From: Rhodopirellula baltica SH 1
Lineage (GTDB): Bacteria; Planctomycetota; Planctomycetia; Pirellulales; Pirellulaceae
Reading direction: 5' to 3'
Assembly: GCF_000196115.1 (NCBI RefSeq)
Contig: NC_005027.1
Location: 4,650,001-4,714,000 of the forward strand
DNA: 64,000 nucleotides
The position numbers and the translations under genes were made by a program. Under the pieces are notes generated by a model, which was not told where the DNA came from, ran no database searches, and saw only the letters and a program-made list of their open reading frames with translations. Of the stretch, positions 1 to 64,000 are shown one piece after another. Every line of letters begins with the position of its first letter. Positions within the stretch are counted from its first letter, which is position 1.

Positions 1-1029
1 GGGGGTGCCTGGTGGTAGTGACAGGCACAGGATCAGTTGACCATCGTCAATCGAATAGTTGCCATTGACCGGTTCTTTGGCCCCCACCGTCAGAGACGAC
101 ATTGTGAAACCTTTCGGTTTGGATTCGACGTTCAGCAAGTAGTCCACCTCCGTGAGCTGACCCTGAATCACGAATGAAACATTACCGCCATCAAAATTGA
201 ATTCCGTGATTGGGCTTTCAAGTAAATCTTGCCCACTCACTTTGGTTGAAACCACATCCCATGCACCGGCAAGTTCCTGGCGTTGCAAATAAACCGGGTC
301 CTGGCGTTCTTCGGCTGTCAGTTTTCGAATTTGGAAGAAGTCGAACTGGGCCTCGATTTCGTGGTCCCGCAACGCTCCGTTGCAAGCCATGATCCCAATT
401 TGCTGAGGGCTGCCATCGCCCCAAACTGCTTCGCCGATGACCTTGTATTTTTCGCCATCGGTGCTGAAAGCTCGCTCATAAACGTTTCCACGTTTGATCA
501 CACGCAACCAAAGTCGATCGGCAGGCTCCATGAATTCATCCGTATCGACCAGCCGATAGGTGTCCTTCTCTCGCATGTGCTTGAATCCAGCTTCCGCTCC
601 GCTGTGTTCATAATCAAATTTGAGATAGTTGTCGTCATCGTCATAGATCATCACTCCAGCTTGCTGATAGTTCTTGACCGGCCGAAAAGACTCAACGCAG
701 GTTGTGACCACAAAGTCATCGTCGCCTTCGACTGGATTCGGCACCAAGTACAGGTTCCTTGTCAGTGGCATTCGACGAGTCAGAGCATTGCCACCGAGAC
801 CACCAAAATGCGTTTTCAACGTGAGCTTGCCGGGATGGCTGGTCAGTGAGACACGATCGGGATCAGGCCTCAGCGGATTCCAGAGGGTATCGACCTTCCC
901 ATCGAAGCCATCAAAGAAAAGCGTATCGGGCTCCTCGGCGAACGAGTCAGAACCAGCAACCCAAGTCCCAAGAAAGATCGAGGTAACAACAATGACTCCA
1001 AATCGAAAACGCAACCGCCTACGTGACAT
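1..1029 (-). CDS. Secreted ConA-like / TIGR03067-type protein, C-terminus cut by window edge
   Basis: Open reading frame of 343 codons from an ATG at 1029 that runs off the left edge without a stop. The N-terminus (MSRRRLRFRFGVIVVTSIFL) is a basic stretch followed by a hydrophobic segment, so export is likely. Residues about 35-235 resemble the concanavalin-like domain of glycosidase C-termini (DGFDGKVDTLWNPLRPDP; later GDDDFVVTTCVESF). From about residue 245 a second domain (AGAWDVVS, GNYSIDDGQLILCLSLPPGTP) fits the planctomycete TIGR03067 pattern. It is a full-length paralogue of the next gene, matching it from the first codon onward, so the pair is a tandem duplication. About 30 residues should be missing. 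The function is unknown; carbohydrate binding is only an inference from the fold. Confidence 0.85.
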   Translation of the reverse strand, partial: MSRRRLRFRFGVIVVTSIFLGTWVAGSDSFAEEPDTLFFDGFDGKVDTLWNPLRPDPDRVSLTSHPGKLTLKTHFGGLGGNALTRRMPLTRNLYLVPNPVEGDDDFVVTTCVESFRPVKNYQQAGVMIYDDDDNYLKFDYEHSGAEAGFKHMREKDTYRLVDTDEFMEPADRLWLRVIKRGNVYERAFSTDGEKYKVIGEAVWGDGSPQQIGIMACNGALRDHEIEAQFDFFQIRKLTAEERQDPVYLQRQELAGAWDVVSTKVSGQDLLESPITEFNFDGGNVSFVIQGQLTEVDYLLNVESKPKGFTMSSLTVGAKEPVNGNYSIDDGQLILCLSLPPGTP

Positions 1030-1226
1030 TCAAATCACCCCATCAAAAAGGAACTAATACGACGTCCGACAATATAGCCAAGTTGATCCTCGCCATTGGT
1101 ACGCAGGAATGAGTGGATCTAAATAAATGATCCGTTTTGGCGTAAGCCCCGGTTGTGCGTGGAAACCGTGGCTAACACCAAGCGGCTAATATACCCGATG
1201 ACACCTGCCAACCTGCTTAATGTTCC

Positions 1227-2345
1227 TCAATTGGAACGTTTGAGCGTCATCAAAATTCGGCCATCGCCTGGTGATGATTCAAGTTCCTGAGGCGCGGGAG
1301 TCCCCGGTGGCAAGGACAGACACAAAACCAACTGGTCTTCATTGAGCTCATAGTTCCCGTGGACGGGATCCGTTGCTCCAACGGTCAAAGACGACATCGT
1401 GAAACCGTTTGGCTCGGACTCGATGTCCAGCATAAAGTCCACTTCGGTGCGTTCGCCCTGAATAACAAACGATACGTCGCCACCATCAAAACGAAACTCC
1501 GAGATCGGTCCCTCGACCAAATCTTCACCACTGGCCCTCGTCTTCACCACATTCCATGAACCCGCAATCTTCTGACGTTGCAGATACGCTGGATCCTCGC
1601 GTTCTTCTCGCGTCAACTTTCGAACACGAAAAAAATCAAACGATGCTTCAATCTCATCGGCTTCCCTCGGTCCATTGAACGCGATGATCCCAACCTGCAG
1701 CGGGCTGCCATCGCCCCAAACCGCCTCCCCAAAGACCTCAAACTTCTTGCCGTCTGTGCTGTAGGCTCGTTCGTAAACGTTCCCACGCTTGACCAACCGA
1801 AACCAAACGCGATCAGCAGGTTTGATTTTCGGATCCGTATCATACAGACGAAAGGCATCCTGCTCTCGGATGTGCTTGAAACCCGGCGTGCTCCCGTTCG
1901 ATTCCAAATCGAACTTCAAATAATTGTCGTCACCATCGTAGATCAACAATCCGGCTTGCTGGTATTTCATTGTTGGACGAAACGAATCAACACAAGTTGT
2001 GACCACAAAATCTCCGTCACCTTCTGCGGGGTTAGGAATCAGAAACAGATTCTTTGCCAACGGAGCCCGACGCTTGCGGACATCGCCAACGATGTCTCCG
2101 TGATGTGTCACCAACGTGAGTTTACCGGGATGACTGTTGAGAAAGAAACGTTCTGGATCCGGTCGAACTGGATTCCACTGCTCACTGAGTTGCCCATCGA
2201 ATTCATCGACGAACAACACCTCGGGCTCTTCCGCGACTAACGGGCGTTTGGGTTCATCGGCAACCAACTGGGACCCAATGCCCCCGCCCCCCAAAGCAAT
2301 CCAGGTAATAACGAAGATCTCACATCGAAAGCGCTCGCATGACAT
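1227..2345 (-). CDS. Secreted ConA-like / TIGR03067-type protein (paralogue 2)
   Basis: 372 aa. The N-terminal hydrophobic stretch (IFVITWIALGGGGIG) suggests a signal peptide. Residues about 45-245 form a beta-rich region like the concanavalin-like domain found at the C-terminus of beta-xylosidases (VDEFDGQLSEQWNPVRPDPE; DGDFVVTTCV; WGDGSPLQVGIIAFNG). Residues about 265-372 fit the planctomycete-specific TIGR03067 domain (AGSWNVVKTRASGEDL; GNYELNEDQLVLCLSLPPGT). It starts 10 nt after the stop of the BatD-BatE fusion gene, so it may be read as the tail of that operon; a 197-nt gap separates it from its paralogue. No catalytic residues can be named. Probably an exported polysaccharide- or envelope-associated protein. 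Confidence 0.85.
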   Translation of the reverse strand: MSCERFRCEIFVITWIALGGGGIGSQLVADEPKRPLVAEEPEVLFVDEFDGQLSEQWNPVRPDPERFFLNSHPGKLTLVTHHGDIVGDVRKRRAPLAKNLFLIPNPAEGDGDFVVTTCVDSFRPTMKYQQAGLLIYDGDDNYLKFDLESNGSTPGFKHIREQDAFRLYDTDPKIKPADRVWFRLVKRGNVYERAYSTDGKKFEVFGEAVWGDGSPLQVGIIAFNGPREADEIEASFDFFRVRKLTREEREDPAYLQRQKIAGSWNVVKTRASGEDLVEGPISEFRFDGGDVSFVIQGERTEVDFMLDIESEPNGFTMSSLTVGATDPVHGNYELNEDQLVLCLSLPPGTPAPQELESSPGDGRILMTLKRSN

Positions 2346-2355
2346 TCAGATCAAC

Positions 2356-5316
2356 TCACTCAAAAGGAAACAAAACCGTTCCCGTTAACATACCTAACCT
2401 ACCCAACGAGGTTGGTAATTGGTGGAAGGAGGAAGTCGCGTCAGCGCTTTCGATTGTGTCCGCAGGAACCCAACCTGTCGCGGACGGGGTGCGAATGAGA
2501 ACCCAATCGCCTCGTGATTGAGCGATCTCGACTGCTCGACCATCCGCCTCGCTCCACTCCACGAGTGTTGAAAAGGACTCCGCATCGCCGGTCCGAACGG
2601 TGACCTGATCGACGACAATGTAACCAGTTGATTCTTTCGAAATCCCGGTGATTGCCAGCCACCACATGACGCCGCCGAACAAAGCCACCACTGCGAAAAA
2701 AGACGCGGCCGAACGTGCCATGCGACGTGTTTCGGGTGCCAATGTTCGGAGCCGAAGCAAGATCAAAATGGCCCAGAAGACCAATGCGAAACCGACAACG
2801 CTCCACCGCAGATGACTCGAACCCCAATAACGGAACAACACCGGGGCAATCGCTCGCTGTGCTTGCCACATCCATGACAACGCAAGATCCGTTGACTCGT
2901 TGACTTGATCACGAGCCAACCACAAACGAGTGCGAATGGAATCGTTTTCCGGATCCCACTTCAGCGCTCGTTCATAGGCCACAATCGCTCGTCCGATTTG
3001 GCCGGACTGCAGACAAGCGTTGCCCAAGTTCGCATACAACTGCGGGTTCTCCACTCCGGCATCAACCAACGCTTGATAGCGAGTGGCCGCCAGTGAAAAT
3101 TCCTCCTTGGCAGCCGCCTGCCCCGAATCCCCCTTGCCAGCCGAGTCCTTCTTGGGTGCGGCATCGGATTCAGACTGTTCGAGCCTCTGCAGCCCGCGTT
3201 CGTAGGCCTGGTTGGCCTCTTGGAACAACACCGCCATGGATGGCTGATCCAGTGCCATGCCTTCCACCGCTTCGCTTGCCAAGGCATTGCCCGCCGACAC
3301 GAAGGACGCTCCCGCCAGCACCCACGCCAAGATCCTCGCAACACTTTGTGACTGCAAAGCAGAAATGGGTTTCGCCTGGAACTTTCGCGAAGGGCGCTGT
3401 TGCTGCCGAAAGCTCTCCAACTGCTCGATCAATGCCATGCCGCGAGAGCGCATTTCCTTGATTGTGGTTGTTGACTCCGAAGCAATGGCGGTCTCTTCCC
3501 GTTCGCAACGATCCAAGAAAGATTCCACTTCCGCGGCCAATCCATACCCGCCCGCTGCTCTCACTCCACCGACCCCAGACAACCAACTCGAGGATTCTTC
3601 ATCGCTTCCAAACTGTCGGTGCAAATACATCGCCATGGCCTGCCCAATCGCGAACTCGTCGTCAGCTTGTTGCATTGCGAGAACGGCTTTTTGCGCGGGT
3701 GACTTCCACTCAGGCAACCAAGTCATCCAGCGGCCACGACTCTGCCAAACAACCAAACCAAGCCAAACCAACCCTGGCCACACGGTCAGCAACCACCAAC
3801 TCGAATGAGATTTCCGGACCGGAACATTCTCAAGAGCATCCGAGGATGTGTGAATTTCCCAGAGCGAAGCCGCCCAGGAATCCTTGGCCTCCTGACCGCC
3901 CTGCCCTGCCCCGTCCGCAGAGTCTTGATCAACGGAACGATCACCATTGGAAACGATGGAATTCAACTGAAGCGTTTCCGACGCTCGCACTTGCAGCGGA
4001 ATCGGTTTGCTTCGGACAACTTCGAACGATTCCGTTTCCGGGTTGAAGAAATGAAACTCGATCGGCGGAATCTCAGTGACACCTTCGTGCTTAGGCCGAA
4101 TCGTTGGAGCGAACACCTTCATGTTGTCTTGAACGAAACCAGGCAGCGGTTGGTCGGAGACTTTGAAATCTGCTGTCAATTCTGGCATGGTCGACAACGG
4201 AGGGCATCGCACCAACTCCATCGGCCCGTCTCCGGTGATTCCGATCTTCAACTTGACCGCGTCACCGGCCTCAACCGACTGCGGGGTCGCTTGAGTGACG
4301 ATGGTGTATTCGCCAACTGCGCCGTTGTATCCATCCGGTCGACCTTCTGTGGGAATGGGTAAAACATCAATTGAATCAATCTCAGCTTGCGCTCGTATCG
4401 GCCGGGACTTTTTCACTGCAAACCGCGGTCGCCCAAATGGAGAGCGAAAGAAATCGTCGTCAAACATCGATCCCATCCCAAGTGGATTTCGTCTCGATGC
4501 CGGGCCGATTTCGGTGGGATAGTTGAAGATGATTTCGACACCGCCCGCGTCAACCTTTCCTGGCTTCTTCGGATAAATCTCCGCATCAACCTCATACAAA
4601 TAGTATTCACGAGATTGACCGTTTTGATCTTCGCGCAGAACTGACCTTCCACCAGGACGTTGGTTCATCCCACGCATTTCTTCCAACGCCTTCGTGAATT
4701 CGCCCCACTCGGTTTGAGAAGAACGCATGGACCACATGTCGCCGTCCGATAGCGTCAATTCCTGGTCCATCATCCGATACGGTCGAAGCCAAATTTTGAG
4801 CGTCAATCGAATGGGTTCACCGACGTACACCGATCTTTCTTCGCCTTCGATCTCTACAAACAGCAGATCGCCAGTTTCGCTCGTCGTGGCAACGAACGTC
4901 ATCGGTTCGGTCCGATACACATCGCCATCAGCCCGAATATTCATCGTCGGTATTTCAAAAGACCCCGCTTCAGTCGGCGTCACCCGATAGAGAAACGTAA
5001 CGCTTTGTTCCTGCGTCATTCGCCCGTCGACGACCGTTACTTTCCTACTTTGTTGAGGTGCCCCTTCGCGAACAATTTCGACACCTTCGACAATTGGCAG
5101 TTCCGGAAGCTCATACTTTTCCGCGTTTTGAATTTGGATCTGCAGGGTCAAGGAGGCACCCACATACGCTTCCTTGGACGACAATTTCGCCGTCACGTCC
5201 GCCGCGTCTGCCACGCCAGCACACGCGAACAAACCGCCGAACATCAACACCAAAATCAGTCGGACAACGGAGTTTGCACATTGCCAATTCAGCTTCGCAC
5301 ATTCAATGGATTGCAT
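2356..5316 (-). CDS. batD: BatD-BatE fusion protein (aerotolerance/Bat operon)
   Basis: 986 aa from an ATG at 5316, chosen because GAGG lies six bases upstream; a GTG at 5328 that overlaps the previous stop (GTGA) is the alternative. An N-terminal signal peptide ends near VADAADV. Ig-like BatD repeats fill about 40-445 (SSKEAYVGASLTLQIQIQNA; YVGEPIRLTLKIWL). A membrane segment follows near 505-525 (WWLLTVWPGLVWLGLVVW). A second signal-like hydrophobic segment at about 660-682 (ARILAWVLAGASFVSAGNAL) marks the junction to a BatE-like half with a TPR (NPQLYANLGNACLQSGQIGR), two membrane segments and an SH3-like end (ADGRAVEIAQSRGDWVLIRT). BatD and BatE are separate proteins in Bacteroides and Leptospira. 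Envelope role inferred. Confidence 0.9.
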   Translation of the reverse strand: MQSIECAKLNWQCANSVVRLILVLMFGGLFACAGVADAADVTAKLSSKEAYVGASLTLQIQIQNAEKYELPELPIVEGVEIVREGAPQQSRKVTVVDGRMTQEQSVTFLYRVTPTEAGSFEIPTMNIRADGDVYRTEPMTFVATTSETGDLLFVEIEGEERSVYVGEPIRLTLKIWLRPYRMMDQELTLSDGDMWSMRSSQTEWGEFTKALEEMRGMNQRPGGRSVLREDQNGQSREYYLYEVDAEIYPKKPGKVDAGGVEIIFNYPTEIGPASRRNPLGMGSMFDDDFFRSPFGRPRFAVKKSRPIRAQAEIDSIDVLPIPTEGRPDGYNGAVGEYTIVTQATPQSVEAGDAVKLKIGITGDGPMELVRCPPLSTMPELTADFKVSDQPLPGFVQDNMKVFAPTIRPKHEGVTEIPPIEFHFFNPETESFEVVRSKPIPLQVRASETLQLNSIVSNGDRSVDQDSADGAGQGGQEAKDSWAASLWEIHTSSDALENVPVRKSHSSWWLLTVWPGLVWLGLVVWQSRGRWMTWLPEWKSPAQKAVLAMQQADDEFAIGQAMAMYLHRQFGSDEESSSWLSGVGGVRAAGGYGLAAEVESFLDRCEREETAIASESTTTIKEMRSRGMALIEQLESFRQQQRPSRKFQAKPISALQSQSVARILAWVLAGASFVSAGNALASEAVEGMALDQPSMAVLFQEANQAYERGLQRLEQSESDAAPKKDSAGKGDSGQAAAKEEFSLAATRYQALVDAGVENPQLYANLGNACLQSGQIGRAIVAYERALKWDPENDSIRTRLWLARDQVNESTDLALSWMWQAQRAIAPVLFRYWGSSHLRWSVVGFALVFWAILILLRLRTLAPETRRMARSAASFFAVVALFGGVMWWLAITGISKESTGYIVVDQVTVRTGDAESFSTLVEWSEADGRAVEIAQSRGDWVLIRTPSATGWVPADTIESADATSSFHQLPTSLGRLGMLTGTVLFPFE

Positions 5317-5324
5317 GATCGACC

Positions 5325-7460
5325 TCACCAATCTCTTTCCACTGGAATCTGTCGTGATCGTTCGCGTTGTTCTCTTCCGAAACGTCGCAGCATGTCTCGG
5401 TCCCGAACGGCCTGCAGCATCTTCAAAGCCTCCTCGCGAGTCATTGATTGCTGCATCAATTGTTGTGTCATCGCATTTTTTTCTCCTTCCTGGAACTCAG
5501 ATTCGTCAGTTCCTTCCGATTGAGATTGCAACTGACCTTCGGGAGCCGCTCCATTGGAATCGTCGGCTGATGTTTCACCATCAGTAGACTCGTCCTGCGT
5601 TGAATCCTCTTCCGGCATCTGATTTGGGTCATCTCCGGATTGGGCAGAAGCTTGTTCGGATTCTGCCGACTCACTCTCGTTGCCGTCGTCGCCGTTTTGC
5701 TGCTGGTTCTCTTGCTGCTCGCCAGCGGAAGATTCCTGCGAATCATTCTCTTGCGACTCGGCTCCATCGCTCGCGGATTCACTTTCGTTTTGGTCACCCG
5801 AAGCCGATTGTTCTTCTCCGTTTTGATCCTGTTGATTTTCGGACGAGTTGTCTTCTGAGGGTTTGGCCTCATCCTTGGAAGATTCGTCCTCCGACTGTGC
5901 CGATTGCGATTCCTCCTGCCGCTCCATTTCCTGCTTCAACCGCAACGCCAATTCCAGATTCGTGCGAGCTCGCCGCACCACGTCACCTACCGAATCTTCG
6001 TTTGACTTCGCAGCATCATCCATGGATCGAGCCACCTGAATCGCGGATCGATAATTCGCAATCGCAGCATCCAATGCCTCCTTTGCAGCGGCCGGCTCAA
6101 CCTGCATACCCGCCAATGCTCGCAAATACTGGCAATTCCCGAGGTTGTAACGAGCCCGCAAGGCGAGAGCCGTGTCGAGCGAACTCGCCGCATCCGCGAA
6201 AATTTGTTCGGCCGCTTCCAACTCTCGCGACTCGAAGTGCTCCACGCCTTCGTTGAACTGTTCGCGACCGGTGCGATCGACCGGCGTTATCGTCCCCACA
6301 CGTGATCGCCAATCGTCCTGAGCATGTATCACACCACCCCAGTTCAGTGTTCCCGCCAGCAGAACCAACGCCACTTTCGCGACATTCTTGTGAAGAGGTT
6401 CGATGGAACGAACGGGTACGTCATCCTCCCCAACGGATTGTTTGTCAGGCCATCCTCGAAGCAGCACATCAAGGACCAGCATCAGAATTGCTGGGATGAG
6501 GAACCAATGAAAGCGAGGAATGTATGTATTGATTGTGGCCGTTTGCAAATCCGTTTTGTCAACGTTTGAAATGTATCCGTGAACAACATCGGACATATCC
6601 ACTCGCTTGGTTCCTGCGGGGATGTAAGCCCCGTCGGATTGCGTGGCGACCTCCTTCAAGATGGCTCCGTTCATCTTTGAGATCACCGTCTGTCCTTTGT
6701 GCTTCACATAGCGACCGCTCTGCCGACGAGGCAATTCAGGATCCACATTCGGAATTCGCGAGCCTTCATCCATGTCGCCCAAACCGATCGTAAAGATCCG
6801 AATGCCTTGTTCCTCGTAAGCCCGCTTGGCTTCGGACACTGGATCGCTCTCTTGATCCTCACCATCAGTCAAAATCACCATGGCTTTGTGGTCGGTGGTT
6901 TTGTCCAAAAATGCATCCGACGCAACTCGAATGGCATCGCCCAAACGCGAACCGCCTCGACGCACCGAGTGGATACCAACGGAGTCCAATGTTTGCTTGA
7001 AATCTTCCACATGCCGAGTCAACGGCAGCGTTTGCCGCGTCTCGCCTGCAAAGACCACCAACCCAACTCGGTCGCCCGGCATCTCATCGACCATGTCCTT
7101 GATTTGTTGCTTGGCTCTTCCCAGTCGGTTTGGCGAAACGTCTTCTGCCAACATGCTGCGAGAAACATCCAGCACAAAAACCGCTTCGATTCCACGCTGG
7201 GGAACTTCTTCCCATGCCTTGCCCCAACGCAGATCGGACAATGCACCAACCATCGACACCAACGCCGCCAACAATAGGAATGAACGAACGGGACGATTCC
7301 ATCTCGATGGATTCGCGGACCGGTTTGCCAGGCCCGTTCCGAGAAAGCGTCTCCAAGCGATCCGCCGCGTAATGCCGGCATAGCCGATCACCAACGCAAT
7401 GCCCACAACGACGATCAGCCACGCAAGTGCCTCGGGATTCCCCCATTGAATGTCGGACAT
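5325..7460 (-). CDS. batB: BatB-BatC fusion: VWA domain plus TPR protein
   Basis: 711 aa from an ATG at 7460. That start is preferred because it lies two bases after the batA stop with GGAG 11 bases upstream; an in-frame start at 7568 would add 36 residues inside batA. N-terminal membrane segments (LAWLIVVVGIALVIGYAG and FLLLAALVSMVGAL) are followed by a von Willebrand A domain with an intact MIDAS motif (VLDVSRSMLAEDVSPNRLGR, near residue 98) and a third membrane segment (FHWFLIPAILMLVLDVLL). The second half has TPR-like helices (EQFNEGVEHFESRELEAAEQ), then about 150 residues very rich in Ser, Glu, Gln and Asp, and a basic C-terminus. The arrangement equals BatB plus BatC in one chain. It is translationally linked to batA and the next gene. 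Confidence 0.9.
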   Translation of the reverse strand: MSDIQWGNPEALAWLIVVVGIALVIGYAGITRRIAWRRFLGTGLANRSANPSRWNRPVRSFLLLAALVSMVGALSDLRWGKAWEEVPQRGIEAVFVLDVSRSMLAEDVSPNRLGRAKQQIKDMVDEMPGDRVGLVVFAGETRQTLPLTRHVEDFKQTLDSVGIHSVRRGGSRLGDAIRVASDAFLDKTTDHKAMVILTDGEDQESDPVSEAKRAYEEQGIRIFTIGLGDMDEGSRIPNVDPELPRRQSGRYVKHKGQTVISKMNGAILKEVATQSDGAYIPAGTKRVDMSDVVHGYISNVDKTDLQTATINTYIPRFHWFLIPAILMLVLDVLLRGWPDKQSVGEDDVPVRSIEPLHKNVAKVALVLLAGTLNWGGVIHAQDDWRSRVGTITPVDRTGREQFNEGVEHFESRELEAAEQIFADAASSLDTALALRARYNLGNCQYLRALAGMQVEPAAAKEALDAAIANYRSAIQVARSMDDAAKSNEDSVGDVVRRARTNLELALRLKQEMERQEESQSAQSEDESSKDEAKPSEDNSSENQQDQNGEEQSASGDQNESESASDGAESQENDSQESSAGEQQENQQQNGDDGNESESAESEQASAQSGDDPNQMPEEDSTQDESTDGETSADDSNGAAPEGQLQSQSEGTDESEFQEGEKNAMTQQLMQQSMTREEALKMLQAVRDRDMLRRFGREQRERSRQIPVERDW

Positions 7461-7462
7461 AT

Positions 7463-8536
7463 TCACACCAACTCCTTCAGCCAAAGGTGTTCCAATAGCG
7501 AACGGAGGATCAAGACAACAAACGCCATCGCAACGACAGGTGGAACAGTGAACGAACGCCAATACCAAGACTGAACGGCCAGCTCTCGATAGCTGACATA
7601 CTGCTGGGTTTCGACTTCCGTTTTTTCCAGTTGATCAATTTCGCGATAGATTGCATCAAGCGAATCCGTGTCGGTCGCACGGAAATACTTGCCGCCGGTA
7701 ATTTCCGCCACCTTCTGCAATGTCGCTTCGTCGATGTTCACCTCCATGTAATGCAACCGTTGACGACCGGTGAACGGGTCGCGGACCGGCACGGGAGCCT
7801 TCCCCGTTGTGCCAACACCAATCGCATAGATTTTGATTCCCAACGTCTCAGCCAGTTCGGCCGCTTGAACCGGATCCAACTCCCCGGCGGTGTTTTCTCC
7901 GTCGGTCAGCAAAATCAAGATTTTGCTTTGCACCTTTCTTTCCTGCCTCGCATCCAAGGCGTTCAGTTTCTCGACCGACAATGCGATCGCGTCTCCGATT
8001 GCGGTTCCGTCTTCATCCCTCCGACTGACGATCTCCGTTTGGTTCAATCGTGACACCACAAACGAATGGTCCAGCGTCGGCGGCGTTTCTGCATCGGCAT
8101 ACGCCGCGAAGGTGATCAGACCGACCAGGTCACTGAAACGCCCTTCCAAATCTTCGCCACCGGTGATGAATTTGCTGGCCACGTTCTTCACCGCGGTCAA
8201 TCGGTCAACGGGCTCGCCGTCAATGTTGAAGTCCAGCGCTTGCATGCTGCCGCTACGGTCAATCACCATTTCGATGGCGATCCCTTCAGTTTGCGAGACC
8301 GTCTGTTCGCGTCCTTCGCGTGGTCGTGCTAGCGCAAGGACCAACAATGCAAACGCAATCAGCGTCAATGCTTTTGGCAACCACATCCAACGTTGCCGCA
8401 AACTGGGTGGAAGTTCATCAACCGCGGCAACCGAACTGAATGCGATGGAGGCCGTGCCTCGGCGACGCCACATCCACCATGCCATCAGTGGAATCAACAT
8501 TAGCAACCAAAATGCGTGAGGCCATGCAAAGGTCAT
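7463..8536 (-). CDS. batA: BatA: membrane-anchored VWA protein
   Basis: 357 aa. The N-terminus has the BatA-type paired membrane segments (FWLLMLIPLMAWWMW and LTLIAFALLVLALARP), a von Willebrand A domain with MIDAS motif (EMVIDRSGSMQALDF, Asp near residue 92; ILILLTDGENTAGELDP) and a C-terminal membrane segment (VVAMAFVVLILRSLLE). The ATG overlaps the stop of the upstream small BatD-like gene as ATGA, so the two are translationally coupled. BatA proteins bind metal ions and partner proteins through the MIDAS and sit in the inner membrane with BatB; the MoxR ATPase of the same operon is thought to act on such complexes. Length is typical of the family. Confidence 0.93.
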   Translation of the reverse strand: MTFAWPHAFWLLMLIPLMAWWMWRRRGTASIAFSSVAAVDELPPSLRQRWMWLPKALTLIAFALLVLALARPREGREQTVSQTEGIAIEMVIDRSGSMQALDFNIDGEPVDRLTAVKNVASKFITGGEDLEGRFSDLVGLITFAAYADAETPPTLDHSFVVSRLNQTEIVSRRDEDGTAIGDAIALSVEKLNALDARQERKVQSKILILLTDGENTAGELDPVQAAELAETLGIKIYAIGVGTTGKAPVPVRDPFTGRQRLHYMEVNIDEATLQKVAEITGGKYFRATDTDSLDAIYREIDQLEKTEVETQQYVSYRELAVQSWYWRSFTVPPVVAMAFVVLILRSLLEHLWLKELV

Positions 8537-9579
8537 GCATTTGCCTCTTGCGTGATTCGATTTTGTAAACTCTCCAGTTGTTTCAACCAGTCGTCAGATT
8601 GCCTGAGCCAGGAGTCAACTTCCGTGGAAGTCGCTGAAATCCCAGCGAACGAAACCTCGTCCGCTCGAGTCAGCATTGCCAGTAGTTCGCCATTGACCGC
8701 CGGATCTGACTCCCGCAGCCAAGCCGAAGCTTTGTCCGATGTGACCGCCGATTCGCGTCCCATCATCGAACCAATCCAATTGCGGTAGATCGGTGACAAC
8801 TGAAGTGCGCATTCGTCAGGCGTGAGACGCTGTTTGTGCCATTGGGACCGCAAATCAGTCAGTTGACGCCGCGCCCAATCCACATTGGACACTTCACCGC
8901 GAGATCGAATCCGGCGCATCAAAACCGCTCCGGCAATCAAGACTCCGATCAAACCAACAATGACGCCGGGCAGCAACGACCTCGAACGTGTTTGCTCCAT
9001 CGGCAACGCGATTGCATCGACAATCGGCTCTGGCTTTGTTGGATCAGCAGTTTCCGTAAGAACACTGACAACATTGATGGATATTGGCTGAGTCACAAGA
9101 GATCCGGCTTTGTCCCAATCGATGGCATCATCCTCACGCCGATTCTCTGATTGCCTTGGTAACGTTTGAACATCAACACCCGGAATGATGACCTCACCCG
9201 TTCTCAAACTTTCAAGCGTCAATCGCATCCACCATCGACGCATGTTGGGACCTGCCGCTTCGACGTGAGGCAAGTCTTCTCGGACTTCTTTCTCGATGAT
9301 TTCCCAATCGCCAAGAGACTCGTCCAGCGCAGGCAGGACAACTTGCAACTCGTTCGGAACGACGACCTCCAACTCCAATTGCAGGGGTTCTGCGATCAGC
9401 GTTTCGCAATCGGACACACGAAGTCCAAGTTCAATTGGACCATCGCTTTGCCGCTGAACAATCTCATCGGTGCGTGCAGCGGTCGTCGTCGCCACGCACA
9501 GCAGGGCTGCAATCCATTTGCATCGTGTCGACATCACTTGGGGGCTGCGTCTTTGGCTCATAGCGTTTTTTATCCTCAT
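8533..9579 (-). CDS. BatD/DUF4381-like membrane-anchored protein
   Basis: 348 aa. A cleavable signal is likely (CKWIAALLCVATTTAART). An Ig-like domain follows (LIAEPLQLELEVVVPNELQV; GEVIIPGVDVQTLP), then a membrane helix near residues 195-215 (LLPGVIVGLIGVLIAGAVLM) and a cytoplasmic helical tail of about 130 residues (LRSQWHKQRLTPDECALQLS). This layout is that of the short BatD-like or DUF4381-type proteins found between DUF58 and batA in Gram-negative Bat operons. Both ends overlap neighbours by 4 nt (ATGA). An ATG at 9561 or 9534 could be the true start, since the first residues do not look like part of the signal. Probably an assembly or scaffold subunit; its biochemical role is unknown. 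Confidence 0.75.
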   Translation of the reverse strand: MRIKNAMSQRRSPQVMSTRCKWIAALLCVATTTAARTDEIVQRQSDGPIELGLRVSDCETLIAEPLQLELEVVVPNELQVVLPALDESLGDWEIIEKEVREDLPHVEAAGPNMRRWWMRLTLESLRTGEVIIPGVDVQTLPRQSENRREDDAIDWDKAGSLVTQPISINVVSVLTETADPTKPEPIVDAIALPMEQTRSRSLLPGVIVGLIGVLIAGAVLMRRIRSRGEVSNVDWARRQLTDLRSQWHKQRLTPDECALQLSPIYRNWIGSMMGRESAVTSDKASAWLRESDPAVNGELLAMLTRADEVSFAGISATSTEVDSWLRQSDDWLKQLESLQNRITQEANA

Positions 9580-10451
9580 CGTCGATTCTCCCGTCGATGG
9601 AAGTAGCGACGCAAAGGTTCACCCAAGTCTTCTCCGGTTCTCAAGTGCAGTGGCTCCATTCGATAACGTCGAAACAAAGCGTCACGCTGCTCCTCTCGTT
9701 GCTGAACCATCTGTGCATACCGTTCACGATGCTTGCGACTGGAGGTATCGATCCACCGAATGTCACCAGTTTCGTTGTCGCGAAGCGGAACCAAACCGAC
9801 CGCGGGCATCTCCATTTCTCGAACGTCCGTGACCACGACAGGAATCAGATCATGCTTTCGAGAAGCGACGCGAAGCGATTTCTCGTAGTCCTTGGATTGG
9901 AAGTCGCTGATTAAAAAAACGACGGTCCTTCGTTTCGCCGTCCGCTGCAAATGTTCAAGCGCAGCCCCAACATCGGTTCCGGATCCACTGGATGGATGCG
10001 TCAACATTTCGCGAATCAATCGCAGCACATGACGTGAACCTTGGCGTGGGGGAAAACTTTTTTCAACGTCTTCGCTAAACAGAGTCAAACCAACTCGATC
10101 ATTGTTTTTGATTGCCGACATCGCCAGGGTCGCTCCCAGTTCGGTCACCAATTCGCGTTTGGTTTGCGATTGCGTCCCGAAGTCCAGAGAAGCAGAACAA
10201 TCCACCATCAACATCACCGCTAATTCGCGTTCCTCACGAAACAGCTTGACGAAGGGTGCGTCCTGGCGAGCGGTCACATTCCAATCGATCGTGCGAACAT
10301 CGTCACCGACCTGGTAAGGGCGAACCTCTTCGAATTCGATACCTCGACCTTTGAATGCCGAATGCCATGTCCCCGCCAACATCTCGTCGACACGGTGGCT
10401 GGTTCGAATTTGAATTCGACGAATCTTGCGAAGTATTTCGCTGGGAGTCAT
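9576..10451 (-). CDS. DUF58 domain protein (MoxR-associated, VWA-like)
   Basis: 291 aa. It carries the DUF58 signature GIEFEEVRPYQVGDDVRTID followed by WNVTARQDAPFVKLFREERE, and then a VWA-like fold with a degenerate MIDAS (MLMVDCSASLDFGTQSQTKR; VVFLISDFQSKDYEKSLRVA). There are no membrane segments, so it should be cytoplasmic. It starts three bases after the moxR stop, and its own stop overlaps the next start as ATGA. DUF58 proteins regularly accompany MoxR AAA ATPases and are thought to link the ATPase to its VWA-containing targets. Length is normal for the family. Confidence 0.92.
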   Translation of the reverse strand: MTPSEILRKIRRIQIRTSHRVDEMLAGTWHSAFKGRGIEFEEVRPYQVGDDVRTIDWNVTARQDAPFVKLFREERELAVMLMVDCSASLDFGTQSQTKRELVTELGATLAMSAIKNNDRVGLTLFSEDVEKSFPPRQGSRHVLRLIREMLTHPSSGSGTDVGAALEHLQRTAKRRTVVFLISDFQSKDYEKSLRVASRKHDLIPVVVTDVREMEMPAVGLVPLRDNETGDIRWIDTSSRKHRERYAQMVQQREEQRDALFRRYRMEPLHLRTGEDLGEPLRRYFHRRENRR

Positions 10452-10454
10452 CGC

Positions 10455-11498
10455 TTACGGTGCCGGAATGTGATCAAGAATTTGCTGCACGATGGATTCG
10501 CTAGTCAGATCTTCCGCCTCGGCTTCGTAGGTGATCATCACACGATGCCGCAATACATCCAACGCAATCGAACGCACGTCGGTCGGCAGCACATACGCTC
10601 GTCCCGCTAAAAATGCGGCCGCCCTGGCTGCGAGCGTCAGATTGATCGTCGCTCGCGGCGAACCACCAAACTGAATCAATCCATCCAATTCCAACCCGTA
10701 AGCCTTTGGACGACGGGTCGCCATCACCAGATCGACGATGTAACCCTCCACCTTCTCGTCGACGCGAATTTCGTCGAGCAGCGTTCGGGCGGCCAAGATA
10801 TCTTCCGGCGACGCAACCGCGTCGACTTCCAACTTTGTACCTGTCTTTCCCATTCGACGAAGAATCAGCAACTCCTCTTCGCGGTTGGGATAGTCGACGA
10901 TGACCTTCAGCATGAATCGGTCTGTTTGAGCCTCCGGCAACGCGTAGGTGCCTTCTTGCTCGACCGGATTTTGCGTCGCCATCACCAAGAACGGCTCGGG
11001 CAGTGGGAATGTTTCGCTACCGATCGTGACTTGATGTTCTTGCATCGCTTCCAACAAAGCGCTCTGCACCTTTGCTGGAGCGCGATTGATCTCGTCTGCG
11101 AGCACCAAGTTCGAAAAGATCGGTCCTTTCTGAACAACGAACGTTTGATCCTGCGGACGATAGACCTGAGTTCCAATCAAGTCCGCTGGCAGAAGGTCTG
11201 GCGTGAACTGCAGGCGTTGAAATCCGGTGTTGATCGCTTTGGCCAGACTCGCCACCGCGGTCGTTTTCGCCAATCCGGGCACACCCTCGATCAACAGATG
11301 CCCACCGGTCAGCAAGCCGATCAGCATGCGGTCGACAAGATGACTTTGCCCCACCAGCACGTGATTGATCTGGGTCACGATTTCGCGAAAGGGACTGCTG
11401 GCGTGAGCGATGCGTTCAGTCAGGTGCCGTTGTTGCTTCGCAGCTTCGGAAAGCTCCGCGTCTGACAAAAACTCAGCGTGTTCGTTCAGTTCGTTCAT
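10455..11498 (-). CDS. moxR: MoxR-family AAA+ ATPase
   Basis: 347 aa. The AAA_3 core is complete: Walker A GVPGLAKTT (near residues 72-80), Walker B LVLADEINRAP (Asp-Glu near 135-136), sensor region MATQNPVEQEGTYALPEAQ and the C-terminal lid (RASPRATINLTLAA is seen here as GGSPRATINLTLAARAAA). MoxR ATPases act as chaperones for multi-protein complexes, often with VWA proteins, and all those partners are encoded directly downstream on the same strand. As the first gene of the operon it should carry the promoter in the 276-bp region upstream; no convincing -35/-10 pair could be picked out there. Confidence 0.95.
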   Translation of the reverse strand: MNELNEHAEFLSDAELSEAAKQQRHLTERIAHASSPFREIVTQINHVLVGQSHLVDRMLIGLLTGGHLLIEGVPGLAKTTAVASLAKAINTGFQRLQFTPDLLPADLIGTQVYRPQDQTFVVQKGPIFSNLVLADEINRAPAKVQSALLEAMQEHQVTIGSETFPLPEPFLVMATQNPVEQEGTYALPEAQTDRFMLKVIVDYPNREEELLILRRMGKTGTKLEVDAVASPEDILAARTLLDEIRVDEKVEGYIVDLVMATRRPKAYGLELDGLIQFGGSPRATINLTLAARAAAFLAGRAYVLPTDVRSIALDVLRHRVMITYEAEAEDLTSESIVQQILDHIPAP

Positions 11499-11708
11499 CG
11501 AAACTTGCTTGGAAGGACAACGTGAAATGTGCCCGACCGGCGAAGTCTCGCAACGAACTCGGGCGTCCGATCCAAACGAAGATACCCATCTCGCCGGGCC
11601 GGTCCACAGCAGTACGCGACAAGGTGGCGGTTGGTGCGGTCGGAAGCGAGAGGTGATTCAGCCCCAACTTTCCGCAGAGTACGCGACGCGAAGTGTCCCG
11701 CAGCAACC

Positions 11709-11738
11709 AAAAAACGGTGGGAACCGAAGTCCCCACCG
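11709..11738 (-). terminator. Rho-independent terminator of the SPFH operon
   Basis: Read on the minus strand, a 10-bp stem (one G-T pair) with a TTCG tetraloop (arms at 11729-11738 and 11715-11724) is followed directly by six T (11709-11714). It lies 37 bp after the stop of the SPFH gene that ends at 11775 and upstream of moxR, so it separates the two minus-strand operons. A second small hairpin, CCGGG-CGAGT-CCCGG at 11751-11765, lies between it and the stop. Confidence 0.85.
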
Positions 11739-11774
11739 AGATGAGTCAAACCGGGCGAGTCCCGGCGTGGGCCG

Positions 11775-13367
11775 CTACTTTGGAGCGGACTTCAGAGGCA
11801 GCGTCGGCTGGACACTTTCCAGGTCGGTCCACAGGGTGCCTTCGCCGGCGTAGAACATTTTCAAATCCAGCGACGTCGGCAACTGCTCAGCAAACTCCCA
11901 CTTATTGAAAGCACTGGGCGATCCAAACGCCTGCACCGCCAACCGAAATTTGTCCGCCGTGGCTTCGGCCGCCATTTGCTTGGCTTCCGCCGAGGCACGC
12001 CCGAGCAAGACCGATCGCTGAGCGTCCAACTCTGCCGTTTCACGGTCAATTTGTGCGATCAGACGCCCTGTTTCGGCAGCGATCTCTTTGGCTTTCTTTT
12101 CGCCTTCGGCCAAAACACCAGCACGCAATCGTTCGGTGTCCACCTGAACTCGCTCGGCTTCCAAATCGACCTTGCGTTCCGCTTCTCGCAAGTCTGCCTC
12201 GATCCGAGCCGTCTTGGTTTCCTCATCGCGGGTCAGCTTCAGTTCGTCGCTGACGTATCCCTTTTGGATCGGTTCACGAACGTTCTTGGGGATATAGATG
12301 TGTCGCACCAAGCCATAGAGCATCGAGATTTCTTTTTCCGACAGCACGCTTTGGAAATCTTCGCTGACATCGGTTTGGAACTGTTCACGAGTTTCACCGA
12401 TCAGCAACTCAATCGCTCCCATCTTGGAACCATTGTTGCGACAGATGCTTTCGCTCTGAGGTTCAATGACCTTCTGTTCCACTGCGTCCAAGTTGCCAAA
12501 GACGCGAACAATTTGGGCAGCGTTTTCGGGCATCACGCCCCAAATCGCTGAGAAGTCCAATTGAATGTCAAAACCATCGTTGCTGGGGAAATTGATTCCC
12601 GTGTCCAGTGTCGCCAGTGGCTCACCATGTTCGTCATGCATTGGGTTGCCTTGAGCATCGACTTGCTTTTGAACTTCAATGCTGGACTCGTTGTAGCCAA
12701 CATTGATGATGTCGATTTGTTGCTCGTTCGGATTGACCGGATACAACCCCGGCTGCAACACCTTCGACTGAACACCCTTTTGCAAACCGGCTTGTTCGTT
12801 GTTTGTCTGCAATGTGACCACGCCGACGTATCCCGTTGGAATTTCAACCCAACCGCTGTTCTTCTCTTGGTTGCCGTATCGCTTCACTTCGCGTTTGACA
12901 ATTTTGAATTCGTACGCGTATGGATTGGCACGGTAACGGCCGGGACCAAAGACCTTTCGCAAGATGCCTCGCTGGGTCGCTTGATTGTCGCCGTCCAAAT
13001 CACCATCGACGAGAAATTCCCCCTTGGGCAAGCTCTCGCCAACCTTGCAAGTCACCACACCGATTTCGCCGGGAAGAATCACCGTGTCTGGCACCACATT
13101 TCGCTGCCAGTAGATCGGATTGTAAAAATGTCGGCCCGGCCCCATCATTTTCGCGCGCACGCCAACCTCACCGTCGCCGGCTAATCGATTGGGCTCGGCT
13201 TCGGGAGCCGTCAACACCAATGGCCCTTTGTATCGAAGCTGCAAACTATGTCCTTCGGGAACATAGACGCGGCAAAAGAACCACAAAAACGCGAAATACA
13301 AACCGCCCAGGATCCACAGACCACTGAACGCTAAACCAATCCAAGATTTATGACGGCGAAGGCTCAT
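11775..13367 (-). CDS. SPFH/band-7 membrane protein (second of pair)
   Basis: 530 aa. One N-terminal membrane helix (WIGLAFSGLWILGGLYFAFL) is followed by an extracytoplasmic or periplasmic SPFH domain (YVPEGHSLQLRYKGPL; GEIGVVTCKVGESLPKGEFL) and a long charged helical region rich in Glu, Ala and Lys near 385-475 (LREAERKVDLEAERVQVDTE), probably coiled coil for oligomerisation. SPFH proteins (flotillin, prohibitin, HflK/C) build membrane rings or microdomains. The ATG overlaps the stop of the preceding SPFH gene by 4 nt, so the two are made together and likely form a hetero-oligomer, like HflK with HflC, although overall the chains are longer. The exact substrate or protease partner is not visible here. 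Confidence 0.88.
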   Translation of the reverse strand: MSLRRHKSWIGLAFSGLWILGGLYFAFLWFFCRVYVPEGHSLQLRYKGPLVLTAPEAEPNRLAGDGEVGVRAKMMGPGRHFYNPIYWQRNVVPDTVILPGEIGVVTCKVGESLPKGEFLVDGDLDGDNQATQRGILRKVFGPGRYRANPYAYEFKIVKREVKRYGNQEKNSGWVEIPTGYVGVVTLQTNNEQAGLQKGVQSKVLQPGLYPVNPNEQQIDIINVGYNESSIEVQKQVDAQGNPMHDEHGEPLATLDTGINFPSNDGFDIQLDFSAIWGVMPENAAQIVRVFGNLDAVEQKVIEPQSESICRNNGSKMGAIELLIGETREQFQTDVSEDFQSVLSEKEISMLYGLVRHIYIPKNVREPIQKGYVSDELKLTRDEETKTARIEADLREAERKVDLEAERVQVDTERLRAGVLAEGEKKAKEIAAETGRLIAQIDRETAELDAQRSVLLGRASAEAKQMAAEATADKFRLAVQAFGSPSAFNKWEFAEQLPTSLDLKMFYAGEGTLWTDLESVQPTLPLKSAPK

Positions 13368-15028
13368 TCTGATTCTCCTGATTGGTCTTGATTCGATGGG
13401 TTGTTCAATTCAGCGGTTGGCGGATCCTTGTCATTGGATGACTCCTCGTTGAATTCGTTGAAGATGTTCATCAGCGAACTGTCAGCCGTGTTGACCATCA
13501 TTTGGCGATAGCTCGGGGCTAGTTTGCGAAGCATCACCCAGCGGGCGTACTCATCACCTTCGCCGTTGTAGGCCTCGACTGATTTCACCCACCCGGCGGC
13601 TTCCGCTTCGTTTTCGAATCCGATGACTTCGGCTTCTGCCTTGCCTTGTGCCAGAATGGCTTCGGACTGGTCCTTCGCCGCCGCCAACTCCACCTCAGCG
13701 ACCTTCTTTCTTTGTTCCGCTTCGATCACCGCGACTTCTTGTTGCCGCATCGCTTCGGTGGTCAGCTTGATGACCTCTCGGTCAACTTCGACCAACGCTT
13801 CCTTTCGTTTGACCATTTCTTGTTCGATCTTGAGCTGCTGCTCACTGGTTTGCTGCTCGATCTCTTTGACGTATTGCTGAGCTTGCTGTGTCGCAATTTG
13901 ACGATCACGAACCGGCGACGCGATTTGCTGTGGCGGTGAGATGCGAGTCACCAAAGCTTGGATGATCTCGATGCCTTGTTGGCGACAGGTTTCACCCAGC
14001 GTCTGCTGAAAGTCTTTTTGAAACGCCAATCGTTTTTCACCCAAGATGAAATCGCGGCCGGAGTTATCACTTCCGCGAAGACGACAAAACGAACGTGCAT
14101 TGGGCAAGATGATTTTTTCGATGATCTCTTCTTCGACCCGGGCATCGTATCCATCATCGTTGCCGGAATCGTTGTAGGTCACGAAAACTTCTGCGGCTCG
14201 CTCTGGATCCACTCGAAACTCGATCCGACCGTCCAATCGAACCCAAAATCCATCACGACTGGGGAACCCCATTTCGCCGCCATTGGAAAGATTGAATCGT
14301 TGGCTGCGGCAATCCACTAAGTTCACGCGCTGAACATAGGGATTGATGTAGTAGACGCCGGGATCCAAAGTCTTCTCCTGAACACCACGTTTGCCCTCTT
14401 CAACGAGAAGTTGATTTGGATCTTCCGCGGGTGGAGCTGACAGCAAGGTTACGACTCCTTTGAACCCAGCGGGGATCACAATCGGTTCGTGCAATTCCAC
14501 CAGCTCGATGAAATTGTCTCGGTAACGAGGAACCTCCTGCCCCGCCTCGTAGACAACCGCGTTCAATTGGTGACGACCGGGACGAAGCACCTCCGCGGCA
14601 ATTCCTTTCTGGTTGGGCTCGTAGGCAATCAAGTTGCCGTAGCCCAAGTCATCGCCGTACAAGCGAATGCGAACACCCAAACGGTTCTCGGGAATTTCGA
14701 CTTGGGGAACGATGTCCCAATCCCAATTCCATGGGTTGTAGAAATACCGACCTTCGGTCAGCACTTTTTCCTGCAAGCCTTTGAACTTGCCAAAGTCAGC
14801 TTCCGCGACGACTTCGGTGGAGTTCTCGATTTCACTGCCCGTTTTCTTCAGCAACACCGCAATGTGACCACTGGGTACTTCGATGCGGCAGAACATGTAA
14901 AACCAAATCACGCCTAGCAATCCGGCGGCGAGCAAGCCAAGACCGGCGGTGCCGATCAAGCCCTGTCGCAACAGACGACGCATTGCGGGCGAATTCAGTG
15001 GAGAGTTGGAATTCGAGGAGGATTCCAT
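13364..15028 (-). CDS. SPFH/band-7 membrane protein (first of pair)
   Basis: 554 aa from an ATG at 15028. An in-frame ATG at 15094 would add 22 hydrophobic residues before the Ser/Asn-rich start and is less likely. A membrane helix at about 25-45 (LGLLAAGLLGVIWFYMFCRI) precedes an SPFH domain (EVPSGHIAVLLKKTGSEI; PAGFKGVVTLLSAPPAEDPN). A long helical stretch follows (about 365-470) rich in Gln and Glu (IEQQTSEQQLKIEQEMVKRK; VIEAEQRKKVAEVELAAA), and then an acidic Asn/Asp/Ser-rich tail. The N-terminal half is homologous to the next gene, so the pair arose by duplication. Promoter sequences must lie in the region up to 15.8 kb. Role in membrane organisation is inferred from the family. Confidence 0.86.
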   Translation of the reverse strand: MESSSNSNSPLNSPAMRRLLRQGLIGTAGLGLLAAGLLGVIWFYMFCRIEVPSGHIAVLLKKTGSEIENSTEVVAEADFGKFKGLQEKVLTEGRYFYNPWNWDWDIVPQVEIPENRLGVRIRLYGDDLGYGNLIAYEPNQKGIAAEVLRPGRHQLNAVVYEAGQEVPRYRDNFIELVELHEPIVIPAGFKGVVTLLSAPPAEDPNQLLVEEGKRGVQEKTLDPGVYYINPYVQRVNLVDCRSQRFNLSNGGEMGFPSRDGFWVRLDGRIEFRVDPERAAEVFVTYNDSGNDDGYDARVEEEIIEKIILPNARSFCRLRGSDNSGRDFILGEKRLAFQKDFQQTLGETCRQQGIEIIQALVTRISPPQQIASPVRDRQIATQQAQQYVKEIEQQTSEQQLKIEQEMVKRKEALVEVDREVIKLTTEAMRQQEVAVIEAEQRKKVAEVELAAAKDQSEAILAQGKAEAEVIGFENEAEAAGWVKSVEAYNGEGDEYARWVMLRKLAPSYRQMMVNTADSSLMNIFNEFNEESSNDKDPPTAELNNPSNQDQSGESE

Positions 15029-15825
15029 GGGAAAAACCTGAAACGATATGAACAAATGACCAAGCAGAGAGCCCAGGCAGCCAAAAGCTAGCATGCAGGG
15101 CGCTCGCTAACCCAAAAGCGATCAAAATGACACCACGTTTCGATCTCCAGGCCACTTTCCCCGCCCATTTGTAGCCATTTCGTGCGAAATAGAGGCTTCT
15201 TCGTGGCCATACCGAGGCAGCGGGGTGAAACTCACTTGACACAAGCTCAATTCAGCCTATAGTTCGGTCGAAAGTTGGGTGGTTCAGACATCGAAACGCT
15301 GATGTCGCAAACGTTCCCCCTTCCTCAGGCCCCCCAATGATTCGATGTGGTGCGAGGCCGGTTTCTCCCGCGTTGTGGTATTTTTGCCGTGACTCAGGTA
15401 AACCCTCGTGCAACTGAATCACGACCATTGGGTCGCCATCCGCATTCGGGCAAGAAGTGAATTCGACATTGGGTTGAATTTGTTTCGTATCGCCCAAGTC
15501 GGTGATGTTTCATGGCGAGTCATGGATTCGTCCAACGGGAATCTCCCCACGGCAAGGAATTGCCTGTCGCGATGAGTTTGGCTCAGACGCAGTTTGACTC
15601 ACAAGCAATGTCCAACGGTCGCGTTGTTGGTGTTACCGCAACCCTCGACGCACAAGACCTCGTATTTCAAACGCGGTTACTCTTGATTGGTTGTCAAAGC
15701 GAGTTGGTGCTTGGAAACCGCCATGGGCTTCTGCCACATGGTTCGGATCGTTTTCGATCTGTTCGAGCGTGACAAACCAAGCTGATCCCTTTCGGGATGC
15801 TTGCGAACGACAACAGGAATAACAG
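15029..15825. other. 797-bp intergenic region between divergent SPFH operon and rho
   Basis: No convincing gene in either direction: the frames that stay open here have no recognisable protein and no ribosome binding site. It must hold the promoters for the minus-strand SPFH pair and for the plus-strand rho gene. The only good promoter-like element found is listed separately at 15236-15263. The distance from it to the rho ATG leaves room for a leader of about 550 nt. Confidence 0.5.
15236..15263 (+). promoter_or_regulatory. Sigma-70-like promoter candidate for rho
   Basis: TTGACA (15236-15241), a 16-bp spacer and TATAGT (15258-15263). The match to the housekeeping consensus is 6/6 and 5/6. 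It points towards rho, whose ATG is about 560 bp downstream. Long, attenuated rho leaders are known in other bacteria; here the link is only positional. Confidence 0.45.
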
Positions 15826-17160
15826 ATGGCGAAGAAAAAACGTGCCCCGCGTGGTCGAGGTGGTTTTGGTTCCCAAAATGGCGGTCAGGGCCAAGGCCAA
15901 GGTGGCGGTGGTGGCCAAGGCGGTGGTGGAAAATCACGTTCACGACGTCGGCGTCGCGGTGGCGGCGGTGGCGGAGGCGGAAACGGTGGTGGCAACAATG
16001 GCGAACCAGCCGATTTCGTAAGCGATGCACCACTCGAAGAGTGGGACGGCATCCTGGAACTGCACCCCAATGGCTACGGCTTTCTTCGCAGTCCCAAAAA
16101 CAACTACTCTCGCGAACGCACCGATCCATTCGTGCCCGGCACGATGATCGAGAAATTCGGGCTCCGGCAGGGCCTGATTCTCAAAACCATGGTGCAGCAG
16201 GCTAAGCGACAGCAAGGGCCTCGGGTTCGAGAAATCCTCGATGTCGACGGCATGTCGCCTGAGTCTTACGCCGACGTTGCCAGCTTCGATGAACTAACAC
16301 CAATCAACCCCGAGCAACCTCTTAAGCTCGAACACGGCAAGCTGCCTCTGACCAATCGAGTCATCGACTTGCTGGCACCGCTTGGCAAAGGACAACGTGC
16401 ACTGATCGTCGCACCGCCACGCAGCGGGAAAACGATCATGCTTCAGCACATCGCTGAAGGCATCTCTCAGAACCATCCCGAATTGACGATGATGGTTTTG
16501 CTGATCGATGAACGACCAGAAGAAGTCACCGACATGCGACGTAGCATCAAGGGTGGCGAAGTGATCGCCAGTAGCTTGGACATGGACATCGAAAGCCATG
16601 TTCGACTCAGCCAACTGGTCATTGATCGAGCCAAACGATTGGCCGAAATGGGTCAAGACGTTTTCTTGATGCTCGACTCAATCACCCGTTTGGCCCGTGC
16701 ATTCAACAAGTGGGTCGGCAAATCCGGCCGCGGTGGTGCGACGGGAACTGGTGGTTTGGACATTCGAGCCATGGATGTTCCGAAGAAATTGTTCGCAACC
16801 GCACGTGCGTTCCAAGAAGGTGGCTCGCTCACGATCGTCGGCACTTGCTTGGTCGACACCAATTCGCGAATGGACGATGCGATTTTCCAAGAGTTCAAAG
16901 GCACCGGTAACATGGAAGTCATCCTGGATCGACGCCTCGCCGACCGGCGCGTGTATCCTGCGATCGACATTTCGCAGTCGGGCACCCGCCGCGAAGAACT
17001 GTTGCTCGATGAAGAAACCTACGAAACCGTCTCCATGCTGCGACGTACTCTCAGTGAGATGCACCCTGTCGACGCGATGGAACAATTGACCAAGCAACTT
17101 GGTCGGTTCGAGGACAATGAAGGCTTCCTGAAGCTGATCTCAGGCGCGAAACTCGCCTGA
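15826..17160 (+). CDS. rho: Transcription termination factor Rho
   Basis: 444 aa. The ATG has AGGA eight bases upstream. Residues 1-60 are a disordered, Gly-, Gln- and Arg-rich segment with a basic run SRSRRRRRGGG near 37-47. The RNA-binding domain follows (GILELHPNGYGFLRSPKNNY), then the RecA-like ATPase with Walker A APPRSGKT (about 196-203), DERPEEVTDM, Walker B DVFLMLDS (about 278-285) and the Q/R-loop region. Rho is the hexameric RNA helicase that ends transcription of untranslated RNA. The low-complexity N-terminus resembles insertions in Rho from high-GC bacteria, which bind RNA or promote assembly. A tRNA-Ser gene follows 52 bp after the stop. Confidence 0.98.
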   Translation: MAKKKRAPRGRGGFGSQNGGQGQGQGGGGGQGGGGKSRSRRRRRGGGGGGGGNGGGNNGEPADFVSDAPLEEWDGILELHPNGYGFLRSPKNNYSRERTDPFVPGTMIEKFGLRQGLILKTMVQQAKRQQGPRVREILDVDGMSPESYADVASFDELTPINPEQPLKLEHGKLPLTNRVIDLLAPLGKGQRALIVAPPRSGKTIMLQHIAEGISQNHPELTMMVLLIDERPEEVTDMRRSIKGGEVIASSLDMDIESHVRLSQLVIDRAKRLAEMGQDVFLMLDSITRLARAFNKWVGKSGRGGATGTGGLDIRAMDVPKKLFATARAFQEGGSLTIVGTCLVDTNSRMDDAIFQEFKGTGNMEVILDRRLADRRVYPAIDISQSGTRREELLLDEETYETVSMLRRTLSEMHPVDAMEQLTKQLGRFEDNEGFLKLISGAKLA

Positions 17161-17182
17161 TCAGGCATGGTTGCCAAAAACA

Positions 17183-17210
17183 AGCGGATCAACGAAACTG
17201 CTGATCCGCT
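17183..17210 (+). other. 9-bp inverted repeat between rho and tRNA-Ser
   Basis: AGCGGATCA (17183-17191) and TGATCCGCT (17202-17210) form a perfect stem with a 10-nt loop. It ends two bases before the tRNA. There is no T-run after it, so it is not a classical terminator for rho; it could protect the rho mRNA end or guide processing of a rho-tRNA transcript. Confidence 0.5.
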
Positions 17211-17212
17211 AC

Positions 17213-17295
17213 GGAGGATAAGCGAATTGGTGAGCGGCCTCACTGGAACTGAGGTACCCCGCAAGGGGCTGCGGGTTCGAGTCCCGTGTCCTCCG
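17213..17295 (+). tRNA. tRNA-Ser (anticodon GGA)
   Basis: 83 nt without an encoded CCA. The acceptor GGAGGAT pairs with GTCCTCC and the discriminator base is G73, as usual for serine. The anticodon arm is CCTCA-CTGGAAC-TGAGG with anticodon GGA (reads UCC/UCU). A long class II variable arm CCCC-GCAA-GGGG follows, then the T arm GCGGG-TTCGAGT-CCCGT. All features agree with a functional tRNA-Ser. A strong terminator starts 12 bp downstream. Confidence 0.95.
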
Positions 17296-17306
17296 CTGAG
17301 CCCAAA

Positions 17307-17342
17307 AGCCCCGTCAGAACATGGTTTTGACGGGGCTTTTTT
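17307..17342 (+). terminator. Rho-independent terminator after tRNA-Ser
   Basis: A perfect 10-bp stem AGCCCCGTCA / TGACGGGGCT (17307-17316 and 17328-17337) is followed by five T. It ends the tRNA transcript and sits just before the serine dehydratase gene, which argues against a start codon for that gene at 17344, the second base after the T-run. Confidence 0.92.
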
Positions 17343-17412
17343 GATGCCCGCTTTCGCCCAGCACCACGGCCTCGTGCCGTGGCTGCGTCCATCGAACAGG
17401 AAGCTCATCCTC

Positions 17413-18846
17413 GTGAATCGCCCCGCTGAATCCGTCGACACTGTGGTTCCGTACTTTGGCGTTTTTGACCTGTTCAAAATCGGAATCGGCCCCTCCAGCT
17501 CCCACTCGGTGGGCCCAATGCGGGCTGCGGAAGCCTTCCTCACCGAGCTCGATGATTCCGACCTGCTGAAAAGCGTTTCGCGGGTCCAAATCGATCTCTA
17601 CGGTTCGCTTGCGCTGACCGGTCTGGGACACCAAACCGACGTCGCATTGTTGATGGGATTGCTGGGCGAAACCCCCGACCAAATCGACACCGAAACTATT
17701 GGCGAGAAGCTTTCGTCGATCCGCGAATCAAAAAGGTTGCTGCTCAACGGCGAACGGCCAATCGACTTTTGCGAATCAACCGATCTGATCTTGCATCGTC
17801 GAACAGTCAAAGGAATGCACCCCAACACGATGCGGTTCTCTGCATTCACGGACATCGACAGCCAGACCGCCGCAATCGAAGCAACCTACCTTTCCGTTGG
17901 CGGTGGCTTCATCATCCGCGAAGGACAAACCAGCAATTCTAAAAAGGACAACACAAAAACGAATTGCTCCTCCGATGTGCCTCACCCATTCACATCAGCC
18001 AGCGAGCTGCTGAATCAATGCGACACGCATCAGATTTCGATCCACGAGCTCGCCCTCAAAAACGAGCTAACATTTCGAACTTCCGAAGAAATCCGTGAGG
18101 GACTTCAGCGAATCTGGAAAGTGATGCAAGAATGCGTCGAGAAAGGGTGCCGAACCAAAGGAATCTTGCCCGGAGGACTGAACGTCGAACGACGTGCACC
18201 AGACTTGTTTCAAACACTGACCGAACGTAGCGAACCACTGGATCGCGACCCGCTGTGCGTCTTGGACTGGGTCGATCTGTATGCACTCGCGGTCAATGAA
18301 GAGAATGCCGCCGGTGGGCGCGTCGTGACCGCGCCGACCAATGGCGCCGCGGGAATCATCCCCGCGGTGCTGCACTACCTGCAACGTTTTTGCCCAAACG
18401 TCACCGACGAAACCATCGAACGTTTTCTACTGACCGCGGCGGTGATTGGATCGCTGTATAAACGAAACGCGTCAATCTCCGGTGCAGAGGTTGGTTGCCA
18501 GGGCGAAGTGGGCGTCGCATGCTCGATGGCCGCCGGAGCTTTAACCGAAGCATTGGGCGGAACACCCCACCAAGTCGAAGAAGCCGCCGAGATCGGAATG
18601 GAACACAACTTGGGTCTAACGTGCGACCCGATCAAAGGCTTGGTTCAGGTCCCTTGCATCGAACGCAACGCCATGGGAGCAGTGAAGGCGATCAACGCAA
18701 GTCGCTTAGCGCTCCGCGGAGATGGCAAGCACTTCGTTTCCCTTGACCGTGTCATTCGGGTGATGAAACGCACAGGCGCCGACATGTCAGCTCGCTACAA
18801 AGAGACCTCCCGCGGCGGTTTGGCCGTCAACATCAGCGAATGTTAA
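17413..18846 (+). CDS. sdaA: L-serine ammonia-lyase (L-serine dehydratase), single chain, Fe-S type
   Basis: 477 aa from a GTG at 17413, chosen because AGGAAG lies nine bases upstream and the first conserved residues ([20 protein letters not shown]) follow about 15 residues later. An ATG at 17344 abuts a terminator and is unlikely. The beta domain (N-terminal third) is followed by the alpha domain with [19 protein letters not shown] and the cysteines expected to bind the iron-sulfur cluster ([39 protein letters not shown]). It deaminates serine to pyruvate and ammonia in the cytoplasm. About 30 residues near 170-190 ([20 protein letters not shown]) are a polar insert joining the domains. Confidence 0.96.
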
Positions 18847-19000
18847 CTCTCCACGAACAACATGATCCGCCGCCTTCCGCACTCGTCAAATAACACACAC
18901 GCGATTCTTTATTTCACATAGAATCCAATTTCGGTGGCTTTATACTGACGGTCGAAATCAGGTCCCCAGAAAGATTCGACGGCAAAGGAAAAACGTTTCG

Positions 19001-20116
19001 ATGAGTGATGGCAAAGTGAAGATGGCAATGGTCGGCTTGGGCTTCGGGTCGGAGTTCATTTCGATCTATCAAGCTCACCCGGACGCTGACGTCGTGGCGA
19101 TTTGCCGGCGCAACGAAACGGAACTGAACAAGGCTGGCGATCAATTTGGCATCGACCGACGCTACACCGACTTCGACGCCGTGTTGGCTGACCCAGAAGT
19201 CGAGTGCGTGCACATCAACAGTCCCATCGCTGATCATGCTTGGATGTCACTGAAGGCACTCGATGCCGGCAAACACGTGATGTGCACCGTGCCGATGGCA
19301 ACGACTATCGAAGAGTGCCAGCAAATTTGCGACAAGGTCAAAGAGACCGGCTTAAAATACATGATGGCGGAAACCGTCGTTTACAGCCGCGAATTTTTGT
19401 TCATCAAGGACATGTACGAAAAAGGCGAACTGGGAAAGATCCAGCACCTTGCCGCATCGCACCCACAAGACATGGAAGGCTGGCCGAGCTACTGGGAAGA
19501 GATGATCCCAATGCACTACGCCACGCACGTTGTCAGCCCCTGCTTGGGTCTGACAAACGCTTTGGCAGAATCGGTCAGTTGCTTCGGATCGGGCACCGTT
19601 CGCGAGGAGATCGCCAAGAAATCAGGCAGCCCGTTCGCCGTTCAAAGCTGTCACATCAAACTAAAAGACAGCGACATCACGGCACACATCTGGCGTTTCC
19701 TTCACGACGTGGCTCGACAATACCGTGAGAGCTTTGACGTTTACGGAACGAAACGCAGCTTCGAGTGGACACTCATTGAAAACGAACCGCACGTGCTGCA
19801 CACGGCAAAGAAACCTGAACACGAGATCCCAGAAAAGATCGAGATCCCTGACTTCGCACACTTGCTGCCAGAACCAATTCAGCGTTTCACCTTGCCAGCC
19901 GAAATTCATGATGCCGATCACCTGTCATTCGTCCAAGGCGGCGGACACGGCGGATCGCACCCACACATGGTGCACGAATTTGTGTCGGCAGTGAAAGAAG
20001 ATCGCGATCCATGGCCCAACGCTCCCACGGCTGCGAACTGGACCTGCACCGGTTTGTGCGCTCATCAATCAGCGATGAAGGGCGGCGAACTGGTTCGCCT
20101 TCCCGACTTCAGCTAA
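19001..20116 (+). CDS. Gfo/Idh/MocA family oxidoreductase
   Basis: 371 aa, no signal peptide, so cytoplasmic. The N-terminal Rossmann fold starts at residue 8 (MAMVGLGFGSEFISIYQAHP) and continues with VECVHINSPIADHAWMSLKA and ALDAGKHVMCTVPMATTIEE, where the usual EKP motif is replaced by TVP. The C-terminal domain holds MHYATHVVSPCLGLTN. The lost lysine of the EKP motif is notable because it normally takes part in catalysis in this family, so the reaction or the substrate handling may differ. Sugar or inositol derivatives are the usual substrates. It is monocistronic and ends in a terminator. Confidence 0.9.
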   Translation: MSDGKVKMAMVGLGFGSEFISIYQAHPDADVVAICRRNETELNKAGDQFGIDRRYTDFDAVLADPEVECVHINSPIADHAWMSLKALDAGKHVMCTVPMATTIEECQQICDKVKETGLKYMMAETVVYSREFLFIKDMYEKGELGKIQHLAASHPQDMEGWPSYWEEMIPMHYATHVVSPCLGLTNALAESVSCFGSGTVREEIAKKSGSPFAVQSCHIKLKDSDITAHIWRFLHDVARQYRESFDVYGTKRSFEWTLIENEPHVLHTAKKPEHEIPEKIEIPDFAHLLPEPIQRFTLPAEIHDADHLSFVQGGGHGGSHPHMVHEFVSAVKEDRDPWPNAPTAANWTCTGLCAHQSAMKGGELVRLPDFS

Positions 20117-20144
20117 TCCGCTGCAAAAAGCTCCAAACTTCATC

Positions 20145-20176
20145 AAGCCCGCTCTTCTCGAACGGGCTTATTTTTT
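20145..20176 (+). terminator. Rho-independent terminator after the oxidoreductase gene
   Basis: The stem AAGCCCG / CGGGCTT (20145-20151 and 20163-20169) with an 11-nt loop is followed by ATTTTTT. It lies 28 bp after the stop at 20116, and the next gene converges from the minus strand. Confidence 0.85.
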
Positions 20177-20202
20177 GCAACGTGATCATCGAGGAATCCG
20201 TC

Positions 20203-21093
20203 CTACTTCAGATCAATCCGGATCGCGATCGGCAAGTGATCGCTCGCGTAGCGGCCGGCTTCCGTTCGAGGATCCAGTGTTCGGTATTCTTGGACCACAA
20301 CTCGGTCATTGACCAAGACGTGATCGATTCGCCGATCAGGCTGAATGGCTTTGAATCCATTCCAAGTTCCGGTCGGGCCCGTGGGTTTTCCATCCACCTC
20401 GTCTCGGGCATCCAGTAACTTCACCTTTTCACCGGATTGCAATGCCTTCAGCGGAGCCGAATCTGGCATCGCATTGAAATCGCCCATCACAATCACGGGC
20501 AAATCCGTCGCTCGTTGATCAACTTCTGCGGCAACCAAGCGACCAGATTGCTCACGAGCATTTTGGCCTCGGTGATCGAAATGAGAATTGATAACCAGAA
20601 ACTCAGCTCGATCCAATTTGCGACGCAGCACCATCCAAGTCATCGTCCGAGGCAAGGCTGCGTCCCAACCTTTCGAACCGACCACGGTGGGTGTCTCTGA
20701 CAACCAAAGCGTCCCGTGGTCCATCGCTTCGAATCGATCATGTCGGTATCCGATAGGAGCGAATTCACCACCTTCCTTTCCATCGTCTCGCCCGACGCCA
20801 TACCAAGTCCACTCGGGTGTGCCTTCTTGAATGTCGTGTAATTGCTGCACCGTGACTTCCTGCAGTCCTACCACGTCCGCGGACGCAATCGTTTCAATGA
20901 CCTTGGATCGTCGCATCGACCAGAGATCTTGCCGGTCGTGTGTGTTTAAGTAACGAATGTTGTAGGTCATCGCGGTGAAAGATTCATCGGCAACGACCGT
21001 CCTTGCACCAATACCGCCGAACAGGAGCATGCCGCAAACGAAGGCAAGCCACAAAGCTGGATTTGTTGCGGAAGCGAATTGTCTCAAAGTCAT
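20203..21093 (-). CDS. Exported endonuclease/exonuclease/phosphatase family protein
   Basis: 296 aa from an ATG at 21093 with GGAG seven bases upstream. A longer in-frame start at 21360 would overlap the neighbouring isomerase gene by about 200 bp and is rejected. An N-terminal signal segment (LWLAFVCGMLLFGGIGARTV) precedes the fold: TAMTYNIRYLN (Asn of the active site), DVVGLQEVTVQQL (metal-binding Glu), VINSHFDHRG, VIVMGDFNAMPDS and a C-terminal ASDHLPIAI (Asp-His pair). All catalytic residues of the DNase I-like superfamily are present. The substrate (nucleic acid, sphingolipid or phosphoester) cannot be told. It follows the isomerase gene by 71 bp on the same strand. Confidence 0.93.
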   Translation of the reverse strand: MTLRQFASATNPALWLAFVCGMLLFGGIGARTVVADESFTAMTYNIRYLNTHDRQDLWSMRRSKVIETIASADVVGLQEVTVQQLHDIQEGTPEWTWYGVGRDDGKEGGEFAPIGYRHDRFEAMDHGTLWLSETPTVVGSKGWDAALPRTMTWMVLRRKLDRAEFLVINSHFDHRGQNAREQSGRLVAAEVDQRATDLPVIVMGDFNAMPDSAPLKALQSGEKVKLLDARDEVDGKPTGPTGTWNGFKAIQPDRRIDHVLVNDRVVVQEYRTLDPRTEAGRYASDHLPIAIRIDLK

Positions 21094-21164
21094 TTTGTTT
21101 CTCCGGTTACCCAGGATGCCCCTGGATGGATGCTCGCGAATGGAACCAATTGCTGTGTGTTGAC

Positions 21165-22778
21165 TCAAGGAGCATCGGGACGCACGCCGCAGTAGTTGAC
21201 GACCATGCCCAACTGATTGGCGACCAACGCTTTGGCTCGCATGGCCAAGTCCGCTTCGTCCGCTGATTTCGCGTAAGCAACTTGAATGTGGTTGGCCTTG
21301 TGACGCGCCATCATTTCGTCTCGCGAAACCCCATGAAGAACCGCGTGCATGATGGGCCACTGTGGGGTCGTAGCATCCCAGCGTCGCTGCGTTTCTTCGG
21401 CTGGCAATTCGATCGAGGTCGCGCGTCCTAAATCCATGTGCAACCGATCATCCGCCACAAAGATCCGCGACCAAACCACTTCGCCTGGCTTGGAAATACC
21501 TCGGATCGTGCTGCCGCCCGATGGAAAGTACATCGGCGGTTGCCGGAAACCTTCAGCATCCGCCCAACCGTTTTCAAAGTGGGAAGCCGGGACCGCACCG
21601 CTGATTTCCAGCACCCAAACCTCTTCAGCGGTCGTGCCGCTCGCGTCGCGATCTGACCATCGCAAATCATGCAATGTATTCTCGACCGGTTGCCCCAAAG
21701 CGGAATGGACTCGGTTGGTAATCAATCCATCCAAACCCGCACACTCATCGACTTCGTTGAAGTGCGTCAGGGGACCTCCCGCATACAACTCACGCGAACC
21801 GTCGCGAGAAAAGACCGGGGGACGAACGGAGTCGTTGAGCATGCCTTCGACCAAGTCGCTTGCGGGCAACAGATCTTTCAATCCTTGTTGGTACTGAATC
21901 CCAATCGCGTCGCAGCCAAAGTCATCTGCGATTCGCATCGCTGCGATGTAAACCCGACATTGCCCAAGAATCTGATCGTCGGTGAGATCGGTCTCGTGGT
22001 TGGTGCCGGTGTGAAATTTCATTCCCGCTTGGTCCAACCAGTCGCGTACCGACTGCGCCTCCTCATCACTCACTTGCTGAGATTCGAAGTAGAGTGCCGA
22101 TTGGCTGAGTCGCTCCTTGAAAACGCCAGTCGCGTGCAAAAGATGATCAGGAATGATGGCGTTGAACATACCCATGCATCCTTCATCGAAGACACCCAAG
22201 ATGGCCTTCTCACGCTGCAACGTTTCCGCAATCTGCAACGCCAATGCTCGCGTGTTGGCGTCGCAACTGGTGATTTCATATGGAGTCACGTGACTCATTT
22301 CGTGAGCGACGGACCCGGTGTCCAACCAACTTTTCAGTTTATCCAAGAACACGGCGTCGGCGAATTCTTTGCTCCACAGCGAACTGTACTGCACTCCGGC
22401 TTTGGTCAACGAACCGTTGAGATTCAACAATCCCACCAAACCAGGCCACTGGCCGGACCAATTCGCCACCGTCAAAATGGAACCACGGTGCGTCGTCAAA
22501 CCGGCCAAAACGTGATGTGAATATTGCCACACCGCTTCAGCAACAATGAGCGGAGCGTCAGGGTCAATATCACGAAACACATCCATCCCTTGACGCTGGG
22601 AACGGATGAAACCGTGGCCGCGTGCTTCATCGAACTGATGACCGCGAACGACACGGTGTCCTAACGATTCAATCGCCGCGATCAATCGCGACTCCATGTC
22701 CTTTTGGGCCTCCCAACAAACTTGGTTCGCGGAATCTCGCAGGTCTCCGGAGGCAATCAATGTGATCGTTTGAGGCAT
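21165..22778 (-). CDS. L-fucose/L-arabinose isomerase family protein
   Basis: 537 aa from an ATG at 22778; a TTG at 22793 is less likely. No signal peptide. Regions such as [60 protein letters not shown] and [20 protein letters not shown] fit the fucose isomerase-like group (COG2407), which interconverts aldoses and ketoses using a divalent metal. It is 35 bp downstream of a ribulokinase gene on the same strand, so the pair could convert an aldopentose such as L-arabinose or a related sugar to ketopentose-5-phosphate. The substrate is inferred, not shown. Length is somewhat above that of short members of the group. Confidence 0.8.
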
Positions 22779-22813
22779 CTTCTCGTCAGCCAATGAAGTA
22801 GTAGAAAAGTGAA

Positions 22814-24457
22814 TTAAATTCGTTGCTGTGCGACCGCGTCGGCCAATTGACGATAGCGATCATAAAGCGATTCGTAAGCACGCGTTCGCTCTGGTCGAGG
22901 CATGATCAGGTCACGTTGATCCTCGGGCACCGCCGCCATCGCGGACGCCGCTTCAGCAATACTGGAAAATGGCGTCTTCTCCGGCCCGGCGGCGACCATT
23001 CCCAAGACAGCGGCCCCGACCGCAGGCCCTTGCGTGGAGGGATGGATTTCGATGGGCATTCCCAACACGTCTGCATACACCTCCACGAACGCCCGATTGT
23101 GATGCGGCAACCCACCCGTGGCGATCAAACGATCGATCGGAACACCGCTTTCATCCGAACCGGATGCCGAGTGATCAGCGGAACCATGACGCAGCAGCTC
23201 GGTGATCCAACGCACCCCGAACGCGGACGCTTCCATCAATGCGAGGTAAAGATGAGCGGGACCGTGCTGCATTCCCAGTCCTGTGAAGGCACCGCGAACC
23301 GCACCGTCCATCAATGGTGTTCGACAACCGTTTAGCCAATCCAAGCACGTGACGCCCGCGGCACCGGGAGGCAAAGCCATCGCCTCTTTGGCCAAATCAT
23401 CGAACGAGTCGCGGTTCAGTAATTTCAGCAACCAAGCGAAAGCATCACCGACGGCAGCCTGGCCCGTTTCATAACCAAACAACCCAGGCAAGATCCCACC
23501 CTCGACGACGCCGGCTACTCCGGGAATGTCCACCATCTTGGTGGCGTTGAGCATGTGACAACTGCTGGTCCCCAACACCATCACCAAAGCACCGGGTTCA
23601 GCGGCGCCGACACCGGGCACGCCCGAGTGCGCATCAATGATTGCTGCCGAGACGGGAACGCCCGCTGGCAATCCAAAACGCATTGCCATCTTTTCGGTCA
23701 AGTGACCCGCGACCTGTCCCGGTGAACGCATTTCGCCGGGCATCCGATTGGCAACCGCTTCGGCGAGCTTCGGATGGACGGCCTGAAAGTAATCTTGCGA
23801 CGGGTAGCCTTCATCAGCCGACCACATCGCCTTGTAGCCGGCTTGGCAAGTCGAACGAACGAGTGCATGACAATCGCCGCCGACAAGTTGCCAAACAAAC
23901 CAGTCCCCCGCTTCCAACCACACCTCGGCCGCTTCGGCCACATCACGATCACATTCAATCGTTTCAAGCATCTTGGGAAAGAACCATTCCAATCCGATCA
24001 CACCACCATATCGTTTCAAGAATGACTCCCCTCGCTCTTTCGCGATGGCCGTCATTCGATCGGCTTGTTCCAAAGCACCGTGATGCTTCCATAGCTTTGG
24101 CCAAGCCAATGGTCTCGACTTCCAACCGTCCAATTCGCAAAGCGGAGTGCCGTTGCGTTGGGTGGGCAACATTGTGCAACTGGTGAAGTCCACGCCGATG
24201 CCAACAACCTCGTCGCCAACCATACCAGCAGACGTCAACGCCTCCTTGGTGGCCACTGCCGCCGACTCAATCCAATCGGCCGGACATTGCAGTGCATACC
24301 GATCCGGCAACGGCGTCTCGCTGCCGGGCAAAGTATCAAGCATCTGGCCATGTTCAAACGAACTGACCGCGGACCCAACCTCGCGACCATCGGCGTCCAC
24401 CAAGATGGCACGCACGGACTCCGTTCCGAAATCGAGACCTAGAGCGATGATGGACAT
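22814..24457 (-). CDS. araB: Ribulokinase (FGGY carbohydrate kinase)
   Basis: 547 aa from an ATG at 24457, where the conserved start [20 protein letters not shown] begins after three residues. The ribulokinase pattern runs throughout: [73 protein letters not shown] and [20 protein letters not shown], with the C-terminal ATP-binding [20 protein letters not shown]. It phosphorylates L-ribulose, and often D-ribulose or ribitol, at C5. It is the first gene of a short minus-strand group with the isomerase; no epimerase gene is found in the window, so the pathway is incomplete here. Confidence 0.93.
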
Positions 24458-24622
24458 GGATCGTATGAAGTCTTTTAAAACAAGGAGTAACGAATGCGAG
24501 GAAAACAAGTGACTAACACCTATCTCCCGATCGAGGTGAAGTGACGAAACCGATTGCCGAGTGAGCTCAGAACGTGAGCCCCAGCGTCATCGGTCAAGCA
24601 CCACTGTCACCGCTGAAGGCGA

Positions 24623-26968
24623 TCACTGGGCATCGCGAAAGGAACGACCACGATCGTAACTGATCTTTGATACCGTTTCCGACGCACCATCGACGTGTGC
24701 TTCAAACTTCAGCTCGATCCGTTCATCTTCGCTGCTGTCATCGAACCGCAATTTGGAACAGTCCACCTTTCCAGGCTTAGATTGTTCCCACAAAACGGTG
24801 ATCGGTCCCGACCATTTAGTACCGTCATGATAGCGGTATCGCACGACGTCGGACTTTGTCGCATCCGTTCCCGGTTCAATCCAGGCCGCGATGCGTCCCC
24901 GCGTCGAATCGAAAGTGATTGCATCATCCCGGTCCACCTCCGGATCAACGGGTTTCGCTGGCGACGCACGCTGAAACTGGACATCCGCGGCCAAGTCGGC
25001 TTCTGAAAACGAAATGCAATCATCATGAAAAATGTGATAGATCCGGCCGTTTTCGCTACCAACGATCAGATCCAATTTCCCGTCTCGATTGAAGTCACAA
25101 ACCGCGGGGCTGGCGGTATGCCCCGCGACATTGCGCCGAGCCAAGTTGCCGATGCGTTTAAGAACCACCTTGCCGTCTTGATCGGCGACGTTGCGGTACC
25201 AAGTGACGTTTTCGGAATTGATCAATATGTCCAATCGTCCATCTGAATCCCAATCGCCAACGGCGAGCTTCACACGTCCGGAACGCCCGGCGGTTCCAGC
25301 AGCCAAACGGATTGGCTGACCAGACTCATCAACAAACAATCGCTCGGCTTCTCCCGCTGAACGACGAAGTGTTAGATAGCCTTCTTGATCCATCAACACC
25401 AAATCAAGTGTTTCGTCGCCGTCGAAATCGACCGCGACCGGAGTCGTCCGCCACTGCGTCAAGGAATTATTCGTGGCGGACTTCCAGGGGTACCAAGCCG
25501 GTGGATTCTCGACCGGAGCCGATTTCAATTCGTGTTCAACCAAGGTGCCTGATTCATTGAGCAACACTCCAACCTCTGCCAAGATTGAGTTGTAAACGAT
25601 GTCATCATCCCCATCGCCATCCCAATCGGCGAGCGACAATGTGGTGTAGCCCCACTTGGCTTCGCATGGCCCTTGAATCGAACCATTCTCGCCCGCCAAG
25701 ATTCGAAACGGCTCTTCCGTTCCGTCCGCATTGCGAACATTCAACAACACTGGTTCAGCCCACTTGGGCAATCCATCGGCTCCTTGTCCGAGATTTTCAA
25801 ACCAACCGATGTTGCCTGCGGTATTACCACAAACAATGTCATCGTCGCCGTCTTGGTCCCAGTCGGACACGTACGGTGTTGCAAGCGCACCGAATTTCAA
25901 CGTGTCAGCTTTTTGCCGGAAGTAAACCGGATTTTGAAACACGGGTTGTCCATCGCGCAGCTCACCCGTGTTTTCGATCAACGCAACGCGGCCGTCTTCA
26001 TCGCCCACGATCAAGTCCGCATCACCATCACGGTCCCAATCAATCGCGGTCGGGGTAATCATCTGCAAATGCATTGTCAGACGTTCGCCATCAACGTTTT
26101 GAAGCTCTTTGCCTGATTGATACCGAGGCTCTTTACGTGAGCCAACGTTTTCGAAGTAAGTGAAATAGTCCAAGAAGTTACCGACAACAATGTCGAGATC
26201 CTTGTCTCCATCGAAGTCAACAAAACTAGCACACGGCCACCCGTAGACATCAATCACGCTGTCACCCGCAGAAATCATCTCCGGCTTTTTGTAATTTGGG
26301 GCGGAGTCATTGCCCGAGTTCGTCATCAAAAACAAGTAGCCGTGCAATGGACCGTTTTGCCAAGTGCCGTTCTCGTCGTAAGCGTGGTCCCACCCCAGGT
26401 CAGCCCAATCTCCAACACCGGCGACCAAGTCGTGATCACCGTCGCCGTCATAGTCCACATACCGCCACATGTTGCCGCGAATTCGAGCTCCCGGCGTGGT
26501 CAACGGTTTCCCAGGAGCAGAAATCCCTGTCGGTTTGTCGAAGTCGAATTTTCCCGTCGAGGGATCCTGTGCAAAGTACTTACCAGGAATCAACACTCTG
26601 GCCTCGCCGTTGACTTCACTCGCCAACATATTGTGGAACGCGCGGCCGAGACGAACCGGTGCTTCGAAGACCGGCATTTTGACGCTCGGGTCCTGAGTTG
26701 TATTTTCGAAGTAATACGTTCCGTTCGAAGGTTTGTCCGGACAGCCAACCAACAAGTCCAAATCGCCGTCGCCGTCATAGTCCATTGGCAAAGGATAAGC
26801 CCAGAGCCCCACACCCAAGTCCACTTCTAACCCCGGATAGTTGTAGTTCAGTGGCACCAACTTTGGATTGTCCTGCGCACTCACTCTTTGACCAGACTGG
26901 AACGTCAACGTGGCTAGCAATCCGACAGCCAACGCAATCGGTTTCAACGACCGTCTGTGAATTCTCAT
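24623..26968 (-). CDS. Secreted FG-GAP/VCBS repeat protein
   Basis: 781 aa from an ATG at 26968; upstream in-frame starts at 26986 and 27007 only lengthen the leader. A signal peptide is clear (PIALAVGLLATLTFQSGQRV, then SAQ). At least nine calcium-binding FG-GAP motifs follow, for example DYDGDGDLDLLVG, DYDGDGDHDLVAG, DFDGDKDLDIVVG, DWDRDGDADLIVG, DWDQDGDDDIVCG, DWDGDGDDDIVYN, DFDGDETLDLVLM, DWDSDGRLDILIN and DFNRDGKLDLIVG, which should fold as a seven-bladed or larger integrin-like propeller. About 120 C-terminal residues form a separate beta-rich domain with no named match. It is likely an exported carbohydrate- or surface-binding protein. Confidence 0.93.
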   Translation of the reverse strand: MRIHRRSLKPIALAVGLLATLTFQSGQRVSAQDNPKLVPLNYNYPGLEVDLGVGLWAYPLPMDYDGDGDLDLLVGCPDKPSNGTYYFENTTQDPSVKMPVFEAPVRLGRAFHNMLASEVNGEARVLIPGKYFAQDPSTGKFDFDKPTGISAPGKPLTTPGARIRGNMWRYVDYDGDGDHDLVAGVGDWADLGWDHAYDENGTWQNGPLHGYLFLMTNSGNDSAPNYKKPEMISAGDSVIDVYGWPCASFVDFDGDKDLDIVVGNFLDYFTYFENVGSRKEPRYQSGKELQNVDGERLTMHLQMITPTAIDWDRDGDADLIVGDEDGRVALIENTGELRDGQPVFQNPVYFRQKADTLKFGALATPYVSDWDQDGDDDIVCGNTAGNIGWFENLGQGADGLPKWAEPVLLNVRNADGTEEPFRILAGENGSIQGPCEAKWGYTTLSLADWDGDGDDDIVYNSILAEVGVLLNESGTLVEHELKSAPVENPPAWYPWKSATNNSLTQWRTTPVAVDFDGDETLDLVLMDQEGYLTLRRSAGEAERLFVDESGQPIRLAAGTAGRSGRVKLAVGDWDSDGRLDILINSENVTWYRNVADQDGKVVLKRIGNLARRNVAGHTASPAVCDFNRDGKLDLIVGSENGRIYHIFHDDCISFSEADLAADVQFQRASPAKPVDPEVDRDDAITFDSTRGRIAAWIEPGTDATKSDVVRYRYHDGTKWSGPITVLWEQSKPGKVDCSKLRFDDSSEDERIELKFEAHVDGASETVSKISYDRGRSFRDAQ

Positions 26969-27022
26969 GGTTGCTTTCTCTCTCATCAGGTTGCTTTTAT
27001 TGAACACTTGTCTTTGATTATG

Positions 27023-28366
27023 TCACTTTGAATGTTTCGATTCCGTCATGAAAATCTGATTGAATGTTGCCGCACCATCTTCCACCGCTCCACCGAATGC
27101 GATTTCGTTTCCGTCTGGTGAATAAACCACCGCAAACGGAAGGCAAACAAGCCGATCATTTTGTTCTGCCACTATCTCTACGCTTCCGTCATCCAAACTG
27201 ACTTCGCAAATGGAGTTGCCAATCACACAAGCAACCAGATCACCGCTCGGATGAATGGAAAACGCGGAACCAACGGTTTCGCTTCCAAAAGAAACTTGCT
27301 GAGGCGATCCTCCGTTTGGCGAAATCGACCAAAGCTGTACCACTCCGTTGTCGTCTCGCATCAGGAAGACAATTTTGCTTCCGTCAGGTTTACTTCGCGG
27401 CCAATGACGAACATCCGTTGCCAAACCCGGATACGCTCGATCCGTGGTTCGAGTCAATCGCCGCTGAACCGTTCCGGCAGGCGGCGCAGGTCGTGAATGG
27501 GCAGTGCCTTGCAATGGTTCCGATCCGGCAATCATGCAATTCGCGGGCAACTCCACCACAAACAATTCTGGCACTGTTTTGGTTTGCTTCCTCGATGAAG
27601 CTCGACTTGCTTCATCACCGCTCGGTGAGCCGTCGACCGACACATCACCGATGAATGCCAATGCCCTACTCTGCCCAACTCCAACTGGCTGATCGCAAGC
27701 TTTACTTCCGATCCAAGCATCTTCGTAGGCTTTGCAAATTTGGTCCGTACCAATTTTCGGATCGTCGTGCGTTTGAGTCACAACGACGCTGAAGCAATCC
27801 CCATCGTGATTGCGACGATGAGTCTTCGGCACGGTGACAGTGTTGTTTGGGATAGAGACGCCCACGTTTCGTTGGTTGGATTGCCCGTTTTCCGGGTTCA
27901 TCGCCAACACATGGTCTTCGTAGGTGAAGCTGACCCACTCACCTTTTTGATCAAACACGTGAACATGACTCCCGCCACGAAGTGCTCCAGGAGTGAAGGG
28001 ATCCACAACATCCCGAGCATCGAGATGCTGAACCTGGGTATCTTGCCCCGGACGCATACAAACGCCATGTCGATGATAGGCGCAGTAGCTCCAGTCCGCG
28101 GTTGGGTCTTCCGGTCCATGTATAAACGCGATTTTGTTTTCGACGGGACTGGCCGTCACAACACCAACACACACGCCACGTTGAGCTTGGTAAACCACTT
28201 CCACTTCGCCCGACCCAGTGTGCACACGTTCGATTCGCGTTCCATCAAAAACCGAACCGTTTGTGTCGCTACGGATGTCGTAATAAATCCAGTTCCCGTC
28301 CCAAGACCAAATACCTGTATTGGTGAGATGATGTTGCTGCCTTTGCCGGGTAAGCTGACGCGTCAT
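27023..28366 (-). CDS. YidR-like (DUF3748) beta-propeller protein
   Basis: 447 aa from an ATG at 28366, which gives the E. coli YidR-like start RQLTRQRQQHHLTNTGIWSW. Longer in-frame starts reach into the divergent promoter region. Conserved blocks recalled from YidR are clear: GSHVHVFDQKGEWVSFTYED, AFIHGPEDPTADWSY, VPELFVVELP, VQRRLTRTTDRAYPGLATDV and VFLMRDDNGVVQLWSISPNG. These are TolB-type propeller blades; no enzyme function has been established for the family. No clear signal peptide. It is divergent from the GntR regulator with a 215-bp shared promoter region, and 54 bp upstream of the FG-GAP gene, with which it may be co-transcribed. Confidence 0.88.
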   Translation of the reverse strand: MTRQLTRQRQQHHLTNTGIWSWDGNWIYYDIRSDTNGSVFDGTRIERVHTGSGEVEVVYQAQRGVCVGVVTASPVENKIAFIHGPEDPTADWSYCAYHRHGVCMRPGQDTQVQHLDARDVVDPFTPGALRGGSHVHVFDQKGEWVSFTYEDHVLAMNPENGQSNQRNVGVSIPNNTVTVPKTHRRNHDGDCFSVVVTQTHDDPKIGTDQICKAYEDAWIGSKACDQPVGVGQSRALAFIGDVSVDGSPSGDEASRASSRKQTKTVPELFVVELPANCMIAGSEPLQGTAHSRPAPPAGTVQRRLTRTTDRAYPGLATDVRHWPRSKPDGSKIVFLMRDDNGVVQLWSISPNGGSPQQVSFGSETVGSAFSIHPSGDLVACVIGNSICEVSLDDGSVEIVAEQNDRLVCLPFAVVYSPDGNEIAFGGAVEDGAATFNQIFMTESKHSK

Positions 28367-28581
28367 GCCGCCACCCACGATTGAAAGCAGATGGAAGAGA
28401 AGCCGATTGCATCGTCCTGCGACACCCTGAGTGCATAGACTTCGCAGTAATGCGTTTGGGCGTCCGCATCTATAGACGCATAGGACCGATGTTGCGTCAC
28501 TGGTAGAATGAGTTCCCCGATTGTGTTCCAACTCATCGGCCCCGGATCCATCTCGTCCCTCCCCACACCCACTTCACGACA

Positions 28582-29277
28582 ATGACTCCAGGGCGTCACC
28601 AAGTCGAAACGCACGCTAGCCGTGCCTATCATCACCTGCGTCAAAAACTGATCTCGGGCGAATTCAAGCCCGGCACCAGATTGCTGTATGGTCCGATCGG
28701 GAAAGAAATCGGCGTGTCCGCTACTCCCGTTCGCGAAGCCGCGGGTCAATTGGCGACCGAAGGCATGGTTGAGCTGGTTCCGCAAATTGGCGCGGTCGTT
28801 CGCTCGATCAACGAACCTGAGGTGCAGGAACTTTACGAGGTCCGCAACCTGATTGAACCCTTCGCATCGGCACGTGCTTCCGAACGTTCGACGTCGGAAG
28901 ATATTCAGCTGATTGCAAAGGAATACAACACGATGCGGGAGTTGGTCGAGCGTCAGAAGCAAACCAATTCGCCGGAAGAAAGCCAAGAGATCGCTTACCA
29001 ATTCAATCAGGCGGATCACAACTTCCACCTGCGAATCGTCGAAGCGACCGGTAACCACACGCTCGTCCGGACGTCTACCCAGTCCAACATTTTGACTCGA
29101 GTGTTTGGTATTTGGATGCATCGCCAAGGTGCCGACGTGATGGAGAACACCTGCAACGAACACGAAAAGATCTTCACGGCCATTCAGAACGGGAATGCCG
29201 AAGCGGCGCACGAAGCAGCGTCGAACCACATCCTGAAGGGTCTTCAACTTTCGCTCCAATCTTTTCGCGAAGTTTGA
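28582..29277 (+). CDS. GntR-family (FCD/FadR type) transcriptional regulator
   Basis: 231 aa. A winged helix is at about 10-75 (AYHHLRQKLISGEFKPGTRL; IGVSATPVREAAGQLATEGM), followed by an all-helical FCD domain with the residues expected to bind a metal and the acid ligand (FNQADHNFHLRIVEATGN; CNEHEKIFTAI; HEAASNHILKG). Such regulators control uptake and breakdown of sugar acids, amino acids or related compounds and usually bind between divergent genes. Here the region upstream lies between this gene and the YidR-like gene, while the symporter converges on its 3' end. It is therefore the probable local repressor of the catabolic locus. Confidence 0.93.
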   Translation: MTPGRHQVETHASRAYHHLRQKLISGEFKPGTRLLYGPIGKEIGVSATPVREAAGQLATEGMVELVPQIGAVVRSINEPEVQELYEVRNLIEPFASARASERSTSEDIQLIAKEYNTMRELVERQKQTNSPEESQEIAYQFNQADHNFHLRIVEATGNHTLVRTSTQSNILTRVFGIWMHRQGADVMENTCNEHEKIFTAIQNGNAEAAHEAASNHILKGLQLSLQSFREV

Positions 29278-30872
29278 TCGCCAACCAATCCCGTGGCAGC
29301 AAAGATTGATCCGATTGCGATCATCAAGCATGGGCCGACGACGATTGTCATCAGCTTGTCCATCGGGTTGGCACATCTTTCCCAACCTTCGGGCCAAGCA
29401 TTGGTTTGAGAAATGGTCATCCACGCGATTGCCACTCCACCTATCGCGAATGCGGTAATGGCCGGCCCGCCGTGCAAGCGAGGCACGGTGACCCCTAGCA
29501 AAAACAGCCCGACGATTCCGGCTCCTAAGACACCGGACAATGTCCACCAGACATCAAGCGTGCTGTCGGTCAGACGCACCAGCGCAAGAGCCATCGCCGT
29601 CCCCATCGCTCCCCAAGCAACCGTCGACATCCTCAGCACCCCCACGTGCTGGGCATCCGTTGAGTCCTGGCGAAACAGACGCTTGTAAAAGTCGCTCATC
29701 ACCAGCGTCGCCGATGAGTTCAACGAAGTGGACACCGTGCTCATCGCAGCAGCAAACACGGCGGCGATCAACAAGCCTCGAACACCTTGCGGAAGATTTG
29801 CCGCGATGAAATGCGGGAACACCCGATCGCCCAAATCTTCATCTTTCAGCTTGGACGAAGTTTCCAACAAAAGGGTTGAATAATCAGCATCCTCTTTGCT
29901 CACACCGTCCTGCATCAACTTTTGCTCGGCCACAATCGTTCGCACCTCGGCGAGGTCCTGCGGATGGCCTTCGTAGTACGCATACAACGACGATCCAATG
30001 AAAAGGAACAACGCGCTGACCGGCACATACAACAAAGCCCCGACCCAAACACTCTTAGCCGCTTCTTTGTCAGAACTGGAAGCGATGTAGCGTTGGACAT
30101 AGCTCTGATCGACGCCAAAATTGCGAAGGTTGTCAAACAAACCGAACGCCAACACAACCCAAATCGTTGGCTTTGACAAAATGAGGAAGGAACTGTCTCC
30201 GAGCGAAAACTTCTCGTTCTCGTTTGCCACCGCCAAAACTTCCGCTGGACCACCCGGCATCCCCATCAACAGAATCGCCAGTGCCAACAAGGCCCCCGCC
30301 AACAACACAATTGCTTGGATTGCGTCGGCCCAAATCACGGCGACGATCCCGCCGACAAACGAGTACACCGTGACCACGACTCCGGTGCACAGGATGACCA
30401 CTCGAATGTCCCAACCGAACAACACCGCCATTGGCAGTGCCATCAAGTACATCACAACGCCGATGCGAGCGATCTGATACAGCAAATAGAATCCACTGGC
30501 AAACAAACGAGCCCAGAGTCCAAAGCGGCGTTCCAGCAAGGAGTACGCTGACACCTCGCCGCTGCTTCGGTAGAGCGGCAGAAACCATCGCACCGCAATC
30601 GCAGCGGCAACGGGGATCGCCAGCGAATACATGAACGCGTTCCAATTGTCGACAAACGCTTTGCCAGGCAGCGCCAGATAACTGATGCTGCTGAGATAAG
30701 TCGCGAAGATGGACAACCCACACAACCACCCCGGAAGCGACCGACCACCAGCAGTGAAATCATCAGCGGAACGGTTACGCGCCCAGAAGTAAAACCCAAT
30801 CGCCATGATCGCGATGAAGTAACCGACTAGGACGGCATAGTCCAAGCCGGTGAATGCCATCGCCGCAATCAT
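29244..30872 (-). CDS. Sodium:solute symporter (SSS family)
   Basis: 542 aa with about 13 hydrophobic segments. N-terminal TM1 is [20 protein letters not shown]. Family-typical sequences include [39 protein letters not shown] and [20 protein letters not shown], the last matching the sodium-site Ser/Thr-rich helix. It imports a small solute with sodium; the neighbouring DapA/NanA-type aldolase suggests a sugar acid or sialic-acid-like substrate. The ATG overlaps the aldolase stop (ATGA), so both are one operon. The 3' end overlaps the GntR gene by 34 bp tail to tail. Confidence 0.93.
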
Positions 30873-31828
30873 AGAATGTCCAGATCACGAAGAATCGCAG
30901 CCACTCTCTCCCGCTCAGGTTCAAAGAACCGGTGAAAAGGATCCGCAGGAAGGTCGCTGCAAATTCCTAGCAACGACGCGGCACATTTGGTCGCCTTGAT
31001 GTGACGAGATGCATACTTGCCCACATCGTAGATGTCTTGGAAACGACGAATCTTCGAAATAGCAGCTTCCGTTTTCGCTGAGTCGTTCGCCGTCAAGCCT
31101 TCGTAGCAATCGACAAAGCAACGCGTCATCACGTTGGCGCCGCCGGCCACTCCTCCGTCGCCACCCAACTGATGAGCTTCCGGCAACATGGCCTCGGGAC
31201 CGATCAAGATTGACCAATCCTCTCGCACCTCATTTCGCAAATCGCACAAACGGCGGAAGTAGTCCAGGTCACCGCTGCTATCTTTGACACCCACGATCGA
31301 TTGGATCTCAGAAAGCGTCTTCAGAGTTTCGATTTCAAACCAAACCTTGGTCAAACCCGGCATGTTGTACAGCATCAACGGCAACGGAATTTCCGGTGCG
31401 ATGTTCTGGACGTAAGCGGTCAGCTCCGTTTGTCCTGCCGGAAAATAATAGGGCGTCGTCAGGACCGCTGCGTCCGCTCCCGCATCGGCGGCATGATGGG
31501 CGATCGATACCGATTCAACAAATGCCGTGTCCGTCACTCCGACCAACACGGGAACGCGTTTCGCGACCAAGTGAGTTGTGGCGGTGATCAACTCACGGCG
31601 CAATCGGTAACTCAAACTGGGCGCCTCACCCGTCGTTCCGAGAATGAAGATTCCTGAAACGCCACCGTCGATGACGTGCTCGATCAAACGCTCCCAACCC
31701 TCTTGGTCAAGCTCGTCACGAGCACGCAAAGGAGTGATCAATGGAGGCACGATGCCTTGCAAGCGATTGCCTGCAGTGAACAGACGGGACATATCGCGAG
31801 CGTCGGCTATGGGGGAGGAAGATTTCAT
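30869..31828 (-). CDS. DapA/NanA-family aldolase (dihydrodipicolinate synthase-like)
   Basis: 319 aa. Residues about 24-45 ([20 protein letters not shown]) start the TIM barrel; [20 protein letters not shown] gives the substrate-carboxylate GTTGE motif, [13 protein letters not shown] the catalytic Tyr, and [20 protein letters not shown] the Schiff-base lysine. The enzyme type joins or splits a pyruvate unit from an aldehyde. Lysine biosynthesis is one option, but being in an operon with a sodium symporter and next to a GntR regulator favours a catabolic role such as N-acetylneuraminate or 2-keto-3-deoxy-sugar-acid lyase. The ATG at 31792 is an alternative start. Confidence 0.9.
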
Positions 31829-31976
31829 CTAGTGGGGACAGACGAAAATAGGTGGGAGGTGGGGAGGGGCGAGGCACAAGGCTCAAACGGTGATCGATCG
31901 TCCAGTATCGAACGACCGCTCACCGATGACTTTCTTGCGAATCGAAAAGGCCCGATCCGCGAAGAGGGACGATAGC

Positions 31977-33365
31977 CTAAACGTTCGCGGCGGCGGCCGC
32001 ATCCACCGACCATCCCTCGCGATAATTTTTGCTCAATAGCGAAGTGGCCTGTTCGTCCCCGGTACAAACCATTTCGGAAGCGTTGAACTTCAATTCGCGA
32101 CCGCACTGATGTGCGACCGTTCCGAGCAGAACGGTTTCGGTCAATGGCCCGGAGTAATCAAATTGGCAAAGCGGCGTGCCCTGACCGCGAATCGCTTGCA
32201 TCCATTCCATGTGATGCCCGATCGAGTCGGCGATGCGTGGTGCGGCCGGCTTGAAGTCCGCGAATTTGTCTTTGGGTAGCAGCGTGTAATCGCCATACGT
32301 TGCGATCATCATTCCTTTGTCGCCCACAAACAACACGCCGCTGCCGGGCACCGAAATGCCTTCGAGTTCTTTGGGTGATCGATCGCCGTCATACCAAGTC
32401 AGATCCAACTCGTCGTGCTTGTCGGTCGCGTCAAAGTGATAGCGAACCTTCAATCCGGTTGGGCAATAGTCATCCGAAGGCGGCGGTCCATCCGCAACGA
32501 TGCTGGATGGCAAATGCAAACCCAGTGCCCAAAACGGCAAATCAACATAGTGACATCCCATGTCACCGAGTGTGCCAGCACCATACGCACGATAACGACG
32601 CCACGAGGCGGGATGCAAACCCGGCGTGTAGGCGATCTTGGGTGCGGGGCCGAGCCAGAGATCCCAATCAACATTGGACGGTGCTTCGCCCTGAGGCTCT
32701 GGCAACTCGGTCGCGCCCCAGCCTTTCCCAACCCACACGTGAACTCGGGTGACGTTACCAATCACACCATCCTGAATCATCTCCACGACACGGCGATAGT
32801 TTGCACCAGCGTGAATCTGCGTTCCCATCTGAGTCACGACGCCAGCTTCCTTAGCTGCCATTCGAATGGCACGTGCTTCGGCAACGGTATGAGTCAAAGG
32901 TTTCTCGCAATACACGTGCAACCCTTTTTCAATCGCACGAATCGTGGCGGGTGCGTGATGGTGATCCGGCGTGCTGATCACCACACCATCTAAATCGTTT
33001 TCCTCTCGCAGCATCTCGCGATAGTCGCGATACAACTTTGCTTTCGGAAAACGTTTGCCGGCATCCTTCAAGTAGTTTTCGTCAACATCACAAAGTGCGG
33101 TTAGGTTTTGCGATTGCACTCCGGCCAAGTTGGCTGAACCACGATTGGCGACTCCGATGACCGCCAAGTTCAATGGTCGATTGGGGTCGATGTTCTCGGC
33201 CGCTTTGGCCGAAGAAACGATCCCGTGTGAAGAGGCGGCTAACCCCAGCGTGGCCCCCGTCCACTGCATCCACCGGCGGCGATCAATGGATGATCCCAGC
33301 GGTGGTTGACCAGGACTGGAAATTTGGTCGGAAGCGGACGAGACAACAGAGCGGGCAGGTTTCAT
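31977..33365 (-). CDS. Tat-exported Gfo/Idh/MocA family oxidoreductase
   Basis: 462 aa from an ATG at 33365 with GAGGA seven bases upstream; the frame continues upstream but those 71 residues look non-coding. A twin-arginine signal lies near residues 28-60 (DRRRWMQWTGATLGLAASSH, ending SAKAAE). The Rossmann domain follows (LNLAVIGVANRGSANLAGVQ; GVVISTPDHHHAPATIRAIE; EKGLHVYCEKPLTH with the catalytic EKP). The C-terminal domain starts near AGVVTQMGTQIHAGANYRRV. Folding with bound NAD(P) before export explains the Tat route, which is common for planctomycete members of this family. It follows the aldolase locus by position but is transcribed separately (148-bp gap). Confidence 0.93.
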   Translation of the reverse strand: MKPARSVVSSASDQISSPGQPPLGSSIDRRRWMQWTGATLGLAASSHGIVSSAKAAENIDPNRPLNLAVIGVANRGSANLAGVQSQNLTALCDVDENYLKDAGKRFPKAKLYRDYREMLREENDLDGVVISTPDHHHAPATIRAIEKGLHVYCEKPLTHTVAEARAIRMAAKEAGVVTQMGTQIHAGANYRRVVEMIQDGVIGNVTRVHVWVGKGWGATELPEPQGEAPSNVDWDLWLGPAPKIAYTPGLHPASWRRYRAYGAGTLGDMGCHYVDLPFWALGLHLPSSIVADGPPPSDDYCPTGLKVRYHFDATDKHDELDLTWYDGDRSPKELEGISVPGSGVLFVGDKGMMIATYGDYTLLPKDKFADFKPAAPRIADSIGHHMEWMQAIRGQGTPLCQFDYSGPLTETVLLGTVAHQCGRELKFNASEMVCTGDEQATSLLSKNYREGWSVDAAAAANV

Positions 33366-33496
33366 CGGTGGTCCTCGTTGAACAATTGCGTTGAGATCGG
33401 CTGGACCAAACACCTTCGCCGCCGTGCATGCTCCGAAACCGAACGAGCTGACATTGTAATGTGTAAATTGAGCACCTGTGGCCCTCAGAAAGCCCC

Positions 33497-34360
33497 TTAC
33501 CCCGCTGGTGGTGACGAAGGCGTAGGCGACGACATTAAAACGCCTCGCTGGACAAGGACGGGCTCTTTGTCGTCCCAATCAACTTCGCAGGGTTCGCTGG
33601 TGGCCACTTCCGAATCACAAATCCCCAACGCCAATCGCATGACCCGTCGATGCTGACGCTGATCATCCACGAAGGGAATGCTGCGATCCAAAGCGACCGG
33701 CAAAGCAATCTGCTCATCCTGGTGATAGCAAGCGATTCGGTGCAGCGTCACAACGCGCAACCAATGCCACGGACGCTCCACACGAACGTGCTTGCGACAC
33801 CAATTCCAATCGGCGAATCGAAGCAACTCGTCTTCCTGAAACAGAAAGCATCGAATGCATTCCTTGCGAACCACGTTTCGGTCTTCGCAAGTCATGCAGA
33901 ACAACCAAACCTTTCGCGGCATCGACGAAGTCGCAAGCCAACCGGTCAGAATACTGGCGGCATCGTTGAGAATCTCAAAGCCAACACGACCCTCCGTTGG
34001 AACGATCGGTGCATTCAACGTTGTCGCGCGAGCCAATTGTCTCAACGTTTCGCGGGCGGATGGATTGTCATAGGCATCGTCGATTGTGCGCCGCGGAGCG
34101 ACATTGCGAAATAGCAACTGCACCGTTCCGTCCGGTCCTTGATCACCGTCGACGGGCAGCAAATAGTGAGCTTGAAACAGCAGCTCGTCTGAATCGCCGC
34201 GACGCAGTCTGTCCAAGTACTTCAATCGCTTGCGAAACAAAACCCACCAGCTGATCGCAATACCAAGCAGCACGCCTGCGGCCTTGCCGACCAATTCCGG
34301 AAAGACACGTCGCCACTCCATCTCGGAGAGCCATTCCAGCAAAGCTTCCATCCAACCCAT
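33497..34360 (-). CDS. Hypothetical protein with one N-terminal membrane helix
   Basis: 287 aa from an ATG at 34360; a GTG at 34438 and an ATG at 34351 are also possible. A short amphipathic start (EALLEWLSEMEWRRVF) leads to one membrane segment (LVGKAAGVLLGIAISWWVLF) with a basic cytoplasmic side, then a soluble domain with several Cys (CMTCEDRNVVRKECIRCFLF) and WNWCRKHVRVERPWHWLRVV. I do not recognise the family. The Cys pairs could bind a metal, though spacing is irregular. Its 3' end lies 131 bp from the oxidoreductase start; no operon can be claimed. Confidence 0.65.
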   Translation of the reverse strand: MGWMEALLEWLSEMEWRRVFPELVGKAAGVLLGIAISWWVLFRKRLKYLDRLRRGDSDELLFQAHYLLPVDGDQGPDGTVQLLFRNVAPRRTIDDAYDNPSARETLRQLARATTLNAPIVPTEGRVGFEILNDAASILTGWLATSSMPRKVWLFCMTCEDRNVVRKECIRCFLFQEDELLRFADWNWCRKHVRVERPWHWLRVVTLHRIACYHQDEQIALPVALDRSIPFVDDQRQHRRVMRLALGICDSEVATSEPCEVDWDDKEPVLVQRGVLMSSPTPSSPPAG

Positions 34361-34547
34361 CCACGCGAAAACACTGACCAGCGGCAAACTGCAACCAACA
34401 GCTTGCCGGGATAAGTTAGCACAGCGCAAACCAGGCACGGGTTTCGGAGCAATCGAGAATGACAGATCAGGTGCCCTCGATTGGACGCTCGTCTATCATT
34501 GCGACATCGAATCATTGGTCCGTCCCCACTCTCATTGTCGCCAATTC

Positions 34548-35042
34548 ATGTCAGCCACTTTTCGCGTCGACGTTTCCAAAGAGCAGTTCATTTTTTCGGC
34601 CGCACACTTCATCACTTTCGCGGGCGACATCTGCGAACGTATCCACGGGCACAACTACGGTGTCCGCGTCAGCGTCGAAGGACCACTGGATGAAAATCGA
34701 TACGTGGTCGACTTCATTGCTCTTCGAGATGCGGTGCTAAAGCAAACGCAAGCACTCGATCACCACGTGATTTTGCCGCGTGACCACAAAGAAATCTTGG
34801 TGACGCAAGACGAAACGGAGACAACCGCACGTTTTCGCGAACGCCGCTGGGTGTTCCCCAATGAAGACTGCATCATCATGCCAGTCATCAATACCACGGC
34901 CGAAGAAATTGCTCGCGTGATTGCGGAAAACGTTCGCGAACAAACAAAGGAACAATTCGGCAAAGCGTTGTCATCCATCGAAGTGGCGGTCGACGAAAAC
35001 GCGGGCCAATGGGGCGTTTGCAAATTGCCCTGGAACGAATGA
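34548..35042 (+). CDS. queD: 6-carboxytetrahydropterin / 6-pyruvoyltetrahydropterin synthase family
   Basis: 164 aa from an ATG at 34548; the frame upstream is open but not protein-like. Zinc-binding and catalytic residues are present: the His of FIFSAAHFITFAGD, the nucleophilic Cys and paired His of CERIHGHNYGV, plus LDHHVILP and the Glu of SIEVAVDENAGQWGV. QueD makes 6-carboxytetrahydropterin for queuosine; close relatives make pyruvoyltetrahydropterin. The CxxxHGH spacing is that of QueD and PTPS alike. It contains an insertion near DETETTARFRERRWVFPNED relative to short QueD enzymes. No other queuosine genes are in the window, so the assignment rests on the sequence. Confidence 0.88.
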   Translation: MSATFRVDVSKEQFIFSAAHFITFAGDICERIHGHNYGVRVSVEGPLDENRYVVDFIALRDAVLKQTQALDHHVILPRDHKEILVTQDETETTARFRERRWVFPNEDCIIMPVINTTAEEIARVIAENVREQTKEQFGKALSSIEVAVDENAGQWGVCKLPWNE

Positions 35043-35064
35043 TCGCTTCTCAGATCAACCGTTT

Positions 35065-35080
35065 TGATGCGGCCGCATCA
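35065..35080. repeat. 16-bp perfect palindrome between convergent genes
   Basis: TGATGCGGCCGCATCA is a perfect inverted repeat lying between the queD stop and the stop of the DUF502 gene (its right three bases are that stop). It is placed where a bidirectional terminator is expected but has no flanking T-run. Confidence 0.4.
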
Positions 35081-36100
35081 GGCACTCGGTGAGGTGGCAC
35101 CGTCTCTGGAGACCGATTCACCAATCGCTGGCACGACGATCTGCTTGGGTGCCTTGCCGCCAGGCAGGTCATATCGCTGGGTGGAAGGAACGACCACACC
35201 GCAGCTGACGATGAACTGCAATGCTTCATCGATTGTCAAATTCAAATCGATCGCTTCGCTGCGTCGAACGCTGACAGTAAATCCAGTCATTGGCATTGGA
35301 CTGGTCGGCATCAACACGCTCAACATTGGTTCGCCAGCAGCCTCTGAAATCTCACGCATGCCATTGCCGGTTACAAACCCGAGCGACCAAATACCATCAC
35401 GTGGATACTGAATCGCGACAACACGGTTGAATTCGATTTGTCGATCATCAAAGGCAAAATCGGTGATTTGTTTGACGCTACCGTAGACCTTGTTGACGAT
35501 CGGGATCCGCAAAATCGTGGCATCAAAAGTCGTCACAAACCAACGACCAATCCCGCCCGTGAATAAACGCCCCAGGAAATACAGCAGCACAAAGAACACG
35601 ATCAAAAAGACCGGAACGACCACCGATCGTGGCATGTACTGAAGCTGGACGAAACGGTCCCAATACGCCGTCGCGCTGTTCGGCGGAACCGAATACGGAC
35701 CAAACGCATCGATCTCGGAATCAACTCGTTGAACCACATACCCGGGCAGATAGCGTCGGCCGGTCGGATCGGGAACGTACGACAACCCTTTGTAGGTAAA
35801 CCCACGCTGATTCGGCTTACTCAGTGAGCCTTCGGGTGCGTCGTTGATGATCGCGCCTTCGGGTGGACGATCGTACGTTTCACTGACCGCCGGAATCAGA
35901 ACAAAGCGTCGAATACCAGTTTCAACCGGCAACAAAACGTAATTTTCGATCGCATTCCAAGCCCAAATCAAAACCACGATCGTCAACAATGGTGGCAGAA
36001 CGACACCCAACCCGCGAACAATCGCGCGGCGAGCCCCACCTTTATGTGGAGCGGATGCATCAGCTTGGACTTCGAGAGGAGTGTCGGTCGATTCAGTCAT
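35078..36100 (-). CDS. DUF502 family membrane protein
   Basis: 340 aa from an ATG at 36100; a longer frame upstream is not protein-like. Two membrane helices are visible, VVLPPLLTIVVLIWAWNAIE near residue 35-55 and VVVPVFLIVFFVLLYFLGRL near 170-190, then the conserved DUF502 region (IPIVNKVYGSVKQITDFAF; RVVAIQYPRDGIWSLGFVT; VLMPTSPMPMTGFTVSV). Compared with short DUF502 proteins it has a roughly 80-residue insert between the helices. The family is widespread, membrane-bound and without a proven function. No operon partner on this strand is close; the ComF gene starts 209 bp upstream. Confidence 0.88.
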   Translation of the reverse strand: MTESTDTPLEVQADASAPHKGGARRAIVRGLGVVLPPLLTIVVLIWAWNAIENYVLLPVETGIRRFVLIPAVSETYDRPPEGAIINDAPEGSLSKPNQRGFTYKGLSYVPDPTGRRYLPGYVVQRVDSEIDAFGPYSVPPNSATAYWDRFVQLQYMPRSVVVPVFLIVFFVLLYFLGRLFTGGIGRWFVTTFDATILRIPIVNKVYGSVKQITDFAFDDRQIEFNRVVAIQYPRDGIWSLGFVTGNGMREISEAAGEPMLSVLMPTSPMPMTGFTVSVRRSEAIDLNLTIDEALQFIVSCGVVVPSTQRYDLPGGKAPKQIVVPAIGESVSRDGATSPSA

Positions 36101-36309
36101 CGTGCGGGAAAACCGGATGAGAATATCAGTGGAACGATCGCTCGCCAAAAGGACTTCGCTCCGAATGGAGAAGAAGCCATCGTGAAATGGGACGTTGTTT
36201 CCGCCGCCGCGTCCAACCACACGACAGACTTTAACACGGAATGCCGATTCACGAACCCGCAAACTCCGCCCAACCGTCCCATTCCAAAGGGATGGATACG
36301 GGTTTGGCT

Positions 36310-37218
36310 TCATTTTTGTGCGTCACGAATCGCCCGAGCGACAACCAGCAGATCGACTCGGGCGGCACCAGCATCTAGCAACACCCGAGAGATTTCATCG
36401 GCGGTCGCTCCGGTTGTCATCACATCATCGACCAAAAGAATATGTTCGCCTGCCAAGCGTTTTCTCCATCGTCGACGAACTCGAAAGGCTCCCCGCACGT
36501 TTTCGCGACGGGCTGCATCGTCCAACAACGCCTGTTTTTGCACCGAACGCGTGGTTTCTAAAAGCGATCCAAACGAGAAATTCATCTCGCGAGCGAATCG
36601 GCTTGCCAGAGATCCTGTCCCGACACCGCCCCGACGAAATTGGCGCCAAAACGGGCTCGCCACGTGAGTGACCAAGGGGGACGACTCCGATCCATCGGAA
36701 ACCGTTCTCGCCTGAATCGCCGCGTTCTCGCGGTAGCGATCCGCTAATCGAACGGCCAATTCGCGAGCAATCGCGGTATTGCGAGGGTATTTCGCCGCGA
36801 TGATCGCATGCCGGACGACTTCGTGATAACGATAGACCGCCGTGGCGGTCTCAAATGAAAAAGGTGTTTGACGACGAACGCACTCCTGGCAAGGCAGATC
36901 ATCCAATTGGCTATCCGCGTCATCGATTGGCCCTGAATCCTCGCTAGCAGACCTTTGCCTATGTCCCGTCGCGGGCCAAGCACATCGCACGCAAGCAGCC
37001 TGCATCGACGGGGCGGACTGGACCAAGGAGGTTTCACACAGCCGACAAAAGGATGCGAAGCGCCGCCGGGAGACCAACGGAACCTTGGCTGAACCATCGC
37101 GGCCGGATGCGATTCCCGTCAGCTCACCACAAAGAACGCAAACGGGCGGAAAAAGCAGCGGAGCCAGCAATTCGCTGGTGTTTTGCACACTTTCGGTCAA
37201 AAAGTCAGAGCTTTTCAC
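36310..37218 (-). CDS. ComF-family phosphoribosyltransferase-like protein
   Basis: 302 aa from a GTG at 37218. The N-terminus has the ComF zinc-binding cysteines (FPPVCVLCGELTG; SFCRLCETS; ACVRCAWPA; CQECVRR). Then comes FETATAVYRYHEVVRHAIIA and a C-terminal type I phosphoribosyltransferase fold with PRPP loop ILLVDDVMTTGATADEIS. ComF-type proteins assist DNA uptake in naturally competent bacteria and work with single-strand DNA-handling proteins elsewhere. The zinc-finger region carries a roughly 30-residue polar insert (SASEDSGPIDDADSQLDD). No other competence genes are seen here. Confidence 0.9.
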   Translation of the reverse strand: MKSSDFLTESVQNTSELLAPLLFPPVCVLCGELTGIASGRDGSAKVPLVSRRRFASFCRLCETSLVQSAPSMQAACVRCAWPATGHRQRSASEDSGPIDDADSQLDDLPCQECVRRQTPFSFETATAVYRYHEVVRHAIIAAKYPRNTAIARELAVRLADRYRENAAIQARTVSDGSESSPLVTHVASPFWRQFRRGGVGTGSLASRFAREMNFSFGSLLETTRSVQKQALLDDAARRENVRGAFRVRRRWRKRLAGEHILLVDDVMTTGATADEISRVLLDAGAARVDLLVVARAIRDAQK

Positions 37219-37432
37219 AAAATAACTTTGTGTTCCCGCGAACCTTCTGCTGAAATAATCCTCTAACCAGTCAGCGACATCACCACCCCGTACGGGCGGG
37301 GACGTTGCATGAAGCGGTCGGTCTCGGGCATGATTCCCTTGACCGGTTCGTGATTGTAACGAATTCGGTGTCCTTACTTTCCGTTTTTGAGCTCCATCAC
37401 CGCACCGAGAAAATCGGCGCAGGGAGGATTCG

Positions 37433-37669
37433 ATGCGTAACCTGATCTCGACTCAACGTGTTGTCCGCATTTCCCACATCGTGGATGTCATGCGTACCAA
37501 TGCTGCCGAGACTCTGTGCGTCGTCATCCATACCTGCTCATTGCAGTGGGAGGGCCTCGGTTATCCGGGGTCCAGCGCCCCGGAGCCTCTGGCAGCCAGT
37601 TTTGCGGCAATAAAACCCTGGCGGTTTTCATTTGCCACAGACCAAACGTGTCACAGGTCCATGCGATAA
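37433..37669 (+). CDS. Possible small protein, 78 aa, strong ribosome binding site
   Basis: ATG at 37433 with GGGAGG six bases upstream, which is one of the best Shine-Dalgarno sequences of the window. The translation (MRNLISTQRVVRISHIVDVM at the start) matches nothing I recognise and its second half overlaps the hairpins at 37565-37622. It could be a real small protein, a leader peptide or chance. Codon use gives no clear answer. Confidence 0.25.
   Translation: MRNLISTQRVVRISHIVDVMRTNAAETLCVVIHTCSLQWEGLGYPGSSAPEPLAASFAAIKPWRFSFATDQTCHRSMR
37565..37622 (+). other. Two adjacent hairpins
   Basis: CCGGGG-TCCAGCG-CCCCGG (37565-37583) is a perfect 6-bp stem. GCCAG-TTTT (37595-37603) pairs with AAAA-CC-CTGGC (37612-37622) leaving a CC bulge and an 8-nt loop. 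They follow one another closely, as in structured RNAs. Confidence 0.45.
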
Positions 37670-37708
37670 GGCCCCAGCCTTTTCCTCGCATTGAACTGAA
37701 GCACGCCG

Positions 37709-37758
37709 CGAAAAGTCTCTGGCACGACTGACCCTCGGGTCACGCCGTCGACTTTTCG
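37709..37758 (+). other. Long three-part hairpin, possible RNA 3' end
   Basis: Outer arms CGAAAAGTC (37709-37717) and GACTTTTCG (37750-37758) pair perfectly over 9 bp. Inside them GGC (37721-37723) can pair with GCC (37744-37746), and TGACCC (37729-37734) with GGGTCA (37737-37742). The 3' outer arm contains TTTT and is followed by TTTG, so it could act as a weak terminator for an RNA read from the plus strand. Confidence 0.45.
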
Positions 37759-38010
37759 TTTGCCGCCCATCGCGTTTCGCGTCGGCAGCGCCCCGCTCGG
37801 ATCAGAACTTCGCCTGCATCTTCGTCTATCGATCCAATCGATGGCGGAAGTCTCTCAACCAGACTTCTGACAAGAACGTTGTTGCATTGAGCGAAGCAAT
37901 CTCGTCCGTCCACGGGGCTCGCCGATTGAGCTGATTCACCGATCGGGTTTTCCAACTGGTTTGAAACAATTCAGCAGGCAGCCAATTGGCTGGCCTGAAC
38001 AGGAAAGTAA

Positions 38011-38026
38011 TCCCGGAACTCCGGGA
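38011..38026 (+). promoter_or_regulatory. Hairpin covering the sigma-factor ribosome binding site
   Basis: TCCCGG-AACT-CCGGGA (38011-38026) is a perfect 6-bp stem with a 4-nt loop. The 3' arm overlaps the GGGAGG Shine-Dalgarno at 38023-38028 of the sigma gene whose ATG is at 38038. When folded it would hide the ribosome binding site, as in RNA thermometers and translational riboswitches. Regulation is inferred from geometry only. Confidence 0.5.
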
Positions 38027-38037
38027 GGATGGACACC

Positions 38038-38784
38038 ATGAAGATCACCCCTGATTTCACGACCACCGTGTCGCCTAGCGACGGCAACGCAATCGTTCGC
38101 AACTCGACTTCCGCATCCGCTTCCGGTCAAACGGTTGCCCAATTAGTGATCGCCGCCCAAGGCGGAGACCAATTGGCATTCGGTGATTTGTTCGAACGCT
38201 ATCGTCCTGTCATTGTCGCATTGGCAATCAGCCGAGTTCGCAACGTGCACGAGGCCGAAGAATTGACGCAAGACGTTTTCATCCAAGCGATGCAAAAGCT
38301 CGATCAACTTCGCGTGCCCGAAGCATTCGGCGGATGGTTGCGTCAAATCGTTCACCGGATGGCAATCAATCGATTCAGCCGGCAACGAACCGCCACCGCG
38401 TGCGATCCAGAAACCCTGGAAGCAACTTGCGTGGATGACATCACGCCTGACAACGTGGCTCAAGATCGCGAGCAAGCCGCGGCGGTTCGAAGTGGCATCG
38501 CACGTCTGGGAAGTCTGGATCGTCAAACGCTCAACGCGTTCTACCTCGATGGACAATCGTTGATCGAGATGAGCGATGCGTTCGACGCTCCAGTCGGAAC
38601 GATCAAGCGGCGTCTGCACACCGCGCGACGCCGATTGGCAGAAACACTGCAAGACGAAATGGCGTTTGGGGATTCGGCGGACAACAGCGCCGACGAATCC
38701 CCCGCCGTCTTGCCGATGCCGTCGGCTCGTGAACGGTCGGATGACTCGATCGGTGATTCCACCCTGATCGCTCAAGCGGTTTGA
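38038..38784 (+). CDS. ECF-type RNA polymerase sigma factor
   Basis: 248 aa from an ATG at 38038, nine bases after GGAGG; the ATG at 38029 touches the Shine-Dalgarno and is unlikely. A disordered N-terminal 30 residues precedes the sigma region 2 (LVIAAQGGDQLAFGDLFERY; NVHEAEELTQDVFIQAMQKL; WLRQIVHRMAINRFSRQR) and region 4 (LGSLDRQTLNAFYLDGQSLI; FDAPVGTIKRRLHTARRRLA). About 45 C-terminal residues are Ser/Asp-rich. No anti-sigma gene lies beside it, which is common for planctomycete ECF proteins. The long leader with a hairpin at the ribosome binding site points to translational control. Confidence 0.93.
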   Translation: MKITPDFTTTVSPSDGNAIVRNSTSASASGQTVAQLVIAAQGGDQLAFGDLFERYRPVIVALAISRVRNVHEAEELTQDVFIQAMQKLDQLRVPEAFGGWLRQIVHRMAINRFSRQRTATACDPETLEATCVDDITPDNVAQDREQAAAVRSGIARLGSLDRQTLNAFYLDGQSLIEMSDAFDAPVGTIKRRLHTARRRLAETLQDEMAFGDSADNSADESPAVLPMPSARERSDDSIGDSTLIAQAV

Positions 38785-38844
38785 TGCGAAACGTTTACTC
38801 CTTTGCTTCACCGCGTGGTGCGATGGAAACCAAAGACTTCAATT

Positions 38845-38869
38845 GAGCGGCGACCGACGGTCGTCGCTC
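38845..38869 (+). terminator. Hairpin after the sigma gene, possible terminator
   Basis: GAGCGGCGACC (38845-38855) pairs with GGTCGTCGCTC (38859-38869) over 11 bp with one G-T, around a 3-nt loop. Only TT follows, so it is a weak candidate. It lies 61 bp after the sigma stop. Confidence 0.4.
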
Positions 38870-39065
38870 TTCTGGGGTAATAAACCTATGTGTCGCGTAA
38901 CGAAGCGCGAGCGGTGAGGCTGGCTACTCAGTCCATGGTCAACAGTTTCAATCTTGGTGCACCCGGCCCCAGACGCTGAACATACAATCAGCAACCATTG
39001 CCTCTGCCCTTCATTTTGCAACTGGATGTGGCCCCCACCCCACTAAAACATTTTTTAAATCTCCG
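38870..39065. other. Intergenic DNA before the CsrA-REC promoter
   Basis: Together with the promoter and leader listed next, 484 bp separate the sigma stop from the CsrA-REC start. In this first part I see no gene, repeat or RNA. An AT-rich run (ACATTTTTTAAAT) at about 39049-39061 lies just upstream of the promoter candidate and might act as an UP-like element. Confidence 0.4.
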
Positions 39066-39094
39066 TTGACTCCAATGGAGTAAACCCATCTACT
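39066..39094 (+). promoter_or_regulatory. Promoter candidate for the CsrA-REC gene
   Basis: TTGACT (39066-39071), a 17-bp spacer and TCTACT (39089-39094); 5/6 and 4/6 matches to the housekeeping consensus. The start site would be near 39101, leaving a leader of about 168 nt before the ATG at 39269. Confidence 0.45.
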
Positions 39095-39103
39095 CCCATG
39101 GAG
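39069..39103. promoter_or_regulatory. Paired palindromic operator-like sites over the promoter
   Basis: ACTCCA-A-TGGAGT (39069-39081) is a perfect palindrome around one base. ACTCCCATGGAG (39092-39103) repeats it with one change and a lost arm base. Their starts are 23 bp apart, close to two helical turns. The first overlaps the -35 box and the second the -10 box of the promoter candidate, the classical layout of a repressor site. Confidence 0.55.
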
Positions 39104-39268
39104 AGGTAGCAGTGATTCCAGGATTGGGATCAAAAAACTGTCAATGGAATGGGGCAACTCTTCTCACGAATCTTCAAGCAAGGTTGACGTGATCCGGCGG
39201 GATTCGCGAGGTTTTTTGGGGGTCGACTTATACAGTCGATGCCCACGCAACGAGACGGAGTTCCAGGC

Positions 39269-40069
39269 ATGTTGTTACTATCACGAAAACCGGGCGAAGC
39301 CATCGTATTCCCAAGCTTGGGAATCACGATCAATGTGACGCGGGCATCTGCAAGAACGGCCACGATCGGAATCGACGCGCCGCCCGAGATTCGCATCCTT
39401 CGAAAAGAGCTATGCAACTGGGCAGTTGAAGAAGCCTTTGATGTTGCAAGTTTCGAGCAAAATTTCGGGAACGTGAAGCTCGAACTGCACCAGCTTCGAA
39501 ATCATTTGAACACGCTGAATTTGGGGCTTCAACTCTATCGCCAGCAAATGGATGCGGGGCTGAAAGAGGCAGCGGACCGAACGTTTTTGAAGGTCATGCA
39601 TCAACTCGATTGTCTTGAGCGAAACTTCGGAAAGCGCGCCGAAGCCATCGACGCACAGATGGAAAATTTGAACCTCCATAGTTCGGTCAAATTGCTGCTG
39701 GTTGAAGACGATGCTGACGAACGTGACTTTTTGGCTGGCATCCTTTCAATGCGTGGCTGCGTTGTCGATTGCGTCGCGAGTGGCAATGCCGCCATCAGCT
39801 ATCTGAACAGTAACGAATCACCCGATTACGTCCTGCTGGACATGCAGATGGCGGACGGCGATGGTGCCTCGACGATCCGACAATTGCGACAATGCGAAGC
39901 GTCAAAGAACATTCGAATCGTTGCGACCAGCGGAAAGTCTCCCTGCGACTATGGAGTCGCGGAAGGTCCAACGGGATTCGATCGCTGGTTTGCAAAGCCA
40001 CTCAATACGGACGGTCTGCTGCGTTACATCCAATCCGATGAAAACAGCATCAAGCCATTGGCCTGCTAG
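39269..40069 (+). CDS. CsrA-response regulator fusion protein
   Basis: 266 aa from an ATG at 39269 with GGAG eight bases upstream; an ATG at 39239 would add 10 residues before the CsrA start. Residues 1-48 form a CsrA domain (MLLLSRKPGEAIVFPSLGIT; ATIGIDAPPEIRILRKEL) with the RNA-contact Leu4 and Arg45 equivalent to Leu4 and Arg44 of E. coli CsrA. Residues about 55-135 are helical (LELHQLRNHLNTLNLGLQLY) and resemble a dimerisation bundle. Residues 140-258 are a receiver domain with all key residues: Asp147, Asp148, phospho-acceptor Asp191, Thr220 and Lys243. Phosphorylation may control RNA binding. A GGA lies in its own Shine-Dalgarno, so autoregulation is possible. No histidine kinase gene is nearby. 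Confidence 0.9.
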   Translation: MLLLSRKPGEAIVFPSLGITINVTRASARTATIGIDAPPEIRILRKELCNWAVEEAFDVASFEQNFGNVKLELHQLRNHLNTLNLGLQLYRQQMDAGLKEAADRTFLKVMHQLDCLERNFGKRAEAIDAQMENLNLHSSVKLLLVEDDADERDFLAGILSMRGCVVDCVASGNAAISYLNSNESPDYVLLDMQMADGDGASTIRQLRQCEASKNIRIVATSGKSPCDYGVAEGPTGFDRWFAKPLNTDGLLRYIQSDENSIKPLAC

Positions 40070-40284
40070 CCTGGTTTGCAGATCACATCGATTGTCGCCA
40101 CGAGTTCTCATCGTCACTCGCACTCAAGGTTTGTGTTCAAGAAGCTTGTATTCAAGAATTGCTTTTGAGTCTCATGGACGAGGGTGAAGTACGACAATCG
40201 TTTTACTTTGACACAAACCGATCGCGGGTCGCTGAAGCAAGACGCTTCAGTGCCCCGTTAGTTTCAAAATCGACGCCACCGAAA

Positions 40285-41274
40285 TCACTCCTGCTCGATC
40301 GAGGTATCGATCAAGCCAAAATTTTCGGCGTGGAATCGCATTAGGTCGACACATCGCTGCTCATAGATCTTCATCGCAGAATGGGGGACCTCCGGAACAA
40401 CAATGCTTTCGAATGGAATCTCAAGTGATTTCAAGAAGGCCATGTACTCCAGATTATTCTGGTAATTGAAACCTTTGGTCCCGACATAGATCATCCAATC
40501 CACCTTTTGCGATTTCTGTTTGGAATACTCCCGAGCCAAATCCCACACATTGTCGCCTTCTGCGAATACCAAGGTTTCTGATTCGCGGCCGCCTGACTCA
40601 CTGATTTTGCGTTCGGTTTCGTATCCGCCACCGCCTGCGGCTGCACTGCAAAATAGATCCGGGTAGCGAAGCGACAACCGCATCGTCCCACGTCCGCCCT
40701 GCGAGAACCCTTCGATTCCACGATGCTCACGATCAGCAATCGTTCGATAAGTTGCATCGATGTGTGGGATCAGTTCTTTGATGAACACGTCCGCACCCTG
40801 CTTGGTTGGTTCCTTGGGAATGTTGTAGTGACTGACCGGGCCGCCGTTGACAAAGACGTAGATCATGCCCGGAACTTGGCCTGATTCCATTGCCAAATGC
40901 ATCTGCGGAACCAAGGCGATCGACTTCGATTCGCTACCCGGTCGCCCGCCATGCAAGTAATAGACAACGGGAAATCGCTTGCCCGCATCACCATCAGAGT
41001 ATCCCGGCGGCATCAAAATCGCGTACCCGACGTCGCAATTCAGCGATGGGCTTTGAAACGTTGCGTGTTTGAGTGATGGATGTTCCCGTTGCTTTGGAAT
41101 GGGGTTTACCCACGCGAACGGAGCCGGCTTTTTCTTCTTCGTCTTTCGCGATGCGTTCTTCTTGTTAGCTTCCGATGTCGACTTATCCCCGGACTGCGTC
41201 TGAGGTGATCCCGCGAACGAGACGGTTCCCGCGAGCAACGATACACTGAGAACCAAACAGACAACGTGACGCAT
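40285..41274 (-). CDS. Exported esterase (esterase D / feruloyl esterase-like alpha/beta hydrolase)
   Basis: 329 aa from an ATG at 41274. A signal peptide is clear (MRHVVCLVLSVSLLAGTVSF), followed by a Lys/Ser/Thr-rich linker (about 20-50). The alpha/beta hydrolase core has VVYYLHGGRPGSES, the nucleophile elbow GIEGFSQGGRGT, and a C-terminal His in VVPEVPHSAMKIYEQRC. This is the pattern of Pfam esterase PF00756, which includes feruloyl and xylan esterases and trehalose mycolyltransferases. A role in breaking plant or algal polysaccharide esters is possible. The gene stands alone; 215 bp to the CsrA-REC stop hold only a weak inverted repeat. Confidence 0.9.
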   Translation of the reverse strand: MRHVVCLVLSVSLLAGTVSFAGSPQTQSGDKSTSEANKKNASRKTKKKKPAPFAWVNPIPKQREHPSLKHATFQSPSLNCDVGYAILMPPGYSDGDAGKRFPVVYYLHGGRPGSESKSIALVPQMHLAMESGQVPGMIYVFVNGGPVSHYNIPKEPTKQGADVFIKELIPHIDATYRTIADREHRGIEGFSQGGRGTMRLSLRYPDLFCSAAAGGGGYETERKISESGGRESETLVFAEGDNVWDLAREYSKQKSQKVDWMIYVGTKGFNYQNNLEYMAFLKSLEIPFESIVVPEVPHSAMKIYEQRCVDLMRFHAENFGLIDTSIEQE

Positions 41275-41393
41275 GAGCAATGTCCAGGGCGGGGAGATTC
41301 GGTGGGGATACGCCACTATACTATTCCAAGCTGCGACCGTTGTTTAACACGACACCCTCTTCACATCTCCTTCCACGACCAAGCGTCTTAACG

Positions 41394-41843
41394 ATGGATC
41401 CGTTCTTACAAGCCGCTCTGAATGAAGCACGCCTGGGGCTCAACGAACACGGAATTCCGATCGGCTCGGTGTTGGTGATCGACAATGAGATCGTTTCCCG
41501 TGGTCACAACCGCCGCATTCAAAATGGCAGTTCGATCCTGCACGCCGAAATGGATTGTTTGGAACGTGCCGGCCGCCTGACCGCGAACGACTATTCTCGA
41601 TCAACGCTGTACTCGACGTTGTCACCCTGTGACATGTGCAGTGGTGCCGCCCTGCTCTACAAAATCCCACGAATCATCGTCGGAGAAAATCAAACGTTTC
41701 AAGGACCGGAGTCCTACGTCCGCAGCCGGGGCGTTGATCTGCAGATCGTCAATGATCCGGATTGCATCGAGCTGATGCGTGCCTTCATTCAAAACAACCC
41801 GACGCTTTGGAACGAAGACATCGGCCTACCAACTCAATCCTGA
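41394..41843 (+). CDS. Cytosine deaminase (CDA/dCMP deaminase-type zinc enzyme)
   Basis: 149 aa from an ATG at 41394; the frame is open further upstream but lacks protein features. The zinc site is complete: SILHAEMDCLERAG (His and catalytic Glu) and TLSPCDMCSGAALLYKIPRI (two Cys). The sequence GENQTFQGPESYVRSRGVDL and overall length match yeast-type cytosine deaminase more than tRNA adenosine deaminase. It turns cytosine into uracil and ammonia in pyrimidine salvage. It overlaps the next gene by 10 bp tail to tail. Confidence 0.93.
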   Translation: MDPFLQAALNEARLGLNEHGIPIGSVLVIDNEIVSRGHNRRIQNGSSILHAEMDCLERAGRLTANDYSRSTLYSTLSPCDMCSGAALLYKIPRIIVGENQTFQGPESYVRSRGVDLQIVNDPDCIELMRAFIQNNPTLWNEDIGLPTQS

Positions 41844-42952
41844 CTTCCCGTCGCAGCCTCCTGCTCAAGCACCGATCCAGCGCCACACTTTTCACAAGCG
41901 GGCAAGAGCGAATGCCGGACTCCACCGCATTTTTTGCATGCGTGGAAAAGCGTCGTTTCGCAACACGGGCATGTATAAGGCTGGTCGAATGTGGCCGCAT
42001 CCCCATCGACCGTGACGGGCGTACGTTTCTTCAGACTTCGCCGCGTCCACACCGCGAATTTCAGGGGCCCGCGCTGAATCGGATAATCGCATATCGGGCA
42101 AAAGAAGTGAGCGTAAGCTTCCCGGTATTGACGAAGCAACCAATCGCGACTGGGTTTGGCAATTAGACGCAGCAACCGCACCAGGACTCCCGTCGCAATG
42201 GCCAAAGACAACAAGATCAGGATGTACTTGAAGTAGATCGCGGGAAAATGATCGTGCATCACAAGCAATACGCGAGCGGCCACGGCACCGCTGAGTGCAT
42301 ACACGAGCATCGCATAGGTGCCACCAGCGTGACGCACAAACAACCATCCGCAAACAAGCAACAAAGGGATCAACAATGCGAGCTTGTACGCAGCGAGTTT
42401 CCATTGATGCTGTTCCGCAAGTTCTTCGTACTCATCCGCAATTGGGCGACTAACACGCGTGATAGCTTCTTCATTCTCCCGTTGTTGTCGCTCGACATCG
42501 TCCAGTTGGTCATTGAGATTGGAAAGTTCAGCGTTGAGCGTTTGCGTCTGGCTTTGATTCGCCAAAAACAACTGCAAACTATCCGTGAGTGCCAACTTCT
42601 GCTCATCGCTCAAAGACGTCGCGTTCTCATCCGCGTTGCGTTTGAGTTCTAGCAACTGGTTGATTGTTTGCTGCGAATCGCGAGTCGTTTGCCCCGTCAG
42701 TTGCCGGCGTCGTTCGGTCGACGCGATCTGCTGTTTCAAATCCAACAGCTGCGCGGCGAGCGTCTGGCGTTCGTCCTGCAACTCCTGTGGCAACCCTTCC
42801 TCCAACATCTGGCTGTAGTTCGGTCCTTGCACGCGATCAATGTCGCGAACGATGTAGCCAAGCAACCAAAATGCGAGCAGCCCTACCGCGACGCTGAACC
42901 CAAAGACCATGAATCGAAGCACGAACGATCCGCGATGTTTCTTCGTTTTCAT
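41834..42952 (-). CDS. Coiled-coil membrane protein with C-terminal zinc ribbons
   Basis: 372 aa. An N-terminal membrane helix (FMVFGFSVAVGLLAFWLLGY) is followed by about 140 residues of Gln/Leu/Glu-rich coiled coil (LAAQLLDLKQQIASTERRRQ; LNDQLDDVERQQRENEEAIT), three or four more membrane helices (LALLIPLLLVCGWLFVRH; ILILLSLAIATGVLVRLL) and a C-terminus with four Cys pairs (FFCPICDYPI; YTCPCCETTLFHACKKCGG; PACEKCGAGS), expected to bind two zinc ions. I recognise no named family. It may sense or anchor something on the cytoplasmic side. It sits alone, 109 bp downstream of the UbiB gene stop. Confidence 0.8.
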   Translation of the reverse strand: MKTKKHRGSFVLRFMVFGFSVAVGLLAFWLLGYIVRDIDRVQGPNYSQMLEEGLPQELQDERQTLAAQLLDLKQQIASTERRRQLTGQTTRDSQQTINQLLELKRNADENATSLSDEQKLALTDSLQLFLANQSQTQTLNAELSNLNDQLDDVERQQRENEEAITRVSRPIADEYEELAEQHQWKLAAYKLALLIPLLLVCGWLFVRHAGGTYAMLVYALSGAVAARVLLVMHDHFPAIYFKYILILLSLAIATGVLVRLLRLIAKPSRDWLLRQYREAYAHFFCPICDYPIQRGPLKFAVWTRRSLKKRTPVTVDGDAATFDQPYTCPCCETTLFHACKKCGGVRHSLLPACEKCGAGSVLEQEAATGSQD

Positions 42953-43061
42953 TGATTCGCCTCGAGTCGAATGTTGGTGGGTGCCCTCTTAAGCGTAGAG
43001 CCCACTCCTTCGAGATTCTTCGCGAAAATCCCGCGAAGTTAGATCTAGACGAGGCATCGCG

Positions 43062-44768
43062 TCATTCGCTTCGCAAAATCGCGAGGCAGAGAGCGACCAT
43101 CACGCTGAAGCTGGCGATCAATCCCACCAATCCGAGGATACTGACTCGCTGAATCCCGAACATTGGCTGATCGGGGAACAACACCGGCGAGACTTCATAG
43201 GACAGCATCAGCGCCGACCCGAGGAACACCGCACTGGTCATCAACCCAACGACCAAGCGATTGACCACTGGCGCAAATCGTTTGGGTTCCAAACGCACCT
43301 GCAACTGCCCCAGTCGGGCTTGGTTCATCAGCGACAGCAACTGCTCCGGCGCGTTCTCCATGAACGCTTCGCTCTCCAGGTAAATCCGTCGGGCCTGCCG
43401 AAGTCGTCTTGCCGGAGTTAAACGGCGGATCATCACTCGGCGAAGATACGAGCGGACAATGTCCAGTGAATCGAATCCAACACCGATTTCTCGCAAAGTT
43501 CCCTCCAGCGAGATCAACATCTTCAACAGCAGAGCCGACTGATTGGGCAAACCGATCCCGTGCCGGTGGAGAATCTCGCTGAGCTGATTCAACGCCCCCG
43601 ACAAATCAAAGCGGTCCAGCGTTTGTCGGCCGTAGGTGTCCACAAAATCAGCCACATCGATTTCCAAAGCCGACTGATCCAAGTCGACTCGCGGGTTGCC
43701 CACGCGACGAATCAATCGGGTCAGCCGTCGACAATCTCCCGCGTTGATGGCCGCCAACATCTCCTCGATCGACTCACGCATCGCTTCATCAATGCGGCCG
43801 GTCATCCCGAAGTCAAGAATCGCCAAGCGACCGTCTCGCAAGCAAAACAGGTTGCCCGGGTGTGGATCGGCGTGAAAGAACCCGTCCTCGAACACCATTC
43901 GCAGATAGGTTCGAGCAAGCGTTCGGCCAAGTTCCGGAGGCAGGTCCGCACGAGTCATCTCGCCTGTCTCACGAGAGGGCGAGTGAACATCACGCTCAAA
44001 AACTTTTGCCAATGGTTCGCCAACCATCTCTTCCATCACCAAAACACGCCGCGTGCACAATTGGTCGAACACGGACGGAATGACGATTTCAGCTTTGTCC
44101 GCCTCCAAAATTTGTGCGAACTGCTTCAGGTTGCTGCGTTCGCGATTGAAGTCCAGCTCGCGAAGGATCATCGGCATCAATTGCCGAACCATGTCCGATG
44201 GTCCCCAGATAGCGAGCGACTCGACATGATCAGCCCATTGGGCCAATCCCTCGAGAACATCCAGATCCTCGCGCATCATTTTCTCGATGCCGCGACGTTG
44301 GACCTTCAGCACCACTCGCTGGCCGTCCATCAACTCAGCACGATGGACTTGCCCAATCGATGCGGTCGCAAGCGGCATCGGTTCAATGTGACGGAAGTGT
44401 TTGCGGAAGTTCGGGCCGAGCTCTTCTGCGAGCGTTGTTTCGACGACTTCCATGCTGTCTGGCGAAACTTCGTTGCGAAGCTGTTTCAACTCTTCCGCGA
44501 TTTCGTTGCCGACGAGGTCAGGCCGTGCCGCCAGGACTTGACCCACCTTGATGAATGTGGGGCCCAGCTCGGTGATCGCCATCCGAATCCGTTGCGACCG
44601 GGTGTATTGCGTCAGCGGAACGCCCGAACGATCCTTGATCCAGTTCTGCAGCGGCAAACGCCTCGTGCGACTGATCCAGTCCGCCAATCCGTACCGGCGC
44701 AGCACCCTCAGGATCTCGCGTCCTCGACGCAGATTGCGGTACAACTGGGGGATCGATGTCAGCTTCAT
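43062..44768 (-). CDS. ubiB: ABC1/UbiB family protein kinase-like
   Basis: 568 aa from an ATG at 44768. UbiB hallmarks: the KxGQ helix (ELGPTFIKVGQVLAARPDLV), Ala-rich nucleotide loop (ATASIGQVHRAELMDGQRVV; LKVQRRG with the Lys), HADPHPGNLFCLRDGRLAIL (catalytic and metal Asp/Asn) and ILDFGMTGRIDE (DFG). Two C-terminal membrane helices follow (NRLVVGLMTSAVFLGSALML; VSILGLVGLIASFSVMVALC). UbiB proteins act as ATPases that help make or place quinones at the membrane. The neighbouring gene starts 95 bp away on the other strand, so the promoters are back to back. Confidence 0.92.
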   Translation of the reverse strand: MKLTSIPQLYRNLRRGREILRVLRRYGLADWISRTRRLPLQNWIKDRSGVPLTQYTRSQRIRMAITELGPTFIKVGQVLAARPDLVGNEIAEELKQLRNEVSPDSMEVVETTLAEELGPNFRKHFRHIEPMPLATASIGQVHRAELMDGQRVVLKVQRRGIEKMMREDLDVLEGLAQWADHVESLAIWGPSDMVRQLMPMILRELDFNRERSNLKQFAQILEADKAEIVIPSVFDQLCTRRVLVMEEMVGEPLAKVFERDVHSPSRETGEMTRADLPPELGRTLARTYLRMVFEDGFFHADPHPGNLFCLRDGRLAILDFGMTGRIDEAMRESIEEMLAAINAGDCRRLTRLIRRVGNPRVDLDQSALEIDVADFVDTYGRQTLDRFDLSGALNQLSEILHRHGIGLPNQSALLLKMLISLEGTLREIGVGFDSLDIVRSYLRRVMIRRLTPARRLRQARRIYLESEAFMENAPEQLLSLMNQARLGQLQVRLEPKRFAPVVNRLVVGLMTSAVFLGSALMLSYEVSPVLFPDQPMFGIQRVSILGLVGLIASFSVMVALCLAILRSE

Positions 44769-44863
44769 GAGATTCCGTGAAGGTGGTTGGTCGCTCCATT
44801 GTGATCGCTGGCTTGGCAAATCGTCGAGCAGGACGAATTTTCGGCCTCGAAAACCTTCCCTTT

Positions 44864-46435
44864 ATGCCCAATATTCCGCTCGCAGCGTTGGTTCCGCCCG
44901 GATTGCCGGCCCCCGATCCGACATTTGCCGACGATTGGGCAACAGCGATCACAACGACGATTGAGCTGATACTGGTGTCCGCCGGAATCGCGGTTCTGAT
45001 TGGCGTGCCCACGGCTTTCTTCGTCAGCCAATTGCGACCGAATCATTGGTTGGTCCGAATCTGGACGTTCTTCGCGTTCGTGACTTTGGCAATGCCATTG
45101 ATCTTGTTGGCGGCAGCCTGGGAATCAACCGCTGGCAAATTTGGATGGTTGGTTACGACCATGACGGGAGGCAACCTGGGTTGGGTTGGATGGATTCATG
45201 GGATGCACGGTGTTGCTTTGGTGTCACTGGCAACGGTCTGGGCAACACGTCGAATTTCTCCGGTTGCGATTCAACAAGCCGCTTTAGACTTTTCGCCCTG
45301 CCAAATTTGGTGGCGTGTGCGATTGCCGATCGCATTGCCATGGATCATTGCGTCGGCCATCGGCGTAATGGTACTCGCGTCGACCGAGATGAGCGTCGCG
45401 GATTTGCACAGCGTCCGAACCGTCGCCGATCAGTTTTATCTTTTCTATTCGGTGGATCCAAACACGACGTCCGTGTTGGTGTCGACGTTGGTCCCGATGT
45501 TGGTCGGAGGCATCCCAACTTTATTGTGGTTTTGGTTGCAACGTCGCCGATGGAAAGTCGCGTCCGACTGGGATGCTGAGCCCGTGGACGCACCATCGAT
45601 AACGACTGATACAGCGACGAGCGGAATTCGCCTGACCGCGATGGCGGCCGTGATGTCTTGCACGCTGTTGTTGATCCTGCCACTCGCCGGATTGATTGTC
45701 CAAACCGGCCACGCGGTCGAAGTGGTGGACGGTCAACGGCAAGCGACCTTCCGTTGGCAGGCATCGGTCCGAGCAATCGCCGAGGCTCCCAAGCTCTTTG
45801 GCGAAGAGATCGCCTGGACCGTTCAGCTCGCTTTTTTCTCCATCATCCTGTCACTGCCCATTGCGATGGGACTGGCTCGCCTGGCTCGCTCGTCCAAAGC
45901 GTCTGGCCTCGTCATCGACGTCTTGGGAACCATGTTATTCCTTGTCCCCGGACCGGTCATTGGAATGACGGTCGCGGCATTTTTCCGCCTACCGTTGACG
46001 GGACTGGATCGGCTCGCAACGCATACCTTGGTGCCGACATTGCTCGCCGTTGGCGTGCGAAGCGTTCTTGTCTCCTACGCGATTTTGCGTAATGCCTATG
46101 ACGGCATTGATGATGCCACTTGGCGATCCGGGCAAATGGATGGTTCGGTCGCTTGGCGTTGGTGGCACCTGGAGATCCCCTTGCTGCGACGCGGATTGGG
46201 TATTGCGGCATTGGCGGTTGCGATCGTTTCGGCGGGCGACGTGCCGGCGGCGATGCCGGTTTTGCCCCCCGGCGTGACCACGACGGGCACGCGATTGTTC
46301 GGATTGCTTCACAGCGGAGCCCGATACCAGGAGGCATCGCTGGCAATCGTTCACACGGGAATGGTGATCCTGCTGTGCGGGGTGATCTCGGCCATGCGAC
46401 TCCACTTGCGTCGTTCAAGCAAAGGCGTAGATTGA
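44864..46435 (+). CDS. ABC transporter permease, fused two-domain (FbpB/ThiP-like)
   Basis: 523 aa from an ATG at 44864; an ATG at 44777 is possible but leaves only 8 bp to the ubiB start. About 12 membrane helices in two halves, each with a binding-protein-dependent transport signature: QQAALDFSPCQIWWRVRLPI in the first half and RSGQMDGSVAWRWWHLEIPL in the second, where the EAA loop docks the ATPase. This is the layout of iron(III), thiamine and similar importers. Neither ATPase nor binding protein is found within the window, so partners must be elsewhere. Confidence 0.85.
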   Translation: MPNIPLAALVPPGLPAPDPTFADDWATAITTTIELILVSAGIAVLIGVPTAFFVSQLRPNHWLVRIWTFFAFVTLAMPLILLAAAWESTAGKFGWLVTTMTGGNLGWVGWIHGMHGVALVSLATVWATRRISPVAIQQAALDFSPCQIWWRVRLPIALPWIIASAIGVMVLASTEMSVADLHSVRTVADQFYLFYSVDPNTTSVLVSTLVPMLVGGIPTLLWFWLQRRRWKVASDWDAEPVDAPSITTDTATSGIRLTAMAAVMSCTLLLILPLAGLIVQTGHAVEVVDGQRQATFRWQASVRAIAEAPKLFGEEIAWTVQLAFFSIILSLPIAMGLARLARSSKASGLVIDVLGTMLFLVPGPVIGMTVAAFFRLPLTGLDRLATHTLVPTLLAVGVRSVLVSYAILRNAYDGIDDATWRSGQMDGSVAWRWWHLEIPLLRRGLGIAALAVAIVSAGDVPAAMPVLPPGVTTTGTRLFGLLHSGARYQEASLAIVHTGMVILLCGVISAMRLHLRRSSKGVD

Positions 46436-46474
46436 AACGTTTCGCCGCGTCCGTACCCCGCTTCGGCAATTGCC

Positions 46475-47428
46475 TTGTTTGTCCCCGAATCCCTGCTCGC
46501 GGTGTACTGCGTACTCATCATCACGGCCTCGGTCAGTGGTGGATGGTTGCCATCTTTGGTGCGGATGACCCACCTGCGAACTCAGCTTTTGATGAGCTTT
46601 GTCGCCGGGTTGATGCTGGGGATCGCGATGCTGCACTTGTTGCCGCATTCGCTGCACAAGATCAGTTCCGCGTCCCAGGCTGGCGGAGGCGTCTTGGTCG
46701 GCATCATCACGATGTTCATTCTGCTCCGCGCGTTCCACACGCACGTGCACGGCCACGGCGAATCGCATGATCATCATCACCATGCTCATGAGCACGACCA
46801 TGACCATTCGAAGGACCACAAACACCCCAACGATCACAGCCACCCGCACTCCCATACCAATGCCAAACGCGTCAGCAGCAAACCACTCGGTTGGCTCGGC
46901 ATGCTGTTTGGCTTAGGGCTTCACACACTGATGGACGGAGTCGCTTTGGCGGCCAGTATCGCGGCCGAGTCCCAACACTCGCCTTGGTTGGGGTTGGCAG
47001 GATTGGGCACGTTCCTCGCCGTTGCGCTTCACAAGCCATTGGACGCGTTCGCGATCACATCCGTGATGAGCAAGGGCGGCTGGACATCCGCCCAACGCAC
47101 GATGGTGAACCTGACCTTTTCAATGGCCTGCCCGATTGGCGCGATCGCGTTTTACTTTGGTGCCACTCAATTTGCCAACACCGAAGCATTGCTTGGTTGG
47201 GGCCTGGCACTTTCAGCTGGATTCTTCATCTGCATATCGCTGTCGGACTTGCTTCCTGAAGTCGCGTTTCATGACCACGATCGTTTGAAGTTGACCACCG
47301 CACTTTTGCTCGGCGTTGCCCTGGCCGTTGGAATCGAAAGTCTGCCTGGGCACAACCATTCAATCACTCCACTTGGGCAACCTGCCCCGATCGTCGATAG
47401 CAGCAACGTGCCAAACGCGAATCCCTAG
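46475..47428 (+). CDS. ZIP-family metal transporter
   Basis: 317 aa from a TTG at 46475; a GTG at 46502 or ATG at 46565 are alternatives. About eight membrane helices. The loop after TM3 (residues about 88-130) is extremely His-rich and should bind zinc. TM4 and TM5 carry the transport residues FGLGLHTLMDGVALAASIA and FLAVALHKPLDAFAITSVM. ZIP proteins move zinc or other divalent cations into the cytoplasm. The gene starts 39 bp after the permease stop, and a CDF exporter gene follows 23 bp downstream, so the two metal transporters are probably co-expressed. Confidence 0.9.
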   Translation: MFVPESLLAVYCVLIITASVSGGWLPSLVRMTHLRTQLLMSFVAGLMLGIAMLHLLPHSLHKISSASQAGGGVLVGIITMFILLRAFHTHVHGHGESHDHHHHAHEHDHDHSKDHKHPNDHSHPHSHTNAKRVSSKPLGWLGMLFGLGLHTLMDGVALAASIAAESQHSPWLGLAGLGTFLAVALHKPLDAFAITSVMSKGGWTSAQRTMVNLTFSMACPIGAIAFYFGATQFANTEALLGWGLALSAGFFICISLSDLLPEVAFHDHDRLKLTTALLLGVALAVGIESLPGHNHSITPLGQPAPIVDSSNVPNANP

Positions 47429-47451
47429 TCCACTTACCCAAGATCAATCTC

Positions 47452-48447
47452 ATGGGAAGTTGCGATCAAAATCACTCCGAAAATTCGGCGGACAATCATG
47501 AAAACTGTGGAGGCTTGCATCATCATGGCCTGACCTCCGCCGGTCAATTTGACTCGGTCAGTGATTCAAGATTGCTTTGGTCGGTGTTGCTAAACCAAGC
47601 CCTTACGGTTGCCCAGGTCATCGCCGGTATTCTGTCAGGCAGTGTTGCCTTGCTGTCCGATGCGGCCCACAACTTCAGCGATGCTAACTCGTTGCTGATC
47701 GCCTACATCGCTCGGCGGATTGCCCGCAAGGAAGCAAACCAGCGTTACACGTTTGGTTACCGCCGAGCCGAACTGATCGGGGCCACGATCAATCTCACAC
47801 TTCTAGCCGTCGTCGGTTGTTACCTGGTCTATGAAGCGGTCCATCGCTTCTTTGACCCACAACCGATCATCGGCTGGCTGATGGCGGTGACTGCTGCGGT
47901 CGCTTTGGTCGTCGACCTTGGCACTGCGTTTCTACTGTGGGCGATGAGCAAAGGTTCGCTGAACGTCCGGGCCGCCTTTATTCACAACTTGGTCGACGCT
48001 GCGGGCAGCGTTGCGGTGCTCATCGGGGCCGCAGCCGTGATCTATTTGAAATGGCTTTGGGTGGACTCGATTCTGACGCTGTTGATTGCGACCTACATTC
48101 TCTATCAAGTCTGGCAGATGCTTCCAGAAGCAACTCGAATTCTGATGGAAGGTGCCCCCGCCAACTTCCATTTCGATGAAATGATGGCCGATCTCGGTGG
48201 GATGGATGGCGTATCGGGTATTCACCACGTCCATCTTTGGGAACTGGATGAATCACATCGGGCGTTGGAAGCGCATGTCGTGATTGAGCCCACACGGTTT
48301 GAGGATCTTGAAACAATTAAACGCGAGATCAAGTTGTATCTCACCAGCGAACACAACATCCGTCATTCCACGCTGGAATTTGAATTCGCTGGCACATCGG
48401 ACTGCCATGATTCCGACGGCAATCTGATCCATGACGGCTGCTCATAG
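47452..48447 (+). CDS. Cation diffusion facilitator (zinc/cadmium/cobalt efflux)
   Basis: 331 aa. A His-rich N-terminus (NHENCGGLHHHGLTSAG) is followed by six membrane helices. The transport-site residues are visible as VALLSDAAHNFSDANSLLIA (HxxxD) in TM2 and FIHNLVDAAGSVAVL in TM5. A cytoplasmic C-terminal domain holds GVSGIHHVHLWELDES and HNIRHSTLEFEF, and a short Cys/His tail (SDCHDSDGNLIHDGC). CDF proteins export divalent metals by proton exchange, the reverse of the ZIP gene just upstream. Confidence 0.94.
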   Translation: MGSCDQNHSENSADNHENCGGLHHHGLTSAGQFDSVSDSRLLWSVLLNQALTVAQVIAGILSGSVALLSDAAHNFSDANSLLIAYIARRIARKEANQRYTFGYRRAELIGATINLTLLAVVGCYLVYEAVHRFFDPQPIIGWLMAVTAAVALVVDLGTAFLLWAMSKGSLNVRAAFIHNLVDAAGSVAVLIGAAAVIYLKWLWVDSILTLLIATYILYQVWQMLPEATRILMEGAPANFHFDEMMADLGGMDGVSGIHHVHLWELDESHRALEAHVVIEPTRFEDLETIKREIKLYLTSEHNIRHSTLEFEFAGTSDCHDSDGNLIHDGCS

Positions 48448-48523
48448 AAGCCACTAGCGGCGTGCACGGCAGGTACACTGGGGAACCCCCACTATCCTTC
48501 CGACCATCATCACGCATTGCCCC

Positions 48524-50386
48524 ATGACACGATTCCCATCGACCGCGTTTGCCTTCGCACTTGTTGCTCTGGCCTTAATTTCGTCGACCGCATTCGCCCA
48601 ACGCGACCCCAATCGAATGACCCACGGCCCGATGTTGGGTCAACCGTCGTCCACCAGCGTCGCCGTCTGGGCTCGCACATCGGACGCCGGCGAGTTCACC
48701 GTTCACTATGGAACCCGTCCACCCGAAAACCATGGCGGGGATTTGTCGGACCACGTCAGCGAACCGGGACAAACACGCATCGAACACGACAACACCGGTG
48801 TGACGCTCCTACGCGATCTCAAACCCGACACGCGTTATCACTACAGAATCTATGTGAACGATCGTCCTCAGGGTGAACCGGGAACGTTCCGCACGTTGCC
48901 CGATGAAGCGGGATCCAAGTCAGAACACAATCCTGATGGACTGTTCAACTTTCGATTTCAAATTGGTTCCTGTGCCAACCAAAACCCACTGCATGGAATC
49001 GGACACGACAGCCCCACGTACAAACACCTCAATCAAGATTGGGCGGACAAAGTTCACTTCCACATCATGAATGGTGACTGGTTGTACGAAGAACTGCGAG
49101 AATACCCAGCCGAAGCATGGCGACTCACCCAAGGCATCGATGAACTGCCACAAGTGGTCCAAACCATGCCAACCGTGACCGGTGTGTGGGAAAACTACAA
49201 ACTCTATCTCACCCGCAACCATGCCCTCTCGACTTGGCATCGCAACGTGCCGTCGCTGTTCACCTTCGATGACCACGAGTTGGTCAACGACATCTGGGGA
49301 GCCTCCGAAGCGGGCAAACGCCACCGTCGAACTGTCTTTCGCGACATTGGAACCTATGCCTGGAACGACTACCTCGGCTGGGCCAACCCATTCGAATCCA
49401 AACAACGTTTGCACGTTGGAACTGCGAAGCTAACCGCCGGCAGCGATCTGCTGGTTGATCGCCAAACCAACTTTCGACAGTTGCCATTGAATGAGATGCT
49501 GAACCTGCACGTTCACTGGGGAACTGATACCGCTGGCGTCAACGACATGATTTACGACACCGACGACGGGGAAGCCAACTCATACGTCTATGACATCGTG
49601 GAAGTGGTGGACGAACACACGGTTCGACTTCACATGCCTGCCAAGGCGGACGGCCAAGTCAGCTACTCCATCGGCCAACGCAGCTATGGCAAATTCAGTG
49701 TCTCCAACTGCGACTTCTTTTTGCTCGACACGCGCGGCGACCGCGACATGCACGATGTTTCGCAGCGAGACAAACCGGGCGTTTCGATGCTCGGCAAACA
49801 TCAACGCGAATGGCTGCTGCGTGAGATGCGAGCCAGCGACGCGAAATTTACGTTTCTGATTTCAAGCGTCCCGATGATGATCCCGCACAGTGGCGCCGGT
49901 GGATTCGAAGCCGACGACGCCAACAAAGAAGAAGCCTGGACGGGCTTTCTCGACGAGCGAGAGATACTGATCGATGCCTGGGACGAAATGGACAAACAAG
50001 TCTTCGTGATGACCGGCGATCTTCACAACAGTTTCGCAATTCGTGTGACCGACAACGTTTGGGAATTCTGCTGCGGGCCTCACAACAGCGTCAATCACGT
50101 GCCTGAACTTGACGAAAGCAATCGACCGGCGACCGGACGATTTCAATTTGGGCCACGGGAATGCGACATCCGCTGGAGCAGTTACGTGCTGGCCGACCTG
50201 CCACGCTTGGAACGACTGTACCCACATTTCTGCGTGGTGCAGGTCAACAACGTCTTCAACATGCCGATCAAGCAAGGCGACAAACGGCTGGTCGCCTACC
50301 CGCATCCGCAGGTTGTTTTCCAGTACTACGACGGCTGGACTGGCGAACTGGCTTACGCTGAGTCTGTTTCCTTGCCGCGGGAATGA
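48524..50386 (+). CDS. phoD: PhoD-like alkaline phosphatase
   Basis: 620 aa. Signal peptide TAFAFALVALALISSTAFAQ. An N-terminal Ig-like domain (MLGQPSSTSVAVWARTSDAG; LKPDTRYHYRIYVNDRP) is followed by the metallophosphatase domain with FRFQIGSCANQN, HIMNGDWLYEE, LFTFDDHELVNDIWG, FFLLDTRGDRD and VFVMTGDLHNSF. These match the PhoD metal ligands (Cys, Asp, Asn-Asp-His and His). The function is release of phosphate from phosphomono- or diesters outside the membrane. It converges with a second, unrelated phosphatase gene with a 4-bp gap. Confidence 0.93.
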   Translation: MTRFPSTAFAFALVALALISSTAFAQRDPNRMTHGPMLGQPSSTSVAVWARTSDAGEFTVHYGTRPPENHGGDLSDHVSEPGQTRIEHDNTGVTLLRDLKPDTRYHYRIYVNDRPQGEPGTFRTLPDEAGSKSEHNPDGLFNFRFQIGSCANQNPLHGIGHDSPTYKHLNQDWADKVHFHIMNGDWLYEELREYPAEAWRLTQGIDELPQVVQTMPTVTGVWENYKLYLTRNHALSTWHRNVPSLFTFDDHELVNDIWGASEAGKRHRRTVFRDIGTYAWNDYLGWANPFESKQRLHVGTAKLTAGSDLLVDRQTNFRQLPLNEMLNLHVHWGTDTAGVNDMIYDTDDGEANSYVYDIVEVVDEHTVRLHMPAKADGQVSYSIGQRSYGKFSVSNCDFFLLDTRGDRDMHDVSQRDKPGVSMLGKHQREWLLREMRASDAKFTFLISSVPMMIPHSGAGGFEADDANKEEAWTGFLDEREILIDAWDEMDKQVFVMTGDLHNSFAIRVTDNVWEFCCGPHNSVNHVPELDESNRPATGRFQFGPRECDIRWSSYVLADLPRLERLYPHFCVVQVNNVFNMPIKQGDKRLVAYPHPQVVFQYYDGWTGELAYAESVSLPRE

Positions 50387-50390
50387 TCCA

Positions 50391-51383
50391 TCATTCGGAT
50401 TTGGCTTCGGCAGTCGTGGGCGTTGTCTCTAGCCAACCATCCGCACTGCCGGCCAGTTGCCACTTCGGATTGATTGGGATCTGAAGATGAGTCAACGCGA
50501 CGGTGACCAAATCCACCGTCGCTGGTGATGATAATCCTTTGGCCCGTTCGATTCCGTCACTCTTCATCGCAGCATCTCCACTGACAATCATCGGCGCCGT
50601 GAAGACGTTCGGATTTTCACGGCCTCCGCCGTGGCCAGTTCCTTCGCCACCATGATCGGTGCTGATGAGAACCAGCCAATCTTCATCGGCGTAAGTCTCC
50701 CGCTCTTTGACCGCAGCGATCAACTCACCCACCATTCGATCTACGTTCTCGATGGCTGCGACGTAAGGCGGCACGCTAGGATGAAAACCGTAGGAGTGAC
50801 CGGTTTCATCGGTCGACCCAAAGTAGATGAACGTCCAATCCACGTCATCGTTTCGCAAGACAGGGATCGCTGACCAGGCCAATGATTGGTCGGCTGCCTT
50901 CCAAACCGTTGAGGCCGTGGCGTTCTTGCCGGGCGTGACAACAACATCGATGTCGGCGTCCGTTGTCACGTGAGTTCTCAGCGGTGTCCAACACAGGTAC
51001 GACGCAGTCCTCAGATTCGGTTTGACTTGCTTGGCCAATGCGAAACCGTGTGGTGCGGCCTTTGCATCGCGGCCTTTGAACGAGTTGTCGAGCACGCCGT
51101 GTCGATCCGCCCAAACACCCGTTAAAAAAGTGGTCCATCCCGGTCCACTGACAGTGTCACTGTCAGTAACATCATCGGACGTCACTCGGGTCTCCAAACA
51201 CAACGTGCCGTTCTCAGCGAGCGAATCCATGTGAGGTGTGTTAGCAGCAACAAATGCATCTCGCCTCAAACCATCAATGCCAATCGTCAACACCTTGGGT
51301 TCGCCCGCATTTGCGGTCGACGCAAATATGGATGCCAAACAAACCCAAACAACGCCAACCGAATTCAAACGAAACCAACTCAT
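50391..51383 (-). CDS. Exported type I phosphodiesterase/nucleotide pyrophosphatase family protein
   Basis: 330 aa from an ATG at 51383, which yields a good signal peptide (VGVVWVCLASIFASTANA). Alkaline-phosphatase superfamily metal ligands are present: LTIGIDGLRRDAFVA, the Thr nucleophile in SGPGWTTFLTGVWADRHGVL, YFGSTDETGHSYGFHPS (Asp, His) and LISTDHGGEGTGHGGG (Asp-His and His). Substrates in the family range from nucleotide pyrophosphates to phosphodiesters and phosphonates. The upstream acylphosphatase gene is divergent with 61 bp between the start codons. Confidence 0.9.
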   Translation of the reverse strand: MSWFRLNSVGVVWVCLASIFASTANAGEPKVLTIGIDGLRRDAFVAANTPHMDSLAENGTLCLETRVTSDDVTDSDTVSGPGWTTFLTGVWADRHGVLDNSFKGRDAKAAPHGFALAKQVKPNLRTASYLCWTPLRTHVTTDADIDVVVTPGKNATASTVWKAADQSLAWSAIPVLRNDDVDWTFIYFGSTDETGHSYGFHPSVPPYVAAIENVDRMVGELIAAVKERETYADEDWLVLISTDHGGEGTGHGGGRENPNVFTAPMIVSGDAAMKSDGIERAKGLSSPATVDLVTVALTHLQIPINPKWQLAGSADGWLETTPTTAEAKSE

Positions 51384-51444
51384 ATAGCGACCGTGTGGTG
51401 TGATCTGCATTGTCGAAATTGAACGCGGCCGCCACCATAATCCA

Positions 51445-51729
51445 ATGAATGCTATCAAACAAACCAGAAAGGTCGTCCGATATCGTGGAGACGTGCAAGG
51501 AGTTGGATTCCGAGCCAACGCAATTCACCAGGGTCGTGGCCTCAACATCAAAGGCTTCGTACGCAACGAGCCCGATGGAGACGTCCTTCTAGACGTGCAA
51601 GGGCCGACAAACGACCTCAAGGAACTGCTACGACGGATCGGCAGCTCGATGGAAAGAAAGATCAACGAGACATTGATCGACGAACGAGAGCCACTGCCGG
51701 ACCGAGAAAAATTCTCGATCCGGTATTAG
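51445..51729 (+). CDS. acyP: Acylphosphatase
   Basis: 94 aa from an ATG at 51445. The acylphosphatase signature is clear: RYRGDVQGVGFRANAIHQGR with the phosphate-binding Arg, then LNIKGFVRNEPDGDVLLDVQ with the catalytic Asn and the second signature. It hydrolyses acyl phosphates in the cytoplasm. Length is normal. It is monocistronic and converges with gyrA; the gap holds an inverted repeat. Confidence 0.93.
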   Translation: MNAIKQTRKVVRYRGDVQGVGFRANAIHQGRGLNIKGFVRNEPDGDVLLDVQGPTNDLKELLRRIGSSMERKINETLIDEREPLPDREKFSIRY

Positions 51730-51800
51730 TTCATCCGCTTCACACACCTTGGGTGCCGGACAACCACGCGACGGATATCCAAGCCCGTCGATGACAGCAA

Positions 51801-51829
51801 CATCTGACAAAGCTGAAGCCTGTCAGATG
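51801..51829. terminator. 9-bp stem-loop between convergent acylphosphatase and gyrA
   Basis: CATCTGACA (51801-51809) and TGTCAGATG (51821-51829) pair perfectly around an 11-nt loop. It lies 72 bp after the acylphosphatase stop and 15 bp after the gyrA stop. There is no T-run on either side, so it may act as a bidirectional mRNA end rather than a classical terminator. Confidence 0.5.
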
Positions 51830-51843
51830 GGACCTGAATTACC

Positions 51844-54800
51844 TCATTCTGGAGCAGCGTCAGTTTCGGATCCCGCGTCTGCTTCAGGGCTGGCATCCGT
51901 TTCGGCAACTGGCTCCGCGACTGCGGTGGCTTCGGCTTCCGCCGCTTCTTCTGCGTTCTCTTCGGCTGGCACGCGGACAACGGCAATCAGCTCATCGCCT
52001 TCGTCCACGTTCATGATGCGAACACCTTGCGTGTTACGACCAATCACGTTGATGTCGCCGGCACTGATTCGTTGCAGTTTGCCTTTTGCGGTCATCAAGA
52101 ACAACTCGTCATCATCGTTGACGCGAGCGATTCCGATCACCTTGCCGTTCCGCTTGCTGGTCTTGATGTCTCGCAACCCTTTACCACCGCGTTTCTGCGT
52201 GCGGTAGCGAGCCGAACCGCTGGCAGTTGCCGCTTCGTCGTCTCCACCTTCGCTGGACTCGTCCGCGTCGGTTTCGGAAACATCCGCCAAATTGGGTCCG
52301 AACGGCGTGCGTTTGCCGTAACCATTTTTACAAACGGTCAGCAAAGTCGCTTCGGGATCGGTCACAACCATTCCCACCACGGCGTCGTCGCCAACCAACG
52401 AGATTCCCTTCACGCCGGACGTGTTGCGGCCCATCGGGCGAGAATCTGATTCGCGGAAACGAATCGCCATGCCATCGGACGTGACCATGATGATTTCATC
52501 ACCAGGACCAACCACGGCGGCATCGACTAACTCATCGCCTTCGCGAAGTTTGATGGCGATGATGCCACCCCGTTTCGGTCGGCTGTACTGTTCCAGCGGA
52601 GTCTTCTTCACCAAGCCGCTTTTGGTTGTCATCACAATCGTATGACCGGGCTGGTTGAAATCGCGAACGGCCAAGCACTCGGCAATCTGTTCGCCTTCTT
52701 CCATCTGCAACAGGTTCACGATCGCACGGCCTTTGGCATCGCGAGCGAGCTGCGGGATGTCATAAACCTTTTGCCAACGAACTTTCCCTGCCGTTGTGAA
52801 GAACAACAGGTAAGCGTGCGTGCTGGCGACGAACAAGTGTTCGATTGGATCTTCGTTATCGCTCTTGGCACCCTTCATGCCTTTTCCACCACGACGCTGC
52901 GTGTTGTAAACGCTGGTCGGTGTGCGTTTGATGTAACCACGGTGACTGATGGAAACCACCATCGTCTCTTCCGTGATCAGATCTTCCAGGTCGATGTTGC
53001 CAAGTTCTTCGTGGCTGATCTCGGTTCGACGCTTGTCACCGAAGCGACGCTTCATCTCTTCGAGATCTTCTTTGATGATGCCGTTGATGCGGCTTGGGCT
53101 GCCGAGGATATCGATGTAGTCGATGATTTCCTTCAGCAATTCAGCATGCTCGCCGGAGAGTTTTTCCTGTTCCAGGTTGACCAATTGCCCCAAACGCATG
53201 CGAAGGATTTCGTCGGTTTGGACGCTCGTCAGCGTGTAAGAATCGGCTTCGCCGCGTTCCAATTGGAACTGCTTGAACCCTTCGTCGCCAAGAGCCCGCT
53301 GCATCATCGATGCTGGGCAGGCGATGCCCATCAAGCGTTCTTTGGCTTCGGGTTGAGTGCGGCTGGTGCGAATCGTTTGAATGATCTCGTCGATGTTGGC
53401 GAGTGCCAGCAGCAACCCTTCGACGGTGTGCTTGCGACGACGTGCTCGGGCCAACAAGAACTGAGTTCGGCGACGAATCACGGTCACGCGGTGACGCAGA
53501 AATTCGGCCAACATCTCCTTCAGCGTCAACTCGCGAGGCTTGCCGTCGACGAGCGCCAGGAAGATCAGTGAGAACGTGTCTTGCAGCGGCGAAAACTGGT
53601 ACAGCTGGTTCAAGATCACATCGGGATCTTCGCCACGCTTCAGTTCCACCACCAACCGAACGGGTTCCTTCAAATCGCTTTCATCGCGAATTCCGGAGAT
53701 TCCCTTGATTCGGTCTCCATTCACGAGCGCCGCGATCTTTTCGATGATCCGGTCACGATATTGCTGGTACGGAATTTCGGTGACAACGATGCGATGCCGG
53801 TTGCCCTTCATCTCTTCGATTTGGCAACGAGCACGCACGACCATCGTGCTTCGTCCGGTCTTGTAACCTCGACGCACACCGGCGCGGCCGCAGATGATGC
53901 CTCCGGTTGGGAAGTCAGGACCGGGGATGATCTCGCACAACTCGTCAATCGACGTGTCTGGTTCTTCAATCAGCTTGATCAGTGCATCGCAAACTTCGGT
54001 TGGGTTGTGAGGCGGGATGCTGGTCGCCATCCCGACCGCGATACCGCCCGAACCGTTGATGAGCAGGTTGGGGAACTTGCTGGGCAAGACCGTTGGTTCG
54101 GTTCTCGCTTCATCGTACGTCGGAATGTAATCGACCGTGTCAAGTTTGAGGTCGTCTAGCATTGCTGCTGCGACGGCCCCCATTCGAGCTTCCGTGTATC
54201 GCATAGCAGCCGGAGGCAAACCCGCGACGCTACCGAAGTTTCCCTGCTTGTCGATCAACAAGCATCGCATGTTCCACTCTTGGGCCATCCGAACGAGCGT
54301 CGGATAAATCACACTTTCACCGTGAGGGTGATAGTTACCCGAGGTGTCACCGGAAATCTTGGCGCATTTGACCCGCTTGCTGCCTGGGCCGAGGTTCAGG
54401 TCATTCATCGCCACCAAGATCCGACGCTGCGACGGTTTCAATCCGTCACGCACATCGGGCAATGCACGGCTGACAATCACGCTCATCGCGTAGGTCAGAT
54501 AGCTCTCACGAAGCTCGTCTTCGATTGGTAGATCCACCATCCGAAGTGCTCCATGGCCTCCGTGGGGATCGGGATTGCCCGAACCGCCCGTGGGACCGCC
54601 ACCCGATGGTGGTTCCGCACCGCCGGGAGGTTTGCCGCCACCGGGAGGTTTGCCGCCACCGGGAGGTTTGCCGCCACCGGGAGGAACCTGCGCCCCGCCA
54701 CCAGCACCGGTTTCGGTGTTTTCGGTCCCGTTTTCTTGGCCGTTGTTATCCCCGGTGGATCCGTTCACTTCGCCCGCGTTTTCGTCGCCTGGTTCCTGAT

Positions 54801-54855
54801 TTTCGCCGTCTTCAGCCAAGGGATTTGCTCGTTTATCACGGGGGAAGCGGGCCAA
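51844..54855 (-). CDS. gyrA: DNA gyrase subunit A
   Basis: 1003 aa from a TTG at 54855. Alternatively 898 aa from an ATG at 54540, which has GGAG eight bases upstream and gives a standard GyrA start ([20 protein letters not shown]). The extra 105 residues are Glu/Asn/Gly-rich with a PPGGGK repeat. The catalytic Tyr220 is in [11 protein letters not shown]. The GyrA box [13 protein letters not shown] shows gyrase, not topoisomerase IV; a second related blade motif is [14 protein letters not shown]. The tail is Ala/Glu/Asp-rich. In the quinolone-resistance region the sequence is [17 protein letters not shown], with Pro187 where E. coli has Asp87. The enzyme supercoils DNA together with GyrB, whose gene is not here. 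Confidence 0.95.
54620..54685 (-). repeat. 18-bp tandem repeat encoding PPGGGK
   Basis: A unit of 18 bp, read on the plus strand as gccgccaccgggaggttt, occurs about 3.5 times in tandem within the gyrA N-terminal extension, and its length keeps the frame. Copy number could vary by slippage. Confidence 0.75.
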
Positions 54856-54896
54856 GACGGATCGATGATACGAAGGCCCAAAATTGGAATGTCCAT
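54765..54896 (-). other. Upstream reading frame overlapping the gyrA start
   Basis: ATG at 54896 with GAGG four bases upstream opens a 43-codon frame ([20 protein letters not shown] at the start) that ends at 54765, out of frame with gyrA by one shift. It is the best initiation site near the 5' end of gyrA. It may be a leader peptide, a chance frame or a sign of a sequencing error or frameshift at the gyrA start. Confidence 0.35.
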
Positions 54897-55017
54897 TTTA
54901 CCTCGTTCACGCGTTTTTCACAACGCCGCGAGGCTTTCTGAACATTGACGCAAGCCATTGTTTTCCAAATACTTACGACGGTCTTTTTGATGCCCTTGTC
55001 CCCTTCGGATTCCAGCC

Positions 55018-56850
55018 ATGAGTTCCCCCAGCGACGACGCGATCCTGCAATCCATTCGGCTGTATCGCGAAGCCCTTCAGCAAACGCTGAATCTGTTCGT
55101 CGAATCGGGTGAAATCGCCGAAGGCAGCTACGGTTGGCTGGCCGGCGAGAATGCCTCCGCGTCCGTCGACAACCGCAACATGCCACAACAGATGGCCGAC
55201 CTGCACGAAGGATTCGTGATGAAGGTTTTCGCAACGATGGTGCCCGCCAGCAGCGCTCGAAATTTGGAACAACGACAGCTCGGTCGCATCCTGCTGGAAC
55301 ACGTTTGGGGCGAAACCGTCCAAGGCAGCAAACTGCATGAAGCGATCGATTGGCTGATCACCACCGCCGAAGGTTTCTCCTGGTACGAAGTCACACGGCC
55401 GTTCCTGGAACTGCCTTCGCTTCGCGATCGATGGGGTGAAGTCATCACCGCCGCCACCCGCATGGCGCACTTGATCGCGATGGTCGACGGCGACGACAGC
55501 AGCGTCGAACGCTCGCGTTTGCAATCGATGCTCGACGGGCTCGAAAACGCGAAACAGGTCGCCAAGTCACCTACCAGCGTCACCGCGCCGACCTCGCCAT
55601 CCGATTCACCGACGGTGGATCATCAAGCCGACCTGGACAACGCACGTGAAGCGATTTCGTGGTTGCGTTCAGAAGCCAAACGACTGCGGGAAGGAACCGG
55701 CCACGACGCCGCAAACAAGCCCACACCCACCCGCGCCGGCGGTGGATCCCCCGCATCCACCGAGCCAGCCAAACCGTCCACCAAAGAAACCGCTGAGCAA
55801 GACGATCGCACCCCGGAAGAACGCTTGGCCGAAGCGCGAGCCAAACTGGATCGCTTGATCGGACTGGACGCGATCAAGAATCAAATCCAAACGCTTGCAA
55901 ACTTCCTGGCAATGGAACGCCACCGCGCCAAAGAAGGTTTGCCAACGACCAAACCCAGCCTGCATATGGCTTTTGTTGGAAACCCGGGAACCGGTAAAAC
56001 CACCGTCGCACGAATCATCGCCGAAATCTACGGCGGACTGGGCGTGCTCGAAAAAGGCCACTTGGTCGAAACCGATCGCAGCGGCTTGGTTGCCGAGTAC
56101 GCCGGCCAAACCGGTCCCAAAACAAATGCCAAAATCGATGAAGCACTCGATGGTGTTCTCTTCATCGACGAAGCCTACACGCTGATCGATGAAAGCGGCC
56201 AAGACCAGTACGGCCGCGAAGCGATCCAAACGCTGCTGAAACGAATGGAAGACCAACGCGATCGATTGGTCGTGATCTTGGCGGGCTATCCCAAAGAAAT
56301 GACCAAGATGATCCGCAGCAACCCGGGACTGAGCTCTCGGGTCGGCACCACGATGCACTTCGACGATTACGATCCCGAGGCCCTGTGCCGGATCTTTGAA
56401 CTGATTGCCGCGAAGGCTCAGTACGTCATTCCAACCGAAAGCCGACGACGACTACTGCGAGGCTTCACGCACCTCTACTTCAATCGCGATCGGCACTTCG
56501 GCAACGGCCGAACGTCTCGCAACTCGTTTGAACGCAGCGTCCGGAGACTGGCAAACCGCATCGCGGGTTCGACGGAAATCACGCGAGAATTGCTGACAAC
56601 GCTTGAGCCATCTGACATCGAGATCCCAGATCTGACGGACGCGCAGCTCGATGCGATGACCGAACCAAGCGGGATGATCCGAGTCACCTGCCCACACTGC
56701 GACACGCCTCAGGTGATCGAAGACACCCTGATGGGCACAACGACCAACTGCAATTCCTGCAGCGAACCGATGGAAGTCCAATGGGGCAGCCCGGTGATCG
56801 ACCTGAAAGCCCCCGCCGAATCAAACCCCGAGCAGGATAGCCCAAGCTAA
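55018..56850 (+). CDS. CbbX/SpoVK-type AAA+ ATPase with TerB-like N-terminus and zinc ribbon
   Basis: 610 aa. Residues 1-180 are helical and include IAMVDGDDSSVERSRLQSML, reminiscent of TerB-like domains. A Pro/Ser/Thr-rich linker (about 185-265) leads to the AAA core: Walker A AFVGNPGTGKTTVARIIAEI (about 321-328), pore-loop region YAGQTGPKTNAKIDEALDG, Walker B VLFIDEAYTLID (about 381-386), AGYPKEMTKMIRSNPGLSSR (sensor and Arg finger) and FGNGRTSRNSFERSVRRLAN (sensor 2). The C-terminus has a zinc ribbon (VTCPHCDTPQ and NCNSCSEPM). CbbX proteins remodel Rubisco; non-photosynthetic relatives act on other assemblies. It is divergent from gyrA (162-bp gap). Confidence 0.88.
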   Translation: MSSPSDDAILQSIRLYREALQQTLNLFVESGEIAEGSYGWLAGENASASVDNRNMPQQMADLHEGFVMKVFATMVPASSARNLEQRQLGRILLEHVWGETVQGSKLHEAIDWLITTAEGFSWYEVTRPFLELPSLRDRWGEVITAATRMAHLIAMVDGDDSSVERSRLQSMLDGLENAKQVAKSPTSVTAPTSPSDSPTVDHQADLDNAREAISWLRSEAKRLREGTGHDAANKPTPTRAGGGSPASTEPAKPSTKETAEQDDRTPEERLAEARAKLDRLIGLDAIKNQIQTLANFLAMERHRAKEGLPTTKPSLHMAFVGNPGTGKTTVARIIAEIYGGLGVLEKGHLVETDRSGLVAEYAGQTGPKTNAKIDEALDGVLFIDEAYTLIDESGQDQYGREAIQTLLKRMEDQRDRLVVILAGYPKEMTKMIRSNPGLSSRVGTTMHFDDYDPEALCRIFELIAAKAQYVIPTESRRRLLRGFTHLYFNRDRHFGNGRTSRNSFERSVRRLANRIAGSTEITRELLTTLEPSDIEIPDLTDAQLDAMTEPSGMIRVTCPHCDTPQVIEDTLMGTTTNCNSCSEPMEVQWGSPVIDLKAPAESNPEQDSPS

Positions 56851-56922
56851 CGTCGAAACGGCTCTGCAAACCAACGGCCGCACCAACGACTCGCGTCGAT
56901 CAAAGCAGCCATCCGCGACCGA

Positions 56923-57705
56923 TCAGCCGCGAAGCGGGCGATACAGATCCAACTCTTCACGGCCCATCAACTGCGAATAGATGGCGGCAATCTGGCGTCG
57001 GCCTTCCCGCAACATCTCTTCCGCATCGTTGGTTTCCGGCTCTGTCAGCTCAAACCAATACTCATCCGCGGCGGGTTTGCTGAAGCCACGAGCACTCTCC
57101 GGCAACCCAGCCACAATCACACATTCGCATTGCTGCGATTCAGGTGCGTTGTCATCCGCTTCGCCAACGTTCTGATACTGCAACAGGTAATCAGGCGGGA
57201 TCGAACCATCCAGCTCGTCATCGGCTTCCGCCTCTTCATCGGGCTCCTCGACAACGTCCACTGTTTCGACGGAAGTCACCATGACGTTTGGCCACACACG
57301 ACCTCGCAGCAAGTCCGAACGGGTCACCGCGAGCAAGCCGTCTTGAATCCATTCGCCAATCGTCACCGGCAAAGCCGCGGGAATCTCGTCGCCACGCTGG
57401 GCCGCGATCGCGTTGAACGCTAAAGAAGACAAACTGCGATCGGGCAGCATGGGTGATGCAAGGTCCCAACATTCCGCCAATTCACGACCGTCCAACCAAT
57501 GTCGGTCAAACCAATCGCGCCGGAAGGTCGGACCGATTCGGCGAACCATACCATCCGCGTCGGGACGGTCCGCCCACGCATCGGCGCCGCCGACCAAAGT
57601 CACATCGTACCCGAGGAAACGACCATACAAAGCCGCTTCAATCCCCAACTCCGTGGTGCCAATCACAACGATAGAACCAGGAGGATCAAGGGTGGAATCA
57701 TTCAT
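56923..57705 (-). CDS. Rossmann-like protein of unknown function (FAD/NAD-binding fragment)
   Basis: 260 aa from an ATG at 57705. Residues 10-35 form a dinucleotide-binding beta-alpha-beta (SIVVIGTTELGIEAALYGRF, with GxTxxG instead of GxGxxG). The rest has AFNAIAAQRGDEIPAALPVT and an acidic insert (DVVEEPDEEAEADDELD). It looks like the first half of a flavin-containing oxidoreductase without the C-terminal FAD motif, so it may not be catalytic. It is the last gene of the minus-strand biosynthetic group, 138 bp after the methyltransferase stop. Confidence 0.6.
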   Translation of the reverse strand: MNDSTLDPPGSIVVIGTTELGIEAALYGRFLGYDVTLVGGADAWADRPDADGMVRRIGPTFRRDWFDRHWLDGRELAECWDLASPMLPDRSLSSLAFNAIAAQRGDEIPAALPVTIGEWIQDGLLAVTRSDLLRGRVWPNVMVTSVETVDVVEEPDEEAEADDELDGSIPPDYLLQYQNVGEADDNAPESQQCECVIVAGLPESARGFSKPAADEYWFELTEPETNDAEEMLREGRRQIAAIYSQLMGREELDLYRPLRG

Positions 57706-57843
57706 GAACACGTGCCGGTTCTCGGCAAAAACAAAGCGTTTCGAAAGCAAAAAGGACTCACATCCCGCCAACCAGCGGTCGCGTATCGTCGGGGCTGAGT
57801 CGCAAACTCGCAAGTGGCAATCCTCAACGTCCAATTCCGACGA

Positions 57844-58530
57844 CTACGCGATCCCGGTGTCTTCCTCCATGTCGTCGACCGCCAAACGTCGATACAGCCG
57901 CGATTGGAGAAAACCATGATTGAGGAACTTGGTTCGATGAACTTTCCACTGGTCGGAGTCCAAGAACGGCTCCACCGCGACCAAAGATTTTGATGAAAGA
58001 CCGGTTTGCCAGGCGAAGAAAACATGCATCACCCGGCTCCAAAACGCTGCTCTCTTCCGCCGCCATCCTGACGCGGGCATCACAAAATCAACGTGATAGA
58101 ACCAACCTCGCCGTGCGACCCAATCCAACCATCGCGGTAAATGAAGTCGCAATTCCGCTTCGGTGAAACAGTCCAAGAAGAACGCCGCAACGACACAATC
58201 AAACGTTTTTCCGCCGGTATCCCAACGCGTTGCATCTGCGCAAACGAAGGTAACCTGAGCAGAGGCACCCATCTGGCTCACCCGCTCTCGCTGGAGCCGA
58301 ATCATTTCCGGGCTTTGCTCGACACTGGTCACGTGCGTCTGCGGCTGCACCCGCAAGACTTCCGCCAACAAACGCCCATCACCATCGCCCAGGATCAACA
58401 TTTGATGGACCGGAGGCAACTCAGGCAGCAGAGCCGTGCGAGCGAGTTGCAGGTCGTTGCGAAAGACCGGCTTTTCCAGCAACCAATACCACCGAGCCAA
58501 TCGGTCATAACCTTGGGCTGAGTCGCTCAA
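57844..58530 (-). CDS. Class I SAM-dependent methyltransferase (second of cluster)
   Basis: 228 aa from a TTG at 58530 that overlaps the UbiA-like gene stop as TTGA; a TTG at 58572 would lengthen it by 14 residues. The SAM-binding motif I is HQMLILGDGDGRLLAEVLRV, the acidic residue of motif II is in HVTSVEQSPEMIRLQRERV, and motif III is near VTFVCADATRWDTGGKTFDC. A C-terminal Trp/Arg-rich region (SGWRRKRAAFWSRVMHVFFA) could meet a lipid substrate. The gene order suggests that it methylates the product of the polyketide or prenyl steps. Confidence 0.8.
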   Translation of the reverse strand: MSDSAQGYDRLARWYWLLEKPVFRNDLQLARTALLPELPPVHQMLILGDGDGRLLAEVLRVQPQTHVTSVEQSPEMIRLQRERVSQMGASAQVTFVCADATRWDTGGKTFDCVVAAFFLDCFTEAELRLHLPRWLDWVARRGWFYHVDFVMPASGWRRKRAAFWSRVMHVFFAWQTGLSSKSLVAVEPFLDSDQWKVHRTKFLNHGFLQSRLYRRLAVDDMEEDTGIA

Positions 58531-59477
58531 ACGACAGCCCAACAGATCATCGGCGATAACATCAACGACCAATCAGCCATCGGAACCAATCGTTCAAAAC
58601 AAGGCAGTCGCACATCAGCCGACGATGCCAAACGACTCCATTCGATCAGAGCCCTCCCATTCCATCTCCAAAAACAAGTTGTCGCGAACAGGGCCATCGA
58701 ACCGCCAATCAAGCAAACCACCACCAACCCAGGCAACCAACCGGTCATTCCAGTGATTCCGGCCACCACCGCCACGCTCCATATTGCCATCAGTTCACGA
58801 CGAGGCTTTCCGGCTCGAGACGCATCGTAGTTCTGATCTGCGACCGATTCTCGCTCCGCCACCGCCCAGCAGTTCACCGTGAATAGCGTTGCCGAAGCGA
58901 CGCAGGCCAATCCCAACGAAACACTGGGGGCCTCCGACCAAGCGATCAAACTCACGCCGGCCGCGAAGATTGCACCGACCTGAACTTCTTTCGCGAAAAC
59001 ATGTCTGACCGTGGCACGTCCCGGCCAGAAGTGAACGCCAGCACCATATGCCAAAACCAAGGCAGCAATGAGCAACCCGATCCGGATCACGGCCGCGTCC
59101 ATCCAAAGCACCACGACGGAACTGGCGATTAACAAAACCACGATCCAAGCCGTCACCCAAATGGGCGCGAATTGGTGATGCATTCGATGCCGAACCAAGT
59201 GTGGTTTCGACAGATCCAATCGCGCCCCATCAAGCAACCGGTCGGCGACGTAAATCAACCAAACGACCGACGCCAAAACAAAGGATTCGTACCAGCGCGG
59301 CGCACGACCACAAAAAGAGAAAACAAAAACGAACTGCCAAAGCAACGCGACCAAGACCGCATCCAGCGACAGCACATTCAACCAACACGCAAGCGGCAAT
59401 CGCTCAACCGGCGTTTCCGACTGCCGAACCGGCGTGGGTGCTGATTCAACCTGCGAGTTCGATTCAGGAGGCCGCAC
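58527..59477 (-). CDS. UbiA-like prenyltransferase-type membrane protein
   Basis: 316 aa from a GTG at 59477, overlapping the FAH-family stop by 14 bp; a GTG at 59513 is an alternative. Eight or so membrane helices, e.g. LDAVLVALLWQFVFVFSFCG, VVLLIASSVVVLWMDAAV and LLIAALVLAYGAGVHFWPG. The Asp-rich helix end IYVADRLLDGARLDLSK and a later NYDASRAGKPR stand where UbiA proteins hold their two metal/diphosphate-binding motifs, but the first lacks the usual Asn. It is thus a divergent UbiA-superfamily member. In this operon it might prenylate the polyketide-derived phenol. Confidence 0.6.
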   Translation of the reverse strand: MRPPESNSQVESAPTPVRQSETPVERLPLACWLNVLSLDAVLVALLWQFVFVFSFCGRAPRWYESFVLASVVWLIYVADRLLDGARLDLSKPHLVRHRMHHQFAPIWVTAWIVVLLIASSVVVLWMDAAVIRIGLLIAALVLAYGAGVHFWPGRATVRHVFAKEVQVGAIFAAGVSLIAWSEAPSVSLGLACVASATLFTVNCWAVAERESVADQNYDASRAGKPRRELMAIWSVAVVAGITGMTGWLPGLVVVCLIGGSMALFATTCFWRWNGRALIEWSRLASSADVRLPCFERLVPMADWSLMLSPMICWAVV

Positions 59478-60327
59478 CTTGAACAATCCGGTTGGACAAC
59501 GTGCCCACGCCACCGATGGTGATGTTCACAACGTCATCAGGAAGCAGCGTGAAATCGCTGGTGGGAACAATCCCGGTCCCGGTCATTAAAAATGCCCCGT
59601 CGGCCATCGTGTTGTCACGCCCCAACCACTGCACCAAATCTTCAAACTTCCGGGCCATCTCAGCCGCTGATGTGGCCTGATCGAAAACGACGTTTCCATC
59701 TCGGACAATCTTCAGATCCACGGTGATGGCATCGACCGAAGGCAGTTCATCCATCAATGTGATCCAAGGCCCCAACCCCGCACACTGGTCGTAACACTTC
59801 GCTTGAGGCAAATACAAAGGGTTCTCGCCCTCAATGTCTCGCGAACTCATGTCATTGCCGACCGTCAATCCGACGATTTTCAAAGAGGGACTGAGCACCA
59901 ACGTGATCTCGGGCTCCGGCACATTCCACTTGGCATCGGTTCGAATGCGAAGCGGTTGATGGTGGCCGCTGACGCGCGAAGGCGTCGCCTTGAAAAAGAT
60001 CTCCGGCCGATCGGCGTTGTACACCTGGTCGTAGCAGGAGGCGGCTGCTTCGGACTCTTCCATTCGAGCCGTTTGGCTGCGTTTGTAGGTCACACCTGCC
60101 GCCCAGACTTCTTGCTGATCGATCGGCGGCAACCACTGCGTCGAATCATTGATGGCGATGGGTTGGTCGCGTCCCAGCGAGTCTGCCGCGGCCAAGGGAT
60201 TCTCTGCGGCAAGAATGGCCGACAAAGTCGGAAGCTCCGCTGTCATCTGCAACGGAACCAAACTGTCGTTTTCGACCAAAGCAACGCGAGTTTGGCCGGC
60301 TGAATCAATGCATTTGGTGATATTCAT
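59464..60327 (-). CDS. Fumarylacetoacetate hydrolase family protein
   Basis: 287 aa. The FAH fold is visible: VWAAGVTYKRSQTARMEESE, then KATPSRVSGHHQPLRIRTDA, the metal-binding EPE in WNVPEPEITLVLSPSL, VGNDMSSRDIEGENPLYLPQ, and GTGIVPTSDFTLLPDDVVNI. Such enzymes cut C-C bonds in beta-diketones, or hydrate and decarboxylate dienoic acids, using Mg2+ or Mn2+. Within this gene group it could act on a polyketide intermediate, or belong to aromatic breakdown. It follows the type III PKS gene by 84 bp on the same strand. Confidence 0.9.
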   Translation of the reverse strand: MNITKCIDSAGQTRVALVENDSLVPLQMTAELPTLSAILAAENPLAAADSLGRDQPIAINDSTQWLPPIDQQEVWAAGVTYKRSQTARMEESEAAASCYDQVYNADRPEIFFKATPSRVSGHHQPLRIRTDAKWNVPEPEITLVLSPSLKIVGLTVGNDMSSRDIEGENPLYLPQAKCYDQCAGLGPWITLMDELPSVDAITVDLKIVRDGNVVFDQATSAAEMARKFEDLVQWLGRDNTMADGAFLMTGTGIVPTSDFTLLPDDVVNITIGGVGTLSNRIVQGAAS

Positions 60328-60411
60328 GTCGACAAGATAACCGCCCTCACGCCCCGTCAGAAGACCTCAGGGGGCAAAAGACATCCTTGCAGAAAAATCG
60401 ACCAAGACCAC

Positions 60412-61515
60412 TCAGCGGACGACCGCGACTTCGATTTCGAGCCCCGGGCCAAATCCAAGCATCAACCAAGGACCAGGAACGTTTCGCTGCTGGAATTTCT
60501 GCAGAACAAACCCGAGTGTGGCTGACGACATGTTGCCGTGTTCTCGCAACACTTCCCGCGAAACATCGAGAGCGCCCGAAGGCAATTCCAACGCGGTTTC
60601 AACCGACTGCAAAATCCGAACGCCGCCGGGATGCACCGCCCAACCACCGATCGAATCCAAATCCAATCCTGACTTGGCTAACCACGGCACGAGAAACTCA
60701 CGAAGGTTCGTTTCGATGAAACCAGGCACGCTGGCTTCAAGCGTCATGATGAATCCGTTGTCGCCGATCCGCCAAGTCATGGCGTCATGACTGTCGCGAA
60801 TCAAACACGAACCGACCGAGACGATTTCACCCAGCGGTGTATCGACACCTGATGCGGGGCAATCATCGCCGGCAACAATCAAACCCGCCGAACCATCGGC
60901 GAACAAAGATCCTGACACGATCCGCTGGGCATCGTATCCGTACTGATAGTGCAGACTGCAAAGTTCGATGCAAACGATCAACACCACCGCGTCGGAGTCG
61001 GCCGCGACCAAACCGCGTGCGGTCCGGAGCGCGTTGACTAAACCGTGACAGCCCATGAACCCGACTTGAATTCGCTGGGTCGTGATCGGCAAACCGAGCT
61101 TGTCAATCAATTGCACATCGATCCCCGGCGCGGTGAACCCGGTGCAAGTGACGGTGACCACGTGCGTGACATCGTCCGACGATATACCGCTGCCATCGAG
61201 CGCTCCCTGCCCGGCTCGGCACGCTAGTGCGGGTGCTTCCTCAGCAAAGCGTTCGTTGCGAGTGGCCATCGTCGGGCCACGATCGCAACCATCTTGCATG
61301 GGTGGATAAAAAGATTGAGTCAGCTCGCCTGCATCGCCTTTTTCAACCAACACACTTCCGCGAGTATCGACCCCGGTTCGACGATACAGCTTGGCCAATT
61401 TCACAGCCTGCGATTCGTCCTCGCATGACATGCTTTGGGCGCAGTGAGTTGAGAACGCAAGGTCGGCCTTGTGCGTTGGCTGAGCCGTCGCAATCGATAA
61501 GATCTGGGCAGTCAT
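60412..61515 (-). CDS. Type III polyketide synthase
   Basis: 367 aa. The catalytic triad of chalcone synthase-type enzymes is complete: Cys156 in VGFMGCHGLVNALRTARGLV, His295 in GGWAVHPGGVRILQ and Asn328 in REHGNMSSATLGFVL. Other thiolase-fold features include TVTCTGFTAPGIDVQLIDKL and GSLFADGSAGLIVAG. These homodimeric enzymes extend an acyl starter with malonyl-CoA and cyclise it to resorcinols, pyrones or phloroglucinols. The ATG overlaps the stop of the FAD-oxidoreductase gene (ATGA), as in bacterial operons making alkylpyrones and alkylresorcinols. The starter unit cannot be told from the sequence alone. Confidence 0.96.
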   Translation of the reverse strand: MTAQILSIATAQPTHKADLAFSTHCAQSMSCEDESQAVKLAKLYRRTGVDTRGSVLVEKGDAGELTQSFYPPMQDGCDRGPTMATRNERFAEEAPALACRAGQGALDGSGISSDDVTHVVTVTCTGFTAPGIDVQLIDKLGLPITTQRIQVGFMGCHGLVNALRTARGLVAADSDAVVLIVCIELCSLHYQYGYDAQRIVSGSLFADGSAGLIVAGDDCPASGVDTPLGEIVSVGSCLIRDSHDAMTWRIGDNGFIMTLEASVPGFIETNLREFLVPWLAKSGLDLDSIGGWAVHPGGVRILQSVETALELPSGALDVSREVLREHGNMSSATLGFVLQKFQQRNVPGPWLMLGFGPGLEIEVAVVR

Positions 61516-62858
61516 GAAGAGACGTGAGTCCGAAGAGAAGCGTCCGCGAAGCTCATTGCGGTGCGATGGATGGAGGACGTTGCGTCGAAACGCGGTCCGT
61601 TTGCGAGACTACGAGTGAAAGGAGTCGCCAACCAATGAGCACGTCGTAGACCATGACATGCTAACCAGCGAGCCGGACGATACCGAACCATCCCGGTGAC
61701 CCAACGACATAAATGCCGACGGCGGGTTTGAAACTTCACTGCTCGACGATCCCAGTTTGCACCAAAATCGGCTTCACCGTTAGGCGTCATCTGCCCCAAC
61801 CGATACAAAGCCCACAAATCAGCCACCACCAAACCGCTCTCAATCCCCCACGTCATTCCTTCGCCCGTCAGCGGTTCAACATAGCCTGCCGCATCCCCAA
61901 TCGCGACAACACGGCCTCGGCCGCTCACCCTTCTTCGCCTCAGCGGTGGGGTGGTTTGCCAGCGTGCCGCTTCCGCAAACCAATGCTCCAGTTTTCGCGA
62001 CTGTGACGAATCAAACAGCCCCGAATCCAATAACAATGCCAGCGTTTGCATTTGGATCGCCATCCTACCAACCCCCTCTCCAGAGGCACCCTTCTTGCCG
62101 GGATGAACAGCGGCAGCGATGTCAAGATTTCCGTTCGGAAGACAGACGATCCCGACATAGCCGTCATGCCCACAGTGCATTTGGATTTCACCAGATTCCA
62201 AAATCCAATCAATCTGATTTGCGTCATCGCGACTCATATGAGCGGATAAACCCATTGGGCCATTGGGCGTTTCAACCCACCGAAGATCCGCCACATCGCG
62301 TTGCCGAAAACGTCCGGTCAGCCCCGCCGCAACAACCATCAAGTCAAAAGCCTCTGGCGATCCCGTTCCGATGTCGATTGAAACGCTTTTGTCGGACTCC
62401 GCCACGATGGTGGCTTCGCATGGCTGCCGCACTTCCACACCGGCCTCGATCGCCAACGTCAAAAGATGCTGATCCAATTCCGCACGCGAAAGTGCGATGC
62501 CCTCACGAATTGGAATACGTACCGGGGGAACACGCGACGCTTTCTCGCCCACCATCTGTGTCACCGCTGAGCTAGCTTTCGTCACTTGAAAGTAGCCACG
62601 AAAGAACTTGGTCGGCAGCCCGAGATCGCGAACTGATTCGCCGGCACCGATTGCATCCAGCGCAGCCAATCCCGCAGCCCCCAAACAACACCCGCAAACT
62701 TTTTCGCGAGGAAAAACCGATCGCTCGAACAAGGTGACCTTGGCACCACGTTGCGCAAACCGAATTGCCGCAGCACAACCTGCCACGCCCGCACCAATGA
62801 TTGCGACCTTGCCCAAGTCCCGAGTTTCAATCGAGGAACCTGATTCGGCGAGGCTCAT
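61512..62858 (-). CDS. FAD-dependent oxidoreductase (geranylgeranyl reductase-like)
   Basis: 448 aa from an ATG at 62858 that overlaps the methyltransferase stop by one base (TGATG); a GTG at 62861 is the other option. FAD-binding motifs: VAIIGAGVAGCAAAIRFAQR at the N-terminus, ALSRAELDQHLLTLAIEAGV, LMVVAAGLTGRFRQRD, and GRVVAIGDAAGYVEPLTGEG near 325. This is the PHBH/GGR fold. It could hydroxylate or reduce the polyketide ring or a prenyl side chain. It lies between a methyltransferase and the type III PKS with overlapping codons on both sides, a typical arrangement of such operons. Confidence 0.92.
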   Translation of the reverse strand: MSLAESGSSIETRDLGKVAIIGAGVAGCAAAIRFAQRGAKVTLFERSVFPREKVCGCCLGAAGLAALDAIGAGESVRDLGLPTKFFRGYFQVTKASSAVTQMVGEKASRVPPVRIPIREGIALSRAELDQHLLTLAIEAGVEVRQPCEATIVAESDKSVSIDIGTGSPEAFDLMVVAAGLTGRFRQRDVADLRWVETPNGPMGLSAHMSRDDANQIDWILESGEIQMHCGHDGYVGIVCLPNGNLDIAAAVHPGKKGASGEGVGRMAIQMQTLALLLDSGLFDSSQSRKLEHWFAEAARWQTTPPLRRRRVSGRGRVVAIGDAAGYVEPLTGEGMTWGIESGLVVADLWALYRLGQMTPNGEADFGANWDRRAVKFQTRRRHLCRWVTGMVRYRPARWLACHGLRRAHWLATPFTRSLANGPRFDATSSIHRTAMSFADASLRTHVSS

Positions 62859-63613
62859 CACGGAATGGCACCCGACAGAATTGGTGAAGGTGCCCCCACC
62901 CTTTCTGCCACGCAGGCTTGATCGATCGCTGCAAGGAATCGGCAGGGAAAAGAAATGCGGACGGGAATGTCGTATCCCATCGCTTGTCGAAGAAGCGACG
63001 AAAACTCAGGGCGACTGTACGCAGCTCGAACACTGGCCGTTGCATCGTGGTGAACGATGTCGCTGCGCGAGACCAACCGCGATGCGGCGGCGACCAAAGC
63101 AAGGTTCACCGATGATCGATCCAGGTCACAGATCAGCACCGAGCGTTCACTCACGCGCCACATTTCCTGGATCAACCGGACCGCTTGATAGTTTTCTAAA
63201 TGGTGCATGAACAAGGAATTGGTCACGACATCAAATCCAGACGGCAATCCATCCACCAAGCAATCCCGCACGACAGTGCCCAAGGTCACGCCAGCAGCCT
63301 TGGCCGACTCCAAAGCAAAATCCATGGCGGTTTCACTGCGATCCAGCGAGGTGACCTCCATCTGGATGCCCTGTCGCTTGGCCCGGCACAACCAATCGAT
63401 CGGCAGGTCCGCGCTGCCGCTGGCAACATCCAAAATGCGCAGAGGTCGACGCGGTTGCTGCGACGCCAATCGAACCAACCGAGGGTAAAACACACGCGAG
63501 ACCAAACTGATTCGGTTCAACCGAGCCAATCCAGCCAAAGCCTGCCGATGTCGATCTGGATCCAAACCGGGATCGTCCATCCACTCATCACTGCGAATGC
63601 GTGCAAAGGTCAT
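62858..63613 (-). CDS. Class I SAM-dependent methyltransferase (first of cluster)
   Basis: 251 aa. SAM-binding motif I is [20 protein letters not shown], motif II acidic residue in [17 protein letters not shown], and motif III near [20 protein letters not shown]. The ATG overlaps the dehydrogenase stop (ATGA) and the stop overlaps the FAD-oxidoreductase start, so it is in the middle of a coupled operon. It should methylate the polyketide product or its precursor. There is no membrane helix. Confidence 0.92.
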
Positions 63614-64000
63614 GATGGTGTGGCAACCACCTCATTGACCAACTCTTCATCGCGGCTGAACGCATCGATGCTTTGAAGCGTCGTTTCCGCAATGGTTTCC
63701 AGTGCTTCTCGTGTGAAGAAGGCTTGGTGAGAAGTGATCAAGACATTTGGAAATGTCATCAAACGCGAAAGCACGTCATCCTGCATGACCTGCTGTGACA
63801 GATCTTCAAAGAACACGCCTGATTCCTCTTCGTAGACATCCAAGGCAAACCCGCCCAACTGGCCGGACTTCAAACCTTCAATAGCCGCAGAAGTATCGAC
63901 CAATCCACCTCGCGATGTGTTGACCAACATCGCACCGCGTTTCATTTTGCTCAGTCGTTCGGCATCGATCAAATGATATGTGTCCGGGGTCAGCGGGCAC
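63610..64000 (-). CDS. D-lactate dehydrogenase-like 2-hydroxyacid dehydrogenase, N-terminus beyond window
   Basis: The C-terminal 129 residues are present and the frame continues beyond the right edge (it begins [20 protein letters not shown]). Conserved segments are those of LdhA-like D-2-hydroxyacid dehydrogenases: [40 protein letters not shown] and [20 protein letters not shown], which holds the catalytic His. It reduces pyruvate or similar 2-keto acids with NADH. The stop overlaps the next ATG by 4 nt, so it is read with the polyketide genes, perhaps only by chance of the operon. Confidence 0.93.

Follow-up and report, generated by a model that had tools for sequence, protein, structure and literature searches.

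A CsrA-receiver protein with a kinase-like helical middle in Rhodopirellula baltica, and a possible phosphorelay route to translational control

The window analyzed here is a stretch of 64,000 nucleotides from Rhodopirellula baltica SH 1 (NC_005027.1, positions 4,650,001 to 4,714,000). A single open frame on its forward strand at 39269-40069, stop included, encodes a protein of 266 amino acids in which a CsrA domain, a helical middle and a receiver domain follow one another, as supported by Pfam and by an alignment of 91 family members. An alternative in-frame ATG lies 30 bases upstream at 39239; the start at 39269 is preferred because of the CsrA homology and the GGAG at 39257-39260. Just upstream on the same strand is an ECF-type sigma factor gene (38029-38784), and an esterase is also among the neighbors. 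Using Pfam, residues 1-51 (39269-39421, forward strand) matched CsrA (PF02599) with 50.5 bits against a cut-off of 27 (E 2.1e-13), and residues 143-254 (39695-40030, forward strand), also recognized by Foldseek, matched Response_reg (PF00072) with 57 bits against a cut-off of 30.2 (E 2.6e-15). The CsrA domain keeps L4, R6, R45 and E47; the receiver keeps E146/D147, S221, K243 and the phosphoacceptor D191, whose codon occupies 39839-39841 of the forward strand. An earlier note, made from the sequence alone, had read the N terminus as CsrA with its RNA-contact residues and the C terminus as a receiver with all key residues, and both assignments were borne out. The NCBIfam csrA equivalog model scored 32.4 bits, under its cut-off of 70.1, and residues 14-15 are FP instead of the IG found in RsmE and E. 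coli CsrA. Among the six CsrA matches in the R. baltica genome, that of the window gene is the sole one joined to a receiver.

An AlphaFold2 model produced from the 91 family members (single chain, mean pLDDT 87, pTM 0.58) consists of CsrA-like strands, two long helices at residues 59-95 and 99-134, and then the receiver. The pLDDT of the hairpin was 92-98 for residues 81-120 and 86 for residues 71-80, and lower outside. When the whole model was submitted to Foldseek, nearly all of the best 50 rows were receiver structures; the middle alone retrieved nothing at E up to 0.001. Neither HATPase_c nor Hpt (PF01627) gave a Pfam match in the window protein at E up to 1, and it is the receiver that comes after the two helices.

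In the family alignment, which includes the window protein and excludes three short CsrA-receiver proteins, R6 and R45 (R44 in E. coli numbering) were present in 91 of 91 members and L4 in 82, while the receiver residues were kept at D147 in 86, D191 in 90, position 221 (S or T) in 89 and K243 in 87. The fusion protein of R. europaea 6C is 88% identical to the window protein, and dN/dS between the two genes is 0.13. An artificial fusion from sequencing or assembly, or a decaying gene, might explain why the distribution is patchy, with a match in 6 of the 13 listed genomes of the same genus, two of them at 32-34% identity only. The 91 members of the same layout and the dN/dS of 0.13 rule this out, and we give it practically no weight. 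Thus the two doubts that the earlier note had raised, that a CsrA profile might fail to match and that two genes might have been joined by error, did not hold against the Pfam matches and the 91 members.

A scan of genome contigs gave seven relatives, namely one fusion (Rhodopirellula europaea) and six receiver-only matches. Of the 199 sampled genomes of the window's family, 88 had a match at E up to 1e-12. Most of the matches listed span from residue 1 or 2 to beyond 190, with up to four per genome, and some are to the receiver only or to a part. Across 392 genomes of the phylum, CsrA plus middle was found in at least 9 genomes of one further family (f4), at least one genome of a family of the same class (f5) and at least one of a family of the same order (f2); in the f2 gene (L174) CsrA and receiver were matched and the middle profile was not. 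Outside the class, the matches listed end by about residue 76 and are CsrA alone. Within the sampled genomes, the fusion looks confined to one class of Planctomycetes. CsrA-receiver proteins of 186-190 amino acids that have no middle were also found (L058:2079-2648, L059:8923-9492 and L242:13351-13920); the last is the same gene as L061:9566-10147 and adjoins a non-hybrid kinase of 1113 amino acids.

The middle (39443-39670, forward strand) is a helical hairpin that appears DHp-like by AlphaFold2, profile comparison and structural alignment. The description of it in the earlier note, as resembling a dimerisation bundle, was incomplete, as a conserved box, H-x-L-R-N-x-L-N (HQLRNHLN in the window protein), is present that resembles the phosphoacceptor box of histidine kinases. 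Four residues of the box (His, Arg, Asn and Leu) stand out as the best conserved in a middle that is variable elsewhere: Arg77 is found in 79 of 91 members, Asn78 in 66, Leu80 in 77, and His74, the proposed phospho-carrier (codon 39488-39490, forward strand), in 73, which is the unbiased count, the subset alignments of 62 and 53 of the 91 rows having been chosen for His74, with some near-duplicates dropped. Of the 73 His-bearing members, 69 have R at H+3 and 63 have N at H+4; the kinases of the same loci have the consensus H-[ED]-L-R-N-P-L, and 64 of their DHp rows carry the H in 63, the R in 49 and the N in 42. Position H+1 is acidic in only 26 of the 73 His-bearing middles, compared with all 64 kinase rows. 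The Pro that follows the box in 60 of these 64 rows is lost in the middles. The acidic residue at H+1 serves autophosphorylation in kinases. Since it is kept in a minority of the middles and the ATPase domain is absent, we take the middle to be a DHp of the carrier type rather than a kinase, and have not filed it under HisKA. With this box, the middle would more probably serve phosphotransfer as well as dimerisation.

The Pfam family that matched most middles was HisKA (PF00512; 18 of 62 with E values of 10 or less, the lowest being 2.9e-4), its cut-off was reached by no middle, the best of 10 full proteins scored 21.1 bits against 26.9, and the window protein itself had no Pfam match to it. 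SPOB_a matched 7 of the 62 middles (best E 0.017). Caudo_TAP, which matched five of the 62, was taken as chance although its best E value of 4.8e-5 is better than that of HisKA, which means that single-sequence E values of this size are no proof. Pentatricopeptide and designed-helix matches of the middle profile covered short stretches without the H-box and were set aside. A profile-profile comparison of the middle with 20 kinase DHp sequences, picked by their H-box pattern, gave an E value of 5.9e-9 and a score of 42.8; among 50 controls with permuted columns, the best reached 0.0028 and 16.35. A kinase-derived DHp profile, from a set itself picked with a profile built from those 20 sequences, reached at least 8 bits in 21 of 78 His-bearing and 0 of 28 His-less middles, and in none of 1060 shuffles, 106 reversed sequences or 2000 random windows. 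Four fusion proteins scored 15 bits or more with the kinase DHp profile, and the middle of the window protein only 2.1 bits. With the H-box masked, 0 of the 78 His-bearing middles reached 8 bits, so that the match is short and nearly all of the sequence signal lies in the box. When the middle profile was used to search the R. baltica genome, the best non-self match was a kinase DHp, in register (E 0.024). Structural comparison of the middle with VIA-align placed the DHp of HK853 in the top three rows (Z 7.8, 7.6 and 7.5), with a best rmsd of 2.2 over 78 residues in gapless spans; unrelated helical proteins came next, from Z 7.5 downwards. Rows that differ by less than 1 count as tied, and Z values of this size are common among helical bundles, so that the Z alone proves little. 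In this superposition H74 falls on residue 260 of HK853, its phosphoacceptor (an entry title names H260A).

A histidine kinase is the immediate neighbor of 58 of the 109 CsrA-receiver genes in the regions fetched, a count in which no duplicates were removed and close relatives (L170/L171, L167/L185) stand separately; the remaining 51, the window gene included, have no kinase neighbor. For the first 68 genes counted, 44 had a kinase neighbor, and the four relative orientations accounted for 16, 15, 9 and 7 kinase neighbors. In the 7.15 Mb of the R. baltica genome HATPase_c is matched 49 times, or roughly once every 146 kb, and adjacency by chance would be expected for a few per cent of genes. 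Both adjacency and the state of the His were taken from our own ORF calls and profiles. Genes with the His adjoin a hybrid kinase in 48 cases, a non-hybrid kinase in one, a kinase truncated by a contig end in one and none in 28; genes without it adjoin a hybrid kinase in one case (L206), a non-hybrid kinase in six and none in 21; and those lacking the middle adjoin no hybrid kinase, one non-hybrid kinase and none in two cases. Of the 49 genes beside a hybrid kinase, then, 48 have the His, and of the 7 beside a non-hybrid one, 6 lack it. The same division runs through five loci with two paralogues each (L041, L043, L044, L071 and L075), where the His-bearing copy lies by the hybrid kinase and the His-less copy by the non-hybrid one. 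A tree of the 109 rows requires at least 9 changes at the His, 2 at Asp191 and 3 in the hybrid state; the starred branches hold two independent contrasts of His against hybrid state, one of which agrees while the other involves the same kinase type. Since the independent contrasts are few, the finding that the carrier His follows hybrid-kinase neighbors is suggestive, not proven. Five of the kinases were scanned for domains: two were CheB-CheR-PAS-HisKA-HATPase-receiver hybrids, a third had the same layout without the receiver, the fourth was a short hybrid with DUF4118, and the fifth was a HAMP kinase that lacks a receiver. None of the three hybrids scanned contained an Hpt domain.

The earlier note had suggested that the covalent link to a receiver could place mRNA binding directly under kinase control. 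The coupling is real and conserved, and the kinase neighbors of 58 of the 109 genes support kinase control; because the middle has a conserved H-box, however, a His-Asp relay is likelier than a plain step from kinase to receiver. The plain step deserves attention all the same. A kinase or a free Hpt protein would then load Asp191 directly, and the middle would be only a dimerisation stalk, whose H-box is a remnant or helps to dephosphorylate Asp191. The His is absent from 28 of 106 middles, 20 of which retain Asp191, and this together with the proteins that have no middle (L058, L059 and the gene found in both L061 and L242) indicates that the proteins can do without a relay His. Moreover, N at H+4 coincides with the position of a known kinase phosphatase residue, and the R. 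baltica genome holds seven Hpt matches from which phosphate might come. Such a regulator does not readily explain why the box His, Arg, Asn and Leu should be the top conserved residues of a variable middle, nor why the His tracks hybrid-kinase neighbors, few as the independent contrasts are, and we regard it as possible but somewhat doubtful. Two clades that lack Asp191 (8 genes: L213-L218, L186 and L210; an alignment gap at that position in 6 of the 8) also lack His74 and keep the CsrA part, and are perhaps phosphorylation-independent versions. Neither the window gene nor its R. europaea ortholog has a kinase neighbor; no partner kinase is named for the window gene, the best CheB-CheR-type matches of the genome being at other loci.

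The leaders of the fusion genes were analyzed for ANGGA, the core motif of CsrA sites. Over 200 nt, which 90 of the 91 leaders were long enough to provide, the mean was 2.24 sense motifs, versus 0.67 in 384 control genes with intergenic leaders (Mann-Whitney p 1e-25) and 0.70 over all 579 control genes; the antisense count of 0.74 in the fusion leaders equals background. ANGGA ranked first of 256 xNyzw patterns in these leaders. The excess held in 60 leaders without a shared 14-mer (mean 2.07, p 5e-17) and after removal of the last 20 bases (1.42 versus 0.56, p 3e-13), control start codons having been set mechanically, which biases a comparison over -20 to 0. Kinase genes of the same loci showed no enrichment (0.58, 79 genes), and 15 clusters with at least six ANGGA in 200 nt were present in 2.37 Mb of strand. 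An ANGGA occupies the ribosome-binding position in 68 of 90 fusion genes. Between -200 and +30, folding predicted the GGA to lie inside a hairpin loop for 29% of the 220 sites, versus 15% of 1100 sites with shuffled flanks. At upstream sites the stem pairs (-3,8) and (-2,7) could form in 73 and 78 of 118 cases, versus shuffle means of 49 and 52, and exceeded all 1000 shuffles, with the off-register pairs (-3,7) and (-2,8) at shuffle level. At ribosome-binding sites the same pairs formed in 49 and 55 of 73 cases (means 40 and 41), (-3,8) only tying the best shuffle; off-register pairs exceeded the shuffles there too, so that pairing at these sites is not specific.

In the window, a predicted CsrA site lies at the ribosome-binding site (39252-39263, forward strand), with the ANGGA at 39255-39259, the loop ACGGAG and a 3-bp GAG/UUC stem. 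Loop and stem are kept, in the form GAA-ACGGA(G/A)-UUC, in R. europaea and two other aligned relatives (L010, L011 and L012) and not in a fourth (L039). Three further ANGGA motifs occur in the leader on the same strand (39075, 39098 and 39144, within 39075-39148), of which only that at 39144 is also present in the R. europaea leader. Single-sequence folding did not place the motifs of the window's four sites in loops: the 39252-39263 stem was not favored, and two of the upstream sites folded with GGA in a stem. No Rfam match was found in the window, and hence no known CsrB-like RNA there. According to PMC7652899, CsrA proteins recognize hexaloops of the form ANGGAN, and translation of csrA is repressed by its own product. 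Together with the ANGGA-rich leaders, this makes it very probable, on the strength of nucleotide patterns, that the fusion mRNAs are CsrA-regulated, and the fusion protein may itself be the regulator.

The CsrA fold might alternatively serve as a dimerisation or protein-binding module that does not bind RNA, the leaders being targets of a stand-alone CsrA of the same cell. Five other CsrA matches exist in the R. baltica genome, and the leaders of 18 stand-alone planctomycete csrA genes (L001-L004, L114-L119, L121-L128) carry ANGGA too (1.89 sense versus 0.61 antisense), often at -9 to -17. The RNA-binding face argues against it, as R45 and R6 are invariant in the fusion family and L4 is found in 82 of 91, and we consider it improbable. 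In PMC7652899, R44 and L4 are given as residues critical for RNA binding by CsrA.

The domains, the conserved His, Asp and RNA-contact residues, the H-box, the predicted hairpin, the kinase neighbors and the ANGGA leaders were all found by computation. From them we infer, with a probability of roughly 55%, a regulator of translation that terminates a His-Asp phosphorelay and binds its own leader. The dimeric CsrA domain would bind GGA sites in mRNA leaders, its own included, and the middle would form a two-helix stalk, likewise dimeric, that is built like a kinase DHp and lacks the ATPase domain. His74 would take phosphate from the receiver of a hybrid histidine kinase and hand it to Asp191 of the C-terminal receiver, and phosphorylated Asp191 would alter the grip of the CsrA dimer on RNA, with self-repression acting through the protein's own mRNA. 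That the protein dimerises, that phosphate is transferred and in this direction, that RNA binding is affected and that the protein represses itself are each proposed steps, and the window protein, which has no adjacent kinase, would presumably work like its relatives. A broader proposition, which we hold tentatively and at slightly under even odds, is that one Planctomycetes class uses a one-protein relay output (carrier His, Asp and CsrA) fed by hybrid kinases, often of the CheB-CheR type, in which phosphorylation of the CsrA protein rather than sRNA decoys sets translation, the protein's own mRNA is gated, and kinase type and carrier His co-evolve. If true, a CsrA that ends a phosphorelay would be a direct switch from kinase to translation in 88 of 199 sampled family genomes, and the prediction comes down to one His, one Asp and one leader site.

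Spo0B and ChpT are DHp-type phosphotransferases that, like the proposed carrier, relay phosphate between receivers through a His on a helical hairpin without an active kinase; unlike it they occur as proteins of their own, with a degenerate ATPase domain, whereas the proposed carrier would share one chain with its target receiver and the output. To our knowledge, E. coli CsrA is not a response regulator. PMC12471899 calls it an orphan response regulator. The window protein resembles CsrA/RsmA/RsmE (PF02599) in its domain at residues 1-51, over the cut-off, and in the R44 and L4 equivalents, and its gene has an ANGGA at the ribosome-binding site, as csrA-type autoregulation (PMC7652899) would lead one to expect. 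The same paper presents CsrA proteins as usually small, stand-alone and controlled by sRNAs or by FliW/CesT, unlike the present fusion to a receiver and a DHp-like middle, with FP at residues 14-15. ANTAR regulators (AmiR, NasR and EutV) likewise join a sensor or receiver to an RNA-binding output but differ in the RNA-binding domain and in their antitermination mode, and the portions available of PMC3369931 and PMC12471899 name no DHp-like carrier in them. That CsrA is normally stand-alone, as the earlier note had it, is true of most genes; yet the combination with a receiver is already listed, beside ANTAR, as an RNA-binding response-regulator output in PMC2222644, which cites a census (its ref. 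12); the passage concerned is silent on any middle domain, partner kinase, leader sites or function of the CsrA type. CsrA does not occur in the main text of the phosphorelay census PMC4558063, and the literature searched, which leaves most subscription journals outside, held no account of the function of a CsrA-receiver fusion. As far as this search extends, the domain combination was known, and the relay reading and the leader sites are new.

Several loci had further features. Clusters with two fusion paralogues, a hybrid and a non-hybrid kinase were seen at L041, L043, L044 and L071 (with about 11 kb between the two fusion genes at L071), and that at L043 also holds a CheB-CheR-PAS protein without a kinase domain. 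In the R. baltica genome, a stand-alone csrA at C1:2302684 lies approximately 5 kb from a frame of 1647 amino acids (C1:2307998-2312797), which contains the best match in that genome to the partner kinase of a relative. At L145:6334-6669 (forward strand), between a fusion gene and a hybrid kinase, a free-standing ORF of 112 residues without a Pfam match resembles the middle, has the box HAWNNLLN, and is possibly a stand-alone carrier protein.
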